Of a stretch of 64,000 bases of DNA, positions 1-64,000 are shown piece by piece. The stretch comes from Lachnospiraceae bacterium (lineage in GTDB: Bacteria; Bacillota; Clostridia; Lachnospirales; Lachnospiraceae). The notes under the pieces are model-generated. The model saw only the letters and a program-made list of their open reading frames with translations, did no database searches and was not told the origin of the DNA. The DNA is taken from assembly GCA_014804365.1 (NCBI GenBank), contig JAAUZX010000026.1, positions 41,730-105,729 of the forward strand, given 5' to 3'. A program made the position numbers and the translations under genes. Positions within the stretch are counted from its first letter, which is position 1; each line of letters opens with the position of its first letter.

Positions 1-407
1 ACTCTGATACATTCGTTCATACAACGGTTTCGCTGCTCTTCCGATATTAGGTGATAAAAAGGTCCCATATTTAACACAACGTCGAAGGACTCGTCAGCAA
101 AAACAGACAGGTCCGTGGCATCTAAAACGGCGGTTTTCATGTTGTATTGTTTATCAGCTAAATTTTGATTAATAATATCAATGTGCCGTGGTGTGATATC
201 TGTTGCGGTAACATCATGTCCCTTCTCGGCAAAATAGAAGGCATAAATTCCGGTTCCTGCGGCACAATCAAGTATTTTGCTATTCTTTTGTATATGTTCG
301 TCCAGAACTTTAACCGTATTTACAAACTCTATTCTTCTTGCATTATTTGTTGTGAGTCTGTCTTCTTCCTTATAATTTTCATAACTTTCTATGACATAAT
401 TTTTCAT
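1..407 (-). CDS. class I SAM-dependent methyltransferase (truncated by the left window edge)
   Basis: Reverse-strand translation MKNYVIESYENYKEEDRLTTNNARRIEFVNTVKVLDEHIQKNSKILDCAAGTGIYAFYFAEKGHDVTATDITPRHIDII...; motif I DCAAGTGIY; GGAGGGATTTCA RBS before ATG at 407. Absent from the ORF track because no stop lies inside the window. Confidence 0.85.
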   Translation of the reverse strand, partial: MKNYVIESYENYKEEDRLTTNNARRIEFVNTVKVLDEHIQKNSKILDCAAGTGIYAFYFAEKGHDVTATDITPRHIDIINQNLADKQYNMKTAVLDATDLSVFADESFDVVLNMGPFYHLISEEQRNRCMNECIR

Positions 408-460
408 TGAAATCCCTCCGTAATTTTATCTTCAATTTTCAGTTTTCTTATAGAACAATC

Positions 461-493
461 GTAACTGCGAAGAACAGGGTTCTGAACAGTTAC
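461..493. mobile_element. Short palindromic element with 8-bp target-site-like duplication
   Basis: GTAACTGCGAAGAACAGGGTTCTGAACAGTTAC flanked by GAACAATC at 453-460 and GAACAATC at 494-501. Confidence 0.7.
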
Positions 494-537
494 GAACAAT
501 CCATGTATTTTATCTCCAAATATGAATTTTATATAAT

Positions 538-580
538 AAAAAAGCTACCCTCCTTAAATTAAATTTAAGGACGATAGCTC
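538..580 (-). terminator. Rho-independent terminator of the T-box leader
   Basis: Near-perfect hairpin AGCTATCgTCCTTAAATT / AATTTAAGGAgGGTAGCT followed by a T run on the minus strand. Confidence 0.8.
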
Positions 581-815
581 CAAGCTTCGTGATACCACCT
601 TAGTTCATCTGTATTTCACAATACAGACCTCTGCAAGTACGGAATTACTTCGATACTCTGACGCTGTAATGGGCGCTCCCAGTGTAGCCTGTTGTCTATA
701 CAATCGGTACACAGCTCCAAGACCGGTTCAATTTTTATCCTCTGAAGTTTTCCACCAGCCAACTTCTCTCTGTGAGATTCAAAATATTTACTATCTCTTT
801 TCATCGCTTTTATTG
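538..815 (-). promoter_or_regulatory. T-box riboswitch leader
   Basis: Minus strand contains AACTAAGGTGGTATCACG (589-606), matching the T-box consensus, followed by terminator hairpin AGCTATCGTCCTTAAATT..AATTTAAGGAGGGTAGCTTTTTT (538-580); upstream AGAGAGAAGTTGGCTGGTGGAAAACTTC is stem-I-like. Confidence 0.8.
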
Positions 816-825
816 ATTTTTTAAG

Positions 826-854
826 ATACTACAATTAATTCAATATTTTGTCAA
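826..854 (-). promoter_or_regulatory. Sigma-A-type promoter for the T-box transcript
   Basis: Minus strand TTGACA (849-854), 17-bp spacer, TAGTAT (826-831). Confidence 0.7.
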
Positions 855-925
855 GCCCGAGCTCGCCTCACAAATCCAATATTTGCAATTTCTCTGCTTC
901 TTGTGTTAAAATATAATAATATTTT

Positions 926-1082
926 GTAATTATTCAGAAGGTGCTTCCGCGAGGTGTTTTTTGTGAGTGAAGCGTAAGCGGAAGTCACAGAAAACCCGAG
1001 GCAGACTTGTGCGAAATTATGCAGAATGCATAATTTCTGTGCATCTTCGTAACTGTGAAGAACAGGGTTCTGAACAGTTACT
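926..1082. mobile_element. Probable longer MITE-like member of the GTAAC...GTTAC element family
   Basis: Begins GTAATTATTCAG (926-937), ends CTGAACAGTTAC (to 1081), i.e. inverted termini; contains the 33-bp hairpin at 1049-1081 and a perfect hairpin GAAATTATGCA-gaa-TGCATAATTTC (1013-1037); imperfect flanking repeat AATATTTT / GATATTTT. Confidence 0.55.
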
Positions 1083-1140
1083 GATATTTTATGTATTTTG
1101 CAGTCAGGCGCTTGGATTTTGGAAAGGGCATACGGCAGTT

Positions 1141-2907
1141 ATGATGAAAATATACAGAAAACTGATGGTTTTATTGGACAAGCAGCAGAAGCAGAAAATG
1201 GTGTTGCTTGTTTTTCTCATGCTGATCGGGGCGGTCTTAGAGACATTGGGGGTTTCCATGATCTATCCGGTCATGAATATCGTGTTGGAGGAAAATGCGA
1301 TAGAGAATCATGCATATCTGCAGATCATCTGCCGGATTTTCCATACGGACAGCAGCAGGGATCTGACGATTATCGTTATGGGCGGATTGATTCTGATATT
1401 TGTTATTAAGAATATATTTCTGTTCATTCAGCAGAAGATTCAGCTCCGCTTCGTCTATACGAATCAGTTTGCTACTTCCAGAAGGATGATGATCAATTTC
1501 ATGGAGCGTCCCTATGAATATTACTTGAATGCCGATACCGCGGTGATCCAGCGGAATATCACGTCGGACGTGAACAACATGTACGGGCTGATCTTATCGC
1601 TGTTACAGCTGATCAGCGAGAGCATCGTCTTCGTCTGCCTGGCTATTGTCAGTCTGGTGACGGATGTTTGGATGAGTATAATAGTGACAGTACTTTTGGT
1701 GGTTGCCCTGCTTGTCATTAAGTGTATTTTGAAGCCGATTATGAGGAAGGCAGGAGAAGAGAATCAGGAATTTTACAGTGGATTGTATAAATGGATCGAG
1801 CAGTCGGTTATGGGAATCAAGGAGATCAAGATCGCCTGCAAAGAGAATTATTTTATCAATGAATACTCCAAATGCGGAGCCGGATATGTGAGTGCGGTAC
1901 AGCGGTATAATCTCTATAATGCGACACCCAGGCTCTTAATCGAGACGATGGCGATTGCGAGCATGGTGCTGTATCTGATGGTACAGATTATCGGAGGAAC
2001 CGAGGCGACAGATATCTTACCACAGATCGGGTTGTTAGCGGTGGTGGCGATGCGACTGATTCCGTGTGCCAACAGAATCAACAATCACCTGACCTCGATC
2101 TCCTATTTTGAACCGTTTTTCATGGGTGTGAGTGATAATCTGCAGGAGGAGATACGGGACGAGAATATCGACTATGGGGAAGAAGCGTACCAGAATAAGG
2201 TCGATGTAGAGAAACTTGCGATCAGGAAGGATATCGTATTGAAAGATATCACCTATAAGTACCCCAACACGGATGTGCTGATTTTCGATCATGCCGATAT
2301 GACCATACCTATCGGTAAATCGGTGGGAATCGTGGGAACCTCCGGGGCCGGTAAGACTACAGTGGTGGATATTCTGTTAGGGCTTCTCGAGATCGAGAAT
2401 GGCAGTATCCTCGCGGACGGTGTGGAAGTGAGAGACCATTATGCATCATGGCTTAAGAATATCGGTTACATTCCGCAGACGATCTTTATGATCGACTCTA
2501 CGATCCGTAAGAATGTGGCATTCGGCTGTCCGGATGAAGACATAGATGACAACAAAGTGTGGGAGGCGCTCAGGGAAGCACAGCTTGACGAATTTGTGCG
2601 AGGGCTGCCGGAGGGCCTGGATACGAGCATCGGTGAGCGGGGCATTCGTCTGTCGGGCGGACAGAGGCAGCGAATTGGCATCGCCAGAGCGCTTTTCGAA
2701 GATCCGGAGGTGCTGGTGTTAGACGAGGCCACGTCTGCGCTTGACAATGAGACGGAGGCGGCCATTATGGATTCCATTAACAGACTGCATGGGCGCAAGA
2801 CGCTGATCATCATTGCCCACAGACTGCAGACTATCGAGAAGTGCGACATGGTCTACCGGGTGGCGAACGGCAAGGCGGTCATAGAAGAAAACAGAAAAAC
2901 GCACTAA
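1141..2907 (+). CDS. ABC transporter, ATP-binding/permease (PglK-like lipid-linked oligosaccharide flippase)
   Basis: Polytopic N-terminal domain; Walker A GTSGAGKTT, signature LSGGQRQRIGIARAL, Walker B VLVLDEATSALD. The ORF opens at 967, but residues 1-58 are encoded by repeat DNA; MMKIYRKLMVLLDKQQKQK at 1141 is the likelier start. Confidence 0.9.
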   Translation: MMKIYRKLMVLLDKQQKQKMVLLVFLMLIGAVLETLGVSMIYPVMNIVLEENAIENHAYLQIICRIFHTDSSRDLTIIVMGGLILIFVIKNIFLFIQQKIQLRFVYTNQFATSRRMMINFMERPYEYYLNADTAVIQRNITSDVNNMYGLILSLLQLISESIVFVCLAIVSLVTDVWMSIIVTVLLVVALLVIKCILKPIMRKAGEENQEFYSGLYKWIEQSVMGIKEIKIACKENYFINEYSKCGAGYVSAVQRYNLYNATPRLLIETMAIASMVLYLMVQIIGGTEATDILPQIGLLAVVAMRLIPCANRINNHLTSISYFEPFFMGVSDNLQEEIRDENIDYGEEAYQNKVDVEKLAIRKDIVLKDITYKYPNTDVLIFDHADMTIPIGKSVGIVGTSGAGKTTVVDILLGLLEIENGSILADGVEVRDHYASWLKNIGYIPQTIFMIDSTIRKNVAFGCPDEDIDDNKVWEALREAQLDEFVRGLPEGLDTSIGERGIRLSGGQRQRIGIARALFEDPEVLVLDEATSALDNETEAAIMDSINRLHGRKTLIIIAHRLQTIEKCDMVYRVANGKAVIEENRKTH

Positions 2908-2996
2908 AAACCATGACGATGCGACTGCAGTGGCAGATGGTGTACAGCATGGAGCTTCTGAGATGGCAATGAGAAACAGAGAGGAACAGGATAATT

Positions 2997-3425
2997 ATGA
3001 AAAAACTTTGGGATTTTGGATGGGGGATGTATAAGAAATACGAGGAAGGGATCAATTATCTGATTTTCGGATTCCTTGCTTTTGCGTTGAATTTGGTGCT
3101 TTACTATCTGTTTTTTGAAGTGCTCAGTCTGCATTATCTGGTTGCCACGGGGCTGTCATGGGCACTGACGGTGGTGTTTGCGTATTGGACAAACCGGACT
3201 TTTGTCTTTAAGAGTAAGAATCAAGATATGAAGGCGCTGTTTGAAGAGTTTGTTTCTTTTTTCGGTGCCAGAGTTGCAACGGAGCTTTTGGAAATGGCGC
3301 TTATGTTCCTGATGGTGGGCTGTGCGAATCTGGATGAGTATATCTCTAAGTTTGTATGTCAGGTGATTGTGATTGTGGCCAATTATTTTCTCAGTAAACT
3401 ATGGATATTTAAGGAAAAGAAGTAG
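2997..3425 (+). CDS. GtrA family membrane protein
   Basis: EGINYLIFGFLAFALNLVLYYLFFEVL...LSWALTVVFAYWTNRTFVFKSK, typical GtrA pattern. Confidence 0.85.
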   Translation: MKKLWDFGWGMYKKYEEGINYLIFGFLAFALNLVLYYLFFEVLSLHYLVATGLSWALTVVFAYWTNRTFVFKSKNQDMKALFEEFVSFFGARVATELLEMALMFLMVGCANLDEYISKFVCQVIVIVANYFLSKLWIFKEKK

Positions 3426-3511
3426 CCCGGTGGGAAATCTTGCCGACAATCGTTCATGCGGGTATTGCGTGGGGCATGGAGTGTGTGCGGCAGAAAATAG
3501 AGGATAAATCT

Positions 3512-4579
3512 ATGCAGGCAAAAAGACAGGCTAATTTTGAACTGCTGCGTATTGTGGCGATGCTGATGATCATCGTCCTTCATTATCTGAATAAAAGTGA
3601 TCTGATCCTGCTATATACACAGGAGCATTCCGCGGTGAATTATGCGGCGCATTTCATTGAGGCTTTCTGCATCGTCGCGGTGAACTGCTATGTCTTGCTT
3701 AGCGGGTATTTTCTGGTGGAGTCTGCATGGAAACCGGAGCGGGTGGTGTCTTTGGTGGCGCAGATTCTTTTTTATTCCGTACTGATACCGATCGTGTTGA
3801 TCTGTGTGGGAGTGATTTCCGCAGGTGATCTGTCGGTTTATGACTGGTTGAATTATGTGCTCCCGATCGAGACGGAGCATTACTGGTTCGCCACGGCGTA
3901 TCTGATCATGTACCTGTTCGCGCCTCTTTTGGCGGCGGGCGTCAAGGCGGTGGAAAAGCGGACGCTGGAGATCATTATTGGTATCATGGTACTTTTTTTC
4001 TCTGTATGGAAATCTCTGTTGCCGGCGTCGCTTGCCACTGATCGGTATGGATATGATTACGGCTGGTTTCTGTGCCTGTTCCTGATCGCGGCGTATATAC
4101 GGTTGTACGGTCTTCCGAAACTGGAAAAGAAAAGGAACGCGGCGTTTCTCTATGTGGTCATGAGTCTGGGGATTTTTCTGCTGACGATACTATCGGGCAT
4201 TCTGGCGGAGGTGCTGGCGCCTTTTGCCTATTATATGGACATGCCTGATACTTACAATCATATTTTGTGCCTGCTCGGTTCGGTGGGATTTTTCATGCTG
4301 TTTAAAGACATGGGGCCGTGGGAAGGCAGAGTGGCTGCGGTGATCAGATGGGCGGCACCCTATACGTTCGGAGTGTACCTGTTGCATGAGCATATACTGG
4401 TTCGGTATCGGTGGATGAGATGGCTGCGCGTGGAGGCCGTGTGGGGAAGCTGGAAATTCATACCGCATATGGTTGGCTGTGTGTTGATCGTATATGTGGT
4501 TGGTACAGCGGTAGACTGCGCGAGGGCGTGGATATTCCGCAGGGTAAAAGCCTTGTACAAGAAAGTGTGGAGTAAATGA
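3512..4579 (+). CDS. Acyltransferase 3 family membrane protein (O-acetyltransferase)
   Basis: ANFELLRIVAMLMIIVLHYLNKS start typical of acyltransferase_3; multiple TM segments. The ORF opens at 3440; ATG at 3512 has RBS gaggataaatct. Confidence 0.8.
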   Translation: MQAKRQANFELLRIVAMLMIIVLHYLNKSDLILLYTQEHSAVNYAAHFIEAFCIVAVNCYVLLSGYFLVESAWKPERVVSLVAQILFYSVLIPIVLICVGVISAGDLSVYDWLNYVLPIETEHYWFATAYLIMYLFAPLLAAGVKAVEKRTLEIIIGIMVLFFSVWKSLLPASLATDRYGYDYGWFLCLFLIAAYIRLYGLPKLEKKRNAAFLYVVMSLGIFLLTILSGILAEVLAPFAYYMDMPDTYNHILCLLGSVGFFMLFKDMGPWEGRVAAVIRWAAPYTFGVYLLHEHILVRYRWMRWLRVEAVWGSWKFIPHMVGCVLIVYVVGTAVDCARAWIFRRVKALYKKVWSK

Positions 4580-6354
4580 AAAGTGTGACCGCCGCGTACG
4601 GCAGATGTCAAAACTTCATAGAGCGTATTGTATTTCCTTTCATTCTGGTGATCTATCCACTGCTTCGGATTCGGCTGGGGATTGATATGGCGGACACCAC
4701 ATACAGTCTGTCGAATTTCCAGTATTTTCCTTCTATGGACGGCACGTGGATGGTGGCGACGTTCCTTGCAAACGTGGTGGGGAATCTGTTCATGCATCTG
4801 CCTTTCGGAGATAAGCTGATGGGGATGTATTTCTACACGTCGCTTATACAGTCGATGACTGCGCTGGCAGTATATGCAGCATTCCGCAGAAGTGACAGGT
4901 CTGCGGGGCGGATTCCGATGCCGCTTGTGTTTGCGGGTGAGATCATCGCGTTGGGACTGTGTTGGTGCCCATCTACGATTTTATATAATTATTTGACTTA
5001 TCTGCTTATGACGGTGGGGATACTTCTTCTCTACCGCGGTATTCTGAAAGAAGACCGGAGATATTATGTGGCGGCGGGCGTGTGCCTGGGAGCCAATGTG
5101 GCGGTGCGCATGCCGAATGTGATGCAGGCGGCGCTGATCGTGGCGGTGTGGTATGGCACGGCGGTCTGCGGACGGAAGTGGCAGCAGGCAGTTCGTGATA
5201 CGCTGTGGTGCATTGCGGGGTATGTTGTCGGATTCGGTGTACCTCTTGCGGCAATATGTATTAAGTACGGTGCAGGCGCTTATCCCGCCATGATTCAGAC
5301 GATGTTTGCCATGACGGAGAAAGCTACGGATTATAAACCGTCGGCTATGCTGACGGGGATGTTTAGCGATTATATCACAGGTCTTTTCTGGATGGTCTTT
5401 GCGGGAATCTGCATGGCGGGCGGCTGGATGCTCTTTATGCTGCAACGAAGATTATTTCCGGGGAAAAAAGGCGTAGCGGGATTGTGCGGATTTGTCTATG
5501 CGGCGGTGCTGCTGGTACTGTTGCGCTTCTATTGGGGCAGAGGGGTATTTAATTTTCTGTATTATGATTTCGGCAGTATATATTATCCGGCAGTGTTGTT
5601 TCTCCTGACAGCAGTTTATGCAGCGGTATACTGTCTGTGTAGGAAAAGTGTCGGGGCGGAGCAGAAGATTCTGGCGGTGTTGGTGCTTGTACAGATTCTG
5701 ATAACGCCGCTTGGCGGTAACAATAAGTTGTATCCGATTATCAATAATCTGTTTATTGTCGTGCCCTTTGTGTTGTGGGTAGGGTACGGGAAGTTGAAAG
5801 CTGTGGTGGGAATGCCGCATATACTGCTTGTGGTGTTTCTTCTGATTCAGAGTGTGGGCTTTCACCTGAGTTTTTCTTTTCAGGATGGAAGAAACGGTGA
5901 GGCACGTGACACGATTCTGACGGTGCCTGACAAGGTGGCGGGAATCTACACGAATCAGGACAATGCGGCGTGTCTGGAAGAACTGGCCGAGTATACACAG
6001 CAGGAACAGCTTACCGGCAGGGAAGTGATTCTGTACGGAGAGGTTCCGGGTTTGGGGTATTTTCTGGATATGCCTTCGGCGTTATCTACTTTCTGGCCCG
6101 ATCTGGATTCCTACCGCATGGTGGAATATGAGCGGGACATGGAACAGCTGGGAACACCGCCGGTTGTAATCGTGTCTTCTTCTATAGCCGCATATTTGAA
6201 TGAGGATGCCGACGGCATGAACTGGTTCGGTGTAGAGAAGGAAAAGCTGGATCAGGATGAAAAATTGCAGATATTGGGTGAGTATATGAAAGTCCATTCC
6301 TATCAGGAAGGATTCAGTAACGCACGGTATGTAGTATATGTGACAGAAAGCTGA
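4576..6354 (+). CDS. Polytopic membrane protein, possibly a GT-C type glycosyltransferase
   Basis: 592-aa hydrophobic ORF overlapping the upstream stop (ATGA); locus context. Confidence 0.7.
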   Translation: MKSVTAAYGRCQNFIERIVFPFILVIYPLLRIRLGIDMADTTYSLSNFQYFPSMDGTWMVATFLANVVGNLFMHLPFGDKLMGMYFYTSLIQSMTALAVYAAFRRSDRSAGRIPMPLVFAGEIIALGLCWCPSTILYNYLTYLLMTVGILLLYRGILKEDRRYYVAAGVCLGANVAVRMPNVMQAALIVAVWYGTAVCGRKWQQAVRDTLWCIAGYVVGFGVPLAAICIKYGAGAYPAMIQTMFAMTEKATDYKPSAMLTGMFSDYITGLFWMVFAGICMAGGWMLFMLQRRLFPGKKGVAGLCGFVYAAVLLVLLRFYWGRGVFNFLYYDFGSIYYPAVLFLLTAVYAAVYCLCRKSVGAEQKILAVLVLVQILITPLGGNNKLYPIINNLFIVVPFVLWVGYGKLKAVVGMPHILLVVFLLIQSVGFHLSFSFQDGRNGEARDTILTVPDKVAGIYTNQDNAACLEELAEYTQQEQLTGREVILYGEVPGLGYFLDMPSALSTFWPDLDSYRMVEYERDMEQLGTPPVVIVSSSIAAYLNEDADGMNWFGVEKEKLDQDEKLQILGEYMKVHSYQEGFSNARYVVYVTES

Positions 6355-6368
6355 GAGTGTGGTATAAT
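6340..6368 (+). promoter_or_regulatory. Sigma-A-type promoter
   Basis: GTGACA (6340-6345), 17-bp spacer, TATAAT (6363-6368), immediately upstream of the palindromic element at 6381. Confidence 0.6.
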
Positions 6369-6380
6369 ATTCACGCTTTA

Positions 6381-6581
6381 TCTAAGCCGTTCGCGCAGAT
6401 GGAAGCTAATATCTACGGAGCCGCGCTCTCGCTCCGTAAAAAGCATAGCAGACGCTAAACTCGTGAGTTGCTTTGCAACTCTTAACCTCGTTAAGCGCTG
6501 ACCAAAGTTAATTTCGAAGAAATTTACTTTTTTTATGGGGCTCCTTAAGAAATTAGCTTCCATCTGCGCTAGGTATTGGAT
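6381..6581. repeat. Large imperfect palindrome, family copy 1
   Basis: 18-bp perfect outer stem GCGCAGATGGAAGCTAAT (6393-6410) / ATTAGCTTCCATCTGCGC (6552-6569); core GAGTTGCtttGCAACTC; similar to 51515-51691 and, in the core, 51715-51880. Confidence 0.85.
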
Positions 6582-6615
6582 TATGACGGAACGGTGACAA
6601 ATAGGGAATTATATT

Positions 6616-7059
6616 ATGAAAATCAGTGAAGTGACTGCAAATCGGAAAAAATATATAGATTTACTTTTTCTGGCCGATGAGCAGGAGGAGATGATAGACC
6701 GTTACTTGGAAAAAGGAACGATGTATATTCTTGATGATAACGGGGTAAAAGCCGAATGTGTTGTTACCGATGAATCAGACGGAGTTTTGGAAATAAAGAA
6801 TATCGCTACTGATCCGAACCATCAGGGAAAAGGCTATGGGAAAATGTTGATTGATTTTATCATAGAGAGGTATTCGGGACAGTACACTGTTTTGCAGGTC
6901 GGTACGGGCGACAGTCTTTTAACGATTCCGTTCTATGAGAAATGCGGATTTACCCGTTCACATATTGTAAAAGATTTTTTTATTGATCATTACGATCATC
7001 CGATTTATGAGTGTGGTGTACAGCTTGTCGATATGGTTTATTTGCAAAGAAAATTGTAA
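6616..7059 (+). CDS. GNAT family N-acetyltransferase
   Basis: IKNIATDPNHQGKGYGKMLIDFIIERY acetyl-CoA binding motif; FYEKCGFTRSH. Confidence 0.9.
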   Translation: MKISEVTANRKKYIDLLFLADEQEEMIDRYLEKGTMYILDDNGVKAECVVTDESDGVLEIKNIATDPNHQGKGYGKMLIDFIIERYSGQYTVLQVGTGDSLLTIPFYEKCGFTRSHIVKDFFIDHYDHPIYECGVQLVDMVYLQRKL

Positions 7060-7115
7060 ATATGCTGCTTTCGAGTGGGTTTGTGTTACGGCAGTAAACA
7101 GAGAGGAATATAGAT

Positions 7116-8246
7116 ATGATTAATTTTAACGTACCTCCTTATACGGGAAATGAAATCGAATATATGAGGGAAGCTATCGGGAATCAGAAGATCTGCGGGG
7201 ATGGACCTTTTACTAAAAAATGCAGTGAGTGGATCGAGCGGCAGACCGGCACGGCGAAATGCCTGCTCACCACATCGTGCACCCATGCTACGGAGCTGGC
7301 GGCGCTGCTGGCGGATATCAAGGCGGGTGACGAGGTGATCATGCCTTCCTATACATTCGTGTCCACGGCGGATGCGTTTGTGTTGCGCGGAGCTACGGCG
7401 GTATTTGTGGATGTCAGACCGGATACCATGAATATAGATGAGAAACTGATTGAAGAGGCCATTACGGAACGAACCAGAGCCATTGCACCGGTGCACTATG
7501 CGGGTGTGGGCTGTGAGATGGATACGATCATGGATATTGCGAAGCGGCACAATCTGATGGTGATCGAAGACGCTGCGCAGGGAATTATGGCATCTTATAA
7601 GGGGAGACCTTTGGGAACTTTCGGAGAATTTGGCTGTTTCAGCTTTCATGAGACGAAGAATTTCAGTATGGGCGAAGGCGGGGCGCTGCTCATACGGGAT
7701 GAACAATATATTGAGACTGCGGAGATCTATCGGGAGAAGGGGACAGACCGCAGTAAATATTTCCGCGGGCAGGTGGACAAGTACCGCTGGCAGAATTACG
7801 GTTCTTCCTATCTGCCAAGCGACATGAATGCCGCCTATCTGTATGCACAACTGGAGCTGGCGGATGAGATTACGCAGGCAAGGATAGACAGGTGGAAGCA
7901 GTATAGAGAACTTCTGGCACCTCTTGCGGAAGCGGGGATGATTGAACTGCCTTATGTACCGGAGTACTGCACTCACAACGGGCATATGTTTTATATTAAG
8001 ACGAAGGACATGGAAGAGAGAACCAGACTGATCAACTTCTTGAAAGAGAAAGAGATCATGGTGGTATTCCATTATGTACCTCTGCATTCGGCGCCTGCGG
8101 GGATGAAATTCGGCAGATTCCACGGCGAAGACCGTTATACGACAAAAGAGAGCGAGAGACTTCTGCGTCTGCCCATGTTCTATAATCTGACGGCAGATGA
8201 GGTAGAGTACATTACGGATCAGGTGAAAGCATTCTACCGCCTATAG
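7116..8246 (+). CDS. wecE: DegT/DnrJ/EryC1/StrS aminotransferase, WecE/RffA-like (dTDP-4-amino-4,6-dideoxygalactose transaminase)
   Basis: NFNVPPYTGNEIEYMREAIGNQKICGDGPFTKKCSEWIE...PSYTFVSTADAFVLRGATAVFVDVRPDTMNID...EDAAQGIMASYKGRPLGTFGEFGCFSFHETKNFSMGEGGAL. Confidence 0.88.
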   Translation: MINFNVPPYTGNEIEYMREAIGNQKICGDGPFTKKCSEWIERQTGTAKCLLTTSCTHATELAALLADIKAGDEVIMPSYTFVSTADAFVLRGATAVFVDVRPDTMNIDEKLIEEAITERTRAIAPVHYAGVGCEMDTIMDIAKRHNLMVIEDAAQGIMASYKGRPLGTFGEFGCFSFHETKNFSMGEGGALLIRDEQYIETAEIYREKGTDRSKYFRGQVDKYRWQNYGSSYLPSDMNAAYLYAQLELADEITQARIDRWKQYRELLAPLAEAGMIELPYVPEYCTHNGHMFYIKTKDMEERTRLINFLKEKEIMVVFHYVPLHSAPAGMKFGRFHGEDRYTTKESERLLRLPMFYNLTADEVEYITDQVKAFYRL

Positions 8247-8274
8247 AGTAAATATGATTGAGGGCATGTAGTTC

Positions 8275-10254
8275 ATGGAATATGGTAAAAGAATAAACAA
8301 GTGTGAAAAGAAAGTCTGTAAATCAGCTCTGCGCACTTGCTGCGCTGAGCGTACACGCGCCATGCTGCTTGCAGCATGTGTGCATCAAGTACTTGTGCCC
8401 GGCTTTTCAAGAAATGTTTGTGTCCAGGAAGACAAGGGGCACAAGTATGAGAACTGCATACCGGCGTTGATTTTCATAGTGGTCAACGTGATTCTGATGG
8501 GAGTCTGTTTTGACTTCTATTATGATTTAAATGACGACACGATGATGCATGACATTATGTCGGGCGTATACAGCGGAACGCCCGATGGACATAATATGCA
8601 GACACTGTATCCGCTGGGGGCATTAATCGCACTATGCTACCGATTATGCAGAAGCGTACCGTGGTACGGGTTGTTTCTGTGTCTGTGCCAGTTCGGCTGT
8701 TTCTACCTCATTGGTGTGAGATTGTGTGAGTTATTTGGCAGCGTGCACAGAAGGTTTCTGTTGCTGTTAGAATTGTCCTTGTGTATGTGGGGAATATGTC
8801 TGCCACATCTTGTCAGCATACAGTATACCATCACTTGTGCGCTGCTTTCGGCGGCAGCAGTTTTTTTATTCCTGACGACACCGGACGGACTGGGTACACG
8901 ACAATTTGTTGTAAAAAATATTCCGTCCGTTATTCTTGTGGTGGCGGCATACCAGCTCCGGTCAGAAATGCTGCTTCTCACGTTTCCGCTGATCTGTCTG
9001 GCGGGACTGTATCGTCTCGTGGGGGAGAAGAAGATATTCTTAAAAGAAAATCTGGGGAAATACGCTGGTGTGTTGGGCATGATATTAGTCGGAATGCTTT
9101 TGTCCTTTGCGGCGGATGAAGTGGCATACGGCAGTGCGCAGTGGAAAGAGTTCAGGGATTTCTTCGATGCCCGGACGACGGTCTACGACTTCTATCCGGA
9201 GCTGATTACCGATGAGAACTACAGTGAGGCGCTTACGGAGCTTAGCGTGGCGCCGTATCAGCAGACTTTACTGAATAATTATAATTTTGGACTGGACGAT
9301 TTGATCGATACGGAACTTATGACGAGGCTGGCGGATTATGCCGTGCATACGATCGGTGCATCAAAGGATTGGGGTGAAATCTTTCGCGAAAAGTTCGGTT
9401 TCTATCGGTATCGGACTTTTCACAGCGGGGATGCGCCTTATAATGTGATGGTGCTCTGGGCGTATGCGGCAGTATTTCTGGCGGGCTTTCGTGAAGCACG
9501 ACGCGCCGGCATGGTGCGGGACGGAAACGGGCAGGGAGTGCTTCTTCGATATGCTTTTGTGTGGCAGCTTATATTGTTGATTGTGGTGCGCAGTGGACTC
9601 TGGATGTTTATCCTTATGAGAGGACGTGACCCCGTGCGGATTACGCACTCTCTATATCTTGCAGAATTTGCCCTGCTGACGGGAATGCTGGTTCTTAGGC
9701 TGCAGACAGGCCGGATCGACACAGGCAGTGCGGTACGCGGCAGTACCGTGACAGGGAGCGGCGTGGCGCGCGGTATGGCAGTCCTGGCGGGACTGATTCT
9801 GGCGGGAGCGCTGACGGGCAATTTGACTGCAGTGCGGGAGGATCAGTCCTGGCGGGAGTGGGTCAACACCGATTGGAATGCGATCGATGCTTATTGCAGG
9901 GGTCATGAGGAGAATTTCTATTTTGAGGATGTGTACTCCACCGTGTCGTTCTCGCGCAGACTGTTTGACGGTTCTGATAACAGTTATGCTAATTATGATA
10001 TAATGGGTGGATGGATGTGTAAGAGCCCGCTCTATTATGAGAAGTTGCAGCGATCAGGGATCGAGGACGCAGGAGAGGCGCTGTGCGAGGGTGAAAACGC
10101 GTATTTGATTATGTCTGACTTGGAGGCGGCAGAGCGCGGACTCGACTGGATCACAGATTATTACGCGGCGCAGGGTACCACGACACGGACAGAAGAGGTG
10201 GACGTGATCGGAGAAAATGTACGATATCATGTCTATCGGATCGGAACAAAATGA
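8275..10254 (+). CDS. Polytopic membrane protein, function unknown
   Basis: 659-aa ORF with many TM segments; the first ~60 residues are encoded by palindromic DNA (8326-8447), so the true start is uncertain. Confidence 0.7.
   Translation: MEYGKRINKCEKKVCKSALRTCCAERTRAMLLAACVHQVLVPGFSRNVCVQEDKGHKYENCIPALIFIVVNVILMGVCFDFYYDLNDDTMMHDIMSGVYSGTPDGHNMQTLYPLGALIALCYRLCRSVPWYGLFLCLCQFGCFYLIGVRLCELFGSVHRRFLLLLELSLCMWGICLPHLVSIQYTITCALLSAAAVFLFLTTPDGLGTRQFVVKNIPSVILVVAAYQLRSEMLLLTFPLICLAGLYRLVGEKKIFLKENLGKYAGVLGMILVGMLLSFAADEVAYGSAQWKEFRDFFDARTTVYDFYPELITDENYSEALTELSVAPYQQTLLNNYNFGLDDLIDTELMTRLADYAVHTIGASKDWGEIFREKFGFYRYRTFHSGDAPYNVMVLWAYAAVFLAGFREARRAGMVRDGNGQGVLLRYAFVWQLILLIVVRSGLWMFILMRGRDPVRITHSLYLAEFALLTGMLVLRLQTGRIDTGSAVRGSTVTGSGVARGMAVLAGLILAGALTGNLTAVREDQSWREWVNTDWNAIDAYCRGHEENFYFEDVYSTVSFSRRLFDGSDNSYANYDIMGGWMCKSPLYYEKLQRSGIEDAGEALCEGENAYLIMSDLEAAERGLDWITDYYAAQGTTTRTEEVDVIGENVRYHVYRIGTK
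8326..8447. repeat. Cluster of three hairpins inside the 5' part of the ORF
   Basis: GCTCTGCGCA/TGCGCTGAGC (8326-8350), CATGCTGC-tt-GCAGCATG (8361-8378), TACTTGTGCCC (8390-8400)/GGGCACAAGTA (8437-8447). Confidence 0.75.
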
Positions 10255-10314
10255 TTCATATAACATGTGCAGGATGACAGCATATCAAATGTATGGAAGG
10301 TTTTGGATAAAACA

Positions 10315-10848
10315 ATGCAGGATGTGATTTATCTGCGCCCGATGACGGTGGAAGATACGGACAGAATCGTCACATGGCGCAACCGGGATTTTGTACGTAG
10401 AAACTTCATTTATCAGGAGCCCTTTACAAGAGAAGGACACTTGTCATGGATTCGGAATCAGGTGCAGACGGGGCATGTGGTGCAGTTTATGATTTGTCTG
10501 CCGGACGACAGGGCGATCGGCAGTGTCTATTTCCGCGATATTGACAGGCAGGATGGCAGCGCCGAGTACGGTATTTTTATCGGGGAAGAGGAGGCTCTCG
10601 GCCACGGTTACGGTACGGCGGCGGCACGGCTGGCACTTAAATTTGCGTTCGGGGACTTGCAGCTGCGCACGGTATTTCTGCGTTTTCTGGCAGATAATAT
10701 TGCGGCATGGAAGAGCTATGAGCATGTCGGTTTCTGTATGACAGACCGGAAAGAAACCGTAATGACGAAGCAGGGTGTGCGGGAAGTATGCTTTATGGAG
10801 ATCGACCAAAGGCGGTTTATGGATATATGTGGAGGAAAACATGGGTAA
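10315..10848 (+). CDS. GNAT N-acetyltransferase (RimJ/RimL type)
   Basis: IYLRPMTVEDTDRIVTWRNRDFVRRNFIY...AEYGIFIGEEEALGHGYGTAAARLALKFAF; the ORF opens at 10267 and an internal Met at 10315 fits the family start. Confidence 0.85.
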   Translation: MQDVIYLRPMTVEDTDRIVTWRNRDFVRRNFIYQEPFTREGHLSWIRNQVQTGHVVQFMICLPDDRAIGSVYFRDIDRQDGSAEYGIFIGEEEALGHGYGTAAARLALKFAFGDLQLRTVFLRFLADNIAAWKSYEHVGFCMTDRKETVMTKQGVREVCFMEIDQRRFMDICGGKHG

Positions 10849-11818
10849 ACTTGTCAGTTTTGTAATACCGTGCTACCGTTCGGCGCAGACCATCGGTAAG
10901 GTAGTGGAAGAAATTGATACGGCGATGGAGAAAATGCCGGAGTATGAGCATGAGATTGTGCTTGTCAACGACAGTTCACCGGATGATACATTCGAGGTGA
11001 TCCGTGAGCTTTGCGCACGGCGCAAGGATGTATGCGGCATTAATTTGGCAAGGAATTTCGGTCAGCATGCGGCGTTGATGGCCGGATTTCGCTACATCTG
11101 CGGAGAAATCGTGGTGTGTCTGGATGATGACGGGCAGACACCCGCCGATGAAGTAGGTAAGCTGCTTCGTGAGATAGAGGAAGGCTATGACGTAGTCTAT
11201 GCGAAGTATTCCCATAAACAGCATTCGGGATTTCGCAATTTCGGCAGCAAGATCAATGAGCTTATGACGAGGATTATGCTGGGAAAACCGAAGGAACTGT
11301 ATCTGTCAAGCTATTTTGCGGTTCGGAGATTTGTGGTGGATGAGATGCTGCGCTATACGAATCCGTATCCCTATGTGATCGGACTTGTACTGCGCACCAC
11401 TAAGAATATTACCAACGTGGAAGTGTCACATAGAGAGCGTGAAGTGGGAACTTCGGGCTATACCATCGGTAAATTGCTGGGACTGTGGTTTAACGGTTTT
11501 ACGGCGTTCAGCATCAAACCGCTTCGTGTGGCGACGGCGATGGGGTGTGTAACGGCATGCGTGGGATTTCTATACGGTATTTATACAATCATTAAGAAAT
11601 TCGTCAATCCCGATGTACCGATCGGATTCAGCGCCATGATGGCGGCGCTTGTGTTTATCGGAGGCATGATCATGCTGATGCTTGGACTGATAGGGGAATA
11701 TATCGGCAGAATCTATATTTCACTCAACAATTCACCGCAGTATGTTATCAAAGAATGTATTGGTGAAAAGCATAGAGGTGAAGAACTGTCCGGAACAGAG
11801 CATGAATTACCCACTTAG
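10841..11818 (+). CDS. GT2 glycosyltransferase, GtrB/ArnC-like (polyprenyl-phosphate glycosyltransferase)
   Basis: SFVIPCYRSAQTIGKVVEEID...EIVLVNDSSPDDTFEVI...CLDDDGQTPADEV plus two C-terminal TMs; ggaggaaaac RBS before ATG at 10841. Confidence 0.9.
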   Translation: MGKLVSFVIPCYRSAQTIGKVVEEIDTAMEKMPEYEHEIVLVNDSSPDDTFEVIRELCARRKDVCGINLARNFGQHAALMAGFRYICGEIVVCLDDDGQTPADEVGKLLREIEEGYDVVYAKYSHKQHSGFRNFGSKINELMTRIMLGKPKELYLSSYFAVRRFVVDEMLRYTNPYPYVIGLVLRTTKNITNVEVSHREREVGTSGYTIGKLLGLWFNGFTAFSIKPLRVATAMGCVTACVGFLYGIYTIIKKFVNPDVPIGFSAMMAALVFIGGMIMLMLGLIGEYIGRIYISLNNSPQYVIKECIGEKHRGEELSGTEHELPT

Positions 11819-11846
11819 AATGTCTTAACGGAATTGAGAACAGATT

Positions 11847-13658
11847 ATGAATGAGAACGAATTCAGAATAAAACTGAAATTGAGTACTGTCGCATTTTTG
11901 ATTGCGACGTCGGGTACGCTGTGTTTTCCGCAGGTTCTGAATCTTAAGGAAAACACTCTTGGTTTCACCAACAGTATTTTTGCCGTTTTCGTGTGGCTGT
12001 TGTGTTTGTATGCGGTGAACCGATCATTGCAGACGATTAATTTGAAGGACAAAAGAGGATGGATAATTGCGGGGATTCTCTCCTTTTTATTTACTACGGC
12101 AATGCTGTTCGGTGTTCGTCTGGATGCCGTCGGAAACGTTGACTTCAAAGATTGGAGATTATGGATATCCCTGCCTGTATTGACATGCCTCTTTGCGATC
12201 CTTGTCAGGAAATTCTGGGATTTCTTAAGCGGCATGGAGGACCGGAAAAAAAGACTTGCAGAACATATCAAAATGCCCGGCGTGCCGAAAAAAACGGCGG
12301 AGTATGTGAATATACTTACGTTTCTTTTTATGCTTCTATGCTGGTTGCCGGTGCTGTTGGCGGTTTATCCGGGGTTCTTTGTGTACGATGCACAGGAGGA
12401 GTGGCTGCAGGTCGCATCCAGAACATTTACTACCCATCATCCGCTTGTTCATGTGTTAATGCTGGGCGGCATCATCTGCGCGGTGCACAAGGTGACAGGC
12501 TCTTATAATCTCGGAATCGCCTGCTATATGATGGTGCAGATGATGGTGGTGTCGGGTGTATTCACATATTTACTTTCCTTTATGAAAAAAAGGAAAGTCT
12601 CTAAAGCAGTGAGGCTGATCTCTCTGTTCTACTTTGCTTTTTTCCCGGTTATTGTCATGTTTACGCTTTGTTCCGCCAAGGATGCGTTGTTTACGGCGGC
12701 GCTTCTGCTGCTTCTATTGGCGCTTCTGGATATGGGAAGCGATGAGAAAGTGTTTTTTGATTCCAAGAGTAAAATGATTTTTTTCATTCTCAGTGCGATA
12801 GCAATGATGCTGCTTCGCAAAAACGGTGTCTATGCATTTGCGGTAATGGTGCCTATTCTTTTGATCTGTCATAAAAAATATTTGAAAAAAATAGCGGTTC
12901 TGCTGGCAGTCATATTTCTGTCGTATTTCGTGATTAATACCGGGCTTACGGTGGTGTTTCACGCGGAAAGCGGGGAAAATCAGGAAATCCTCACTGTTCC
13001 CATACAGCAGCTTGCCAGAACCTATAAGTTCAACAAAGAGGTTTTCACGGAGGAGGATATCGCCGCGCTCCATGAGATTCTGTCGGAGGAGGCGCTTGTC
13101 TTGTATAATCCCAAATTGTCCGATCCGGTAAAAGTCCATTTTCAGAATGAAGTGTTTGCCGCCGACAAATCCAAATATGCCGGGCTTTGGGTGCGGATCG
13201 GTTTGAAGAAGCCTTTATCCTATATCAATGCATGGCTGATGAATTCCTACGGATTTTGGTATCCGGATACGGTGATTGATGTCTATTCCGGTAATACGGT
13301 GTTTACTTTTACCTATGAGGACAGCTCCTATTTCGGATACGAAGTGGAGGAGCCGGGATTTCGGGACAGCAAGATTCCGTGGCTTGATGAGGCGTATCGC
13401 GAGCTGGCGCTGGAGATTTCCCAGGAAAAGATTCCCATATATTCCATGCTCTACTCCCCAGGCGGAATCTTCTGGTGCATTGCTTTCGTGTTTGCTTATG
13501 TGCTGTATCGGAAAAAGTATCATGTTGTGATTCCTTATATGATGGTGCTGCTAGTCTGGCTGACAGTTATTTTGGGGCCTACATATCTGCCGCGGTATGT
13601 GCTGATCTTTTGGTATGGGCTGCCGCTGTTTGCGGCCATGCTATTGGAAGAGGTGTAG
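11847..13658 (+). CDS. Polytopic membrane protein, DUF6020-like
   Basis: LAVYPGFFVYDAQEEWLQVASRTFTTHHPLVHVLMLGG; multiple TMs. Confidence 0.65.
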   Translation: MNENEFRIKLKLSTVAFLIATSGTLCFPQVLNLKENTLGFTNSIFAVFVWLLCLYAVNRSLQTINLKDKRGWIIAGILSFLFTTAMLFGVRLDAVGNVDFKDWRLWISLPVLTCLFAILVRKFWDFLSGMEDRKKRLAEHIKMPGVPKKTAEYVNILTFLFMLLCWLPVLLAVYPGFFVYDAQEEWLQVASRTFTTHHPLVHVLMLGGIICAVHKVTGSYNLGIACYMMVQMMVVSGVFTYLLSFMKKRKVSKAVRLISLFYFAFFPVIVMFTLCSAKDALFTAALLLLLLALLDMGSDEKVFFDSKSKMIFFILSAIAMMLLRKNGVYAFAVMVPILLICHKKYLKKIAVLLAVIFLSYFVINTGLTVVFHAESGENQEILTVPIQQLARTYKFNKEVFTEEDIAALHEILSEEALVLYNPKLSDPVKVHFQNEVFAADKSKYAGLWVRIGLKKPLSYINAWLMNSYGFWYPDTVIDVYSGNTVFTFTYEDSSYFGYEVEEPGFRDSKIPWLDEAYRELALEISQEKIPIYSMLYSPGGIFWCIAFVFAYVLYRKKYHVVIPYMMVLLVWLTVILGPTYLPRYVLIFWYGLPLFAAMLLEEV

Positions 13659-13737
13659 AACAAATATTTTAATCATGAGGAAAACACGTTAAAGAGAAAT
13701 CCAACTGGATAATTTTCAGGATAAGGAGAATTAACTT

Positions 13738-16700
13738 ATGAAAAAATCAAAAAGAAGATTACTAACGGGATTATTATGTATCGCATTGCTTGGAGCAGAC
13801 ATTATGTCGTCAGGGATTCAAGTGTTTGCGGCAAACCCTGCAATAGAGCTGGAGGCGGAGTATGAAGAAAGTAGTGAAGATTCAAATGAAAATGATATTG
13901 TAGATGATGATTCTACGGATAAATCTGACAGTAATGTCATAGAGGCAGAAGAAGAGGATGAATCCGAAGACGAGCAGGAAAAAGAAAATTCACAAGAACA
14001 GGACACAGATGAAGATAATGTGGATAGAATAAACGAGGATGAAAGCAAGGATTCGGCTGATGAAGCGGAAAGTGGAAGCACCGATGAAGACAAAATAGTG
14101 GAGAACATTGGGGCTGACGGAGTAGCTTCTGAAAGCGTGGTAGAGATACTTGCGCGGATTTCTTCGGAGGATGATCTTGAAAGAGGAGTTGTTGATGAGG
14201 ACTATGGGCATATTGCGTGGGTTATCGATGTTAATGGGAAACTCAAGGTTGAGGGAACTGGGGATTATTGTAATCCCGATCCTGCATCTTCCAGCCTTCC
14301 TCCGTGGTATTCACCTAGGTATTGTATTTTATCTGCGGAAATTAATGTGAAGGGTATGACAAATTCTTCTTATATGTTTACGCAATGTGAAAGATTGAAG
14401 AGCGTAGATTTACGTGGTTTGGATACGACAAATGTGACGGATATGTCAAGGATGTTTTTTAAGTGTGAGAGTCTCACAAACTTGGATTTAAGGAACTTTA
14501 ATACAAGAAATGTGATAAATATGTATAACATGTTTTTTGGATGCGATAGTCTTACGAGTATAAACGTAAGCAGTTTTAATATCGAAAATGTAGTAGATAT
14601 GGGAGGTATGTTTGAAGGGTGTGAGAGCCTGACAAGTTTGGACATAAGTAGTTTTAGCATAGCGAATGCAACAGATATTAATATGGGAAGGATGTTTGAG
14701 GGCTGCAGCAGCCTGACGACCTTAGATTTAAGCAGCCTTGATACGGCAAACGCAACAGATATGGGATATATGTTTGAGGGCTGCAGTAGTCTTACCAGAT
14801 TAGATGTAAGCGGCTTTGATACGGTAAATGTAAAAAATATGACAGGTATGTTTAGTAATTGTACTAATTTAGCCAGCTTGAATTTAAGTGACTTTAATAC
14901 AGTGAACGTAACAGATATGGGATATATGTTTGACGGGTGTAGCAGTCTGACCAACTTGGATTTAAGTAACTTTGATACGGCAAACGTAACAGATATGGGA
15001 TATATGTTTCACAATTGTAGCAGTCTGGTCGGCTTGGATATAAGTAGTTTTGATACAGCGAATGTAACAACTATGAGAGATATGTTTAGTTGGTGTGGGA
15101 ATTTAATTGGTTTGGATGTAAAAAACTTTGAAACAGTGAATGTAGAAAGTATGTTCTATATGTTCGCTGGGTGTGAGAATCTGACACACTTAGACGTAAG
15201 TAACTTTATAACCACCAATGTCAAAAATTTTGATAGTATGTTTGCTGGTTGTAAGAAGTTAACAAAACTTGATTTGAGAACTTTTGATATGCTTGATATC
15301 GATGCGGGTGGTTCATTTTATATGCTTGATGGGTGTTATGGGCTTAATGAAATATATACACCGATTATTGGATCAGATCGTAGAATATCTCTTCCAAAAG
15401 AAACGGATTCAGATGTTTGGTATATGCATGATGGAACAAAAATCGATTATATATCTGACCTTTCGGAAAGTGTTCACATCATGAAAAATGAAATTCCCGG
15501 GAAATATGGTATTACGTTTGATCCGCAGGGAGGAAAAATAAATTATAATGAACAGACCGGTCTATCGACTCTTATTTTAAGTACCGGAGCAGAGGATAAA
15601 ATAAAAAAATTGCCTGATGGAGTAAAGGACGATTATTTATTTGTTGGCTGGTACACAGCTGTGGAAGGGGGGACTCGCGTCACTGAGGATTATATTTTTA
15701 CTGAGAATACAACTCTTTTTGCGCGTTATGAGGAAAAGCCACTTACGGCAGAGCAAAGCGCAATAAAACCAAAGAGTGTTACATATAAGTATGCTTATGA
15801 GAAAATAGACGTTCTTAAGAAGGCTCATAGTATTGAATCTGATCATGAACCTTTTACTTTGGTATGCACATCGGTAGTTCAGACCAAGGTGCGTAATTAT
15901 ATTTTGTACTATAATGAAGAAGTAATCGCTGAAAGTGCCAATGGTGCATTTATAGATATTGATCCGTCAAAATATGATACCGGAGGTGTCTTTTATCTTG
16001 AGACCGTAGGTGCAGATAATGGAAAAACTGCAGAGCGTGTTAAAGTAAAGCTATTATTGCAAATAAAGAACAAAAATATTGCAGTTCCAAGCTCTATTAG
16101 TTTATTTGGGAGTGGTTTTTCTGTCACCTTGGATGAGGACGTGCCTATTGTAGGCGGTCAGAAGATTAGTCTGGCTTTCCCGGATATCCCTTTTAGTTGT
16201 GTGGTCGAAGATAATAAGATTAAATTGGGATTAAATTTAAAGGAGAAGACGTTATATAGTGCTGATTCGTATAATGGAGAGACGACATCAACACCGCCCA
16301 AATCTTTATCACAACAGGTGGAGGAGTGGAAAAAAGACTTAAGAAAAAGTCGTGATATCAAAAAAGATGTGAAGGGCTATCTCGAAAAAGACGATTTGGA
16401 TGCAGATATTCCCGGCATGGAAAAGAAATGCAAATTGACTGTATTTGGATATTTGGAAAGCGAATTTTATCGTTCTTATGCTACGGGTGCACACGAATTT
16501 AAGACTGTGTCCGGAGAAATTGTAGTTGCGATTTCCGGATCACGGACGACGCAGAAGCAGAGTGCAATACCTATTGGATTTTTAACGATTCCTGTTACAT
16601 TTAATTGTTCTTATACTGGAAATGGAACGCTGACCGGTAAGCTTAAGTGGGATTTTACCAGTGCCTCGTTTTTTCCATTAGACGCAGATGTTACCGGATC

Positions 16701-19700
16701 GGTAAGCGTTGCGGTCGAACCCTATGGCGGAGTAGGCGTTGGCAAGTGGGTCAGTGTTGGTCTTTATGGGAAAGCCGAAATCGGAACAAATTTCACCGTA
16801 GCCAGTACTGCTACTACTCGCGGGCTTGATGATGTCTATTTGTATGGAGAGGCAGGCATAAAAGCATATTTTGCCAAAAAAGAAGGAAAAGTGAGCCTCA
16901 TATCAATGGCAACGCTTGAGAAAAAATGGCCGACATATTTTGATAATAAAAATCATTTGCTCCTATGGTCCCGAAAGCAGGATTCGCTGATGAATAAGGT
17001 GGATTCATCAGACGTATCAAGAAGTGCGCCCGGCATGGAATTAATGGATATCCAATTTGCAATGAGCGAGGTTGAGAATTCCAGCGTTGTCAGAGGTTTT
17101 GTGGATTTAGGGAAATATATTGATAATGCTTATGCGGGTGCCGAACCTCAGATTGCGTCATCTGATGCGGCGACAATTCTCGTCTATATTGATTATGACA
17201 CATCGCGGGCGGAGGCTAATCAGACCGTAGTGAAATACGCACTGATAGCTGATGATGGAACCATATCAACCCCTGTGATTATGTTTGATGACGGGACGGC
17301 GGATACGAACCCGGTACTTTATTCTACCGGCAATGACATATATTGTGCATATCTGAATTCAGATAAGGTATATGATGATAATGATGATCCAGATATTGAT
17401 GCTTACGTCGGCACGTTTGGTGTGTCTGTAAGCAAATACGACAGTGAAAAGGGAGCTTTCATTGATCTGGGCAGAGTCAATAAGAATCACTGTTATTGCT
17501 ATGCGCCGCAGTTGACAGAAACGGAAGAGGGTATAAAGTTGGTTTGGGCGGAAAATATGGATAATGATATTTTTGGTCTGACTGGTCATAATACAATTTA
17601 TTCATCTGTATATTCCGGTGGTGAATGGAGTGTTCCGGACAATGTGGCAGAAAATGTGAACAGCATTACTTCATTAGCGGTTTCTCCGACAGGGTTCGTT
17701 GCATGGGCTGTAGATGAGGATAATGACCTGACTACCGACATACAGAGTATTTATGTCGATAATGTGTTACAGGCGCATGATTCTGCTTCTTACTTGACAT
17801 GGACCAACCTTCCGGGAGTTATGGGAACCGTGCTTGCGTGTAATATAAATGGTGGTTTGGCATACATAGACGGATCATCTTTCGTGGAATATTTTGAAGA
17901 AGGCATCATGGACAGCAGCAGCCCGTTTGTTGTTTATAATGGAAGCATTTATTTCCTGAAAACATCTGGGGGCCAGCGTAATGTCTTGGCGGCATTTTCC
18001 GATAACAACAACGAAACGGGAATAGGACAGCTTACAATAACTGATGATTATGTAGATGCATTTTCACTTAGTAATGGCAAGCTCGCAGCGCTTATAACGA
18101 AGGTCTCTGCGAACGAAGAAGATGGTAACATGTCTACTTCATCTTCCATCTATATTTATGATGACGAGCGATATGATCTGGTTCTGGATGAGGCGAACTA
18201 TGATCTTGATTTTGCAATGCCGGGAAAGAGAATGCCTATAAATCTGGCGGTGTCTAACGCTGGCACTAAGACGATAAGTTCATTCAATGTCACCTTGGAA
18301 TCCGGAGAGTCTCAGGAGGTAGACTGCATCTTGGCACCGGGTGAGAGTAAAACACTTACGGTATACATGACTGCTCCGGATAGTTTTGCAAAAGATGTTA
18401 TCATTAAGGTTTCTGAAACTGATGGTGTGGATTCAGATGAAAGTAATAATGAGCAGATATTGAAATTGAGTCGTACGGAGCTATCTGTGGTTACTAAATT
18501 TCTTATTGAGAATGATGCGAGATATCTGGAAGCGACAGTTACCAATGACAGCTATATTGATGCATCCATGACACTTACTGCATATGATTGTGATGATAAT
18601 GAAATCAACAGTGTAAGTGAAGATGTCGAGGCTAAGTCTGCTAAAATATATACGATTGATATTTCTTCTTATATACCGGAGGATGATACGGATTCGTTTG
18701 TATATGTTACGGTTCGGACGGATCAGGAAGAATATTATGAAAGCAATAATACGGATTCTGCCGGCATATGGAATATGGATCCGGGTGAAATTACTGTAAC
18801 CGGATCGGATACAGAGAACAGCAGCGATGTAGGAGGATATACAGATGGTGTATTGTGGATCCTTGACGGTGATGGAAATGCTGTGATCGGTATTCGCTCA
18901 GAAGAGGATAATACAAATACTGAACTGACAGAAAGTGTCTGGACAGATACTTCGGCTGAAAGAGTAACTAACATTATCGTAGAAGAGCTTGTAACTTCAA
19001 TAGGTGAAAATGCATTCAGTAATTGTAATAATCTCGAGAATATCACAGTACTGAATGATGAATGCCGTTTGGCTGCCGGTGCGATTCCTTCCGGGACAAC
19101 CGTATATGGAAATTATGGCTCAACAGCATATGAGTATGCAGTCGATAACGGATTGAAATTTGAAGCATTGGATGAACTTACACATGATCATAGATGGGAT
19201 GATGGAAGTATCACAGTTGAGCCGACTTATGAAGCGGACGGAATAGAAGTATATACTTGTGTATATTGTGGAATTACATGTGAAAAAACACTTCCAATGT
19301 TGGGAAGTGCTAATGAGACAGTATATTATCTGGTGACATTCGACAGTTGTAACGGGGATATAGGAATCATATCAAAAAATATAGTATATGAAGGAATCTG
19401 TGGAGAATTACCGGTTCCAACAAAAAAAGGATATGAGTTTGGTGGATGGTATACTGAAGAAGGGGGAAACGGAGAATTATTTACTAAAGATACGGTTGTC
19501 ACTGACAATATAACAGTATATGCATATTGGTATTATCAGGGAATGGCTGTTGAAGGTGTTGAATCTGATTATATATATACCGGGGCACAGATAAAGCCGG
19601 TGGCAACAGTATATGATGGTGCGAATCTCCTCGCTAACAAGAAGGACTATACCGTAACATATAAGAACAACACCAAGGTCTACACTCTTACTGAGGCTGA

Positions 19701-21693
19701 CGAAGGTTTTGATGCGGCTAAGGCGCCGACTGTAATTGTTACCGGAAAAGGAAATTATAAGGATAAAGAGAAAGTTTATTTTACTATCAGCCCGAAGAAT
19801 ATTACAGATGAAGATATTACTGTTTCGGATATAGCACCATCTTTGCCGACCAATAAGAATCAGACACCTGTACCTAAGGTAACCTGGGGCAAGAAAAAAC
19901 TGACCAACAAGACTGACTATACGGTTACCTACTATTCTGACGAGATGTGTACACAGACGGTAATACCCAGGGATCCGGGGACGTACTATGTGAAAGTATC
20001 GGGAAAGGGCAATTACACCGGAGAAAGAGTTTTGACGTTTGTAATTGCCGAAAGTACACAGAAGCTTGTCAGCAAGTTATCTGTAGGAAAAATAAAAGAT
20101 AAGCCATATACAGGTTTACCAATAGAACTTGCCTCCACGGAACTTGTTGTTATGGATGGAAAAAATGTGTTGACGGCAGGGAAAGATTATATAGTCACAT
20201 ATCAGGATAACCATACTGATATAGGAACGGTCACTTTGACCATTACAGGTGTTGGGGAGATCTATGTGGGTACGAAGACTGTCACTTTCAAAATTACCGG
20301 AGCAACACTTGGCAAAGCTTCTATGACAGGGTTTAAGGCATCCTTATCTTATGCATATGGAAGCACGGTAAACCAGTCGGTATCATTTACGTATGATGGT
20401 GTAATGCTAAGCGGTATTTCTGCGTCCGAATATGCAGAATTAACTGATGTCGATACGAAAAGAAGTTATGACTATACTTACGAATATACAAACAACATTA
20501 ATCCGGGAAGGGCAACTGTCGTATATACAGGTATCAACAGGTTCACCGGAACTATAAGGAAGACCTATACCATTACCGGAACAGCACTCAGCAAGGCAAA
20601 AATTGAAACGGCCATATCTTCCTTTACATATGATGGCACTGCCAAAACGCAGGATATTCTTAAGCTGACATACACAGCTTCTGGGACGGTGGAGCCTGTG
20701 GAACTTAACGGGATACTTAAGAGTGATTATGATAAGCTTGGGACAACAGAACAGCTTAAATATGATTACATTATTGATTACCAGAATAATGTAAGGGCTG
20801 GAACTGCTAAAATTATACTGACAGGTGTCAACGGCTATACTGGAACGGTAACGAAGACATATAAGATTGCTCCATTTGATATTTCAAAGGATGCTTCAAA
20901 TACGTTTAAAATTGCTCTGGATAGCAGTGCCGTTTATTATTCAAAAGCAGGTGCAAAGCCTGAACCGGTAGTGACCTTCAACGGAGAAGTACTTAAAAAG
21001 GGAACGGACTATACGGTAAGCTGGTCAAATAATAAGGCAGTGAATGATGGAACCGGAACAAAAAAGCCGACAATAACAGTAAAAGGAAAAGGTAATTTCA
21101 AGGGTACTGATGGGACAACCACGTTTACTATCTCACAGCGACTTATTGACGACGGTAGTATTAAGGTGTCTGTTTCGGATAAGGTATATTCCACTAAGAA
21201 GAATGCATGGAAATCATCAGTTGTTGTTATTGATGCGGATGGTAAAAAACTTTCAATGGGAACAGATTATGAAAAGGCGGTGGTTTATACTTATAAGGAC
21301 AGCGGAGCGCTGGTTGCTGACAGTGACGTAGTTCCTGCTGGAACTACAATTGTTGCCACTGTTACAGGCAAAGGTAACTATATCGGAGCTCTGTCAGGGG
21401 AGTATAGAGTCGTTACGAAGGATATAGGTAAGGTCACAGCCACCGTGTATCCCAAGACTTATACGGGTAAAGAGGTAAAACTTTCCGAGAGTGATATCAT
21501 TTTTAAGTCTGGTAAAGATCTTTTGACCGGTGTGACCTATACTATTGACGAGTCAACCTATAAGAACAATATTAATAAAGGCAAGGCAACAGTCGTAATT
21601 AACGGAACAGGAGATTATGGTGGTGCCAAGAAGATCACATACACCATTGGAGCAAAAGGCTTCCTATGGTGGTGGAGGAACCTGAGCAATTAG
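13738..21693 (+). CDS. Giant secreted/surface protein: BspA-like DUF285 repeats, InlB B-repeats, CARDB-like and Ig/MBG-like repeats
   Basis: Signal peptide MKKSKRRLLTGLLCIALLGADIMSSGIQVFAA; acidic Glu/Asp/Ser stretch; repeated MFxGCSSLTxLDLSxFDTANVTDMGYMF; two FDxxGG...GWYT...LFARY/TVYAYW modules; repeated KDYTVTYxNN...GKGNYKG modules; C-terminus IGAKGFLWWWRNLSN. Confidence 0.9.
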   Translation: MKKSKRRLLTGLLCIALLGADIMSSGIQVFAANPAIELEAEYEESSEDSNENDIVDDDSTDKSDSNVIEAEEEDESEDEQEKENSQEQDTDEDNVDRINEDESKDSADEAESGSTDEDKIVENIGADGVASESVVEILARISSEDDLERGVVDEDYGHIAWVIDVNGKLKVEGTGDYCNPDPASSSLPPWYSPRYCILSAEINVKGMTNSSYMFTQCERLKSVDLRGLDTTNVTDMSRMFFKCESLTNLDLRNFNTRNVINMYNMFFGCDSLTSINVSSFNIENVVDMGGMFEGCESLTSLDISSFSIANATDINMGRMFEGCSSLTTLDLSSLDTANATDMGYMFEGCSSLTRLDVSGFDTVNVKNMTGMFSNCTNLASLNLSDFNTVNVTDMGYMFDGCSSLTNLDLSNFDTANVTDMGYMFHNCSSLVGLDISSFDTANVTTMRDMFSWCGNLIGLDVKNFETVNVESMFYMFAGCENLTHLDVSNFITTNVKNFDSMFAGCKKLTKLDLRTFDMLDIDAGGSFYMLDGCYGLNEIYTPIIGSDRRISLPKETDSDVWYMHDGTKIDYISDLSESVHIMKNEIPGKYGITFDPQGGKINYNEQTGLSTLILSTGAEDKIKKLPDGVKDDYLFVGWYTAVEGGTRVTEDYIFTENTTLFARYEEKPLTAEQSAIKPKSVTYKYAYEKIDVLKKAHSIESDHEPFTLVCTSVVQTKVRNYILYYNEEVIAESANGAFIDIDPSKYDTGGVFYLETVGADNGKTAERVKVKLLLQIKNKNIAVPSSISLFGSGFSVTLDEDVPIVGGQKISLAFPDIPFSCVVEDNKIKLGLNLKEKTLYSADSYNGETTSTPPKSLSQQVEEWKKDLRKSRDIKKDVKGYLEKDDLDADIPGMEKKCKLTVFGYLESEFYRSYATGAHEFKTVSGEIVVAISGSRTTQKQSAIPIGFLTIPVTFNCSYTGNGTLTGKLKWDFTSASFFPLDADVTGSVSVAVEPYGGVGVGKWVSVGLYGKAEIGTNFTVASTATTRGLDDVYLYGEAGIKAYFAKKEGKVSLISMATLEKKWPTYFDNKNHLLLWSRKQDSLMNKVDSSDVSRSAPGMELMDIQFAMSEVENSSVVRGFVDLGKYIDNAYAGAEPQIASSDAATILVYIDYDTSRAEANQTVVKYALIADDGTISTPVIMFDDGTADTNPVLYSTGNDIYCAYLNSDKVYDDNDDPDIDAYVGTFGVSVSKYDSEKGAFIDLGRVNKNHCYCYAPQLTETEEGIKLVWAENMDNDIFGLTGHNTIYSSVYSGGEWSVPDNVAENVNSITSLAVSPTGFVAWAVDEDNDLTTDIQSIYVDNVLQAHDSASYLTWTNLPGVMGTVLACNINGGLAYIDGSSFVEYFEEGIMDSSSPFVVYNGSIYFLKTSGGQRNVLAAFSDNNNETGIGQLTITDDYVDAFSLSNGKLAALITKVSANEEDGNMSTSSSIYIYDDERYDLVLDEANYDLDFAMPGKRMPINLAVSNAGTKTISSFNVTLESGESQEVDCILAPGESKTLTVYMTAPDSFAKDVIIKVSETDGVDSDESNNEQILKLSRTELSVVTKFLIENDARYLEATVTNDSYIDASMTLTAYDCDDNEINSVSEDVEAKSAKIYTIDISSYIPEDDTDSFVYVTVRTDQEEYYESNNTDSAGIWNMDPGEITVTGSDTENSSDVGGYTDGVLWILDGDGNAVIGIRSEEDNTNTELTESVWTDTSAERVTNIIVEELVTSIGENAFSNCNNLENITVLNDECRLAAGAIPSGTTVYGNYGSTAYEYAVDNGLKFEALDELTHDHRWDDGSITVEPTYEADGIEVYTCVYCGITCEKTLPMLGSANETVYYLVTFDSCNGDIGIISKNIVYEGICGELPVPTKKGYEFGGWYTEEGGNGELFTKDTVVTDNITVYAYWYYQGMAVEGVESDYIYTGAQIKPVATVYDGANLLANKKDYTVTYKNNTKVYTLTEADEGFDAAKAPTVIVTGKGNYKDKEKVYFTISPKNITDEDITVSDIAPSLPTNKNQTPVPKVTWGKKKLTNKTDYTVTYYSDEMCTQTVIPRDPGTYYVKVSGKGNYTGERVLTFVIAESTQKLVSKLSVGKIKDKPYTGLPIELASTELVVMDGKNVLTAGKDYIVTYQDNHTDIGTVTLTITGVGEIYVGTKTVTFKITGATLGKASMTGFKASLSYAYGSTVNQSVSFTYDGVMLSGISASEYAELTDVDTKRSYDYTYEYTNNINPGRATVVYTGINRFTGTIRKTYTITGTALSKAKIETAISSFTYDGTAKTQDILKLTYTASGTVEPVELNGILKSDYDKLGTTEQLKYDYIIDYQNNVRAGTAKIILTGVNGYTGTVTKTYKIAPFDISKDASNTFKIALDSSAVYYSKAGAKPEPVVTFNGEVLKKGTDYTVSWSNNKAVNDGTGTKKPTITVKGKGNFKGTDGTTTFTISQRLIDDGSIKVSVSDKVYSTKKNAWKSSVVVIDADGKKLSMGTDYEKAVVYTYKDSGALVADSDVVPAGTTIVATVTGKGNYIGALSGEYRVVTKDIGKVTATVYPKTYTGKEVKLSESDIIFKSGKDLLTGVTYTIDESTYKNNINKGKATVVINGTGDYGGAKKITYTIGAKGFLWWWRNLSN
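14370..15350 (+). repeat. Tandem ~72-75-bp coding repeats (DUF285 units)
   Basis: Repeated ~25-aa units such as LTNLDLSNFDTANVTDMGYMFDGCSS. Confidence 0.9.
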
Positions 21694-21783
21694 ATTGTTG
21701 ACGATGATGCGTAGTTTATTCCTATACATATTATCACCAATAATAAGAGAAGTTATATTTAGCGGAGCGGCATCGTACCTTAG

Positions 21784-21812
21784 TTGTAAAAAATATACAA
21801 TCGTGATATACT
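21784..21812 (+). promoter_or_regulatory. Sigma-A-type promoter
   Basis: TTGTAA (21784-21789), 17-bp spacer, TATACT (21807-21812), upstream of 21850. Confidence 0.6.
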
Positions 21813-21849
21813 AAGCAATGATATTTTTGAAAAAGATCAGGAATGGATA

Positions 21850-24417
21850 ATGAACAGGATACTCAATAGAAGACAGGCAATCTGTGGAACGGTCTGGATC
21901 ATTGTACTGTGCGCGATGTTTGCACTGTGGCCGGTGCGTCTGATCAAGGAGACGGTGACTGCCAACAGTAAGACGTTGCCCGGGACTGTTATGGAATCTG
22001 AGGAGATTACGTCAGGCTATGTGGTACAGCAGATGTTCATCGCTCAGTATGACAGATTAAAAAATATTGATATTTACCTCCATGAGGGAACGACAGGGGA
22101 AGAGTTCAATTTCGTGCTGTATGATGCTGCTATGCATGTGATCATGCAGCAGGTGATCGATACGGAAGATATGAAGACTATTCCGGGCTTCTGTACTGTG
22201 CAGGTCAATATCGATACACAGGTCGGCAGGGAATATTATTTCCTGCTGCAGGGGATTGAAGCGCCGTTTCGTGTGGCGTATCAATATACGGCGGATTCGG
22301 GAAATATTTATAACGGTACGCTGTATTATGGCAATGTGGAAGACACAGAGCGCTGCATGATAGCCGTGTATGAATATGAGGTACCGCTTCGCAAGGGCAA
22401 AACACTACTGTGTGCTGCTCTGTTTGTGTTGTCTGCGGTTCTGGTCTCTTATTTTACAAGCAGGTACTATCGGAGATATCCGGAGAGAAATGCACTGGTC
22501 ACGGTGGAACAGACTGTCAAGGCTGTGTGTAATCCGCTTATTATACTTGCAGGCGGTGTGGCGTGCGCGGCGGTGTGGCCCTGCAAATTGTTCACGACAA
22601 ATACTGTGTCGATTTTCTTCTATGAAGGGGGTATTCTGTTTACGGCCGCACTGCTGCTCTATGCGGTTAATCATGACAGGACAGGCTGTGCCACGGACAG
22701 GACGGTCTTTGATGTTCTGAAAACAAATATGCCGGGCGGGTTGCAGTCAATGATGTTTGCAGGAGCGATCTGGGCTTGCTGTAACTATATGAACGGGCTG
22801 TATGAGATCCATCATACCATGGCGTACAGACAGCAGTTGATTTTCTTTGCGCTGGCGGTGATTGTGACTTATAAGCGCAAGGATATTCTAAATATAATAA
22901 ACTTCGTGTATCTCATCGCGGCGGCTTTTATCGGTATGCGTTATTATCACAGTGCCGTGGCGGCGCTGACAGACCCGGAAGAGCTTCAGATTCTCGTGGT
23001 GAAGCTTACCGTGTGGGCCGGTATTCTGGCTGGGCTTGTGGTGATTGGCACCATACGGGTTCTGGTACGGGGGCGGGTTAGAGGTATATGTATTCCGTAC
23101 TGTGTTTTAGTGACGGTGTTTTTTGCAGCGATTATCTTATATCGCAATACGAGAGGATGGCCGGTCTATCTGGTATGTTCTTTTGTTCTGTTTTATCTGA
23201 ACATGGCAGCATGGGATGGGAAGGCGCAGTTGCTTCGGAATATCTGTAATGGCATCCTGCTTCACTTCGGGGTGATGGTGGTGTACTGTCTGTTACACAG
23301 GCCGTATATGTTTTTTCAATACTACAGATATCCCTTCATCTTCCATACGGTGACGATGTCGGCGGTATATCTTGCCTTGGTAGTGGGCGCCGCACTGGTG
23401 AAGTTTTTAGACGTATACAGGAGAGAACAGAGATTGGCGGTTGTCCATAAAGAGCTGTTTATGTTCGGCGTATCGGCAGTGTATCTGCTGTTTACGTTAT
23501 CCAGAACGGGATATCTGGCGGTTTTAGTCATGTCGGTGGTGATGATTCCGGTGCTATGTTTCTCCATGCGGAATAGATGGCGCGGTATGCTGCAAAGCAT
23601 TGGTATGATGCTGCTTGCGACCGCAGTTTGTTTTCCGGTGGTATTTACGGCTCAGAGGATGGTTCCGGCGGTAGTCGCCAGACCGCAGATGCATGAGATC
23701 GAAGAACTTCCCGTAGAGATCGTGCACGGCAGGGATATGGATTCTTATTATTACATTACCATCCAGCGGTTCATACAGGTATTTCAGATGAAGGTGCTTG
23801 GCATACCGGAGGAGGAGAGCCTGCAGGCAATGGATATGGTTGCCGATGCGAAGGAGGAGCTGTCCGGCGATCCGTATGTTCTGGAGGGAGAGGCGATTCT
23901 GCTTGCATCGTTACGGGATACGGCGTCGGGAGCAGAGGGCTTGATAGCCGACGGGCAGATAATGGATATGGCATCTGCGGATACGCAGCCGGAGGGCGAA
24001 ACCGGGGATGATGAGGATAGTGAGGAAGAATATTCCTATACAAACGGAAGATTAGAAATATTCAGACTGTATTATAATAATCTCAACAAGGTTGGGCATG
24101 AAGACATGGGTATTATGGAGCCGAACGGTCATTATAACGTTCATGCACATAATATCTACCTGCAGGCTGCCTATGATCACGGGATCTATGTGGGCATGAT
24201 ATTTATTCTGTTGGGCGTCGGCACGCTGGTGCAGGCGGCAGTCTATTTTCACAGACACAAAGAGGATAGAGCTTGTGCGGCGCTGCCGCTTGCCCTGTTG
24301 ATTCTTTTTGCGGTTGCGGGGCTGACGGAATGGATTTTCCATCCCTGCAGTTCGATTGCGTATTGTTTACTGTTGACAATGGCACCGCTTTTGATCGATA
24401 GAAAAAAAGCGGTGTAG
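21850..24417 (+). CDS. O-antigen ligase/polymerase-like membrane protein
   Basis: 855 aa, many TMs; VYLLFTLSRTGYLAVLV and NVHAHNIYLQAAYDHGIYVGMIF typical of Wzy_C/WaaL. Confidence 0.8.
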   Translation: MNRILNRRQAICGTVWIIVLCAMFALWPVRLIKETVTANSKTLPGTVMESEEITSGYVVQQMFIAQYDRLKNIDIYLHEGTTGEEFNFVLYDAAMHVIMQQVIDTEDMKTIPGFCTVQVNIDTQVGREYYFLLQGIEAPFRVAYQYTADSGNIYNGTLYYGNVEDTERCMIAVYEYEVPLRKGKTLLCAALFVLSAVLVSYFTSRYYRRYPERNALVTVEQTVKAVCNPLIILAGGVACAAVWPCKLFTTNTVSIFFYEGGILFTAALLLYAVNHDRTGCATDRTVFDVLKTNMPGGLQSMMFAGAIWACCNYMNGLYEIHHTMAYRQQLIFFALAVIVTYKRKDILNIINFVYLIAAAFIGMRYYHSAVAALTDPEELQILVVKLTVWAGILAGLVVIGTIRVLVRGRVRGICIPYCVLVTVFFAAIILYRNTRGWPVYLVCSFVLFYLNMAAWDGKAQLLRNICNGILLHFGVMVVYCLLHRPYMFFQYYRYPFIFHTVTMSAVYLALVVGAALVKFLDVYRREQRLAVVHKELFMFGVSAVYLLFTLSRTGYLAVLVMSVVMIPVLCFSMRNRWRGMLQSIGMMLLATAVCFPVVFTAQRMVPAVVARPQMHEIEELPVEIVHGRDMDSYYYITIQRFIQVFQMKVLGIPEEESLQAMDMVADAKEELSGDPYVLEGEAILLASLRDTASGAEGLIADGQIMDMASADTQPEGETGDDEDSEEEYSYTNGRLEIFRLYYNNLNKVGHEDMGIMEPNGHYNVHAHNIYLQAAYDHGIYVGMIFILLGVGTLVQAAVYFHRHKEDRACAALPLALLILFAVAGLTEWIFHPCSSIAYCLLLTMAPLLIDRKKAV

Positions 24418-24426
24418 GATGAAACT

Positions 24427-26310
24427 ATGAACAAAGAGAGAAAACCCTTTAATGTAAAACTGTTTTATAGGAGAACCTGTCTGATCATATATGATGTGAT
24501 CAGTGTGATTCTGGCGAGTTATCTGGCGATTGTGATGCGTTATGAATTCCGCGTGGACGCGATACCGGAGCATTTTCTGAGTCCGATTGAACATGTGATG
24601 CCGTTAAACATCGTGGTGACGCTGGCAATTTTTTACGTGTTCCGTCTGTACAGCAGTCTCTGGGCTTTCGCGGGTGAGTCAGAATTACAGAATATTGTGG
24701 TATCCTGCGTACTGTCTACTATTGTAAACAGTATATGCCTGCAATTTTTTAAGACTACGTCCAGTGCGGTGCCCAGAAGTTACTATTTCCTTTATCTGTT
24801 CCTGTTGATCACATGTATATTCAGCAGCCGTTTCTCATACCGATTCTTCCGGAGCCTGAAACATAAGCAGCAGAATAAGAAGAACAGGATTGCCGTTATG
24901 GTGATCGGAGCGGGGGAAGCAGCGAATCTGATAATTAAGGAGATCGTCAACAGCAACTTTTCCACTATGGTTATCAAATGTATTATTGATGATGACAAGG
25001 GAAAATGGGGAAGATATATTCAAGGTATCAAGGTCGTGGGAGGCCGTGACAAGATCGTGGAATGTGCCGATATCTATGAGGTGGACGAGATTATCGTGGC
25101 GATGCCGTCGGCCACCAGGGCAGAGATTAAAAGTATTCTGGAGATCTGTAAGGATACAAACTGTAAGCTGCGTTCCCTGCCGGGCATGTACCAGTTGGTG
25201 AACGGTGAAGTTAACGTCAGTAAACTGCGGGATGTAGAGGTGGAGGATCTGCTGGGCAGAGATCCGATCAGTGTAGATCTGGATTCCATTCTCGGCTATG
25301 TGCAGGGTAAATCGGTGCTGGTCACCGGAGGAGGCGGCTCCATCGGCAGTGAGCTGAGCCGGCAGATTGCGTCACACAGGCCAAAGAGGCTTATTATTGT
25401 AGATATTTATGAGAATACGGTGTATGATGTGCAGCAGGAATTGAGGGCGAAATATCCTGAGCTGGATCTGGTAGTGCTGATTGCATCCGTGCGGAATACA
25501 AACCGCATGAACTATATATTCTCGGAATATCGTCCTGATATTGTATATCATGCGGCGGCGCACAAGCATGTGCCGCTTATGGAGGACAGTCCTACCGAGG
25601 CGATTAAGAATAACGTGTTCGGAACTTTTAAGACCGCACAGGCAGCCGCTATGAGCGGTGTGCAGCGCTTCGTTATGATCTCCACCGATAAGGCGGTAAA
25701 TCCGACTAATATAATGGGAGCCAGCAAACGGATCTGCGAGATGATCATACAGACTTTTGACAAGCATTACGAGACGGAGTTTGTGGCGGTTCGGTTCGGC
25801 AATGTGCTAGGCAGTAACGGCAGCGTTATTCCTCTGTTTCGCAAACAGATTGCTGCGGGCGGACCGGTAACCGTGACCCATCCGGATATCATCCGTTATT
25901 TTATGACAATCCCGGAGGCGGTGTCGCTTGTCCTGCAGGCAGGCGCTTATGCTAAAGGCGGGGAGATCTTTGTGCTGGACATGGGAGAACCCGTGAAAAT
26001 ACTGGATCTGGCGCAGAATCTGATCAAATTGTCGGGCTATCGTGTTGGGGAGGATATCCAGATTGAATTTACGGGGCTACGACCGGGCGAGAAGCTGTAT
26101 GAAGAGCTGCTCATGGACGAGGAAGGCATGAAGGATACGGCGAATAAGATGATCCATATCGGAAAGCCGATTGAACTCAATGAACATGAATTTTTTGCGC
26201 AGCTAAAAGAGCTTAAAGATGAATGTCAGGTCGAAAATTCGGATATCAGACCGCTTATTAAGAAGATTGTTCCGACTTATCACAGTCAGGATGAGGAGAA
26301 CCAGAAATAG
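24427..26310 (+). CDS. Membrane-anchored UDP-GlcNAc 4,6-dehydratase (PglF/CapD/WbpM-like)
   Basis: N-terminal TMs, VLVTGGGGSIGSELSRQIASHRPKRLIIVDIYENTVYDVQQEL, HAAAHKHVPLMEDSPTEAIKNNVFGT. Confidence 0.95.
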   Translation: MNKERKPFNVKLFYRRTCLIIYDVISVILASYLAIVMRYEFRVDAIPEHFLSPIEHVMPLNIVVTLAIFYVFRLYSSLWAFAGESELQNIVVSCVLSTIVNSICLQFFKTTSSAVPRSYYFLYLFLLITCIFSSRFSYRFFRSLKHKQQNKKNRIAVMVIGAGEAANLIIKEIVNSNFSTMVIKCIIDDDKGKWGRYIQGIKVVGGRDKIVECADIYEVDEIIVAMPSATRAEIKSILEICKDTNCKLRSLPGMYQLVNGEVNVSKLRDVEVEDLLGRDPISVDLDSILGYVQGKSVLVTGGGGSIGSELSRQIASHRPKRLIIVDIYENTVYDVQQELRAKYPELDLVVLIASVRNTNRMNYIFSEYRPDIVYHAAAHKHVPLMEDSPTEAIKNNVFGTFKTAQAAAMSGVQRFVMISTDKAVNPTNIMGASKRICEMIIQTFDKHYETEFVAVRFGNVLGSNGSVIPLFRKQIAAGGPVTVTHPDIIRYFMTIPEAVSLVLQAGAYAKGGEIFVLDMGEPVKILDLAQNLIKLSGYRVGEDIQIEFTGLRPGEKLYEELLMDEEGMKDTANKMIHIGKPIELNEHEFFAQLKELKDECQVENSDIRPLIKKIVPTYHSQDEENQK

Positions 26311-26317
26311 AGAAATT

Positions 26318-26371
26318 GTAACTATTCAGCGCAGGTCGAAGCATTTACTGCTGAGACCGTAAGAATATGAT
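26318..26371. mobile_element. Candidate degenerate member of the GTAAC...GTTAC element family
   Basis: Starts GTAACTATTCAG (26318-26329); the 54-bp segment is flanked by direct repeat TAGAGAAATT (26308-26317 and 26372-26381). Confidence 0.4.
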
Positions 26372-26411
26372 TAGAGAAATTCTATAAATCCGGAAAGGTA
26401 AAGAGGCTGTT

Positions 26412-27548
26412 ATGGAGAAGAAAAGGATATACTTATCGTGCCCGACCATGCACGGGGAAGAACAGAAATATGTACAGGAGGCATTTGACACGAACTGGGT
26501 TGCGCCGCTTGGCCCTAATGTCAGTGCTTTCGAACAGGAGATAGCGGCATATACGGGCTGCGGTCACGCGGCGGCGCTCAGTGCGGGAACGGCGGCGATC
26601 CATCTGGCGCTTAGGTTGATCGGGGCAGAACAGGGCGATATCGTGTTTGTGTCGGATCTGACCTTCTCGGCAACCTGTAATCCGATCGCGTATGAGGATG
26701 CGACACCGGTATTTATCGATGCGGAACCGGATACATGGAATATGTCTCCGGAGGCGCTTAAGCGGGCTTTTGAGAAATATCCGCATCCGAAGGCGGTGAT
26801 CTGTGTGCATTTGTACGGTACTCCCGCAAAATTGGATGAGATCATGGCAATCTGCGAGGAACACGGTGTACCGATGATCGAGGATGCGGCGGAGTCTTTG
26901 AGCAGTACTTACAAGGGACGGCATACGGGCACTTTCGGTAAATACGGCATTTATTCTTTTAACGGAAATAAGATTATCACCACTTCCGGCGGTGGTATGC
27001 TGGTATCGGCAGAGGAAGAGGCAACGAAACGTGCTACCTTCCTGGCTACACAGGCAAGGGATCCCGCCAGACATTATCAACATTCCCAGATTGGGTATAA
27101 TTATCGTATGAGCAATGTCACGGCAGGAATCGGTCGGGGACAGCTTCTCCATATAGAGGAGCATAAGGCAAAGAAGAAAGCGATCTATAAACAGTATCAG
27201 GAAGCTTTCGCGGATATGCCGCAGATCAGCATGAATCCGCTGAATCCGGAGGGAGATGCAAACTGCTGGCTGTCCTGTATTACAATTAAAGACGGGTGTA
27301 ATGTAACACCTGATATGATAATGGACGCATTGGCGGAAGAGAATATTGAGTCGCGTCCGATCTGGAAACCGATGCATTTGCAGCCTGTTTTTGAGAAATG
27401 TGATTTCATCGCTCACAATGAGGACGGAAGCAGTGTGGGCGAGGATATATTCAATAGAGGGCTCTGTCTGCCCAGCGATATTAAGAACACGGATGAGGAT
27501 ATGGAGCTGATCATTCGTACGGTTCGCGGGTGTTTCGGAAGGAAATAG
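26412..27548 (+). CDS. DegT/DnrJ/EryC1/StrS aminotransferase (PglE-like)
   Basis: RIYLSCPTMHGEEQKYVQEAFDTNWVAPLGPNVSAFEQEIAAYTGCGHAAALSAGTAAIHLAL...GKYGIYSFNGNKIITTSGGGML; downstream of a PglF-like gene. Confidence 0.92.
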   Translation: MEKKRIYLSCPTMHGEEQKYVQEAFDTNWVAPLGPNVSAFEQEIAAYTGCGHAAALSAGTAAIHLALRLIGAEQGDIVFVSDLTFSATCNPIAYEDATPVFIDAEPDTWNMSPEALKRAFEKYPHPKAVICVHLYGTPAKLDEIMAICEEHGVPMIEDAAESLSSTYKGRHTGTFGKYGIYSFNGNKIITTSGGGMLVSAEEEATKRATFLATQARDPARHYQHSQIGYNYRMSNVTAGIGRGQLLHIEEHKAKKKAIYKQYQEAFADMPQISMNPLNPEGDANCWLSCITIKDGCNVTPDMIMDALAEENIESRPIWKPMHLQPVFEKCDFIAHNEDGSSVGEDIFNRGLCLPSDIKNTDEDMELIIRTVRGCFGRK

Positions 27549-27564
27549 AATAATACGGGTATAA

Positions 27565-27816
27565 TTGGAGAAATATATGTATTCTTTTGAGGATGAAGAA
27601 AAGCGATCGATGTGTGAGGAAATTGCTCATTTTTTTAAGGAAGAGCATGATCTGGATCTCGGAATTATCGGAACCGGAAAGGTGCTGGATTTTTTTCAGG
27701 AGATGCTGGGAGACAGAGTTTATAATAAGGCACTGGATGATGCAAAGAAGTTTTATGAGAAGTATGCGGATAATATGGAGACGGATTATTACGCTTTGTA
27801 TAGGGACGTGAGATAA
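27565..27816 (+). CDS. DUF2164-like small protein
   Basis: 83 aa, FFKEEHDLDLGIIGTGKVLDFFQEMLGDRVYNKALDDAKKFYEKYADNMETDYYAL resembles DUF2164. Confidence 0.75.
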   Translation: MEKYMYSFEDEEKRSMCEEIAHFFKEEHDLDLGIIGTGKVLDFFQEMLGDRVYNKALDDAKKFYEKYADNMETDYYALYRDVR

Positions 27817-27829
27817 AGAGGAACTGCGT

Positions 27830-28465
27830 ATGTATAAGAAGTGTATCAAGCGATGGTTGGATTTTCTTTTGTCATTATGCGGGATTATTGTACTCAGTCC
27901 GGTTTTGCTGGTGCTCTGTATGTTGGTGCGTGTGAAGCTGGGAAGCCCTGTATTATTCCGGCAGGAGCGGCCGGGGAGGGACGAGAAGATCTTCACATTG
28001 TGTAAATTTCGCACAATGACGGATGAAAAGGACGAGAACGGAAAGCTTCTGCCGGATGCGGTTAGACTGACAAAGTTCGGTAAGTTCCTGCGTGGGACAA
28101 GCCTAGATGAATTGCCGGAACTTTTTAATATTCTAAAGGGCGATATGAGTATTATAGGTCCCAGACCGCTGCTGGTGTCGTATCTGCCCTATTACAGTGA
28201 GCGGGAGCGGCTTCGTCACAGTGTGCGGCCGGGACTGACGGGGTTAGCGCAGGTCAGCGGACGCAATTTCATTGATTGGGACAGGCGGCTTGCCAAGGAT
28301 GTGGAGTATGTGGAGAATCTTACCTTCGGCATGGATGTGAAGGTGTTGTGGATGACAGTGAAGACGGTGCTTGGGCATGCCGATGAGGTGGCGGAGGATA
28401 CCAATGCGGTGGAGGGCAATTTTGCCGAGATACGCCGGAAGAGGCTGGAAGAAGCGGGAGAATAG
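27830..28465 (+). CDS. Undecaprenyl-phosphate sugar phosphotransferase (PglC-like)
   Basis: KRWLDFLLSLCGIIVLSPVLLVLCMLVRVKLGSPVLFRQERPGRDEKIFTLCKFRTMTDEKDENGKLLPDAVRLTKFGKFLRGTSLDELPELFNILKGDMSIIGPRPLL. Confidence 0.95.
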   Translation: MYKKCIKRWLDFLLSLCGIIVLSPVLLVLCMLVRVKLGSPVLFRQERPGRDEKIFTLCKFRTMTDEKDENGKLLPDAVRLTKFGKFLRGTSLDELPELFNILKGDMSIIGPRPLLVSYLPYYSERERLRHSVRPGLTGLAQVSGRNFIDWDRRLAKDVEYVENLTFGMDVKVLWMTVKTVLGHADEVAEDTNAVEGNFAEIRRKRLEEAGE

Positions 28466-28485
28466 AGAAAGGTGCGGGTAGCGGG

Positions 28486-29469
28486 TTGAATATATTAATT
28501 TTGAGCGCAGGTACGAGGAATAAGGTAGTACAGTACTTTAAGAAAGAGTTAGAGGGCAGGGGACGGGTCATTGCCACGGACTGCAGTAATCTGGCTCCGG
28601 CGGTATATGATGCGGATGCTTTCTATCTGGTGCCGCGAATTACAGCGCCGGGATATTTGGATGTGATTTTGGATATCTGCAGGAAAGAAAAAATAACAGG
28701 TGTATTTTCACTTATTGATCCGGAGCTGAGTATGCTGGCGAAGGAGCGGGAGAGATTCCTTGCAGTGGGTACGACACCGATCATATCGGATTATGATCTG
28801 GTGGAGACATGTTTCGATAAATACAGAATGTATGAATTACTCTGTAAAATGCAGATCCCTACGGGAAAATGTTATACCGACAAGGAGCGTTTTTATCAGG
28901 CCGTGGCAGACGGTGAGATCTCATATCCGGTGTTTGTCAAACCTGTGAGAGGCAGCGCAAGTCTGCATATCAACAAGGTCGGCGGACGTGAGGAGATCGA
29001 AGTTTTGTATGGTCTCCATGAGGATTTGATGATACAGGAGTACATGGACGGGCAGGAATACGGCGCGGATGTGTATATCGATATGATAAGCGGTAAGTGT
29101 ACTTCGATCTTTGTCAAGAAGAAGGTCAAGATGCGCGCAGGAGAGACGGACAAATCAGTGTCCTTCAAGGATGAGAGGCTGTTTGAGCTGATACGCGGTT
29201 TTGTGGAAAAATGCGGATTCCGCGGCATGATTGATATTGATATCTTTGAGATCGGCGGTGAATATTATATTTCTGAGGTCAATCCCCGGTTTGGCGGCGG
29301 TTATCCTCACGCCTATGCCTGCGGCGTCAATATGGCGGCATCGGTGCTCCGTAATCTGGAGGGACAGGAGAATAAAGCAGAAATTGGGAATTATTTGGAA
29401 AATATCTGTATGATGAAGTATAATGAAATTGCGATACGCGATATGAACGGGGAAGAAATCGTTCCATGA
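28486..29469 (+). CDS. ATP-grasp domain protein
   Basis: MNILILSAGTRNKVVQYFKKEL...YPVFVKPVRGSASLHINKV...FEIGGEYYISEVNPRFGGGYPHAYACG; likely TTG start. Confidence 0.85.
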   Translation: MNILILSAGTRNKVVQYFKKELEGRGRVIATDCSNLAPAVYDADAFYLVPRITAPGYLDVILDICRKEKITGVFSLIDPELSMLAKERERFLAVGTTPIISDYDLVETCFDKYRMYELLCKMQIPTGKCYTDKERFYQAVADGEISYPVFVKPVRGSASLHINKVGGREEIEVLYGLHEDLMIQEYMDGQEYGADVYIDMISGKCTSIFVKKKVKMRAGETDKSVSFKDERLFELIRGFVEKCGFRGMIDIDIFEIGGEYYISEVNPRFGGGYPHAYACGVNMAASVLRNLEGQENKAEIGNYLENICMMKYNEIAIRDMNGEEIVP

Positions 29470-29520
29470 TTTACGGAAGCTTCCGGAAAACGTATATGGA
29501 TTATAAACTTGTTAATGCGC

Positions 29521-29541
29521 TGTCTCAACAAAGTTGAGACA
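29521..29541. repeat. Perfect 9-bp-stem hairpin, AAA loop
   Basis: TGTCTCAAC-aaa-GTTGAGACA just upstream of the GT4 start; not T-run terminated. Confidence 0.7.
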
Positions 29542-29568
29542 AGAGCGTGCGCAGAAATGAGGATTAAT

Positions 29569-30657
29569 ATGGGCAGAATATTGGTTTTGACAAATTCTTC
29601 CGGCGGGTTGTATGATTTCCGAAATGAATTTATGCAGGCGATGTTAGCGGAGCATGAGGTCTATGTCAGTATGCCTGATGATGTGAAAGAGAAGGAGCTG
29701 GCGGCGGAGGGATGCCGGATCATCAAGACGTCGATCAACCGCAGGGGAATTAATCCACTGGAAGATTTGAAGTTGTACCGCGCTTACGGCAGACTGATGA
29801 GAGAACTTAAGCCTGATCTGGTGGTTACTTATACGATTAAGCCGAATATCTACGGCGGTTTTGCGGCGGCGCGGCGTAAGATTCTGTATATTGCCACGAT
29901 CACAGGTCTGGGCGGCGCTTTTGACAGGACGGGGATTCTCCTGAAGGTGATCGTTGCCATGTATCGAACGGGGCTGAGACGGGCCGCATGTGTCTTTTTT
30001 CAGAATGAAGAGAACAGAGGTATATTCCAGAGACTCGGTATCACGGCGAAGAAGACACGCATGGTCATGGGATCGGGCGTAAGTCTGGAAAGGCACCGGT
30101 ATGAGCCGTATCCTGACAGCGGGGAGACGCATTTTCTCTTTGTAGGCAGGGTCATGAAAGAACGTGGTATACTGGAATATATCGAGGCGGCGAAGGAGTT
30201 ACATAGTGATAATGTCTTCTTTGATATTATGGGATACTGCGACGAGGATTATCAGGACATGCTGGATGAGTTGGAGAAGGAAGGCATTTTGCGTCAGATC
30301 GGATTCCACACGGAAGTACATCCGTATCTGGCGGCGGCCAGTGCGATTGTGGTGGCATCCTTCCATGAGGGAATGTCCAATGCGCTGATCGAAGGCGCGG
30401 CCACGGGAAGGCCGGTGATCGCTTCCAATATCAGTGGCTGTCTTGAGGCGTTCGAGGACGGACGCACCGGATTCGGATTTACGCCCGGACATGCAGAGGA
30501 ACTGATTGGCGCCATGCGGAAATTTTTGGATTTGTCTACAGATGAGCGTGCTGAGATGGGACGCAGGGGCAGAGAGAAGATGGAGCGGGAATTTGACCGA
30601 AGGCTGGTGACAGGAGCCTATATGGATGAAGTAAGACTACTGCTGGGACAGAAGTAA
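29569..30657 (+). CDS. GT4 family glycosyltransferase (PglA-like)
   Basis: GRILVLTNSSGGLYDFRNEF...LFVGRVMKERGILEYIEAAKEL...SFHEGMSNALIEGAATGRPVIASNISGCLEAFEDG; the ORF opens at 29509 and ATG at 29569 has a gagg RBS. Confidence 0.92.
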   Translation: MGRILVLTNSSGGLYDFRNEFMQAMLAEHEVYVSMPDDVKEKELAAEGCRIIKTSINRRGINPLEDLKLYRAYGRLMRELKPDLVVTYTIKPNIYGGFAAARRKILYIATITGLGGAFDRTGILLKVIVAMYRTGLRRAACVFFQNEENRGIFQRLGITAKKTRMVMGSGVSLERHRYEPYPDSGETHFLFVGRVMKERGILEYIEAAKELHSDNVFFDIMGYCDEDYQDMLDELEKEGILRQIGFHTEVHPYLAAASAIVVASFHEGMSNALIEGAATGRPVIASNISGCLEAFEDGRTGFGFTPGHAEELIGAMRKFLDLSTDERAEMGRRGREKMEREFDRRLVTGAYMDEVRLLLGQK

Positions 30658-30664
30658 CGTGATC

Positions 30665-30691
30665 GTAACCGTGAAGGTACTGAACAGTTAC
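30665..30691. mobile_element. Short palindromic element with 8-bp target-site-like duplication
   Basis: GTAACCGTGAAGGTACTGAACAGTTAC flanked by ACGTGATC at 30657-30664 and ACGTGATC at 30692-30699. Confidence 0.7.
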
Positions 30692-30794
30692 ACGTGATCA
30701 TAATATTACAAGCGATACATCTTTATGTCTGTACTGCCTGAACAGAGGTCGGATAAAGCAGCGCAGAAGGGTATACGGAAAATGGAGGATAAAA

Positions 30795-32111
30795 ATGGAC
30801 TTATATGAGAAAATTGTAAAAGGCGAGGAAAAATTATCTCTCGTGGGACTGGGTTATGTGGGTATGCCGATTGCCGTTGCTTTTGCTAAGAAAATTAATG
30901 TGGTGGGATTTGATCTGAACGAGAAGAAGATCGAACTGTATAAGAGCGGCATCGATCCGACCAACGAGGTGGGAGATGAGGTGATCAGAAACACTAAGGT
31001 AGACTTTACTGCAGATCCTGCGAAGCTGCGAGAAGCGAAGTTTCATATCGTAGCCGTTCCCACGCCGGTGAATGATGACCATACGCCGGATTTAACGCCG
31101 GTGGAGGGAGCCAGCCGTATCCTGGGACAGAATCTGACGAAAGGATCGATCGTGGTATTTGAATCTACCGTGTACCCGGGTGTTACGGAGGATATCTGTG
31201 TGCCGATTCTGGAGAAAGAGTCGGGTTTAAAGTGTGGTGTGGATTTCAAGATCGGTTATTCGCCGGAACGTATCAATCCCGGCGATAAAGTTCATAGATT
31301 AGAGACTATCACAAAGATTGTGTCCGGCATGGACGAGGAGACGTTGGATATTGTTGCCAAGATATATGAGCTGGTTGTAGAGGTGGGAGTGTACCGCGCG
31401 GAGTCCATTAAGGTGGCGGAGGCTGCAAAGGTCATCGAGAACAGCCAGAGAGATATCAATATCGCGTTCATGAATGAGCTCTCTATGATTTTTCATAAGA
31501 TGGATATCGACACGCGGGCGGTGTTGGAGGCTGCCGGGACGAAGTGGAACTTCCTGAAATTTATGCCCGGACTCGTGGGAGGACACTGCATCGGCGTAGA
31601 TCCCTATTATCTGACTTATAAGGCGGAAGAGCTGGGCTATCACTCGCAGATCATTCTGTCCGGGCGCCGCATCAATGATGATATGGGGAAATATGTGGCG
31701 GAGAGCCTTGTGAAGAATCTGATCAAAGCGGATATCCCGGTGAAACATGCCCGTGTGGCGATTCTGGGCTTTACCTTCAAGGAGAACTGCCCGGATACGA
31801 GAAATACGAAAGTGATCGATATTTATAAGGAGCTGGGAGAGTACGGGATAGATCCCATGGTGGTGGACCCTGCAGCAGATGCAGAGGAAGCGAAGCGGTT
31901 GTACGGAATTACATTCCGTTCGATGGATGAGGTCAAAGACATGGATGCGGTAATTATCGCGGTAGCTCATAATGACTTCTTAAAGCTGGACAGAGAACGG
32001 ATCGATTCTTTCTACGCAGCGTCACATAAACGGAAGGTTTTATCGGACATTAAGGGTGTATTGAACAGAAAAGAGTATCTGACAGAGGATTATCTGTATT
32101 GGAGACTGTAA
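30795..32111 (+). CDS. tviB: Nucleotide sugar dehydrogenase (UDP-HexNAc 6-dehydrogenase, TviB/WbpO-like)
   Basis: LSLVGLGYVGMPIAVAFAKKINVVGFDLNEKKIELYKSGIDPTNEVGDE...GVDFKIGYSPERINPGDK...LVGGHCIGVDPYYLTYKAEELGY. Confidence 0.93.
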   Translation: MDLYEKIVKGEEKLSLVGLGYVGMPIAVAFAKKINVVGFDLNEKKIELYKSGIDPTNEVGDEVIRNTKVDFTADPAKLREAKFHIVAVPTPVNDDHTPDLTPVEGASRILGQNLTKGSIVVFESTVYPGVTEDICVPILEKESGLKCGVDFKIGYSPERINPGDKVHRLETITKIVSGMDEETLDIVAKIYELVVEVGVYRAESIKVAEAAKVIENSQRDINIAFMNELSMIFHKMDIDTRAVLEAAGTKWNFLKFMPGLVGGHCIGVDPYYLTYKAEELGYHSQIILSGRRINDDMGKYVAESLVKNLIKADIPVKHARVAILGFTFKENCPDTRNTKVIDIYKELGEYGIDPMVVDPAADAEEAKRLYGITFRSMDEVKDMDAVIIAVAHNDFLKLDRERIDSFYAASHKRKVLSDIKGVLNRKEYLTEDYLYWRL

Positions 32112-33478
32112 TAAATAGAAAAATATCAATTAAATCATGGTGCATTCTTGCAGCGCTGCTTCTGTTCTTCTTAGGGATGCTGGCGGCCTGCGGGGTGGGT
32201 GTCTACAATGACTCGGAGCAGTATATTACGATGCATATACACAGAGAGCCGTTATATCCGTTGTTTCTGGCCTTTTTTCGGAAATTATGCGGTGACGGTT
32301 ATCTGACTGTGGCGGCAGTGGCGCAGAATGTGCTGACGGCAGTAGGAATATGGATATTTACGGAGTATGTCGCAGTGCACTTTCGTCTGCGGTTATGGGA
32401 AGAGCTGCTTGTTGTGCTGTTGCAGGTTGTGCCGCACGCGATGACGCGATATGTGTCCGCATTGCATATATTTCTGGAAAATTCGGTGATGAGTGAGGCA
32501 CTGTGCATTCCGCTGTTCCACTTTTTTATGTATTATCTGCTCCGTATGGTGTTTGAGCGGCGTAGACGGGATCGGATTATAAGCCTGGTGTTTTCTTTCC
32601 TGTTGTCTATGACCAGGGGACAGATGATGACTACGATCCTTATATGGATGGCAGTATTACTGATACAGATGTTATTTTACAAAAAATACCGCACGTTATT
32701 GATTCCGATAATAGCTGTAATTGCGGTATTTGGTTTGCGCAGCCTGGCGGTTCATATATACAATTACGGCGTTACGGGATATTTTATGGGAAATACTTAT
32801 GCGCAGGTCAATACGCTGACCAATGTGATCTATGCCTGTGACAGAGAAGACGGCGAGGTGCTTGAAGATGGCAGTCTTGAACGGGAATTTTTTGAGCGGT
32901 TCTACGATGAGGCAGATGCCATAGAGGCTAACTATCGGTACGGAGGCAGCACGTTTGCACAGCGGGCGGCACATCTGGAGGAGCATCATGATGAGTTGAA
33001 ATTTCAGGTGTTGGAAGCCGATATGTCTGCTTATTTCTTTGGGCTGGGTGAAGTGGATTATTATCAGCAAAGCAGTATGTCGGACGAGCTGGCAGGGCGT
33101 ATGTTTGTAAAACTTCTGCCGGTCTGTTTCGGGCAGTGGCTGTATGATTATATATTGTTATGTGTCTATGGGTTTATCAGAAGTGTCGCGGTGGTACATC
33201 CGGTGCTCAACTGGCTGGCGCTTCTTCTGTATGCCGTCGCGATCGGACTTGCCGCGCGACAGATACTTTGCAGAAGGCGGCGGAAGAACATGGAGGTGAC
33301 TCTGAGAGAGGGCTGTCAGGACGCCGCGTGGGTGATGGGGGTAGCGCTTCTTTTTATTGCGGCTAACGTATGCGCCACATCCATAACAATCATGTGCCTG
33401 TCGCGGTATATGATCTATGGTTTTTCATTGTTTTATACAGCTCTGTTTCTTTTAGTCAGAGAAAATATAAAATTTTAA
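32099..33478 (+). CDS. Polytopic membrane protein, function unknown
   Basis: 459-aa hydrophobic ORF overlapping the tviB stop. Confidence 0.7.
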   Translation: METVINRKISIKSWCILAALLLFFLGMLAACGVGVYNDSEQYITMHIHREPLYPLFLAFFRKLCGDGYLTVAAVAQNVLTAVGIWIFTEYVAVHFRLRLWEELLVVLLQVVPHAMTRYVSALHIFLENSVMSEALCIPLFHFFMYYLLRMVFERRRRDRIISLVFSFLLSMTRGQMMTTILIWMAVLLIQMLFYKKYRTLLIPIIAVIAVFGLRSLAVHIYNYGVTGYFMGNTYAQVNTLTNVIYACDREDGEVLEDGSLEREFFERFYDEADAIEANYRYGGSTFAQRAAHLEEHHDELKFQVLEADMSAYFFGLGEVDYYQQSSMSDELAGRMFVKLLPVCFGQWLYDYILLCVYGFIRSVAVVHPVLNWLALLLYAVAIGLAARQILCRRRRKNMEVTLREGCQDAAWVMGVALLFIAANVCATSITIMCLSRYMIYGFSLFYTALFLLVRENIKF

Positions 33479-33518
33479 TTGCGGAATTTGCGGCAAGCAA
33501 CGCAGAAATGAGGAGAAA

Positions 33519-34496
33519 ATGGGATATCGTGATGTTAGGTTTAGCGAAGGAAGTGTGTTTTTGGTAAGCGGTGGCGCCGGTTTTATCGGTTCCAATATCT
33601 GTGACGCATTGATCGACATGGGTTATACCGTGCGCTGTCTGGACGACTTGTCTACCGGAAAGTATGAGAACATTGAGCATTTGGAGGGAAATGACAGGTT
33701 CACATTTATCAAAGGTGATATTAGGAATCTGGATACTTGTATGGAAGCTTGTAAGGGCGTAGATTACGTACTCAATCAGGCGGCATGGGGCAGTGTGCCG
33801 CGAAGCATCGAGATGCCCCTTTTGTATGAGGAGATCAACATACGCGGTATATTGAATATGATGGAAGCGGCCAGAGAGTGCGGTGTTAAGAAATTTGTGT
33901 ATGCTTCCAGTTCTTCCGTTTACGGAGATTCCACTATACTGCCAAAGAAGGAAGGGCAGGAGGGCAAAGTGCTTTCTCCCTATGCGCTGACGAAGAAAGT
34001 GGATGAAGAATACGGACGGCTGTACAAGGAGCTGTACGGCCTGGATACTTACGGACTGCGGTATTTCAACGTGTTCGGACGCAGACAGGATCCCAACGGT
34101 ATGTATGCCGCTGTTATTCCGAAATTTATTAAACAGCTTCTTCACGGGGAAGTGCCTACCATCAACGGTGACGGCAGACAGTCCAGGGATTTCACATATA
34201 TTGACAATGTGATCGAAGCGAATCTGCGCGCATGCCAGGCTTCTTCCGAGGCGGCAGGACAGGCATATAACATCGGTGCCGGCGGCAGATTGTTCCTGAA
34301 TGACATATACAGCCATCTCTGTAAGGCGCTGGATAAAGACGTGGAGCCGAATTACGGACCTGCCCGCAAGGGTGATGTACGGGATTCCAACGCAGATATC
34401 AGCAAGGCAAGAGAATTGCTGGGCTACGATCCGGAGTATGATTTCGAGAAAGGGATCGCGCTGGCTATCGACTGGTATAAGGAGTATCTGAAATAA
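33519..34496 (+). CDS. SDR NAD-dependent epimerase (UDP-HexNAc 4-epimerase, TviC/WbpP-like)
   Basis: FLVSGGAGFIGSNICDALIDMGYTVRCLDDLSTGKYENIEHL...YASSSSVYGDSTILPKKE...NVFGRRQDPNGMYAAVIPKF. Confidence 0.92.
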   Translation: MGYRDVRFSEGSVFLVSGGAGFIGSNICDALIDMGYTVRCLDDLSTGKYENIEHLEGNDRFTFIKGDIRNLDTCMEACKGVDYVLNQAAWGSVPRSIEMPLLYEEINIRGILNMMEAARECGVKKFVYASSSSVYGDSTILPKKEGQEGKVLSPYALTKKVDEEYGRLYKELYGLDTYGLRYFNVFGRRQDPNGMYAAVIPKFIKQLLHGEVPTINGDGRQSRDFTYIDNVIEANLRACQASSEAAGQAYNIGAGGRLFLNDIYSHLCKALDKDVEPNYGPARKGDVRDSNADISKARELLGYDPEYDFEKGIALAIDWYKEYLK

Positions 34497-34586
34497 TGAT
34501 AAGTTAGGAATCAGGATAAATCAGAAATAATGAGAGATCAGTAATACTGATAGATGATACGAGGACAGCGACACTGAGGGACCGGT

Positions 34587-35510
34587 ATGGAGTTAAAGAT
34601 TGGGGGCTATCGGATACAGATAGCCAGAGAATATGACATTGATGGTACAATGCCGAGAATATACAACGCGGAGGGGCAGCCTCTTGAGACCTATTTCATT
34701 AAGAACAGGCACTCAAGACATGCCCCTTTTGGGCACGAGGGGAAATATTTCTTCTGGGACCGATACAATTACGGTCTGGATACGCACTTCTACGGATCGG
34801 AGTCCATGGCACATCCGCTGGGAAAACCGCGGGTAAAGTATGGCATGCTGACAGAATCCCGAACAATCGTGCCGCAGGACTATGAAGTGTTCCGTAAACA
34901 CAGAGGCCTGGAAAAAGAGTTTCGTTATGTTTTTACTTACGATGAGAGAATACTGAATGAGATAGAGAACGCCAGATTTTATCCTGTTGCGGCGGGCATA
35001 TGGAATCGGGAGATGAAGGAAGGACTGTATCTGAAGAAAGACCGCGATCTGTCCATCCTGTCCTCAGATAAGACTATGTGTGAACTGCACAAATTTCGTC
35101 TGGAACTCGCCAGAACGTGCAAAAAAGAACAGTTAGCCGACACATACGGCAGATTCGACGGCGGAGACTATGTACAGAGCGTGGATGAGACGCTGGACCG
35201 CTATCGTTTTTCGCTGATCATCGAGAATGACGTGTCGGATTATTATTTTTCGGAGCGCCTTACAAGCTGTCTGGCAGCACAGACTATACCGGTGTATCTG
35301 GGGGCTCGTAAGATTGGCGATTTCTTTAATACGGATGGTATGATCCTGCTTAAGAAGCCGGATATTGAAGAAGCGAAGCGCAGAATCAGAGAGTGTACGA
35401 AGGAGACTTACGAGGCGAAGCTTCCTGCAGTGCTGGATAATTATGAGCGGGTGCAGGAGTATGTGAATATGCAGGATTATCTGTATGAGCATTATCTGCG
35501 TGGGGAGTGA
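34587..35510 (+). CDS. GT10-like (alpha-1,3-fucosyltransferase family) glycosyltransferase
   Basis: RFSLIIENDVSDYYFSERLTSCLAAQTIPVYLGARKIGDFFNTDGMILL matches the GT10 C-terminal signature style. Confidence 0.75.
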   Translation: MELKIGGYRIQIAREYDIDGTMPRIYNAEGQPLETYFIKNRHSRHAPFGHEGKYFFWDRYNYGLDTHFYGSESMAHPLGKPRVKYGMLTESRTIVPQDYEVFRKHRGLEKEFRYVFTYDERILNEIENARFYPVAAGIWNREMKEGLYLKKDRDLSILSSDKTMCELHKFRLELARTCKKEQLADTYGRFDGGDYVQSVDETLDRYRFSLIIENDVSDYYFSERLTSCLAAQTIPVYLGARKIGDFFNTDGMILLKKPDIEEAKRRIRECTKETYEAKLPAVLDNYERVQEYVNMQDYLYEHYLRGE

Positions 35511-35592
35511 ATCAGGGTAAAAACGAAGTTTACACCAAAGATAAACTGTTTTGGACGCAATGGCATTTAATCACTAATTTAACGCTGGGAGA

Positions 35593-37470
35593 ATGTGTAT
35601 GAAAAAGGGCATTAGTCAGAATTTAAGTATGGTGGTACTGACAGTTATCTTTATACATGTAGTATTGACAGATTGTATGGTATACTTTGTTTCCATGGAG
35701 TATATAGCGGCGAATGTTGTCGTGGCAGGTGTTGATGTAATCCTTTTTATTTTCCTTTTAAAAAAGAAAATTGTAAGGATTACAAACGGATATTGCAGGT
35801 GGGACATATTTTTTTGGATGATTCTTGCAGCGGCGTGTGTTCTGGGCATAGGGTTTGCAGATGAAAGCTATGATACATACAGCTATCACATTTATTTACA
35901 GGAGAATCCGTTTACGGATAAAATATATGGAGATTATTTCCCGGGAAGGACGCTTAATTCATTTATATATCCCCTTGCGGACAGAGTATTTTACCTGTTT
36001 CGGGGTGTACTCGGTTATCGTTTGGGAACTCTGCCCTCCTATCTTATTTTGATTCCTATGTTTTATGGGGTCAAGAAACTGCTTCGCCTTTTGGCTCCGG
36101 CGATGAATCGGAGATTTTTATCTGTTATTTCCATGGCACCCTTATGTACATTTATTATATTGCAGCAGACGGGTACCTATTATATTGATAATTTTTCGAT
36201 TGTGCTTTTATTGGAGTTTACTTATGCGGTGATGGCGGATGGGGAAAATCTTTTGGAAAATAGAGCGCAACTGTATTTCTTAGCGCTTCTTGCCGGAATA
36301 ACGGTCTGTATAAAATATATTAATGGGATTTTTCTTATAGGGCTAGTTGTATATCTTTTTATAAAAAATATCAAAGAGCTGCGTGCCTTAAAATGGTTTG
36401 ATTATATCTTGGCGGTGTTGTTTTTTCTTGTGCCGATGCTGCCTTATGGAACGGACGCTGTAAGGCAGACGGGAAGCCCGGTTTTTCCATATTATAACAG
36501 CATATTTAAGTCCCCGTATTTTGCGGAAAATAATTGGCTGGATTTGCGGTGGGGTCCGAATAATTTATGGCAGCTTTTGATTTGGCCGATTTATATTATA
36601 TTTCATCCTGATAAAGCCTATGAATATAAGATTGGGTTGACTTACATCGGTTTTGCGGCAGGGTATATCTTATCTCTCATCTGTTTTGTGAAAGGACTGT
36701 ATGCCCATATTCGTAAAGCGAAAAATATTGATAAAGGAAAGTGGTGTTTGTCCTGTATTTTGCTGTATGATTGTCTCGCATGGGGAAAGTTTATGATCGG
36801 GTATACCCGCTATGCAGGGATTATACCGGTGCTTGGGATGATATTTGTTATATGGTTTTTGTGGGAAGGAGTCGTGGAAAAGGGAAGATGGCGAAAAATT
36901 GTGTGTATTGTTGCCGTAAGCCTTTCTGTTTTAGCAGGAGGGCTGCAATACTGCAGACATTGCGCACCGAGATGGTATGCTTTTTATCTGATACCTGCTA
37001 AAACACAAAGCGGAATATTGAAGAAAGAGGTTTTAGCATTAAAAATCAGGCAGGCGTTTGCCATGTTGGGTAAGGACAGGGACAATTTAACTTATGATAT
37101 TGATGGAATCTGGGGTGTGGTCGGAAGTGACAGTTTGTCGCCGCAGCTTTTATCTACAGATGACAGAATTGTTTATCTGGTGTATGGTGTTGATACAGGA
37201 GAAACGGAAAAAGCACAGCAGATATACTGGGAGAATGTATTAAATAATAATATTTATATTCCGTTGTTCGGAAGTATGGCAGAGAATAAGTTGAGAATCC
37301 TGGATGAAAATCATTTTGAGATCTCCGAAATTACAGATATCCTTTACGACGTGCCGTTTATTCAGGGAGAACAGACGATGTATATCGTCAAGGTGCAGTA
37401 TAATACAGAGCATAGCGGCGGAAATTCGGAGATATTTGAGAATTTGAAAGGTATGGCGGAAACGTTGTAG
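35593..37470 (+). CDS. Polytopic membrane protein, possible GT-C glycosyltransferase
   Basis: 625 aa, many TMs; GFADESYDTYSYHIYLQENPF. Confidence 0.7.
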   Translation: MCMKKGISQNLSMVVLTVIFIHVVLTDCMVYFVSMEYIAANVVVAGVDVILFIFLLKKKIVRITNGYCRWDIFFWMILAAACVLGIGFADESYDTYSYHIYLQENPFTDKIYGDYFPGRTLNSFIYPLADRVFYLFRGVLGYRLGTLPSYLILIPMFYGVKKLLRLLAPAMNRRFLSVISMAPLCTFIILQQTGTYYIDNFSIVLLLEFTYAVMADGENLLENRAQLYFLALLAGITVCIKYINGIFLIGLVVYLFIKNIKELRALKWFDYILAVLFFLVPMLPYGTDAVRQTGSPVFPYYNSIFKSPYFAENNWLDLRWGPNNLWQLLIWPIYIIFHPDKAYEYKIGLTYIGFAAGYILSLICFVKGLYAHIRKAKNIDKGKWCLSCILLYDCLAWGKFMIGYTRYAGIIPVLGMIFVIWFLWEGVVEKGRWRKIVCIVAVSLSVLAGGLQYCRHCAPRWYAFYLIPAKTQSGILKKEVLALKIRQAFAMLGKDRDNLTYDIDGIWGVVGSDSLSPQLLSTDDRIVYLVYGVDTGETEKAQQIYWENVLNNNIYIPLFGSMAENKLRILDENHFEISEITDILYDVPFIQGEQTMYIVKVQYNTEHSGGNSEIFENLKGMAETL

Positions 37471-37565
37471 GGGACGTAATGTGGTGGGATATGCAGCTTT
37501 AGAGTATTTTGGTAGGGCGTTCGGAACAAACCGGACAAGAATATATCAAACACGGAGGAGATAAC

Positions 37566-38291
37566 ATGTACGAATACACCAAAATAAGTGATAACATCTG
37601 GCAGATTGCAGAAGATAACGGCGTATACTGCACGCTCATTAAAGGAAGCGAACTGGCGGTATTGATAGATACCGGCTTCGGTAAGCGCGATCTTCGGGCG
37701 TTTGTGGAAGAAAATATTTCTACACCATATATTGTGATCAACAGCCACGGGCATCCGGATCATATCGGAGGAAACTACAGATTCGAGGCAGTCTATGCAC
37801 TTAAAGAGGAATGGGATTTGATCAGGTACTTTGAGGAAAAGGATCACAAACCTTATGATTTGAAGGAAATACAAATTGGACAGCAAATTTCGTTAGGGAA
37901 TCTCAATATAGATGTCGTTCCCTTAACCGGACATACGAAAGGTTCTGTCGGTTTTATCATACCGGAGGAGCTGATTCTGATCGCCGGGGACGCTTTAAAT
38001 GAATGTCTGTGGTTGTTTAATTACGGCTCCTTGTCAATGGAACATTTATATGAGACAATTAGGTCGACTATGGAGCTGCCTTTTGACTTATATCTTTGCG
38101 GCCATAGCGACAAACTATATAAAAAGGAAAAGCTGCTTTCGCATATAAAGAATATTGAGAATCTGAAAACAGATGAGAATACAAAACAGAATATGCTTGG
38201 GTTTGAGACTTATTGCAGTACATATGAAGGTGCTGAAGGAAAGTCGGAGATTATTTTTACGATAGATAAAATTAAAAAAGAGAATGCATGA
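37566..38291 (+). CDS. MBL-fold metallo-hydrolase
   Basis: VINSHGHPDHIGGNYRF, PLTGHTKGSVGFIIPEELILIAGDAL; start at the ggagataac RBS. Confidence 0.9.
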   Translation: MYEYTKISDNIWQIAEDNGVYCTLIKGSELAVLIDTGFGKRDLRAFVEENISTPYIVINSHGHPDHIGGNYRFEAVYALKEEWDLIRYFEEKDHKPYDLKEIQIGQQISLGNLNIDVVPLTGHTKGSVGFIIPEELILIAGDALNECLWLFNYGSLSMEHLYETIRSTMELPFDLYLCGHSDKLYKKEKLLSHIKNIENLKTDENTKQNMLGFETYCSTYEGAEGKSEIIFTIDKIKKENA

Positions 38292-38429
38292 ATTACACAA
38301 TGAATTCAAATTTTGAGGGAAACAACTATTCATGCCGGTGTTTTTTAAAACAATAATCCGAAAAATTAGCACGTTATTGAGTGCATATAAACTTGAAAAT
38401 CGGAAGATAGAAGGATGAGGAGGAATAAG

Positions 38430-39350
38430 ATGAAATACAAAGTAGTGGTATTCGGCGTAAAGGATACTTCAGAAAATATCGTGAACTTCATACAGGAGCA
38501 GATCTGTCCGGTGGATCTGGTGATCACCATCAGCCCGGAGGTGACGAAGAAAAATCAGGTGTCGGGGTATAAGGGGTTGGCGATTCTGACAGAGAAATAC
38601 GGGATTCCGGTGCATGAGGCGGACAGCTATTTTCTGACGGATGAAAAGACGCAGAAGTTTATACAGGAAAATGAATTTGATATCGGTATTTCCATGGGAT
38701 GGCAGAGACTGATACCGCCATCTGTTCTGGATGCGTTCAAATATGGTATCTACGGATTTCATGGGAACTGCGGGTATCTTCCTTTCGGCAGAGGGCGGTC
38801 GCCGCTGAACTGGTCTATCATTCTGGGGGACACAAGATTCAATCTGAATATGTTCCGCTATGATGAGAAGGCGGACAGCCCCAATGTATTTGCAACGGAG
38901 ATGTTTTCCATCACGCCCCATGATGATATTCGGACGGCGCAGTATAAGAACATGATCTGCTCCAAGAATCTGATCCGGAAACTTCTGAAGGCCTATGAGG
39001 AGGATAATATCGTGATACGCACGGAGTCTAAGGACTATGACTCGTGGTATAATAAACGGACGGCGGCGGACGGCAAGATCGCCTTCCATGCAAGAACAAG
39101 GGAAATCTACAATCTGATCCGCGGTGTGGCGGCGCCTTTTCCGGGGGCATATGCCATGATCGGAGAAGAGAAGGTGACGGTATGGGAAGCGCATCCTTTT
39201 GATGAGATGATCGACTTCTCTGCATATGCGCCGGGCGAGGTGATTGATATTTTCGACGGTAAACCGATAGTGCGTACGGTGGACGGTTCATTGCTGATTG
39301 ATCGGTACGAGTGCGCAAGACAGATCGCTGTGGGGGATGTACTGGCGTAG
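38430..39350 (+). CDS. Formyltransferase-family protein (candidate sugar N-formyltransferase)
   Basis: DIGISMGWQRLIPPSVLDAFKYGIYGFHGNCGYLPFGRGRSPLNWSIILGDTRFNLNMFRYDEKADS; Asn-His-type core appears as FHGN. Confidence 0.8.
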   Translation: MKYKVVVFGVKDTSENIVNFIQEQICPVDLVITISPEVTKKNQVSGYKGLAILTEKYGIPVHEADSYFLTDEKTQKFIQENEFDIGISMGWQRLIPPSVLDAFKYGIYGFHGNCGYLPFGRGRSPLNWSIILGDTRFNLNMFRYDEKADSPNVFATEMFSITPHDDIRTAQYKNMICSKNLIRKLLKAYEEDNIVIRTESKDYDSWYNKRTAADGKIAFHARTREIYNLIRGVAAPFPGAYAMIGEEKVTVWEAHPFDEMIDFSAYAPGEVIDIFDGKPIVRTVDGSLLIDRYECARQIAVGDVLA

Positions 39351-39415
39351 GTTAAATAATAACATGTGAAATGTAACACCCGCAATTAAATTATCAAAGA
39401 TAGAAAGGCATTAAT

Positions 39416-40576
39416 ATGTCAGAGGCGATTCGAGTTCTGCATGTGCTGGGCGGCGTGGGTCTGGGCGGCGCGGAGAGCCGCATCATGGATCTGTATCGGC
39501 AGATGGACAGGAACGAAATACAATTTGATTTTCTCGTTCATAGCGAAGCTATGAACAAGAGCATTAGCTCTGCTATGAACAAGAGGAAGCCGGAATTTTA
39601 TGACGAAGATATTCTGAGTCTGGGCGGACATATCTACGTGCTTCCCAAGTTTAAGGTATATAATTACTTAAGCTACAGGAAAGCGGTGCAGGACTTTTTC
39701 AGACAGCACCAGGAGTTCCGTGTGGTACAGGGGCACATGACCAGCACGGCGGGTATTTATCTGCCGATTGCGAAGAAATACGGGATTCCCGTTACGGTGG
39801 CACATGCCAGAAACGCGGGAGTGGTCAAAGGTTTAAAGGGAATCGCGACGAGATTTTTCAGACGAGGTCTCGCGCAGAAAGCGGATTTCTGCTTTGCATG
39901 TTCCAAGCTTGCCGGAGAAGATGTATTCGGGGAAGCGGCGATGGATGGAGGAAGGGTGAAGATCATTTACAATGCCATTGATGCCGCCGAATTTACTTAT
40001 GATCCCAAGGTGCGTGCGCAGGTGAAGGAGCGGTTGGGACTGAAGGAGGAGCTGGTGATCGGACATGTGGGGCGGTTTAATTATCAGAAGAATCATCCAT
40101 ATCTGATCGATATTTTTGCCAAACTATGTGAAATAAGACAGAATGCAGTACTTCTTATGCTGGGAGAAGGTCCCGATCAGGAGAACATCAGGGAGAAGTG
40201 CCGTATGCTGGGAATCGAGGATAAGGTCAGATTCCTCGGCAATCAGAGGCGGCCGCAGGACTATTATCAGGCCATGGATATTTTTCTGTTACCCTCTTTC
40301 TTTGAGGGGCTTCCCGGTGTGCTGGTGGAAGCGCAGGCGGCAGGACTTAAATGTTTCGTGTCCGATACGATCACGAGAGAGGCTGCGGCAACAGATCTGG
40401 TGACGTACCTGAGTATTGAACAGCCTGCCGAGGCGTGGGCGGAGCAGATCGCCGAGGCGGCAGAGTATGAACGGCAGAATACTTTTCAGAGAATGAAATC
40501 TGCCGGATTCGATGTAAAGACGCAGGCGGCGGATTATCGCTTGTTTTATGAGAGAGGAGACAGTTCGGGGCTATGA
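39416..40576 (+). CDS. GT4 family glycosyltransferase, carrying an in-frame palindromic insert
   Basis: VLHVLGGVGLGGAESRIMDLYRQM...LPSFFEGLPGVLVEAQAAGLKCFVSDTI. Confidence 0.92.
   Translation: MSEAIRVLHVLGGVGLGGAESRIMDLYRQMDRNEIQFDFLVHSEAMNKSISSAMNKRKPEFYDEDILSLGGHIYVLPKFKVYNYLSYRKAVQDFFRQHQEFRVVQGHMTSTAGIYLPIAKKYGIPVTVAHARNAGVVKGLKGIATRFFRRGLAQKADFCFACSKLAGEDVFGEAAMDGGRVKIIYNAIDAAEFTYDPKVRAQVKERLGLKEELVIGHVGRFNYQKNHPYLIDIFAKLCEIRQNAVLLMLGEGPDQENIREKCRMLGIEDKVRFLGNQRRPQDYYQAMDIFLLPSFFEGLPGVLVEAQAAGLKCFVSDTITREAAATDLVTYLSIEQPAEAWAEQIAEAAEYERQNTFQRMKSAGFDVKTQAADYRLFYERGDSSGL
39533..39586. repeat. In-frame palindromic/direct repeat insert within GT4 CDS
   Basis: GTTCATAGC-gaa-GCTATGAAC (39536-39556), then AGAGCattaGCTCT, then a second GCTATGAACAAGAG (39572-39585). 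Confidence 0.75.
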
Positions 40577-41682
40577 AGAAACTGTTATTGATCGTGCCGT
40601 CCCTGCATCAGGGCGGATTAGAGAAGGTATGCGCGGCGACTGCGAGGCTTATGAAGCCGTATTTTGATGTACAGATCGCCATCTTTGATTCCCGTAATGT
40701 GGCGTATGATATCAAAGGAATTCCGGTGGCAGATCTGCGCCTGCCCAGCCGTCCGGACAAGCTCGGTAAGATTATCAATGTATTAAAACGCGGCTGGAAA
40801 CTGCGCAGCCTGAAGAAGAAAGAGCAGATCGACATTGCTTACAGCTTCGGTCCGACCGCGAACCTTGCAAATATTGCGTCCGGCGGCAGAGGACACCGGT
40901 GGCTTGGTATCAGAAGCTATATGGATATGGGTAATCCGAGACAGATCCGCCTGTTCTGTAAGAGCGCGGACAGAGTGATCTGCTGTTCGGAGACCATTTG
41001 CCGTGAAGTACAGGATAAATATCATTGCAATAAAGCGGTGACGCTGCAGAATCCCTTTGACATGAAGGAAGTGAAAGAGCTGTCCGAGCGGGAGGAGGCG
41101 GAGATTCCTTGGAGTGATGGGCGAATTCTTATTTCCATGGGACGTGAGGACACGGTCAAGGGCTTCTGGCACCTTATGAAAAGTTTTGCCCTGGTGCATA
41201 GGAAACTGCCGGATGTGAAGCTCATGATCATCGGAAAAGGAGAATTTACAGATTACAGAGAGCTGGCGGTCGGGCTTGGCATTGATGATGCCGTCTATTT
41301 TACCGGTCTTAAGAAGAACCCGTATCCCTATCTGAGAAAGGGAAGCATGTATGTGTTGACGTCTTATTATGAAGGATTCCCCAACGCCATGGTGGAAGCG
41401 ATGTCCATGGGACTTCCCGTGATTGCAACAGACTGTATGACAGGTCCGAGAGAGATACTGGAAGACAAATATGGTATTCTGATTCAGAATATGAGCCCTG
41501 ATGTGGATTTTGATCCTGAAAATATCACAGATGAGGAGAAAAGTCTGGCGCAGCAGATCATGACGCTTCTGGAAGATCGGGATAAGATGGAACATTATCG
41601 GGAGATGGCACGTAGGCGCGCAGCGGACTATACTGCGGAATCTTACGTGGAGAAGATACGGGAGTGGGCCAAAATGCAATAA
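40573..41682 (+). CDS. GT4 family glycosyltransferase
   Basis: LLIVPSLHQGGLEKVCAATARLMK...ILISMGREDTVKGFWHLMKSFALV...LTSYYEGFPNAMVEAMSMGLPVIATDCMTGPREIL; ATGA overlap upstream. Confidence 0.92.
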   Translation: MKKLLLIVPSLHQGGLEKVCAATARLMKPYFDVQIAIFDSRNVAYDIKGIPVADLRLPSRPDKLGKIINVLKRGWKLRSLKKKEQIDIAYSFGPTANLANIASGGRGHRWLGIRSYMDMGNPRQIRLFCKSADRVICCSETICREVQDKYHCNKAVTLQNPFDMKEVKELSEREEAEIPWSDGRILISMGREDTVKGFWHLMKSFALVHRKLPDVKLMIIGKGEFTDYRELAVGLGIDDAVYFTGLKKNPYPYLRKGSMYVLTSYYEGFPNAMVEAMSMGLPVIATDCMTGPREILEDKYGILIQNMSPDVDFDPENITDEEKSLAQQIMTLLEDRDKMEHYREMARRRAADYTAESYVEKIREWAKMQ

Positions 41683-41728
41683 AGAATTTTTTGCGGAGAA
41701 TGAGGATGGGAAGGTAAGTAGGGAAGTA

Positions 41729-43531
41729 ATGCAGAAAGAGACAGTGAAGAGAAAAGCGGCGTTATTCGGCTTGATTATCTTAATGCTATATACCAATTTT
41801 ATAACATTGCAGGCGAGCTGCCATGTTGCCAGAAGGCTGTTAATGACGAAACCTGCATATATATTATGCAATTTGTTGTTACTGACGGCTGTTTACTGCA
41901 TTATAGCTTCTTTTTCGCCGTCGCCATGGATAGCGGGCGTTATATTCAGTACGGCATGTACCGTATGGGCCTTGGTAAACGACTACGTATATGCGCTGCA
42001 CGGACAGGTATTTACATTAGCGGAGATTTCCAACGCAAAGACGGCGCTGCATGTGATGGATGTGACATTGCTGCTGAAGAAAACACCGTTGATTTTCGGT
42101 ACGGCGGTTCTGATCATATACGGTTCCTCTATTGTGCTATGTTATTTGCAGAAAAGAGTTGTTGCGGGGGAGGAAAAAATATCCGGGAGAAAAGCTGTGA
42201 TATGCAGAATTGCGCTTTTGATCGCCGGTGGGTGTATTCTGTGGGTGGTGTCGTTTCCGGCAAAGAATCTGCAAAGTGTGATATTAAGGGATTGGACATC
42301 CAGAAATACTTGTATTGAAGAAGGATATCCCTTGTATGTGTATGCCAATGTCTTCTTGAATGATATTAAAATTACACAGCCTGACGGTTATGATGAAGAG
42401 CTTCTGACTGATTATGAGGATTATAAGGATGACAAGGAAGATGTCGGTGAGCAACTGCCGGATATTATACTGATTTTAAATGAATCCTTCTATGATTTGT
42501 CAATTTTGGGTGATCTGCAGACTGATGTACCTTATATGGAAAATTATTACAGTATAGACAATGCGATCAGAGGAAATGCGGTAACATCCGTGATTGGCGG
42601 GGCGACGAACCGTTCGGAGTTTGAGCTGCTGACAAGCAATACAAACTACTTATTAGGGGAACTTACGCCCTTTAATGTTCTGGATATGTCCTATACGAGC
42701 AGCATCGTAACGAATTTAGAGGAGTGCGGATATTACACAATGGCGGCACATCCGGCGGACGGCGGGAATTATAACAGGATTGAAAGCTATTCCGCTATGG
42801 GATTTGACGAAAGATTTTTTAAAGAAGATTTTGAAAACTATATGTATTATGGAAAACGAGAATGGATGATGGATGAAGGCGCTTATCACAATTTGATCAC
42901 ATGGTATGAGAGCAGAAAAGCCGATCATGACAAAATTTTCACATATTTGCTTACCATGCAGAATCACGGTGATTATATGATGAACGATGCGGAGGAAGCA
43001 CTCGTTCATGTTTCCGGGTACAGCGGTGATCTGGAAAAGGAATTAAACGAATACCTTTCCTGCGTACGTCTCAGCGATATTGCGTTTAAGAAACTTACAG
43101 AGTATTACTCAGGGAAGGAACAGCCCGTCATCATATGCATGGTAGGGGATCATGCACCGAATTTTATACGGGAAGTTGCGGAAATTGATTCTCCTAAGCA
43201 GGAGATTCTGGCGCGGGCAACGCCGTTTATTATATGGGCAAATTATGATATTGACAGTGAGGATATGGGAGTGATCAGCGTAAACGGATTGGTTCCGCTT
43301 TTGTTAGAAAAGGCGGGAGTGGAGAGTCTGCCGTATTATCACTATATAAACCGTATGCGGGAAACGGTTCCGGTGACGGGAAGCTTCGGAATGATCATGG
43401 ACGCAGAGGGAGAAATATTTTCTTATTACGACGATATGGAGCACTCTGACATGGTTTGGAAATATTTGTATCTATCCTATAATAATTTGCAGGAAGAGAG
43501 CGTACAAGGCTGGTTTCATCTTGAAAATTAA
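41729..43531 (+). CDS. LTA synthase/sulfatase-family membrane phosphoglycerol (or phosphoethanolamine) transferase-like protein
   Basis: N-terminal TMs, DIILILNESFYDLSILGDL, TNRSEFELLTSNTNYLL, VIICMVGDHAPNF. Confidence 0.82.
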   Translation: MQKETVKRKAALFGLIILMLYTNFITLQASCHVARRLLMTKPAYILCNLLLLTAVYCIIASFSPSPWIAGVIFSTACTVWALVNDYVYALHGQVFTLAEISNAKTALHVMDVTLLLKKTPLIFGTAVLIIYGSSIVLCYLQKRVVAGEEKISGRKAVICRIALLIAGGCILWVVSFPAKNLQSVILRDWTSRNTCIEEGYPLYVYANVFLNDIKITQPDGYDEELLTDYEDYKDDKEDVGEQLPDIILILNESFYDLSILGDLQTDVPYMENYYSIDNAIRGNAVTSVIGGATNRSEFELLTSNTNYLLGELTPFNVLDMSYTSSIVTNLEECGYYTMAAHPADGGNYNRIESYSAMGFDERFFKEDFENYMYYGKREWMMDEGAYHNLITWYESRKADHDKIFTYLLTMQNHGDYMMNDAEEALVHVSGYSGDLEKELNEYLSCVRLSDIAFKKLTEYYSGKEQPVIICMVGDHAPNFIREVAEIDSPKQEILARATPFIIWANYDIDSEDMGVISVNGLVPLLLEKAGVESLPYYHYINRMRETVPVTGSFGMIMDAEGEIFSYYDDMEHSDMVWKYLYLSYNNLQEESVQGWFHLEN

Positions 43532-43616
43532 GTGAAATCTTTTACAACACGGCGGCATTTATGTGCCAGAGTTTTGATGCGGCAAGTAAAGTATATAGAA
43601 GAGACGGGTTGATTCC

Positions 43617-44717
43617 ATGAGAAAGATTGCATTTCATTTAAATTGTTTAGAGCAGGGCGGCGCGGAGCGTGTGGTCACGAATCTGGCGAATCAGTTTGCG
43701 AAAGAGGGATATGAGGTCATGATCGCCACGGAATGGTACGGCGAGAATGAATTTCAGATTGATTCTAAGGTGAGACGCGTTCATGTGGGACTGCGCGAGG
43801 GGGATGATAAGAAACACCGTCTCGTTCAATTCATGCTCCGCGTGAAGTATCTGAGGAAGTTTCTGAAAGAGGAGAAGCCGGATATTCTGATTCCTTTTGC
43901 GAGGAAAGCGCTCTACAGAGGTTTGATGGCAGCGTATTTTATCAAAATACCGGTGCTTATTTCTATCAGGACGGACCCGGCGGGACATTATGAGGAGCGG
44001 TCTGATAAGATACAGATTCCGCTGCTGTTTCCGCGGGCGGACGGGTGTGTCTTCCAGACAGAGGGAGCGAGAGACTTTTTCGCCCCAAGATTACAGAATA
44101 ATTCGCGGATCATCTTAAATCCTATTCATGATAAATATATCGGGGTGCCGATTCCGAAGGCACGGACCAAGACAGTGGTGCAGTCCGGCAGGCTGGTGGA
44201 CTTTAAGAATCAGCCTATGCTGATTCGGGCGTTTGTCAATGTGCACGCGAAGCATCCGGACTATGATATGAAAATATACGGTGGAGATTCCTTCGACGGA
44301 ACGAAAGAGATTCTGGAAGGGCTGATCGAGGAATACCATGCACGGGACTATATCCACCTTATGGGTGCCAGTGACAGTCTGGAGAAAGAGCTTACGGACG
44401 CTGCGCTGTTTGCCTTTACCTCGGACTGGGAAGGGCTTCCCAATGCCCTTATGGAAGCCATGGCGCTGGGGCTTCCCATTGTAGCCACGGACTGTCCGTG
44501 CGGCGGACCGCGGACGATTATGACTGACGGGGTGGACGGTCTGTTGATTCCCATCAAAGACCAGCAGGCGTTAGAGGACGGAATCAATCGTTTGATTGAG
44601 AATCCCGAACTGGCAGAGCAGCTTGGCAGCAATGCGCGCAAGATTGCAGAGAGGGCGAACAGCCAGGCGGTCTTCGAACAGTGGAGAGATTATATCGAGG
44701 AATTGTGCAAGGCTTAA
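43617..44717 (+). CDS. GT4 family glycosyltransferase
   Basis: IAFHLNCLEQGGAERVVTNLANQF...FTSDWEGLPNALMEAMALGLPIVATDCPCGGPRTIM. Confidence 0.93.
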   Translation: MRKIAFHLNCLEQGGAERVVTNLANQFAKEGYEVMIATEWYGENEFQIDSKVRRVHVGLREGDDKKHRLVQFMLRVKYLRKFLKEEKPDILIPFARKALYRGLMAAYFIKIPVLISIRTDPAGHYEERSDKIQIPLLFPRADGCVFQTEGARDFFAPRLQNNSRIILNPIHDKYIGVPIPKARTKTVVQSGRLVDFKNQPMLIRAFVNVHAKHPDYDMKIYGGDSFDGTKEILEGLIEEYHARDYIHLMGASDSLEKELTDAALFAFTSDWEGLPNALMEAMALGLPIVATDCPCGGPRTIMTDGVDGLLIPIKDQQALEDGINRLIENPELAEQLGSNARKIAERANSQAVFEQWRDYIEELCKA

Positions 44718-44729
44718 ACTGCGCAAGAC

Positions 44730-45698
44730 TTACTGAAGCATCCATTGCTTAAGATCATAAACCAGTTGTCTCGTGCGGAGGTCTGCGCCTTCATTAGTAA
44801 GATGATATTCCGTATCGTAGAAGTAATCATAATCTATAAAATAATCTCTGTAATCGGAAATGACGGGGCAGTCTACTGCTTCTTGCAGTTTGGTCTGAAA
44901 CTGTACATATTCTTCTGCGGGCGGCGTAAACTCACCATGGGCAATGGGGTATGCTGCGATCACCAGAGAGGCGCCGTGGTCTGACACGTATCGATTCAGT
45001 TCATTGAGCCGGTTAGTACATATTTCATTGACTTTGGGGACGCAAACGGATTTTTCGGTAAATGTGTAGCTTCTGGTTTTTCGTTCAAAAGTGACATCTC
45101 CATATTCATTAAAAGCAAACCGGCTGTAAACAGTTCCGAGATCCTGCTCATTTCCCTCTTTAGAAGCCCAAAGTGTCAAGGCTCTTTTGGCATATGTTGG
45201 GAATGAGAAATACATATCAGGGACGTCTTTCGGGCGTATAAGCCGCCATAACTGCGGGTGATTTTCAACAGCCAGCCATGTCGTGACCGGATCGGTAATT
45301 TTATCATGATCGGAGTATTCGGTATGTGCCACAATAATGATATCGCCTTCATTCAGATTCACTTTAGCCATTTCTTCGTGAAAAGCATTCCCCATACTGC
45401 CATGTAATCCCATATTGACTACAGGCATATCAAATGCCTCTTCCAGAATCTCAGAATTGATGCCAAAGGTGAGATTGGAATTGCCAATCAGTATGATTTT
45501 AGGTTCATCAATAGATTTCAGCCGTTCCATTTTATCGCATAAGGAAGCGGTGTAAGTGTAGCGGTACTGGGGCATGACAACAACGCCCATAAAGAAGACG
45601 AGCACTGTCAGAACACATAGTAGTTTCATGAGAAAACCAAGGGCTTCCGGCAACCTTTTTTTGTTAGAATTGGAAGTAGATAAATTGTGTCTGTTCAT
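44730..45698 (-). CDS. SGNH-type (DltD/AlgX-like) extracytoplasmic protein
   Basis: Membrane anchor, PKIILIGNSNLTFGINSEIL...VVNMGLHGSMGN, late D..H region DTEYHLTNEGADLRT; partner of the upstream MBOAT. Confidence 0.7.
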   Translation of the reverse strand: MNRHNLSTSNSNKKRLPEALGFLMKLLCVLTVLVFFMGVVVMPQYRYTYTASLCDKMERLKSIDEPKIILIGNSNLTFGINSEILEEAFDMPVVNMGLHGSMGNAFHEEMAKVNLNEGDIIIVAHTEYSDHDKITDPVTTWLAVENHPQLWRLIRPKDVPDMYFSFPTYAKRALTLWASKEGNEQDLGTVYSRFAFNEYGDVTFERKTRSYTFTEKSVCVPKVNEICTNRLNELNRYVSDHGASLVIAAYPIAHGEFTPPAEEYVQFQTKLQEAVDCPVISDYRDYFIDYDYFYDTEYHLTNEGADLRTRQLVYDLKQWMLQ

Positions 45699-47154
45699 AA
45701 GTATCTCCATAAGCTCCAAAGAAAATAATCATGCATAATGCCGCAATACTGATTAACCAGCGGAAAGCCGAACTCTGTTTGAAGAAAAAGGCTGTATAAG
45801 ATATTTTCTCCCGATAAATGATCGTATCAGTCCATAGCAGGATAAGCAGTGAGAGCGTGATGACAGCAAAAGTTTTTATGTCCGGAAAAAGGTCAAGGAA
45901 TCCGAAATTGAACAATTCCCGAATGCCGGGCTGTGTAACGGCATGACGGATCATGCTAAGAGCAGATGAAAGGTTCGGCATACAGAAGAACAGCCATGCG
46001 AAATCAATTAGGAGAAAAGTAATGACCCGGCTGCGCAAATGTGTGCTGAAACGGTTCTTTGCAGGCAGCTCGTGTCGGGACGCTTTTTTTATAACATTCT
46101 CTGCTATGATATAGAGGCCGTTCAGACCGCCCCAGATTACAAACGTCCATTCAGCACCGTGCCACAGACCGCTTAATAGAAAGACGATCATAGTATTGAC
46201 ATATTTGCGAAGAGTACCCTTTCGGTTGCCGCCAAGGGGAATATACAGATAATCTCTTAACCAGTTATTTAATGTGATATGCCATCTTGTCCAGAATTCA
46301 GACACACTTTCAGCGTGATATGGGGATTCAAAGTTATTACTTAATTGAAAACCAAGTATTCTTGCACTGCCGAGCGCAATATAGGAATAGCCGCCGAAAT
46401 CTCCGTAGATCTGGAAAGCGAAGAGTACCACGGCGAGAGCAATTTGCAGTCCGGAATAGTCCTGCCATGAGGCAAAGACAGGGTTGATAATGGCGGCAAT
46501 GTTATCTGATAACACCAATTTGAGAAACAAGCCCATAAGAATCAGGCTCAATCCCTCTTTTAAGTCAGACAGATGCAGATGAATCGGGGTGCGGAGCTGA
46601 TCTAAAATGGTTCCGGCACGCTCAATCGGTCCGGATACGAGTTTCGGGAAAAAAGCCAGATAGAAAGCAAATTTTATAGCATTTCTTTCAACGGGAATCG
46701 TCTGTCGATAAATGTCCACAGTATAACTGATAGATTGAAAAAGTATGAAAGAAATCCCCAGCGGTGGCAGAATACCTTCAATAACTGTAAGGATATCTGT
46801 TTGAAATAATGCTGTAATATGTTTTAGGTTATCCAAAAGAAAACCTGTATACTTGAAATAGCACAGAATTCCCAAATCAATAATAATAGTAAGCACAAAC
46901 AAGCTTTTTGCCAGGATAGCTTTGTTACGGCGCCTCGCTTGGTCGATTCCGATGCCGCTCAGCCAAGCCAGGAGAGTAATTCCTAGTAGTAAAGGGACAT
47001 AGCACGCATTTGCACAATAATAAAAGAAATAGCTGGCAGCCAGCAGCCAAATATACCGAAATTTATTTGGAAGTACTATATATATGGTATAGACGACCAA
47101 AAAAAATAGGAGATATTGAAAAGAATGAAATGCCATACGCATGCTCCGATTCAC
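45664..47154 (-). CDS. MBOAT family O-acyltransferase (AlgI/DltB-like)
   Basis: SFILFQSISYTVDIYRQTIPVERNAIKFAFYLAFFPKLVSGPIERAGTILDQL...EFWTRWHITLNNWLRDYLYIPLGGNRKGT...LSGLWHGAEWTFVIWG. Confidence 0.95.
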   Translation of the reverse strand: MNRSMRMAFHSFQYLLFFLVVYTIYIVLPNKFRYIWLLAASYFFYYCANACYVPLLLGITLLAWLSGIGIDQARRRNKAILAKSLFVLTIIIDLGILCYFKYTGFLLDNLKHITALFQTDILTVIEGILPPLGISFILFQSISYTVDIYRQTIPVERNAIKFAFYLAFFPKLVSGPIERAGTILDQLRTPIHLHLSDLKEGLSLILMGLFLKLVLSDNIAAIINPVFASWQDYSGLQIALAVVLFAFQIYGDFGGYSYIALGSARILGFQLSNNFESPYHAESVSEFWTRWHITLNNWLRDYLYIPLGGNRKGTLRKYVNTMIVFLLSGLWHGAEWTFVIWGGLNGLYIIAENVIKKASRHELPAKNRFSTHLRSRVITFLLIDFAWLFFCMPNLSSALSMIRHAVTQPGIRELFNFGFLDLFPDIKTFAVITLSLLILLWTDTIIYREKISYTAFFFKQSSAFRWLISIAALCMIIFFGAYGDTYEQTQFIYFQF

Positions 47155-47224
47155 ATTTTATATTTATATTTTATCAGATTTCCGTAAAATGACAATATGA
47201 GTTTAGGCGCTTCGACGTAACTTC

Positions 47225-47253
47225 TTGCCACATTTAAGGATAACGGGTATAAT
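47225..47253 (+). promoter_or_regulatory. Sigma-A-type promoter
   Basis: TTGCCA (47225-47230), 17-bp spacer, TATAAT (47248-47253). Confidence 0.65.
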
Positions 47254-47337
47254 GAAGTAATATCATAGGTGGTTTTATGATATGTGTGGTGTGTATAGTA
47301 TAAATCGGCACAATATAGAACAAAGAGGGAAAATACC

Positions 47338-48096
47338 ATGTTTTCATACGACGATTACAGACAGATTATCAGGATCATACAGTCTACCGGGAGGCAATGC
47401 GGCTATGCGGATGCTCTTGGAAAAGACAAATTCATCATTATGCGCCACGATGTGGAATACAGCGTGGACAGGGCTTATCAGTTGGCTAAGGTGGAACAGA
47501 GTATGGATTTCGTCTCCACATTCTTTTTCCAGTGGACAAATAATACTTATAATATTCTTTCCAGAAAAAATATGGATATGATCAAGGATATGCATGAGAG
47601 AGGACAACATATCGGGCTGCATTTTGCATTAAACGGTATGACGAATATGCAGCAAATTCGCGGACGCATTAAGATGGAGATGGAGATCTTAAGCGAGATG
47701 TTCGGATTCGAGATCACGGAATTCTCGGTGCACAGGCCGTCTAAGGACATCCTGCGGGAGAATATTAAGCTGGACGGTATTTTAAATGCATATCAGGATG
47801 ACTTCTTTACGTTCGCGGACAGAATCGATGAGAGTACATCTTTAAATGTGAAATATATGTCAGACGCAAATCATATTTGGCGTTACGGATATCCGGATGA
47901 GGAGAATATCAAGGGGTACGATAAGGTGCAGATCCTGACTCATCCTTTCGCATGGAGTAAGAAGGGATGCGGTAACTTCGACAACTACAGGGATCTGCTG
48001 CAGGAGAAGTACATAGAACTGGTAGAATCCGTGGATAATGAATGTAAAGATTTCGGTGAGTATCGGGAGTATTTCTTGGAGAAGAATGTACGTTGA
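47338..48096 (+). CDS. Polysaccharide-deacetylase-like (divergent CE4) protein
   Basis: FIIMRHDVEYSVDRAYQLAKVE, GQHIGLHFALN, QILTHPFAWSKKG. Confidence 0.7.
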   Translation: MFSYDDYRQIIRIIQSTGRQCGYADALGKDKFIIMRHDVEYSVDRAYQLAKVEQSMDFVSTFFFQWTNNTYNILSRKNMDMIKDMHERGQHIGLHFALNGMTNMQQIRGRIKMEMEILSEMFGFEITEFSVHRPSKDILRENIKLDGILNAYQDDFFTFADRIDESTSLNVKYMSDANHIWRYGYPDEENIKGYDKVQILTHPFAWSKKGCGNFDNYRDLLQEKYIELVESVDNECKDFGEYREYFLEKNVR

Positions 48097-48144
48097 TAGG
48101 GTAAGATGTAATGTGATAATTAAGTGATATCGGATGGGAAATAT

Positions 48145-50055
48145 ATGTGTGGAATATGCGGTTATATCAGTAAAAAGAGGATAACAATAAATCAGTTGAT
48201 AGACATGAACGATACGATGTATCACAGAGGACCGGACGACAGCGGCGCGGAAGTCTATGAGATGACGGGGGGACGGAGGGTCGGGTTTGCGCAGAGGCGG
48301 CTTTCCATTCTGGACCTGTCTGCGTTGGGGCACCAGCCCATGCATTCTGTGGATCAGCGGATCAGCGTAGTATATAATGGTGAAATTTATAATTATAGGG
48401 AACTGAGAGAAGAATTGGCGGACTATCCCTTCCGGTCCAACTGTGATACGGAGGTCATCATAGCCGCCTATTTAAAATGGGGCATTCGGTGCGTGGAGCG
48501 TTTCAACGGAATGTTTGCGATCGCGTTGTTTGACAGGCAGACACAGGAAGTATATCTGATACGTGACCGCATTGGCAAGAAGCCCCTTTATTATTGGTAT
48601 GAAGACGGTAATCTGGTATTTGCCTCAGAGTTAAAACCGATCATGAAATGTCCGGGTTTTACGGGTGAGATTGATCGCCGCGTATTGTCCCGCTATCTGT
48701 TCCAACAGTATATCAATGCGCCGGAGAGTATTTACCGGAATGTATATAAGCTGGAGCCAGGGGCGGTCCTGCGGTTTACGGAGGGAAATATCAACACATG
48801 GAAATACTGGGATGTCAGTAAAGTGTACCGGGAAGCTGTGGGAAATCAGATCAAAGATTACGAGGAAGCGAAGGCATGCTTGAAGGAAGCGCTGCAGAAG
48901 TCCGTGCGTGCCCGTATGATCGCTGATGTGCCGTTAGGGTCTTTCTTAAGCGGCGGATATGATTCTTCGCTGGTCACTGCCATTGCGCAGGAATGCTCGG
49001 ATAGTCCGGTGAAGACTTTCTCCATCGGTTTTCATGAGGAAAAGTATAATGAGGCCAAGTATGCCAAGGCAGTAGCGGATTATCTGGGGACAAACCACAC
49101 GGAGCTCTATATTGATGAGCGGGACATGTTTGATCTGGTGGAGAGCATACCGGTGTACTATGATGAGCCGTTTGCAGACAGTTCGCAGATTGCCACAATG
49201 ATGGTGTCCAAACTGGCAAAAGAGCATGTGACGGTGGCACTGTCGGGAGACGGCGGCGATGAGTTCTTCTGCGGTTATAATATTTATCAAAATGTGGCGC
49301 AGGCGCAGAAGCTGGATGTACTTGGAGCAATGGTGCACGGTGTGTGTCATCTTCCGATACTGAAGCAGCTGCATATGGCGGACAGGCTGCCCTTCAAGGT
49401 GCGCGTAATCGCGGGCAACAGGGAGAGAGAGAGTAAGACTCAGTTTGGTGCGGGCAATTATCTGGTTCGTGCAAAAGCGATGGTACAGGAAACGCGAGGA
49501 GGAAAGAACGGTCAGAGAGAAGAAGCGCTTCCCATCCATTATCTGTTTGAGAGCCGTTACAATGTGAAGGACTGGCAGATCAGGAGAATGCTTCTTGATA
49601 TGGACACATATCTTCCGGGGGACATTCTCTGTAAAGTGGATCGAGCTTCCATGAAATATTCTCTGGAAGCTCGCTGCCCGATTTTAGATACAGATGTTAT
49701 GGAATTGTCTTACAGGATTCCGCATGCATTTAAATATGCCGATGGAGATAAAAAACATATCCTGAAAGATATCGCCTATGATTATATTCCGAAGGAACTT
49801 TTGGAGAGACCTAAAGTGGGATTCGGGGTTCCGCTGGACAAATGGCTGCGGGGACCGCTTAAAGAACAGCTGTTAGGTTACAGCAGTTACGATTATTTGA
49901 AACGACAGGATATTTTCGATGCGAAGTATGTTTCAGACATGATCGAGCAGTATGTCAGGACAGGAGATGCGGGTCCCGCGACGGGAGCGAACTACTCCAA
50001 ATTGACATGGTCCTTCTTCGTATTCCAACAGTGGTATCAGACGTATCACGAGTGA
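48145..50055 (+). CDS. asnB: Asparagine synthase (glutamine-hydrolysing)-like amidotransferase
   Basis: MCGICGYISKK with Cys2 nucleophile; YNGEIYNYRELREEL; SGGYDSSLVTAIA; ORF opens at 48124, Met-Cys at 48145. Confidence 0.93.
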   Translation: MCGICGYISKKRITINQLIDMNDTMYHRGPDDSGAEVYEMTGGRRVGFAQRRLSILDLSALGHQPMHSVDQRISVVYNGEIYNYRELREELADYPFRSNCDTEVIIAAYLKWGIRCVERFNGMFAIALFDRQTQEVYLIRDRIGKKPLYYWYEDGNLVFASELKPIMKCPGFTGEIDRRVLSRYLFQQYINAPESIYRNVYKLEPGAVLRFTEGNINTWKYWDVSKVYREAVGNQIKDYEEAKACLKEALQKSVRARMIADVPLGSFLSGGYDSSLVTAIAQECSDSPVKTFSIGFHEEKYNEAKYAKAVADYLGTNHTELYIDERDMFDLVESIPVYYDEPFADSSQIATMMVSKLAKEHVTVALSGDGGDEFFCGYNIYQNVAQAQKLDVLGAMVHGVCHLPILKQLHMADRLPFKVRVIAGNRERESKTQFGAGNYLVRAKAMVQETRGGKNGQREEALPIHYLFESRYNVKDWQIRRMLLDMDTYLPGDILCKVDRASMKYSLEARCPILDTDVMELSYRIPHAFKYADGDKKHILKDIAYDYIPKELLERPKVGFGVPLDKWLRGPLKEQLLGYSSYDYLKRQDIFDAKYVSDMIEQYVRTGDAGPATGANYSKLTWSFFVFQQWYQTYHE

Positions 50056-50294
50056 AAAATGGCGATTGTATAACTTTCGGAATACTATAAAAGATAAAAT
50101 AACGCAATAAAATAGTGATTTTTAGCGAAATAAGCGGTCAGAAAACGGGATAAATTGTCGATGCAATTTAAAATCCAAAAATAAAAATAAATTTAACAAA
50201 AGTGTTGTTTTAAAAGGATTTTGCAAGAAAAAAGAAGAAAAAATGCAGAAAAACTCTTTTTAGATAAAATTATGAAGGATTTTATTCAAAACGC

Positions 50295-51410
50295 ATGAAA
50301 ACGAGTCTGGAAAAAAAACACATTGCTTTTTATATTGGGTCTTTGCATAAGGGAGGAGCCGAAAGAGTCTTCGTAAATCTGGCAGAATTTTTCCTGGGAG
50401 AGGGATATCGAGTGACAATGGTCACCCAATATCAGTATCCGAGTGAGGAAGAATATATTTTGCCGGGAGAGATCAAACGGGTGCTCTCCGACCTGACTTT
50501 AGAAGAATTAAATAACAGTCGAATCTTGAATTTTATAAATCGGGTCCGTAAACTGCATCGAATTTGGAAAAATGAAAACCCGGATCTTGTACTTTCCTGT
50601 ATCGGTAAAAATAATTTCATGACAGTTGTTACTACCATGTTTACCAAGACCAGACCGGTAGTGTCGGTGGTGGGTGAGGCGAAAGAGGAGTACCCGAACC
50701 GATTGATGCGTCTGCTCGCCAATTTATTATTTCCTCTTGCGGATGGTATCATCTTACAGACGACGCGATCAAAATTCTTTTTTAATAAGAAGATACAAAA
50801 TCTGGCGGTCATTCTGCCCAACTCTCTGAACCCTGATTTTATCAGACCCAGATATGAGGGAGAGCGGGATAAGCGTATCGTTTCGGTTGGACGTCTGGAC
50901 GCCAATAAGAATCATGAGATGATGATACGTGCCTTCGCGGCGATTCAGGACAGATATCCGGAATATACGCTGACCATATACGGAGAAGGCGAGCTGCGGA
51001 CTTATCTGGAGAATCTGGCAAAAGAACTGGGAGTATCCGGCCGCGTATCGCTGGCGGGAGTGATTCCCGATGTGGCGGTGCAGATCGAGCGGGCATCGCT
51101 TTTCCTGCTGACATCTTATTCCGAGGGTGTGTCTAATGCGCTGATTGAAGCGTTGGCGACGGGGCTGCCGGTGATTTCTACGGATGTACCCAGCGGCGGA
51201 ACGGTGGAATTAATGGAGGATGGAGTGAATGGGGTGATTATTCCGACTGGGGATCAACGGGCGTTGGAAGTGGCGATGGATCGGGTGCTTAGTGATCCGG
51301 CATATGCGGACAGGCTTGGCAGGGAGGCGGCTAAGATTCAGGAGAGGTTGGAGCCTGATAGGGTGAATCGGATGTGGATGGAGTATTTTGAGGGGATTAT
51401 GGAGAAATAA
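50295..51410 (+). CDS. GT4 family glycosyltransferase
   Basis: IAFYIGSLHKGGAERVFVNLAEFF...LLTSYSEGVSNALIEALATGLPVISTDVPSGGTVELM. Confidence 0.93.
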   Translation: MKTSLEKKHIAFYIGSLHKGGAERVFVNLAEFFLGEGYRVTMVTQYQYPSEEEYILPGEIKRVLSDLTLEELNNSRILNFINRVRKLHRIWKNENPDLVLSCIGKNNFMTVVTTMFTKTRPVVSVVGEAKEEYPNRLMRLLANLLFPLADGIILQTTRSKFFFNKKIQNLAVILPNSLNPDFIRPRYEGERDKRIVSVGRLDANKNHEMMIRAFAAIQDRYPEYTLTIYGEGELRTYLENLAKELGVSGRVSLAGVIPDVAVQIERASLFLLTSYSEGVSNALIEALATGLPVISTDVPSGGTVELMEDGVNGVIIPTGDQRALEVAMDRVLSDPAYADRLGREAAKIQERLEPDRVNRMWMEYFEGIMEK

Positions 51411-51514
51411 CGCGCAATATATTGAATTGTGAATTAACTTATTGACTGCTATAGCGGGCGTTATGGGATGTGCTGTATAAAATGGTGGTTTGTATTGGAA
51501 TGGATAGTTGGGTT

Positions 51515-51691
51515 ATCTAAGCCGGACGCGCAGATGAAAGTTAATATCTACGGAGCCGCGCTTTCGCTCCGTAAAAAGCGTAGCGGACACTAAGCTCGAA
51601 AGTTGCGTTGCAACTTTATACCTCGCTAAGTGCCGACGCTTTTTAAGGGGCTCCTTAAGATATTAACTTCCCTCTGCGCTGGGTATTGGAT
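51515..51691. repeat. Large imperfect palindrome, family copy 2
   Basis: GCGCAGATGAAAGTTAATATCT / AGATATTAACTTCCCTCTGCGC outer arms; AGTTGCgttGCAACT core hairpin; similar to 6381-6581. Confidence 0.85.
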
Positions 51692-51714
51692 GAGCATAGG
51701 GCATTAGATTAAAA

Positions 51715-51880
51715 CGGACGCGCGGAACAGTATATATTTACCCTAAGGACGCGCTTTCGCTCGGTTCCAAACGCAGCGGTACTAAGCTCGTGAGTTGCGC
51801 TGCAACTCATAACCTCGCTAAGTGCCGGTGTTTTCCAACGGTCCTTATGGTAAATATATACTGCTCCACGCTGTATACCT
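51715..51880. repeat. Large imperfect palindrome, family copy 3
   Basis: CGCGGAACAGTATATATTTACCCTAAGGAC / GTCCTTATGGTAAATATATACTGCTCCACG outer arms; core ACTAAGCTCGTGAGTTGCgctGCAACTCATAACCTCGCTAAGTGCCG. Confidence 0.85.
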
Positions 51881-52060
51881 AAAAAAATTTTAGTGGGATA
51901 ATGTCTTATCTGAATGATACTTATACAATTATTGTAAAGAGCTATCTTAGATATGATTTTGAAAGATTATGACGGCATAAATTGGCGATTGAAAGTGTTA
52001 TATAACAATAGAAATATTAAAATTACATTTAATATTCTGGAGAAAACGAGAAAATAACGC

Positions 52061-53173
52061 ATGGAACAAAAACAAGAGATTGGAATCGGAGAACAGAATA
52101 GAGTTAGGATTGTCTTGCAGATCGTCGGCTTTATTGCGATTTTCTTCGTGTTGCTGTTGGTGGTGTCTTATATGGTAAGGACAAACGGGGATGTGAAGGA
52201 TCGGTTTGCAGGATTTTATGCTGAGAAGAAGGATTCTCTGGATATCGTGATGATCGGTTCCAGTCCGGTTTTTCCTTATTATGCAGCTCCTAAGCTCTGG
52301 GGAGAGAGCGGTATCGCAATGTATCCGTTGTCTTCCAATGTACAGCGGCCTGTGGCGATGAAGTATCTGGTGGAGGAAGCGGAGAAATCTCAAGATCCTG
52401 AGCTGTATATTTTCGAGATGAGAATGTTTACTATGGAAGACGCGGGACTTCGCGAAAATATGGCGTATACTCGGGGCGTGACGGATAATCTGCGGTATTC
52501 GGGACTCAGGAATAAGACGATACAGGCGATGGTTCCGGAAGACGATGAGGAAGGAAGGATCAGCTTCTATCTGGATATCATGAAATATCACACGAACTGG
52601 AAGATGCTGGCGCTTCCGTCGGAGTGGGCGAATATGCTGTACTACAATCCGCACCCGCTCAAAGGGTATACTTTCAAGGATGAAGTGGGACCGCTGCCCA
52701 TGCCGGATTGTGGTAATGCGGATGGGACGAAAGCGATTCCGGAGGAGCAGGAGGCGTATCTGCGGGATTTATTGGATTATTTGGAACAGGGGAATCGTGA
52801 GGCGCTGTTTATCGTATCGCCCTACGGGGAATCGTTAGAAGACCAGCAGATGTACAATTATATAGGAGAGATTGTGACATCCTGCGGCTATCGATTTCTG
52901 AATATGAATGATTATTATGAGCAGATCGGCATAATATTCGAGGAAGATTTCGCAGATTACGGCAGTCATACGAACGCTGTCGGGGCGGAGAAGTGCACGG
53001 ATTTTCTGCAGACGTATTTGCTGGAAAATTATGATTTTACGGATAAACGGGGCGAGGCGGCATACGAGTCGTGGGACGAGGCGTATGTAAGGTGGCAGGG
53101 CGAGATGGAGACTGCAAGGCAGACGATCGCTGAACGGATCGTGAACGAGGAGTATGCTGTTGTGGAAGAGTGA
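52061..53173 (+). CDS. Membrane-anchored SGNH-hydrolase-like protein
   Basis: N-terminal TM, LDIVMIGSSPVFPYYAAPKLWGES, late DYGSHTNAVGAEKCTDFL. Confidence 0.6.
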   Translation: MEQKQEIGIGEQNRVRIVLQIVGFIAIFFVLLLVVSYMVRTNGDVKDRFAGFYAEKKDSLDIVMIGSSPVFPYYAAPKLWGESGIAMYPLSSNVQRPVAMKYLVEEAEKSQDPELYIFEMRMFTMEDAGLRENMAYTRGVTDNLRYSGLRNKTIQAMVPEDDEEGRISFYLDIMKYHTNWKMLALPSEWANMLYYNPHPLKGYTFKDEVGPLPMPDCGNADGTKAIPEEQEAYLRDLLDYLEQGNREALFIVSPYGESLEDQQMYNYIGEIVTSCGYRFLNMNDYYEQIGIIFEEDFADYGSHTNAVGAEKCTDFLQTYLLENYDFTDKRGEAAYESWDEAYVRWQGEMETARQTIAERIVNEEYAVVEE

Positions 53174-53205
53174 AGTGATATGAGCGAAGCAAATCTCGCA
53201 ACCCC

Positions 53206-53316
53206 GCGAAGCCTAACTAAGAAGAGGACAAGGCATAATTATGCGAAACTCAACTAAGAAGAGGACAAGACACAATTGAGCGAAGCGCAACCATGAAGAA
53301 GACAAGCCACAATTGA
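53206..53316 (+). repeat. Three tandem 37-bp repeats upstream of asnB-like gene
   Basis: Units 53206-53242, 53243-53279, 53280-53316: GCGAAG..TAACTAAGAAGAGGACAAGGCATAATTAT and close variants. Confidence 0.85.
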
Positions 53317-53346
53317 GTGAACTTAATTTAGGAGAGGAATGGATAA

Positions 53347-55269
53347 ATGTGTGGAATTGCCGGATTATGTAATTGGGGTGACAACTGGCAGCGGAATATA
53401 GAGAGAATGAATGAGAAGATGTATCACAGAGGACCTGATGCTTCCGGCATCTGGGCATCTGAAGATCATGCGGTTGTTCTGGGACACAGAAGGCTCTCTA
53501 TTGTGGATCTGACTCCATCGGGTGCGCAGCCCATGGAATCTCATGACGGGCGTTACGTGATAGCCTATAACGGAGAAATCTATAATTATCGGACGATTCG
53601 GGACAGGCTGCTGCAGGAGCACAAGACAGCGGATTTTCGGGGGACATCTGACACGGAGATACTTCTGGAGGCAATCGCGGCATATGGAATGGAAGAGACA
53701 CTTCGCATGGCAAAGGGAATGTTTGCCATGGCCGTATATGACAAAAAAGAACAAATGTTATTTATTGCCCGCGACAGAGTGGGAGAAAAGCCTTTGTACT
53801 ATGGATTCGTGCGGGGAGACAAGTTTGTATTTGCTTCCGACCTGAATTCCATTGCGGCGTTGGAAGGTTTTGAAAACCCCGTTAATGCAGGGATTCTGGA
53901 GCAATTTTTTCGATATGGCTACATTCCGGCCCCCTATTCTGTTTATCAGAATATTTATAAATTAGAGCCGGGGGAATGCCTAGAAATTAAATTTCCATTT
54001 AATAAATATGATGTAAAAACCTACTGGTCCATGCGTGAGGCAGCGGTTTACGGGCAGTCGCATCTTTTTACGGGAAGTGAGACGGAGGCGGCGGAGGAAT
54101 TGGAACGTCTGCTGAAAGAATCCATTCGTGGCCAGATGGTGGCGGATGTGCCGGTGGGGGCATTCCTCTCAGCAGGAATTGACAGTAGCACGGTGGTATC
54201 TCTTATGCAGTCCATAAGTGACAGGAAAGTACGCAGCTTCACGATCGGTATGTGGGACGAGAAATTCAATGAAGCGGACATTGCCGGACAGATTGCGGCA
54301 CATTTGGGAACGGAGCATACTGAACTGTACATTACGGAAGAAGATGCCCGCGGGGTGATTCCCCATCTGGCGCATATGTTTGGGGAACCCTTTGCGGATT
54401 CGTCTCAGATTCCCACGTATCTGGTCAGTAAGATGACCAGGGAGCATGTGACGGTATCCTTAAGCGGAGACGGAGGCGATGAGCTGTTCTGCGGTTATAA
54501 TACCTACACCTCTATTGACAAAATCTGGCAGAAAACGCGAAAGATTCCTTATGGGCTGCGTAAGCCGGCCAGCGCACTTCTTGGTGCGGGGAGTGCCGGG
54601 AGTCACGGTGCCATGGCAGTCAGGGCCGGGCTTCTGGGTGCGCGAAGTATTGAGGATATGTATCTGCGATCCGAGATCGGAGAAGGGTTCCGGCTTGTGA
54701 GGAGGCAGAAGGGCGCGGCTAAAACTGAGGGAGAGTTATGCGCGCTGGCAGAGCGGTATGATACAATTATGGACACTTATCCGTCAGGACTTCTCAAGGA
54801 ACCGCAGCATAATTTGATGTTGATGGATCTGTTGATGTATCATCCTGACGACATTCTGTGTAAGGTGGACCGCACTGCCATGGCGGTCTCGCTGGAGACA
54901 AGGGTGCCTATGCTGGATCGGGATGTGGTAGAGTTTGCATGGACGCTTCCGCTGTCCTATCGCAAGCAGGATGGTGTGACCAAAAAGATTCTGCGTGATA
55001 TTCTCTATCGCTATGTGCCGCGTGAGTTGATGGAGCGGCCGAAGAAGGGATTCAGCATTCCCCTGCATAAATGGCTGAAGGAACCGGAACTGCGCGAGTG
55101 GGCAGAGAGTCTGATTGACAGGAAAACACTGGATGAGCAGGGCATATTGGAGACTGGTGTAGTATGGCAGTTGTGGGACGACTATATTAAGCGGGATATC
55201 TGGCGTGTGCAGATCTGGTATGTGTTGATGTTTCAGGAGTGGATGCGCACGTGTTATTTGCAGAAATGA
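53347..55269 (+). CDS. asnB: Asparagine synthase (glutamine-hydrolysing)-like amidotransferase, second paralogue
   Basis: MCGIAGLCNWGDNW, YNGEIYNYRTIRDRL, FLSAGIDSSTVVSLM, VSLSGDGGDELFCGYNTY. Confidence 0.93.
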   Translation: MCGIAGLCNWGDNWQRNIERMNEKMYHRGPDASGIWASEDHAVVLGHRRLSIVDLTPSGAQPMESHDGRYVIAYNGEIYNYRTIRDRLLQEHKTADFRGTSDTEILLEAIAAYGMEETLRMAKGMFAMAVYDKKEQMLFIARDRVGEKPLYYGFVRGDKFVFASDLNSIAALEGFENPVNAGILEQFFRYGYIPAPYSVYQNIYKLEPGECLEIKFPFNKYDVKTYWSMREAAVYGQSHLFTGSETEAAEELERLLKESIRGQMVADVPVGAFLSAGIDSSTVVSLMQSISDRKVRSFTIGMWDEKFNEADIAGQIAAHLGTEHTELYITEEDARGVIPHLAHMFGEPFADSSQIPTYLVSKMTREHVTVSLSGDGGDELFCGYNTYTSIDKIWQKTRKIPYGLRKPASALLGAGSAGSHGAMAVRAGLLGARSIEDMYLRSEIGEGFRLVRRQKGAAKTEGELCALAERYDTIMDTYPSGLLKEPQHNLMLMDLLMYHPDDILCKVDRTAMAVSLETRVPMLDRDVVEFAWTLPLSYRKQDGVTKKILRDILYRYVPRELMERPKKGFSIPLHKWLKEPELREWAESLIDRKTLDEQGILETGVVWQLWDDYIKRDIWRVQIWYVLMFQEWMRTCYLQK

Positions 55270-55296
55270 TTAGCAGACGCAAAGCGAGGTCACAAG

Positions 55297-56388
55297 ATGA
55301 AAGTTATAGAGCACTATCATCCGGCTATCAGTATAAGAGAGCAGACGGATCTGATTTCGATCATTATAGCGGCTTACAATATAGAAGAGTATATTGAGCG
55401 GGGGGTAGAGTCTGTCCGTAATCAGACTTACGGGAATCTGGATATCATTGTGGTGGATGACGGTTCTACGGACTCTACCGGGGCAGTCTGTGACCGTCTG
55501 GCAGCTAAAGATGCACGGATCAGAGTCATCCATAAGAAGAACGGTGGGCTCTCCGACGCAAGAAATGTTGGGATTGCTGCCGCGAAGGGCGGCTATATCG
55601 GATTTGTGGACGGCGATGACTGGATCGATCCCGACATGTATGAGAAGATGCTCGGCGTTATGAAGGAACAGAATGCGGAAGCGGCAATCTGCCGTTATCG
55701 CCGGATATACAGAACGAATACCGTGGATCAGTCGAAGGACAGGGTGGTCCTGTTTGAAGGGCAGGAAGCCCTGCAATATTATGTACAGGAAACGCCGGAC
55801 TACGATATTCAGAACGCCGCATGGAATAAACTATATAAGAAAGAGGTCCTTGCGGGAATCAACTTTCCGGTGGGAAAATGGTACGAGGATATCATGTTTA
55901 CCACCAGGGCGCTTGGCCGTGCGGCTAAGTGCATTTACCTTGACAGTGCCTGTTATAACTATATAATAGACAGAGAGGGAAGTATCATGAATGCGCAGAT
56001 CAATTCGCACACTTTTACGGATCAGATCCCGGCTTATTATGAGAAGACAGAATTTCTCAAGAGTCTGGGGAGAGAGGATCTGGCGGATATTCATGATTAT
56101 TTTTTTTATAAAAGATTACTGCAGTTCTACGTACAGGTGTATAATGCGGACATGCCGGAACGGGACAGCTACTTAGAGCAGCTTACGCAGATCATACGGG
56201 ATAACAGGGAACATTACAGCAAAGCCTATAGATGTGCGGTGGCTGACCCGCGGGATTATCGGAAGATGAAGCTCTTCTTACGTTCTCCGAAGCATTATTT
56301 GTGCAGAGTACGTCTGGACGAACGGGTGATCATACCGCTTAAGGTCAGGGTGAAAGCGGTATTAAGAAAAATAAAGCACAGTCAATAA
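55297..56388 (+). CDS. GT2 family glycosyltransferase
   Basis: LISIIIAAYNIEEYIERGVESVRNQTYGNLDIIVVDDGSTDSTGAVCD...GGLSDARNVGIAAAKGGYIGFVDGDDWIDPDMYE. Confidence 0.95.
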   Translation: MKVIEHYHPAISIREQTDLISIIIAAYNIEEYIERGVESVRNQTYGNLDIIVVDDGSTDSTGAVCDRLAAKDARIRVIHKKNGGLSDARNVGIAAAKGGYIGFVDGDDWIDPDMYEKMLGVMKEQNAEAAICRYRRIYRTNTVDQSKDRVVLFEGQEALQYYVQETPDYDIQNAAWNKLYKKEVLAGINFPVGKWYEDIMFTTRALGRAAKCIYLDSACYNYIIDREGSIMNAQINSHTFTDQIPAYYEKTEFLKSLGREDLADIHDYFFYKRLLQFYVQVYNADMPERDSYLEQLTQIIRDNREHYSKAYRCAVADPRDYRKMKLFLRSPKHYLCRVRLDERVIIPLKVRVKAVLRKIKHSQ

Positions 56389-56447
56389 ATAATAACAATT
56401 ATTATTGATTGGATTTGTGCGACCAAGAGGACAGAAAGCATTATAAT

Positions 56448-57434
56448 ATGGTCATCATACAGCTTGCAGGCGGGCTGGGCAATCAGATGTTCCAGTATGC
56501 CTTATATTTACAACTGAAAAGTCTGGGCAAAATCGTCAAAATTGATGATGTGGCAGGATTTGCACAGGACGCGCAGCGCGATCCGGCGCTTAAGTATTTA
56601 GGCATCGGGTACGAGCGGGCGACTGCGGAGGAGCTAAGGCAGATGTTGGATTCCTCCATGCTGCCTTGGGCGAGAGTGCGCAGGAAGCTGTTTGGCAGGA
56701 AGAAGAAATCTTACTTCGAGGCGGACAAGCTTTTTCACCCGGAGATCATGGAGTGGGATGATATTTATTTAGAGGGATATTGGCAGACGGAGAAGTATTT
56801 TGCCGGGGTGTCACAGGAAGTCAGGGCGGCTTATGATACGGACAGATTGTTACAGTTTGCCGATGCCGCCATGCGGGATAACGGGGAGCGGTGCACAGTG
56901 GCCGAATGGCTGGCACAGATCAACGCTACCGAGTCTGTCAGTGTGCATATCCGCAGAGGCGATTATCTTCTGCCGGAGAATCAGGAACTGTTCGGCGGAA
57001 TCTGCACGGCATCGTATTATCTAAGAGCGATGGAGCAGATGAAACGGGAACATCCGGAGTGCATGTTTTATATTTTTACAAATGATAAGCAATGGATCAG
57101 GGAACAGATCGCCAAAGCCAAGATGGCAGCTAATGCAGAAGCATCGGAAGAAGCGAAAGCGGCAGACAGGGCAGAAACAGTAGAGAGATCCGTAACAGCG
57201 GATCGTATAAAAATAGTAGAACTACCGGAAACAGCAGGCACGCCAGAGCAGAGGGATTACGCGGAGTTTGCCTTGATGAGCAAATGCAGGCACCATATAC
57301 TGGCAAACAGCAGTTATAGCTGGTGGGCCTCCTACCTGTGCAGGAATCCCCATAAGACGGTGCTTGCGCCCGAACGGTGGCTGAACGGCTGGGATTGTAC
57401 GGATATCTACAGGGAAGATATGCAGCGCGTGTAG
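56448..57434 (+). CDS. Alpha-1,2-fucosyltransferase (GT11)
   Basis: MVIIQLAGGLGNQMFQYALYLQLKSLGK, SVHIRRGDYL, ILANSSYSWWASYL; ORF opens at 56409, MVIIQL at 56448. Confidence 0.92.
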   Translation: MVIIQLAGGLGNQMFQYALYLQLKSLGKIVKIDDVAGFAQDAQRDPALKYLGIGYERATAEELRQMLDSSMLPWARVRRKLFGRKKKSYFEADKLFHPEIMEWDDIYLEGYWQTEKYFAGVSQEVRAAYDTDRLLQFADAAMRDNGERCTVAEWLAQINATESVSVHIRRGDYLLPENQELFGGICTASYYLRAMEQMKREHPECMFYIFTNDKQWIREQIAKAKMAANAEASEEAKAADRAETVERSVTADRIKIVELPETAGTPEQRDYAEFALMSKCRHHILANSSYSWWASYLCRNPHKTVLAPERWLNGWDCTDIYREDMQRV

Positions 57435-57529
57435 GCAAGCGATCTGCTGTAGAGAATGGCAGGCGTGTGCGAGGCCGAAGGAAAAAGGAACGGGCGGGCA
57501 TGCGACAGTACGAAAGGAATTAATGATAC

Positions 57530-59350
57530 ATGAGTAAACAGGCAGTTGGAGAAGATAGTCATAGAGACAGCGATCAGGCAGGGAAGAAAGTTACTCTGCT
57601 TCATAAAGTAGGATATCTGTTTGATCAAAAGCAGAAGAAGCAGTTAGTGGGTCTGGCGGTGTTAATCCTGATCGGCGGCTTGCTGGAAACACTGGGCGTG
57701 TCCATGCTTCTGCCGGTAGTGACGGCAATTATGGACCCGGAAGCCATCATGGAGAAAGAGCCGGTGCGCGATGTGGCACAGATGCTGCACATTCAGACAA
57801 GCAGAGACCTGATTATGTATATGCTCATTGTGTTGATCGTGCTGTATGTGTTTAAGAATGCCTATCTGTTGTTCCTGACTTATGTACAGAACACTTTCGT
57901 AACGCGTAACCGGAATCGCATGATCAGCCGCGTGATGAGAGAATTCTTAAACCGTCCGTATGAGGATTATCTGGGGGCGGATATTCCCACGGTATTCCGC
58001 CTGACAGATAATGATATTCCAAACGCTTTCCAGCTGATTCTCGTGATGATACAGATGATTACGGAGATCGTGGTTGCGGTTTCGCTGTGCATTGTGTTGG
58101 TGGTGAGCAGCCCGCTTATGTGCCTCTTTATCGTAGTGATCTTCTTAGGACTGACCCTGATTATCACGAAGCAGTTAAAGCCGCGCCTTAACAGAATCGG
58201 ACACAGGAATCAGACGATACAGTCGCGTATCGCCAAGTGGCGGATTCAGTCGATCTATGGGTTAAAAGATGTGAAGGTACTGCACAGAGAAGAGTTCTTC
58301 GTGCGCAATTATTACGAGAGCGGTGCCGTCGGTGCAAATGTGGCGAGAAATTATGCGGTGCTCAATAATCTGCCGAGGCTTCTGATCGAGACGATTTTTA
58401 TGGCAGCGATGTTTCTGTTTATGCTGCTGTATATGATACGGGGTGGTAATTTGACCGTGCTGGTTCCGCAGTTGACGGTTTTCGCCATGGCGGCGATCCG
58501 TATGCTGCCCGGTATCAACCGCATCAACACATACCTGTCGGAGATCGCATACGCGCAGCCCTGCCTGGATTATCTGTATGATAATCTGAATGAGAACATG
58601 AAGAAAGACGTGAACGGAAGCGTGACCGGGCTTACCGGTGATAAGCAGCCGGAGCTTCCGAAGCTGGAGCTGCAGGATAAGATCGTGTTAGATCATATCA
58701 CCTACGCTTATCCGAATACGGAGAAAAATATATTTACGGACGCGCATATGGAAGTGAAGAAAGGACAGTCCGTAGGTATTATGGGACCGTCCGGCGCGGG
58801 CAAGTCCACGATCGTGGATATTCTGCTGGGGCTTCTGCATGTGCAATCGGGAAAGATTACTTGCGACGGGATGGATATCTTTGACAATTATCCCGCATGG
58901 CTTGCCAAGATTGGCTATATTCCGCAGTCCATCTATCTGATCGACGAATCCATCAGGGATAATATCGCCTTCGGTATTGATGCGGATCGGATCGATGATA
59001 AACGAATCTGGGAAGTGCTGGAGGAGGCACAGCTTAAGGAATTTGTGGAAGAACTTCCGGAAGGGCTGGATACGACCATAGGTGACAGGGGTGTCAGAAT
59101 ATCTGGTGGACAGAGACAGCGTCTGGGCATCGCCAGAGCGCTCTACCACAATCCAGAGATTCTGGTCTTCGACGAGGCGACTTCTGCGCTGGATAACGAT
59201 ACGGAAAAAGCGGTTATGGATGCTATTAACAGTTTCCATGGCAGGAAGACCATGGTGATCATTGCCCACAGACTTAACACGATCGCTAAGTGTGATGTGA
59301 TCTATAAGGTAGAAGACGAGAAGATAACGGAGACGACGATATCATGTTAG
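57530..59350 (+). CDS. ABC transporter, ATP-binding/permease (PglK-like), paralogue of 1141-2907
   Basis: GPSGAGKST, ISGGQRQRLGIARALYHNPEILVFDEATSALD; N-terminal half aligns by eye with the first ABC gene. Confidence 0.93.
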   Translation: MSKQAVGEDSHRDSDQAGKKVTLLHKVGYLFDQKQKKQLVGLAVLILIGGLLETLGVSMLLPVVTAIMDPEAIMEKEPVRDVAQMLHIQTSRDLIMYMLIVLIVLYVFKNAYLLFLTYVQNTFVTRNRNRMISRVMREFLNRPYEDYLGADIPTVFRLTDNDIPNAFQLILVMIQMITEIVVAVSLCIVLVVSSPLMCLFIVVIFLGLTLIITKQLKPRLNRIGHRNQTIQSRIAKWRIQSIYGLKDVKVLHREEFFVRNYYESGAVGANVARNYAVLNNLPRLLIETIFMAAMFLFMLLYMIRGGNLTVLVPQLTVFAMAAIRMLPGINRINTYLSEIAYAQPCLDYLYDNLNENMKKDVNGSVTGLTGDKQPELPKLELQDKIVLDHITYAYPNTEKNIFTDAHMEVKKGQSVGIMGPSGAGKSTIVDILLGLLHVQSGKITCDGMDIFDNYPAWLAKIGYIPQSIYLIDESIRDNIAFGIDADRIDDKRIWEVLEEAQLKEFVEELPEGLDTTIGDRGVRISGGQRQRLGIARALYHNPEILVFDEATSALDNDTEKAVMDAINSFHGRKTMVIIAHRLNTIAKCDVIYKVEDEKITETTISC

Positions 59351-60372
59351 GGATTGAGGTACAGGAAGGTTTCGGACTCGGAAACCAGTTGTTTTTCTAT
59401 ATTACGACCAGGTGCATTGCTCTGGATAAGGGGTATCAGTTCAGTGTGCTTGATCCGGAGCATTTTGCCAACAATATGCACAGCGACTGCGGGCTTTATT
59501 TCATGGACCCAGATATGGGAGTGCAATCTTCCAGGGAAGATTATAAGAAGGTCTTTCATGAGAAAGAAACCAGACTTTATGCGGGCAACTCCAAGCATGA
59601 TCTGACGCATGGCGTGTATGTGACGGATGCCGATGCGCAGTTGTTTGATATTGAAGACGATACGCTGATCTACGGCAATCTTCAGGCGGAGGACTATTTC
59701 ATTTCCCATAAAGAGGAGATCAAGAAGTGGCTTGCGGTCAAGCCGGAGTATGATTGTAAAGAATATAGCAGAGATAATCTCTGTATTCTGCACCTTCGCT
59801 GCAGTGATTATATGGGCTCGCCGGAATTGTATCTGCAGAAGAAATATTGGATTATGGGCATGAAGCAGATGCGCAGGATCAATCCTGACATGGAATTTAT
59901 GATCATCACCAATGATGTGAAGGAGGCGGGAAAGTTTCTGCCGGGTATACCTGCTTATAATTTTGATCTGGCGAAAGATTACAGTGTGTTGAAGAATGCA
60001 AAATATCTGTTGCTGGCGAATTCTTCATTTGCGTATTTCCCTGCGTTTACCAGTGATACGGTGCAGTATATCTTAGCGCCGAAATATTGGGCGCGACATA
60101 ATGTGTCCGACGGTTACTGGGCATCGGAGCAGAATATTTATGCAGGCTGGCATTATATGGACCGTAGGGGCAGGGTGTATACGGCCGAGGAGTGTAAGAG
60201 AGAGCTGGCGGAGTATAAGCGGACATCGAAGAAATATGCGGCGGTCAATGTGAAACCGACAGGAGTGCGTCTGGCGTTTGCGAAGCTGCGCGCACAATAT
60301 ATATATAAGAAAGCATATTTATGTAAGATCGCAAGAGGTGTGGCGAGAAGATTAAGAAAACTTCGGCAGTAA
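59344..60372 (+). CDS. Divergent GT11-like fucosyltransferase
   Basis: IEVQEGFGLGNQLFFYITTRCIA, ILHLRCSDYMGSPE, LLLANSSFAYFPAFTSD. Confidence 0.75.
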   Translation: MLGIEVQEGFGLGNQLFFYITTRCIALDKGYQFSVLDPEHFANNMHSDCGLYFMDPDMGVQSSREDYKKVFHEKETRLYAGNSKHDLTHGVYVTDADAQLFDIEDDTLIYGNLQAEDYFISHKEEIKKWLAVKPEYDCKEYSRDNLCILHLRCSDYMGSPELYLQKKYWIMGMKQMRRINPDMEFMIITNDVKEAGKFLPGIPAYNFDLAKDYSVLKNAKYLLLANSSFAYFPAFTSDTVQYILAPKYWARHNVSDGYWASEQNIYAGWHYMDRRGRVYTAEECKRELAEYKRTSKKYAAVNVKPTGVRLAFAKLRAQYIYKKAYLCKIARGVARRLRKLRQ

Positions 60373-60426
60373 CGCCTGAACAGATAGAAATTTCCCGAAA
60401 AGTAACGGAAAAAGGATATAGATCGG

Positions 60427-62043
60427 ATGAGCAGTACGGAAAAGAAGAAGGAAAACAACATATATATCAGGTTTACGAGAGCCCTGCAGAGCATTTGCGG
60501 AAGGATCTCGGCACGCATTGATCGGATTCCCATGAAGCGGATGACAATATATGCGGGAATCCTGCTGCTTCTGTCTCTCATTCCGCTTTTGCTGCTGGGC
60601 AGATATAACGTGATGTGCATCGATGACTATGACTATGGTAAGCAGGTGCATGATACATGGATTGCCACAGGCTCTCTGTGGCAGTCGATCCGGACTGCAT
60701 GGAAGCAGAACATGGAATTCTATCAGGACTGGCAGGGCACTTATATATCCTGTTTTCTGATGGCACTTTGCCCCATGAACTTTCATTATGAGATCGCTTA
60801 CGTGGTTCCGATTCTGATGATCGGGATGTTTGCGGTATCGACCTACGTACTCGGAAGGCATATTCTGTGCAGATGGCTGGGAATTGACAGAACGGGCGGC
60901 AGCTTTATCATGTTTATGCTGCTCTTTGCCTTTTATCAGGTGCTGGAGGCGCCTTTTGAGGGAATCTACTGGTATAACGGCTCTACCCACTATATTTTGA
61001 TGGAGTCTCTGTGGTTCTTCACTCTGACGGCACTCTCGGCAAGCATGTGGGCGCAGGACAGAACGAGGGAAGCATTTCTATGCGGAATCGCGTCAGTGCT
61101 GGCGGTGATTGTGGGCGGCGGCAATCTGGTGACGGGATTACAGGCGGAGATCGTCATGGCGCTATTGGTTATTTATGTGATAGTGACGAACCGTAAGAAG
61201 ATTGCTGCGGCGGCAATTCCTTTTGTCACGGGCAGTATAGGATTTATGATCAACACGATGGCGCCGGGCAATGTCAGACGGGGTAGCATAGATATGGATG
61301 AGGGATATCCGGCGATGATGTCGATTCTGCTTTCTTTCTATTATTGTGTGGTATTCATCCTTCGCTGGACATCAGTGTTTGTGATTCTGGTTTGGCTGCT
61401 GCTTTTGCCTGTTATGTGGAAGCTTGTGAAGAAATCAGAGAGATCCTTTGCGCATCCTGTATGGGTGACGGCGGGGGCTTTCTGCGTGTTATCCGCCATG
61501 TTTACGCCGACACTTTATGCGGTCGGTATGGTGGGAATGTCCAGAGTGGATAATATTATTCAGATGGTATATTACCTGTGCCTGTTCATGGTGAGCGCCT
61601 ACTGGCTCGGGTATTTTGCGCATAGAGAGAAAATCCGGACAGGAACGCGGGAGAAGGGTTCGGAGAGTTTTATGGATAAAGCGGATCGGATGACGGCGGG
61701 TGAACTGTTCGGCGCTTTTTTGGAAAAAGCAGGGAACAGAATGACGGCAGGATGCCTCTTCCTAGTGCTTGTGGTGTGGGTCTGTACGGCGGATAAGAAT
61801 ACTTATACGAGTGTCTCGGCTGTGCGGTCACTGGTCAACGGGGAGGCGCAGACCTTCTACGAGGAAGCGATGGAACGGCACCGGATCTATACGGACGATT
61901 CGGTCATGGATGTGGAGGTACGTCCTTATTCCGCCAGACCGGAGCTGTTTGACTTTCAGGATCTGTCGGAAGATGCGGGAAACTGGCTGAATCTGGCGGT
62001 GTCGCGGTATTATCATAAGGATAGCGTGAAGGTGGTGAAGTGA
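60427..62043 (+). CDS. Polytopic membrane protein, DUF6056-like
   Basis: MCIDDYDYGKQVHDTW...FEGIYWYNGSTHYILMESLWFFTL. Confidence 0.65.
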   Translation: MSSTEKKKENNIYIRFTRALQSICGRISARIDRIPMKRMTIYAGILLLLSLIPLLLLGRYNVMCIDDYDYGKQVHDTWIATGSLWQSIRTAWKQNMEFYQDWQGTYISCFLMALCPMNFHYEIAYVVPILMIGMFAVSTYVLGRHILCRWLGIDRTGGSFIMFMLLFAFYQVLEAPFEGIYWYNGSTHYILMESLWFFTLTALSASMWAQDRTREAFLCGIASVLAVIVGGGNLVTGLQAEIVMALLVIYVIVTNRKKIAAAAIPFVTGSIGFMINTMAPGNVRRGSIDMDEGYPAMMSILLSFYYCVVFILRWTSVFVILVWLLLLPVMWKLVKKSERSFAHPVWVTAGAFCVLSAMFTPTLYAVGMVGMSRVDNIIQMVYYLCLFMVSAYWLGYFAHREKIRTGTREKGSESFMDKADRMTAGELFGAFLEKAGNRMTAGCLFLVLVVWVCTADKNTYTSVSAVRSLVNGEAQTFYEEAMERHRIYTDDSVMDVEVRPYSARPELFDFQDLSEDAGNWLNLAVSRYYHKDSVKVVK

Positions 62044-62044
62044 T

Positions 62045-62788
62045 ATGGCCGATAAATTGAAGCTGCCGAATGTCACGCTGGCGGCAATGACCAGTGTGGA
62101 TATTTATGAGACCATTAAGGCGATGAAATACAGCATGAGACAGATCGAGTTCGGCGATGTGGTGCTGGTTACCCACAGGAAGCCGCTTACGCTGCCGCGG
62201 TCCATACGATATTCCCATACGTCCAAACTGGATAATATCGATAAGTTTAACTACAAAATGGTGTATGAACTGGGGGAACATATTCATACGGATTATATGC
62301 TGTTAGTTCATGCGGATGGTTTCGTGGTACACCCGGAAAGCTGGCGGGAGGAGTTCCTTGATTATGACTATATCGGTTCGCCTTGGCCGCTTCCGGAAAA
62401 CGACTATTCTTATCGTGACGCGAAGGGACAAATCTGCCGCGTAGGCAACAGCGTTTCCATTCGAAGCAAGCGGCTGCTGGATTTCCCGAAGCAGGCGAAT
62501 TTGAAGTGGGAAAAGAATATAGAGGGAGATTATAATGAGGATGTCTTCCTGTGCTGTAAATACAAGAACGTGATCGAGGACGCGGGTATGCGGTTTGCGC
62601 CCATCGAAGTGGCCAAATATTTCGGACATGAGCATATGATTCCGGAGATCATGGATGTGGAGAAGCCCTTTATCTTCCATAAGTGGCGTGGCAGGAACGA
62701 ACAGTACCCGAGATTCATAAGTCCGTGGAAAGTCATATGGCGGAAGATAAAAGATATCATCAGACCGTTTCTGTTCTGGCGCAGATGA
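62045..62788 (+). CDS. DUF5672-like putative glycosyltransferase
   Basis: NVTLAAMTSVDIYETIKAMKYSMRQIEFGDVVLVTH...DYMLLVHADGFVVHPESWREEFLDYDYIGSPWPLP...VGNSVSIRSKRLLD. Confidence 0.8.
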   Translation: MADKLKLPNVTLAAMTSVDIYETIKAMKYSMRQIEFGDVVLVTHRKPLTLPRSIRYSHTSKLDNIDKFNYKMVYELGEHIHTDYMLLVHADGFVVHPESWREEFLDYDYIGSPWPLPENDYSYRDAKGQICRVGNSVSIRSKRLLDFPKQANLKWEKNIEGDYNEDVFLCCKYKNVIEDAGMRFAPIEVAKYFGHEHMIPEIMDVEKPFIFHKWRGRNEQYPRFISPWKVIWRKIKDIIRPFLFWRR

Positions 62789-62939
62789 CATGCTTCAAAA
62801 TAGGATGTGTGAAATAATAGTAAAGCAGTGGTATGAGACAAAGTGACGAATACAAGTCATAACATGCACAATATATAATGTAGATATAATATTCGACACA
62901 TTGCGGATGTAACTTAGGCGGAAAAGGATAAAATAACGT

Positions 62940-63887
62940 ATGATATATGATTGCATACCCTTTTTTAATGAACTGGATATTCTAAAACTCAGAATGCAGA
63001 TCATGGCTCCTTATGTGGATAAATTCGTGCTGGAGGAAGCCACGGTGACTTTCTCCGGAGAACCGAAAGAAATGATCTTCGCGAAACACAGAGATATGTT
63101 TGCAGAATTTGAGGACAAGATCATTTACGTGGCGGTGGATGATTCGCCCTTAGAAGGCGTGACGACCCATGAGCGAGATAAATTCCAGAAAAACGGGCTG
63201 ATCCGTGGGCTGGCAGACTGTAAGCCTGATGATATCGTGATATTCAGCGATGTGGACGAGATACCGAATCCGCGGGTTTTAACAGAGATTCTGCAGAATT
63301 TTGATGCGGGAAAGGTCTATCATTTGGCGCAGCGGATGTTCTACTGTTTCCTGAATATTGAGGAAATATCGGGCAATCTGCTGTCCATTACCGGAGAATT
63401 CCCCGGAGTGGAACAGAAGAAATGGCTGGGAAGCAAGATCTGCAGCTTCGCCGCACTGCCTCCGGAGGGGATCGTGTATCTGCGCGAAGTACCGCCGGAA
63501 GATCCGCGCAGTGTGCGTGTGGCTGACGGCGGCTGGCATTTCGGCTATATGGGCGGTGACGGCGAGCGGGATGTGGCGAAGCGCATCGGAGTAAAAGTGC
63601 AGGCGGCAGCGCATCAGGAATACAACAAACCGAGTTATCTTAACGAGGCAGTAGACAGACTGCTGTGCGGTGAGGATATCTTTGGCAGAAATGCGAGATT
63701 TATCAGGGTTCCCATCGATGAGAGCTATCCGGACTATCTGCGGGAACATCAGGAAGAATATGATTTTCTCATCGCTCCTGAGGTGAGCGGAGCGGGAATC
63801 GCATGGAAGAAAACGAAGCTGGCGTGTAAGACGTGGCTGCGCAGAATACATGGAGCGGCGGCGCGAGTGATACATCGCGGAGGCTGA
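62940..63887 (+). CDS. GT17-like glycosyltransferase
   Basis: MIYDCIPFFNELDILKLRMQIMAPYVDKFVLEEATVTFSG...DDIVIFSDVDEIPNPRVL typical GT17. Confidence 0.85.
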   Translation: MIYDCIPFFNELDILKLRMQIMAPYVDKFVLEEATVTFSGEPKEMIFAKHRDMFAEFEDKIIYVAVDDSPLEGVTTHERDKFQKNGLIRGLADCKPDDIVIFSDVDEIPNPRVLTEILQNFDAGKVYHLAQRMFYCFLNIEEISGNLLSITGEFPGVEQKKWLGSKICSFAALPPEGIVYLREVPPEDPRSVRVADGGWHFGYMGGDGERDVAKRIGVKVQAAAHQEYNKPSYLNEAVDRLLCGEDIFGRNARFIRVPIDESYPDYLREHQEEYDFLIAPEVSGAGIAWKKTKLACKTWLRRIHGAAARVIHRGG

Positions 63888-64000
63888 ACTCGGAACAGAG
63901 AAGGGGATTTGATCTGCATAGACAGGAAAATGATATATGCAGTTGCAGATCGTGAGACACCTAACAGTATACAGCGGTATACGATCAGAGTAGAAGGGGG

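What the first reader, a model, noticed from the sequence alone, without database searches (positions are those of the whole stretch)
453..501. 33-bp hairpin element bounded by a perfect 8-bp duplication
GTAACTGCGAAGAACAGGGTTCTGAACAGTTAC sits between two GAACAATC copies. Related termini recur at 1049-1081 and 30665-30691. A palindrome with a target-site-like duplication is the signature of a transposed element, yet 33 bp is very small for a MITE. It lies between a T-box terminator and the methyltransferase start, so it may also affect that mRNA.
Basis: seen in the sequence. Interest (0 to 1): 0.72.

Follow-up and report, generated by a model that had tools for sequence, protein, structure and literature searches.

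The report
Shrunken transposon remnant: 33-bp solo hairpin
The 33-letter hairpin is what is left of a small parasitic DNA element that jumped into this gut bacterium's genome, copied 8 letters of its landing site, and most likely then lost its middle between two matching stretches, so that many tiny palindromes scattered through these genomes are worn-down jumping-gene remnants.

Summary
In detail: 461-493 is a 33-bp hairpin between two GAACAATC copies. Two close relatives carry the same locus with one GAACAATC and no hairpin, so it is an insertion with an 8-bp target-site duplication (TSD). It belongs to a MITE family in Lachnospiraceae. Among 156 copies, 127 have a TSD of at least 6/8 bp (shuffles: mean 8, maximum 15). 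Tips (GTAACTGTTCAG) and TSD match the ISBst12 group of IS66 elements; the genome holds one decayed IS66 transposase with that right tip. The parent element is 156 bp; window 926-1081 is one. The 33-bp form is exactly the 156-bp consensus minus 123 bp, deleted between imperfect 14-bp direct repeats (left tip GTAACTGTTCAGAA, internal GTAACTGTGAAGAA). At nine sites (a tenth is probable) one genome has the 33-bp form where another has 55-79 bp, both flanks conserved, so many 33-bp copies are in-situ deletion remnants ("solo hairpins", by analogy with solo LTRs). The window copy's own longer ancestor was not seen, and independent transposition of 33-bp units is not excluded. There is no sign of selection on the stem. 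New MITE family with a clear shrinkage route; moderate interest.

The parts
453..460 (.). left copy of the 8-bp target-site duplication GAACAATC
   Evidence: single copy in G215 and G216
461..493 (+). 33-bp solo hairpin, the retained right module of an IS66/ISBst12-type MITE
494..501 (.). right copy of the target-site duplication GAACAATC
926..1081 (+). 156-bp full-length member of the same MITE family (left tip decayed to GTAATTATTCAG); 1049-1081 is its right module. A 55-bp form lies at the same site in G216; absent in G215 and G218
   Evidence: 97% identical to the 156-bp consensus over 149 bp
918..925 (.). left flank AATATTTT, 7/8 match to GATATTTT at 1083-1090 (one extra T after the element): worn TSD of the 156-bp copy
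30665..30691 (+). 27-bp solo hairpin of the related B-type family (right module GTAACYGTGAAGGTACTGAACAGTTAC)
30657..30664 (.). left TSD copy ACGTGATC of the 27-bp element; right copy at 30692-30699; G176 has one copy and no element
26318..26372 (+). truncated B-type copy (left tip GTAACTATTCAG), flanked by GAGAAATT on both sides
   Evidence: sequence reading; not followed further
564..813 (-). T-box leader of the downstream methyltransferase gene; context, not part of the element

Best explanation
The 33-bp hairpin is the contracted remnant of a non-autonomous transposon (MITE) moved by an IS66-family transposase of the ISBst12 group. Step 1 (shown): an element with GTAACTGTTCAG-type tips inserted between the T-box terminator and the methyltransferase start and duplicated GAACAATC. 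Step 2 (shown at nine other sites, inferred here): the interior was lost by deletion between the left tip GTAACTGTTCAGAA and the internal copy GTAACTGTGAAGAA, 123 bp apart in the 156-bp form and 22 bp apart in the 55-bp form. This leaves only the right 33 bp, still flush with both TSD copies. The likely cause is replication slippage or short-homology recombination, helped by the palindromic structure (inferred). The result is an immobile or poorly mobile solo hairpin, comparable to a solo LTR, that decays neutrally and has no demonstrated effect on the neighbouring mRNA.
For: Empty orthologous sites with one GAACAATC in G215 and G216. Family-wide TSDs: 127/156 copies against a null mean of 8 and maximum of 15, exact repeats clustered at 8 bp. 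Empty sites 7-8 bp shorter than the two-TSD query for 156-bp copies too. The 33-, 49-, 55- and 58-bp consensus forms each equal the 156-bp consensus with one deletion and 0 mismatches, bounded by direct repeats of 8, 4, 4 and 4 bp; chance of 4 or more is 0.03, of 8 or more 0.009. Same-site pairs with both flanks conserved: 33 vs 55/58/59/79 at nine sites, plus one probable; 156 vs 52-56 at five sites, including the window's own 926-1081 copy. IS66 link: decayed transposase in the genome ends GGGGGTTCTGAATAGTTAC; intact relative with both ends GTA[A/T]CTGTTCAGAACCCCC; ISBst12-type plasmid elements with GTAAC tips and perfect 8-bp TSDs; published ISDge4 tips GTGACTACTCAGCA and GTAACTGCTCAGCA with an 8-bp duplication (PMC12898284).
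Against: No longer form was found at the window's own insertion: the relatives are empty there. Several 33-bp copies sit at sites empty in relatives with perfect TSDs and near-consensus sequence, so direct transposition of 33-bp units is possible. No intact matching IS66 was found in this genome or its nearest relatives. The left end and TSD of the decayed IS66 are only suggestive, and the intact relative L089 lacks a recognisable TSD.
Confidence: 0.72

Rival explanations
1. The 33-bp hairpin is itself a transposing unit: the transposase uses the internal GTAACTGTGAAG as an alternative left end and moves the 33 bp directly, each time making its own 8-bp duplication.
For: 33 bp is the commonest size (50 of 127); several 33-bp copies are genome-specific with perfect TSDs, including the window copy. 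Eight 33-bp sites occupied in two or more genomes show no longer form.
Against: Nine sites show 33-bp and longer forms at one insertion. The deletion repeats predict the product exactly. Two ends separated by 3 bp are hard to pair on stiff DNA (inference). 33-bp variants are mostly shared with longer forms rather than forming a lineage of their own.
Confidence: 0.22
2. It is a REP-type palindrome moved by a RAYT (Y1 tyrosine transposase).
For: Size (20-40 bp), palindromic, extragenic, many copies: only 3 of 42 genome sites tested lie inside an ORF of 100 aa or more.
Against: No Y1 transposase in the genome. The 5' end is GTAA, not the GTAG or CGTC tag (PMC3733652). A clear 8-bp TSD and longer TIR-bounded forms, as expected of a DDE transposon.
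Confidence: 0.01
3. It is a selected regulatory hairpin of the methyltransferase leader, for example an mRNA stabiliser next to the T-box terminator.
For: Location in the 5' UTR; stable stem on the - strand.
Against: Absent from two relatives that keep the T-box and gene. Only one double compensatory change among 34 solo sites; stem pairing (93%) no higher than in 50-66 bp (94%) or 156-bp (98%) copies. Copies lie beside unrelated genes.
Confidence: 0.04
4. Chance palindrome with a chance 8-mer repeat.
For: None.
Against: 64 tips against 0 in the reversed control; empty sites.
Confidence: 0.005

Closest known systems
IS66 family, ISBst12 group (e.g. ISDge4 of Deinococcus geothermalis, PMC12898284)
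   Same: Tips of the type GTAACTGYTCAG and 8-bp target duplication; the decayed transposase in this genome ends in the same tip
   Different: The window element carries no gene and is 33 bp; the autonomous elements are about 1.5-1.8 kb
Bacterial MITEs (e.g. MITEAba12, PMC6382973, seen as title and abstract only; Correia elements and ERIC from general knowledge)
   Same: Gene-less, terminal inverted repeats, TSD, many dispersed copies, empty sites in relatives; internally deleted size variants are known in such families
   Different: The 27-33 bp end state and the nested tip copy that makes the collapse predictable
Small dispersed repeats of cyanobacteria (Elhai et al. 2008; known only by citation; paper not held)
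   Same: Very small (about 20-30 bp, from general knowledge) repeated elements described as mobile
   Different: Here the parent element, TSD length, transposase family and deletion route are identified; the cyanobacterial mechanism was not checked here
GTAG/CGTC REPs with RAYT transposases (PMC3733652)
   Same: Size, palindrome, extragenic location
   Different: No GTAG/CGTC tag, no RAYT, 8-bp TSD present
Solo LTRs
   Same: Recombination between direct repeats of a transposon leaves one terminal module inside the original TSD
   Different: Repeats are only 14 bp (12 identical) and the element is a DNA transposon; analogy, not membership

Membership tests
MITE | terminal inverted repeats | tested here: met
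   33-bp copy forms a stem of 8-10 plus 5 bp; 156-bp consensus has GTAACTGTTCAGAA at both ends
MITE | target-site duplication of fixed length | tested here: met
   8 bp; 127/156 copies, null mean 8
MITE | empty orthologous sites | tested here: met
MITE | no coding capacity, many dispersed copies | tested here: met
   64 exact tips in the genome; elements at most 183 bp
MITE | transposition of this unit demonstrated | not testable with these tools
   needs a transposition assay
IS66/ISBst12-derived element | same tips as an autonomous element of the family | tested here: met
   L055 right end, L089 both ends; ISDge4
IS66/ISBst12-derived element | 8-bp target duplication | tested here: met
   three plasmid IS66 elements of the single-gene type with 8/8 TSDs; IS66 elements ISPpa5a and ISPpa7 listed with 8 (PMC3281130)
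IS66/ISBst12-derived element | intact transposase of matching type in the same cell | tested here: not met
   only a decayed copy and a fragment; the genome is about 85% complete, so this lowers the claim of present activity, not of origin
REP/RAYT | GTAG or CGTC tag | tested here: not met
   5' end is GTAA (PMC3733652)
REP/RAYT | Y1 transposase present | tested here: not met
   no PF01797 match
cis-regulatory RNA hairpin | compensatory base changes or conserved position | tested here: not met
   one double change in 34 sites; absent in relatives

The most novel reading that the evidence does not exclude
The 33-bp (and 27-bp) hairpins are themselves substrates of an IS66-type transposase, moved through the internal copy of the tip. 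They would then be among the smallest DNA transposons known, with the two ends only a few base pairs apart.
Probability: 0.22. Interest if true: 0.75.

Novelty: new variant of a known kind. Interest (0 to 1): 0.45.

Why it matters
It shows, in wild gut Lachnospiraceae, a stepwise route from a 156-bp MITE to a 33-bp palindrome at fixed insertion sites. Tiny dispersed hairpins that look like REPs or regulatory stems can therefore be worn-down transposon insertions. The nested copy of the tip makes the collapse predictable, so the same signature can be searched for in other genomes. It also gives a test of how small an IS66 substrate can be, in a transposase family whose mechanism is little studied.

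Tried and rejected
Plasmid collection with the 141-bp locus: no match. Viral contigs with the exact 33-mer: none. RAYT/REP: no Y1 transposase. Regulatory RNA: no covariation, and Rfam finds only the T-box. TSD for the intact IS66 relative L089: none found. The other IS66 transposases found, in G150 and G235, have no such tips nearby. Literature: the tip sequence occurs only in 15 papers on unrelated subjects, and no report of a Lachnospiraceae MITE of this kind was found.

Full report
Observation. The hairpin at 461-493 and its flanking GAACAATC copies are as described. It folds well on both strands. The tip CTGAACAGTTAC has 64 exact copies in the 3.83-Mb genome and none in the reversed control. 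The exact 33-mer occurs in eight Lachnospiraceae metagenome-assembled genomes and in no other genome of the one-per-species bacterial and archaeal collection. Within the genus it is patchy (4 of 37 genomes).

Insertion and target-site duplication. In the close relatives G215 and G216 the same locus, with T-box terminator and methyltransferase start, has a single GAACAATC and no hairpin. This is the empty site. Over 156 copies of the right module from six genomes and other MAG contigs, 127 have a flank match of at least 6/8 at a tip-like left end, against a shuffled mean of 8 and maximum of 15. Exact abutting repeats are 8 bp long in 19 cases, 7 in one, and of no other length tested.

Family anatomy. 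Sizes cluster at 33 bp (50 copies), 55 (29), 58 (12) and 155-157 (19), with a B-type relative at 27, 132 and 183 bp. The 156-bp consensus carries GTAACTGTTCAGAA at both ends and an internal GTAACTGTGAAGAA 123 bp from the left end. The 33-, 49-, 55- and 58-bp consensus forms are each the 156-bp consensus with one deletion and no other difference, bounded by direct repeats GTAACTGT, CTGT, CTTC and GTGC. The window's 1049-1081 match is the right module of a 156-bp copy at 926-1081.

Shrinkage at fixed sites. With both flanks conserved, nine sites have 33 bp in one genome and a longer form in another: 58 bp (L022 vs L254/L280; L026 vs L249), 55 bp (L082 vs five copies; L036/L202 vs L047/L203; L285 vs L253; L075 and others vs L301; L186 vs L009/L184/L185), 59 bp (L245 vs L074) and 79 bp (L305 vs L275). 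L308 vs L270 is probable. Eight multiply occupied sites are 33 bp throughout. Five sites have 156 bp in one genome and 52-56 bp in another (L002/L083, L059/L014, L263/L019, L142/L256, and window 926-1081 vs 55 bp in G216). Growth from 33 bp back to the exact internal parent sequence is implausible except by conversion between copies, so the direction is long to short. A minority of solos carry TTCAG instead of TGAAG in the left arm (2 clear TC cases). This is the other product expected when the same deletion resolves to the right of the two mismatched bases; arm-to-arm correction is an alternative.

Transposase. The genome holds one decayed IS66 transposase (PF03050, 1.5e-40) ending GGGGGTTCTGAATAGTTAC. 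A relative in G014 has a 487-aa IS66 transposase (NF033517) between GTAACTGTTCAGAACCCCC and GTATCTGTTCAGAACCCCC. Single-gene IS66 elements on plasmids have GTAAC tips and perfect 8-bp TSDs. ISDge4, reported to transpose, is placed in the ISBst12 group and has tips GTGACTACTCAGCA and GTAACTGCTCAGCA with an 8-bp duplication (PMC12898284). No intact matching transposase was found in this genome or the nearest relatives, so the family may now be stranded there; the genomes are incomplete drafts.

Effect on the gene. The T-box leader (564-813, - strand) and its terminator precede the hairpin in the transcript. The terminator folds the same in the empty relative. The stem lies about 40 nt upstream of the ribosome-binding site. 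Stem pairs show one compensatory double change in 34 solo sites, and pairing is no better than in longer copies. A regulatory role is unsupported but not measured. Copies are mostly intergenic: 3 of 42 sites lie inside an ORF, against 328 of 470 random positions in the same loci.

Limits. All genomes are drafts, mostly metagenome assemblies, and the window's own is 85% complete with 7% contamination, so two forms within it (C38 and C76 copies of one site) may be strain mixture. Orthology rests on flanking sequence. The step from a longer form to 33 bp is shown at other sites, not at this one.

Noticed in passing
window 30657-30699: A 27-bp hairpin of a sister family with a perfect 8-bp duplication ACGTGATC, just after a gene end and upstream of the next ORF; empty in G176.
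   Followed up: yes
window 26310-26381: Truncated B-type copy: left tip GTAACTATTCAG with GAGAAATT on both sides; the right end is missing although the duplication remains.
   Followed up: partly
L047 about 16477-16566 (G000:C76): A different abundant repeat (CGGAGTCGCGCTTTCGCTCCGCAAAAAGCGTAGCA) beside a solo hairpin gave over 100 hits in G176, G215, G216 and G218; an unrelated family not characterised here.
   Followed up: no
L187 vs L027 (G218 and G000:C26:3696): At one site the hairpin is imperfect in G218 and a perfect palindrome in G000: either arm-to-arm correction or two independent deletion products.
   Followed up: partly
L053:15962 (G000:C89) vs L285: In G000 a deletion appears to run from a CTTC in the flank to the CTTC inside the element, removing the left TSD; the element thus also erodes its flank.
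   Followed up: no
G000 C38:625-679 and C76:491-523 (L036, L047): The same insertion in 55-bp and 33-bp form within one draft genome; strain mixture or a duplicated locus.
   Followed up: partly

Follow-up and report, generated by a model that had tools for sequence, protein, structure and literature searches.

Usual MITEs have conserved ends and free interiors, whereas in the element described here the ends and arms are free and the interior is constant over 34 genera. Conserved ends are also what MITE theory predicts. The BOX elements of Streptococcus pneumoniae are modular repeats with optional internal units, and REPs are not known to make a target duplication. REPs measure 20-40 bp (PMC3733652), and the Correia/NEMIS, RUP and ERIC repeats mostly end in 5'-TA-3' (PMC2229807). 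The bcr1-bcr18 repeats of the Bacillus cereus group are 100-400 bp long, occur at tens of copies per genome and show features of mobile elements; TTTAT motifs are linked to their movement, and they are confined to the B. cereus group (PMC6542083).

The element was recognised as a large palindrome in the window, by which we mean the whole analysed stretch of 64,000 nucleotides from a Lachnospiraceae bacterium (genome G000). In the preliminary description, three copies with paired arms and a conserved core were taken for a candidate structured RNA or non-autonomous mobile element. Based on its copies, ends and insertion sites, we consider the palindrome to be, very probably, an old member of a MITE-like family of non-autonomous DNA transposons in Lachnospiraceae. 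No earlier description of this Lachnospiraceae repeat was found in the open-access literature.

Copies of the palindrome in the window

The core of copy 1 is a palindrome of 179 nt at window positions 6392-6570, in the long form with both optional hairpins. Its outer arms of 22 nt are 95% complementary, and the outermost 18 bp are perfect in an inverted-repeat search; the palindrome with an 18-bp perfect outer stem and the core quoted in the preliminary description are both present in the sequence. Folded as RNA, the + strand of copy 1 reaches -84 kcal/mol (z = -7.8) and the - strand -81 kcal/mol (z = -7.0); among the shuffled sequences none was equally stable, for either strand. Copies 2 and 3, both related to copy 1, occupy 51513-51691 and about 51707-51872, respectively. 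The features in the window are as follows.

6392..6570, + strand: core of copy 1 (covariance model R1 match G000:C26:48121-48299; alignment A1)
6393..6414, + strand: outer stem P1 of copy 1, 5' arm (inverted repeat)
6548..6569, + strand: outer stem P1 of copy 1, 3' arm (inverted repeat)
6417..6422, + strand: stem P2, 5' strand GGAGCC (alignment columns 26-31; double changes in 4/6 pairs)
6539..6544, + strand: stem P2, 3' strand GGCTCC (alignment columns 149-154)
6449..6460, + strand: central stem P4, 5' strand, conserved CTAAAC(TCG) (alignment columns 58-69)
6490..6500, + strand: central stem P4, 3' strand (ACCTC)GTTAAG (alignment columns 100-110)
6465..6481, + strand: optional apical hairpin GAGTTGC-TTT-GCAACTC, a +15-nt module (all-or-none among copies)
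6504..6530, + strand: optional side hairpin AAAGTTAATTTC-GAA-GAAATTTACTTT, a +25-nt module (inverted repeat I4; length classes)
6363..6374, + strand: possible decayed left terminal inverted repeat TATAATATTCAC, compare GTTACTTTTCACA (position and likeness to fresh copies; missed by an end-repeat search allowing 2 mismatches, and alone not significant)
6582..6598, + strand: possible decayed right terminal inverted repeat TATGACGGAACGGTGAC, compare TGTGAAAAGTAAC (position and likeness to fresh copies)
51527..51680, + strand: core of copy 2, 154 nt, with apical hairpin (R1 match G000:C26:93256-93409)
51719..51872, + strand: core of copy 3, 154 nt (R1 match G000:C26:93448-93601)
51720-51750 / 51841-51871, + strand: stem of copy 3, second arm subfamily (inverted repeat)

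The paired arm and core changes that had been quoted between copies are present in the sequence. For CGGTACT/AGTGCCG of copy 3 this is true of the paired change but not of full Watson-Crick compensation, since a U·G pair lies inside. Clear end repeats or target duplications were not found at the window copies, which have at most doubtful traces of their ends. Copy 1 is common to the near relatives G027, G066, G067 and G070 and is therefore old, and all window copies are old.

Several further features were observed in the window. A 53-nt repeat, TCGTAACTGYGAAGAACAGGGTTCTGAACAGTTACG, has two copies that are 87% alike (459-511 and 1047-1099; GTAACTGTTCAGA on the minus strand), and a similar hairpin flanks the element copies L006 and L027. 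A T-box leader lies on the - strand at 564-813 (Rfam RF00230, 117.8 bits). An ORF of 2651 aa (13738-21693) with BspA-type leucine-rich repeats and DUF285 is a candidate large surface protein; within it, a 78-bp unit forms a tandem array at 14681-15226. Directly before the ORF at 53347, a 37-bp unit, AACTAAGAAGAGGACAAGACACAATT..., is present three times in tandem (53206-53316).

Layered structure and distribution of the element

From the outside to the inside, the element is composed of a terminal inverted repeat, P1, P2, a GCGCTTTCGCTCC stretch, P3, P4 and a loop. P1 is a long stem of variable sequence, and GCGCTTTCGCTCC is a small conserved stretch between P2 and P3. P3 is free in sequence and nearly constant in complementarity, as in AAAAAGCGT/ACGCTTTTT, GCTTACCGT/ACGGTAAGC and CACAGCGC/GCGCTGTTC. 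An A·A mismatch is constant in P4, and the loop motif is CTCG...ACCTCG; in some copies the loop holds an extra apical hairpin, the sequence of which differs while its self-complementarity is always kept. Thus, the arms and ends vary among copies and one central hairpin is nearly constant. Core lengths range from 139 to 179 nt in discrete steps (139, 154, 164 and 177-179 nt), since each of the two hairpins is either wholly present or wholly absent. With its ends the element measures about 200-240 bp, individual copies spanning about 72-236 bp, and it has no transposase gene.

In its own genome, the element was found as 56 matching pieces by BLAST and at 58 separate places (reverse-strand echoes excluded) by a covariance model built from 29 copies of that genome. 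The covariance-model search also detected it in 34 of 36 congeners, and 24 genomes representing other families of the order gave no match. Across Lachnospiraceae, the exact central motif CTAAGCTCG-N5-6-ACCTCGCTAAG is present in 34 of 199 genera, compared with none of the 199 for the pattern read backwards as a control. Named carriers are almost all labelled Lachnospiraceae, Butyrivibrio, Acetatifactor or Clostridiales, the few others (e.g. 'Bacteroides sp.' and 'Clostridiaceae') being MAG names; the cultured Butyrivibrio sp. CB08 is among the carriers. No match to the element was obtained in phage and plasmid collections.

Ends, target duplications and empty sites

Terminal inverted repeats were found in fresh copies, with target duplications flush with the ends, and the ends are of two types. 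Type A ends (GTTACTTTTCACA...TGTGAAAAGTAAC) occur in G000, G028, G067 and others, and type B ends (TAGGTAATTGCGAAACT...AGTTTCGCAATTACCTA) in several other Lachnospiraceae genomes, G085-G091. Direct duplications of 8 bp, with at least 7 of 8 positions identical, accompany 10 of 30 type A end pairs against 0.00 expected from permuted controls. Type B end pairs carry duplications of 9-12 bp in 13 of 41 cases against 0.08 expected from permuted controls, and of 8 bp in none of the 41.

Moreover, filled and empty forms of the same sites were found among related genomes. The L021 site is clean-empty in two relatives (G066 and G070), both of which have otherwise intact flanks; G066 is also empty at the L029 site, and the L025 site shows a partial deletion in G027 with a piece of the right arm remaining. 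Behind a zinc-ribbon gene lies a site that is empty in G019 and filled in G005 (L047); the copy in G010 (L043) is near-identical to L047 and lies in the opposite orientation, suggesting that the palindrome was inverted in place. In G016 the copy at this site has different arms, and in G003 it has an internal deletion. The terminal repeats, target duplications and empty sites together identify the element as a non-autonomous DNA transposon (MITE), so that the mobile half of the initial alternative is supported.

As a separate observation, at least one further palindromic repeat family, e.g. GAGTGAGAAGTACTTCTAA...AAGTCTCACTCGGGAGAATGCC...GGCATTCTCC, is present at the zinc-ribbon intergenic site in other congeners (L179, L182, L197, L199 and L208), and the right flank of L008 contains a repeat of this type as well.

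Among the end-repeat matches listed, with type B ends surveyed in seven genomes and type A ends in three, none belonged to an autonomous element; draft genomes often lack repeated IS copies. The missing partner may count against the MITE reading. Searches with PF00872 and PF01609 yielded only three transposase genes in the searched genomes, none with these ends, and IS256-type (PF00872) and DDE_Tnp_1 (PF01609) transposases were rejected as the partner, the inspected loci being without such ends. Two pairs of end-like sites were also rejected as chance occurrences: the 1.09-kb pair lies in the gene of an ABC permease, and the 4.4-kb pair in an ABC transporter region.

One core on two kinds of ends

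Core segments of type A and type B elements are 63% identical on average and up to 85%, whereas their first 40 nt are 31% identical, which is near chance. Coreless relatives with the same ends, one of 86 bp with TTATTTCT and one of 83 bp with ATTGTAATAT, carry flush duplications. In addition, type B includes a class of 147 bp that lacks P3 and P4 and recurs in G087 and G088, with flush duplications at several copies; because this class multiplies without P3 and P4, movement there does not need the core. In its behaviour the core is thus a module distinct from the ends. Pairing of the loop CCU with AAGGG behind P3, as a pseudoknot, was rejected as AAGGG is missing in many type B copies.

Covariation and block exchange between copies

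In 29 copies from the same genome, 95.5% of cells are paired and both sides have changed in 27 of 47 pairs, partly through block exchange between copies, in agreement with the paired changes of the preliminary description. There are 130 double-change cells, as against 35.7 in shuffles and at most 13 with the partner strand slid by 1-3 columns. P4 has double changes in 7 of 10 pairs, with 99% of its cells paired. The covariation is far beyond chance, though the copies are not independent events.

Comparison of orthologous sites revealed how such changes can travel. At the L017 site, where the flanks are about 95% identical across five genomes, a block of changes, with about seven matched double changes among them, sets the core of the own genome apart from those of the other four. 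The relative G070 has, at the L002 site, nearly the same arms and a different core. Cores therefore move between copies as blocks, and part of the covariation is thus copied, not selected anew. The 'copying of a structure' proposed at the outset is supported by both sites, where the core was replaced blockwise and the arms or flanks were retained.

These swaps, together with the scarcity of intermediate states and the symmetry of the mismatches, favour an explanation in which the paired changes are wholly a by-product of the palindrome, through inherited subfamilies, gene conversion and template switching, and the core has no function. However, the A·A mismatch of P4 and the CTCG...ACCTCG loop persist over 34 genera, across different P1, P3 and apical sequences, which counts against this explanation because template switching should erase the mismatch and neutral drift the loop sequence. 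We regard a functionless core as possible, though on balance doubtful. As judged from their conservation over the 34 genera, the unpaired motifs CTCG and ACCTCG point to a putative function of the core, which is also a point against the MITE reading.

A more specific proposal, which we put forward tentatively and consider rather improbable, is that the central hairpin is a functional module of folded DNA or RNA, bound by a putative conserved Lachnospiraceae protein. At least two unrelated families of transposons would have acquired the module, which would spread between copies by block conversion, with selection acting on the module and not on the transposon end.

Wobble pairs, neighbouring genes and a possible role as RNA

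The strong covariation and the unpaired core motif conserved over the 34 genera would also suit a core that is a functional structured RNA, either a 3'-untranslated element or a small RNA, which rides a mobile element and ends, protects or processes the upstream message. Structured RNAs tolerate G·U but not A·C. In the present copies, G·U is not enriched over A·C in any stem: the counts are 162 and 157 in the P1 arms, 15 and 30 in P3, and 25 and 22 in P4, respectively. As G·U and A·C are equally frequent, the stems look maintained at the DNA level, and RNA selection on one strand is not supported by the wobble counts.

The genomic setting bears on the RNA role from both sides. For most genes that run into the element, 5-50 nt separate the stop codon from the core, single distances being approximate because the genes were called by a simple ORF rule. 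Among tandem settings in this genus, the core has the orientation of both neighbours in 44 cases and is opposed to them in 14 (p = 1e-4), and this same-strand preference with the upstream gene leaves room for an RNA-level role. The bias also counts against the MITE reading, as a pure DNA parasite need not show one. In contrast, the preference is absent in the wider sample (27 vs 25), the same insertion stands in opposite orientations in G005 and G010, and the 147-bp class multiplies without P3 and P4. A search of Rfam, proposed in the preliminary description, matched no known family; gathering and permissive thresholds gave a chance match only and nothing like the element. No constant gene partner of the element was found. 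A functional RNA is therefore unlikely, and of the initial alternative the RNA half, as a function, is the part that is not supported, given the wobble counts, the Rfam result and the lack of a constant partner gene.

Closely spaced inverted pairs of elements, about 50-600 bp apart and in the order + then -, are frequent (L114, L095, L087, L083, L098, L120 and L131; in the own genome L003, L005 and L011). A transposase shared between the paired elements was considered and rejected: the intervening genes are ordinary chromosomal genes, none common to the pairs. Inverted neighbours, high copy number and positions near stop codons recall REP-type palindromes moved by a Y1 transposase (RAYT or IS200/IS605) or recombination hairpins such as attC, but those systems make neither true terminal inverted repeats nor flush duplications, which here measure 8 or 9-12 bp, and the element is about 200 bp in size, so that such an origin is highly improbable.

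Discussion

For the preferred reading as a MITE-like transposon, the following course of events is proposed. A DDE-type cut-and-paste transposase, supplied in trans, would recognise the end repeats and make a staggered cut of 8 bp at type A ends and of 9-12 bp at type B ends, and insertion may often take place just behind stop codons. The interior nested palindrome could form a cruciform or a single-strand hairpin, folding as DNA. Stem complementarity appears to be kept at the DNA level by the whole-block exchange between copies seen at two sites, and probably also by template switches inside the palindrome. Elements with two unrelated kinds of ends bear the central hairpin CTAAGCTCG-N5-6-ACCTCGCTAAG as a module, which is probably kept as a putative folded-DNA binding site for a host or transposition protein. 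That the conserved part is the centre, not the ends, counts against the MITE reading.

The same interior carried by two systems with different target-cut lengths provides a natural test of selection on the inside of a bacterial MITE. The element is also a warning to searches for RNA motifs, as block exchange between copies can produce covariation in repeated palindromes; counting wobble pairs on both strands can help to separate such exchange from RNA selection. For annotation, the element explains a large group of hairpins that follow genes in Lachnospiraceae of the gut and rumen.

In comparison with known systems, the element resembles the Correia/NEMIS, RUP and ERIC MITEs, which are non-coding, about 100-200 bp long and present in many intergenic copies, with terminal inverted repeats, target duplications and strong hairpins when transcribed; it differs from them in having two unrelated end types and a conserved centre instead of conserved ends. 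Like bcr1-bcr18, it is a repeat with mobile features at tens of copies per genome in a Firmicutes setting, whereas its duplications are not TTTAT, vary in sequence and measure 8 or 9-12 bp, and its host is Lachnospiraceae. It shares with REP/REPIN sequences the nature of an extragenic palindrome behind genes, but unlike REP/RAYT it is larger than 20-40 nt and has target duplications. With its optional internal units it is like BOX in modularity. The element is thus a new family of MITE-like elements, unusual in its conserved central hairpin across two end types.

Follow-up and report, generated by a model that had tools for sequence, protein, structure and literature searches.

A 27-bp hairpin between 8-bp target duplications in a Lachnospiraceae genome: a probable past insertion of a non-autonomous IS66-type element

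In the genomes compared here, insertion sequences of the single-gene IS66 type (ISBst12-like) are 1.7-2.0 kb long, encode a DDE transposase, and have the ends GTAACTRTTCAG and CTGAAYAGTTAC together with an 8-bp target duplication. Duplications of 8 bp are also given by other DDE families. Short intergenic palindromes present in many copies are likewise known from the REP/REPIN systems, which depend on another class of transposase, HUH (RAYT), and REP elements moved by RAYT would not be expected to leave 8-bp target duplications. Another kind of short unit, the solo LTR, is left inside the original target duplication when recombination between direct repeats removes the interior of an element. 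Prokaryotic MITEs are non-coding, multi-copy elements with terminal inverted repeats and target duplications, which are likely moved in trans by a related insertion sequence (PMC10969869). They are generally shorter than 300 bp (PMC3189936), MITEPsy1 being 100 bp. The text of the 2024 review of prokaryotic MITEs (PMC10969869) does not mention IS66, and no IS66-derived MITE family was found in the part of the openly accessible literature that we searched; papers matched by a text search for the end sequence had unrelated titles.

The locus studied here lies in a 64-kb stretch of DNA from a Lachnospiraceae bacterium, which is referred to as the window. Positions 30657-30699 of the window read ACGTGATC-GTAACCGTGAAGGTACTGAACAGTTAC-ACGTGATC, that is, a 27-bp element (30665-30691, plus strand) between perfect 8-bp repeats (30657-30664 and 30692-30699, neither assigned to a strand). 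Upstream is a GT4-type glycosyltransferase gene (29509-30657, plus strand), and downstream a nucleotide-sugar dehydrogenase gene (30795-32111, plus strand). The TAA stop codon of the GT4 gene occupies 30655-30657, so that stop and left repeat overlap by one base, the last of the former being the first of the latter; as the TAA ends at 30657, the stop remained intact after the insertion. The initial annotation, which had described an element with a perfect 8-bp ACGTGATC duplication at the GT4 stop, is thus exact in the window sequence. The element consists of two 12-bp ends and a 3-bp centre: the left end, GTAACCGTGAAG (30665-30676, plus strand), has the family consensus GTAACTGTGAAG, and the right end, CTGAACAGTTAC (30680-30691, plus strand), corresponds to that of IS66-family elements, CTGAAYAGTTAC. 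The terminal inverted repeats GTAACCGTGAAG and CTGAACAGTTAC are imperfect, pairing at 8 of 12 positions in this copy and at 9 of 12 in the consensus, while those of the longer forms described below (GTAACTGTTCAG and CTGAACAGTTAC) pair at 12 of 12. The ends and the 8-bp target duplication are held in common with IS66; however, the element is non-coding, and the short form's left end, GTAACTGTGAAG, departs from that of IS66 at 3 of 12 positions, so that the end match is partial. With a length of 27 bp and without a gene for a DDE_Tnp_IS66 transposase, it is not itself an IS66 insertion sequence, and it is also much smaller than a MITE of the usual size.

We searched 77 genomes of the genus for the flanks of this copy. 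In two species (G042 and G027), both genes are present with 90% DNA identity over the query, and the junction carries a single GCGTGATC or ATGTGATC. The junction is shorter in both by the element plus one repeat (35 bp), with one further base missing elsewhere in G027. In G045 and G043, larger deletions are found at the junction and the element is absent. An empty allele with two ACGTGATC copies, the outcome that would contradict a duplication upon insertion, was looked for in the relatives and not found; G042 and G027 have one target copy. The other short copy of the window, a 33-bp element at 461-493 with the duplications GAACAATC at 453-460 and 494-501 (453-501 in all, plus strand), also has an empty site with one GAACAATC in G042 and G043.

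Further copies were gathered by pattern searches and by reading of genome fragments. The 27-mer pattern with up to three mismatches gave one match in the window (none in 100 shuffles) and 8 in the 3.83-Mb genome, compared to 0 for the reversed control. The corresponding numbers were 41 and 0 for the 33-bp form (up to three mismatches), and 131 and 10 for the end GTAACTGTTCAG (up to one mismatch). The fragments read contain 77 candidate end pairs. Perfect 8-bp repeats flank 17 of them, where permutations gave 0.30 on average and 4 at most; 32 have repeats matching at 7 or more of 8 positions (17 perfect and 15 near-perfect), against a mean of 0.75. The 77 pairs, all of which entered the permutation test, include nested ones, in which a short module lies within a long copy, and this is why many of them score low. 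Perfect duplications occur at element sizes of 27, 33, 49-50, 55-58, 132, 156-157 and 183 bp. One of these sizes, the 183-bp form (L003 1501-1683; also L333 in G043), is a 132-bp form with 51 additional bp inside it, which contain a palindrome of their own, CTAAGCGCCAGTGGCGCTTGG. The target sites of the family are AT-rich and tend to begin with GA, and the copies avoid genes, with 3 of 36 lying inside open reading frames where about 29 were expected. The family is short and non-coding (27 bp here, 27-183 bp in the window's genome), with terminal inverted repeats, a fixed 8-bp target duplication with empty sites, and many dispersed copies, as is characteristic of MITEs.

It had been argued beforehand that two copies with different 8-bp duplications make chance unlikely, and the shuffles, the reversed control and the permutations agree with this. 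A mobile insertion with an 8-bp target duplication is likewise backed by the family statistics and by the empty orthologous sites of both copies. What found no support is the suggestion, drawn from the shorter centre of the 27-bp copy, that constraint is confined to the ends. The 27-bp and 33-bp units form two subfamilies in which the centre is conserved as well, in the case of the 27-bp unit across 14 genera. The variants at the inner bases of their ends (..TACC and ..AACCC) have counterparts in the ends of IS66, where ..TTCAGAACCC and ..TTCAGTACC both occur, a split that is also the one between the 33-bp and the 27-bp forms.

Could the hairpin instead be a functional RNA or a terminator, its flanking repeats being due to chance? 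The family consensus forms do fold as RNA (z of -3.0 for the 27-mer and -3.8 for the 33-mer). However, the hairpin at 30665-30691 is imperfect, with a T-to-C change in the left arm relative to the family; its DNA fold is no better than that of shuffles (z of 0.18) and its plus-strand RNA fold is weak (z of -0.75). Promoter and terminator scans of the element gave no match and no T-run terminator, and no Rfam match was found. Together with the empty sites in relatives and duplications far in excess of chance, this led us to reject this reading as very improbable. The 27-bp copy is better described as paired inverted transposon ends than as a structured RNA. Most likely, it is a near-neutral remnant with little effect beyond the 35 bp that were added between the two genes.

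A REP/REPIN-like palindrome moved by a RAYT transposase would equally be short, intergenic and present in many copies. However, 8-bp duplications are the rule in this family, whereas REP/REPIN elements are characterized by the lack of a target duplication of fixed length, and the ends match those of IS66. This reading, too, was rejected on account of the duplications and the IS66-like ends, and we consider it highly unlikely.

A possible source of movement is found in the same genome, which contains a decayed IS66 transposase gene. Immediately after the gene lies GGGGGTTCTGAATAGTTAC, which is nearly identical to the right end of the 33-bp form; the IS66 left end is absent at this locus (L045). 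Directly upstream of the decayed gene, at L045 1-1562, there are frames that by eye resemble a broken ISL3-type transposase. Relatives of the decayed gene in public genomes, mostly in Lachnospiraceae records, are single-gene elements of 1.7-2.0 kb with the left end GTAACTRTTCAG and, mostly, the right end CTGAAYAGTTAC; 17 of 27 such elements have perfect 8-bp duplications, compared to 0.63 in permutations. The protein is assigned to IS66 by Pfam PF03050 and NCBIfam NF033517, above cut-off in both cases. An intact transposase, of 481 aa, is encoded at L088 2721-4166. An intact IS66 gene of the relevant subgroup was not found in the window's genome, G027, G042, G063 or G070, all of which are incomplete; the window's genome is 85% complete, and a copy may have been missed. 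Across the genus, G068 alone yielded such an intact gene, while G000, G043 and G045 have decayed pieces. In several species, the family thus seems to outlive its transposase source, subject to assembly gaps, and the movement of the element may predate the decay of the IS66 gene.

As the ends and the 8-bp duplication match those of IS66 and a decayed IS66 gene is present in the genome, we read the 27-bp copy as a past insertion of a non-autonomous IS66-type element (a MITE), with a probability of about 0.9. The insertion and its target, the family, and the ends and duplication length in common with IS66 are demonstrated; that an IS66 transposase does the moving is what the sequences suggest. 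An IS66-family transposase, supplied in trans, would recognise the 12-bp ends and join them to the target ACGTGATC directly downstream of the GT4 gene, the 8-bp duplication arising as the staggered ends are repaired.

The short units turned out to be parts of longer elements. A long form starts with an IS66-like left end, continues through a variable interior and an internal GTAACTGTGAAG, and finishes with the right end; its GTAACTGTGAAG is an internal repeat of the left end. The internal GTAACTGTGAAG, the centre and the right end of the long forms make up the 27-bp or the 33-bp unit, so that a short unit is a module of a long element, starting with a direct repeat of its left end. Two further members lie in the window. 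One, a long member of about 156 bp (GTAATTATTCAG ... GTAACTGTGAAGAACAGGGTTCTGAACAGTTAC, 926-1081, plus strand), sits 430 bp downstream of the 33-bp copy at 461-493; its right 33 bp (1049-1081) equal the short form, and its flanks, AATATTTT and GATATTTT, match only if one extra T is allowed at the right end. A GTG-started open reading frame (967-2907) was called across this member, and the true start of the gene is therefore probably downstream of 1081. The other (26317-26367, the end being approximate, plus strand) is a member of the 132-bp class with its right part missing up to the duplication; it has the left end GTAACTATTCAG, about 50 bp of interior, and GAGAAATT on both sides. Right-side truncations of this kind were also seen at the site L006 in G042 and G045.

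To follow the short copies, the flanks of ten of them were searched in six relatives and the alleles were read. Four sites hold one and the same insertion, with shared duplications, at different lengths: 55-58 bp in some species, and 33 bp or, in one case, 21 bp in others. Site L026 is empty in three species and holds 55 bp in two and 33 bp in two (G000 included). L074 is empty in two, with 58 bp in G070 and 33 bp in three; all of its filled alleles carry the same unusual derived right end, CTGAACAATTAC, and two different short products are found. L039 has a single target in G043, 55 bp in G070 and 33 bp in five, and L012 has 55 bp in G043, 33 bp in four and 21 bp in G070. Single insertions were therefore shortened in place, and more than once. 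The breakpoints lie in short direct repeats (GTAACTGT, AGAA and TGTTC), as would be expected of replication slippage, and the direction was presumably from long to short, since the reverse would need repeated gain of the same specific interior. Solo LTRs offer an analogy only, in that an interior is lost between direct repeats and a short unit is kept inside the target duplication; they are a different class of element, and here the repeats span only some 8 bp and slippage best accounts for the loss. As hairpin-only copies can arise by such deletion, seen at four other sites, the two short copies of the window, which had been taken for independent insertions, are both real but are on their own insufficient proof of two transpositions of the short form. 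The architecture of the long forms, deletion after insertion and the likely role of IS66 as mobiliser go beyond the initial annotation, which is supported as to a mobile insertion with a target duplication but not as to constraint on the ends only.

For the 27-bp copy itself, no long allele was seen at ACGTGATC, so that shrinkage and entry at 27 bp both remain, at about even odds. On the one hand, the copy may be an in-place remnant of an element of about 132 bp, a solo hairpin with its target duplication intact, the interior of which would have been lost by slippage between the left end and the internal direct repeat GTAACTGTGAAG, much as in solo LTRs; we give this history an even chance. It is consistent with the shrinkage from 55/58 bp to 33 bp at four sites of the sister subfamily, with the two different short products that share a derived right end at L074, and with the 27-bp unit being the right-hand module of the 132-, 142-, 183- and 233-bp forms. 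A further in-place change within the 132 class is the difference at site L005, where G043 has the 183-bp form and G000 the 132-bp form. However, six sites of the 132 class showed empty alleles, right-side truncations and this one pair of 183 and 132 bp, but no change from 132 to 27 bp. Furthermore, relatives show only empty or deleted alleles at 30657-30699, and the direct repeats of the 132 class share fewer bases and lie further apart than those of the 55-bp class.

On the other hand, the 27-bp unit may itself have been mobilised, with the internal repeat GTAACTGTGAAG acting as left end. With at most one mismatch allowed, the 27-bp unit turns up in 15 of the 397 genomes of the taxonomic family, in 14 genera, with up to 69 copies per genome. 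Most of the copies read there are the right ends of forms of about 96-236 bp, many with perfect or near-perfect duplications. In four genomes (G025, G058, G103 and G297), every match is a solo short copy whose duplication agrees at 8/8 or 7/8 positions. The identical GTAACC variant recurs in G021, where it occupies another target and is flanked by a perfect duplication, TAAAATTA. In the high-copy genomes G177, G300, G325 and G468, no solo copy was present in the 12 loci read, which suggests that decay does not simply yield solo copies in a fixed proportion. Against this, the low-copy/high-copy contrast was noticed post hoc from hand-tallied counts, so that a Fisher test on them is given no weight; 27 bp leaves very little room for two transposase-bound ends; and the demonstrated shrinkage in place accounts for solo copies unaided. 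We therefore place direct insertion of the 27-bp copy at a little under even odds. The broader proposal, that the 27-bp unit is mobile at its own size and spreads between species with the internal GTAACTGTGAAG as left end, is tentative, with the odds leaning against it. If it is true, the unit would be among the smallest target-duplicating transposable units. The 27-mer has no exact match in IMG/VR, and hence there is no sign of phage carriage.

One of the high-copy genomes, G468 (genus g102; loci L290, L299 and L306), has 69 matches to the 27-bp unit. Those read belong to forms of 142 and 233 bp, whose right ends they make up and whose duplications are perfect. They are likely to represent a recent burst, and this genome is a good place to seek an active transposase.

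MITEs are a known kind of element; what sets this family apart is the very small size and the visible conversion from long to short forms. A MITE family of Clostridia-like genomes thereby gains a likely transposase, IS66, and a natural series in which one site may be empty or carry a long, a short or a still shorter allele, so that the decay of a MITE to solo hairpins becomes directly visible. Short intergenic palindromes in such genomes, readily mistaken for terminators or regulatory RNAs, are in many cases the ends of transposons, and a sharp question is made testable: what is the smallest DNA that a DDE transposase still moves?
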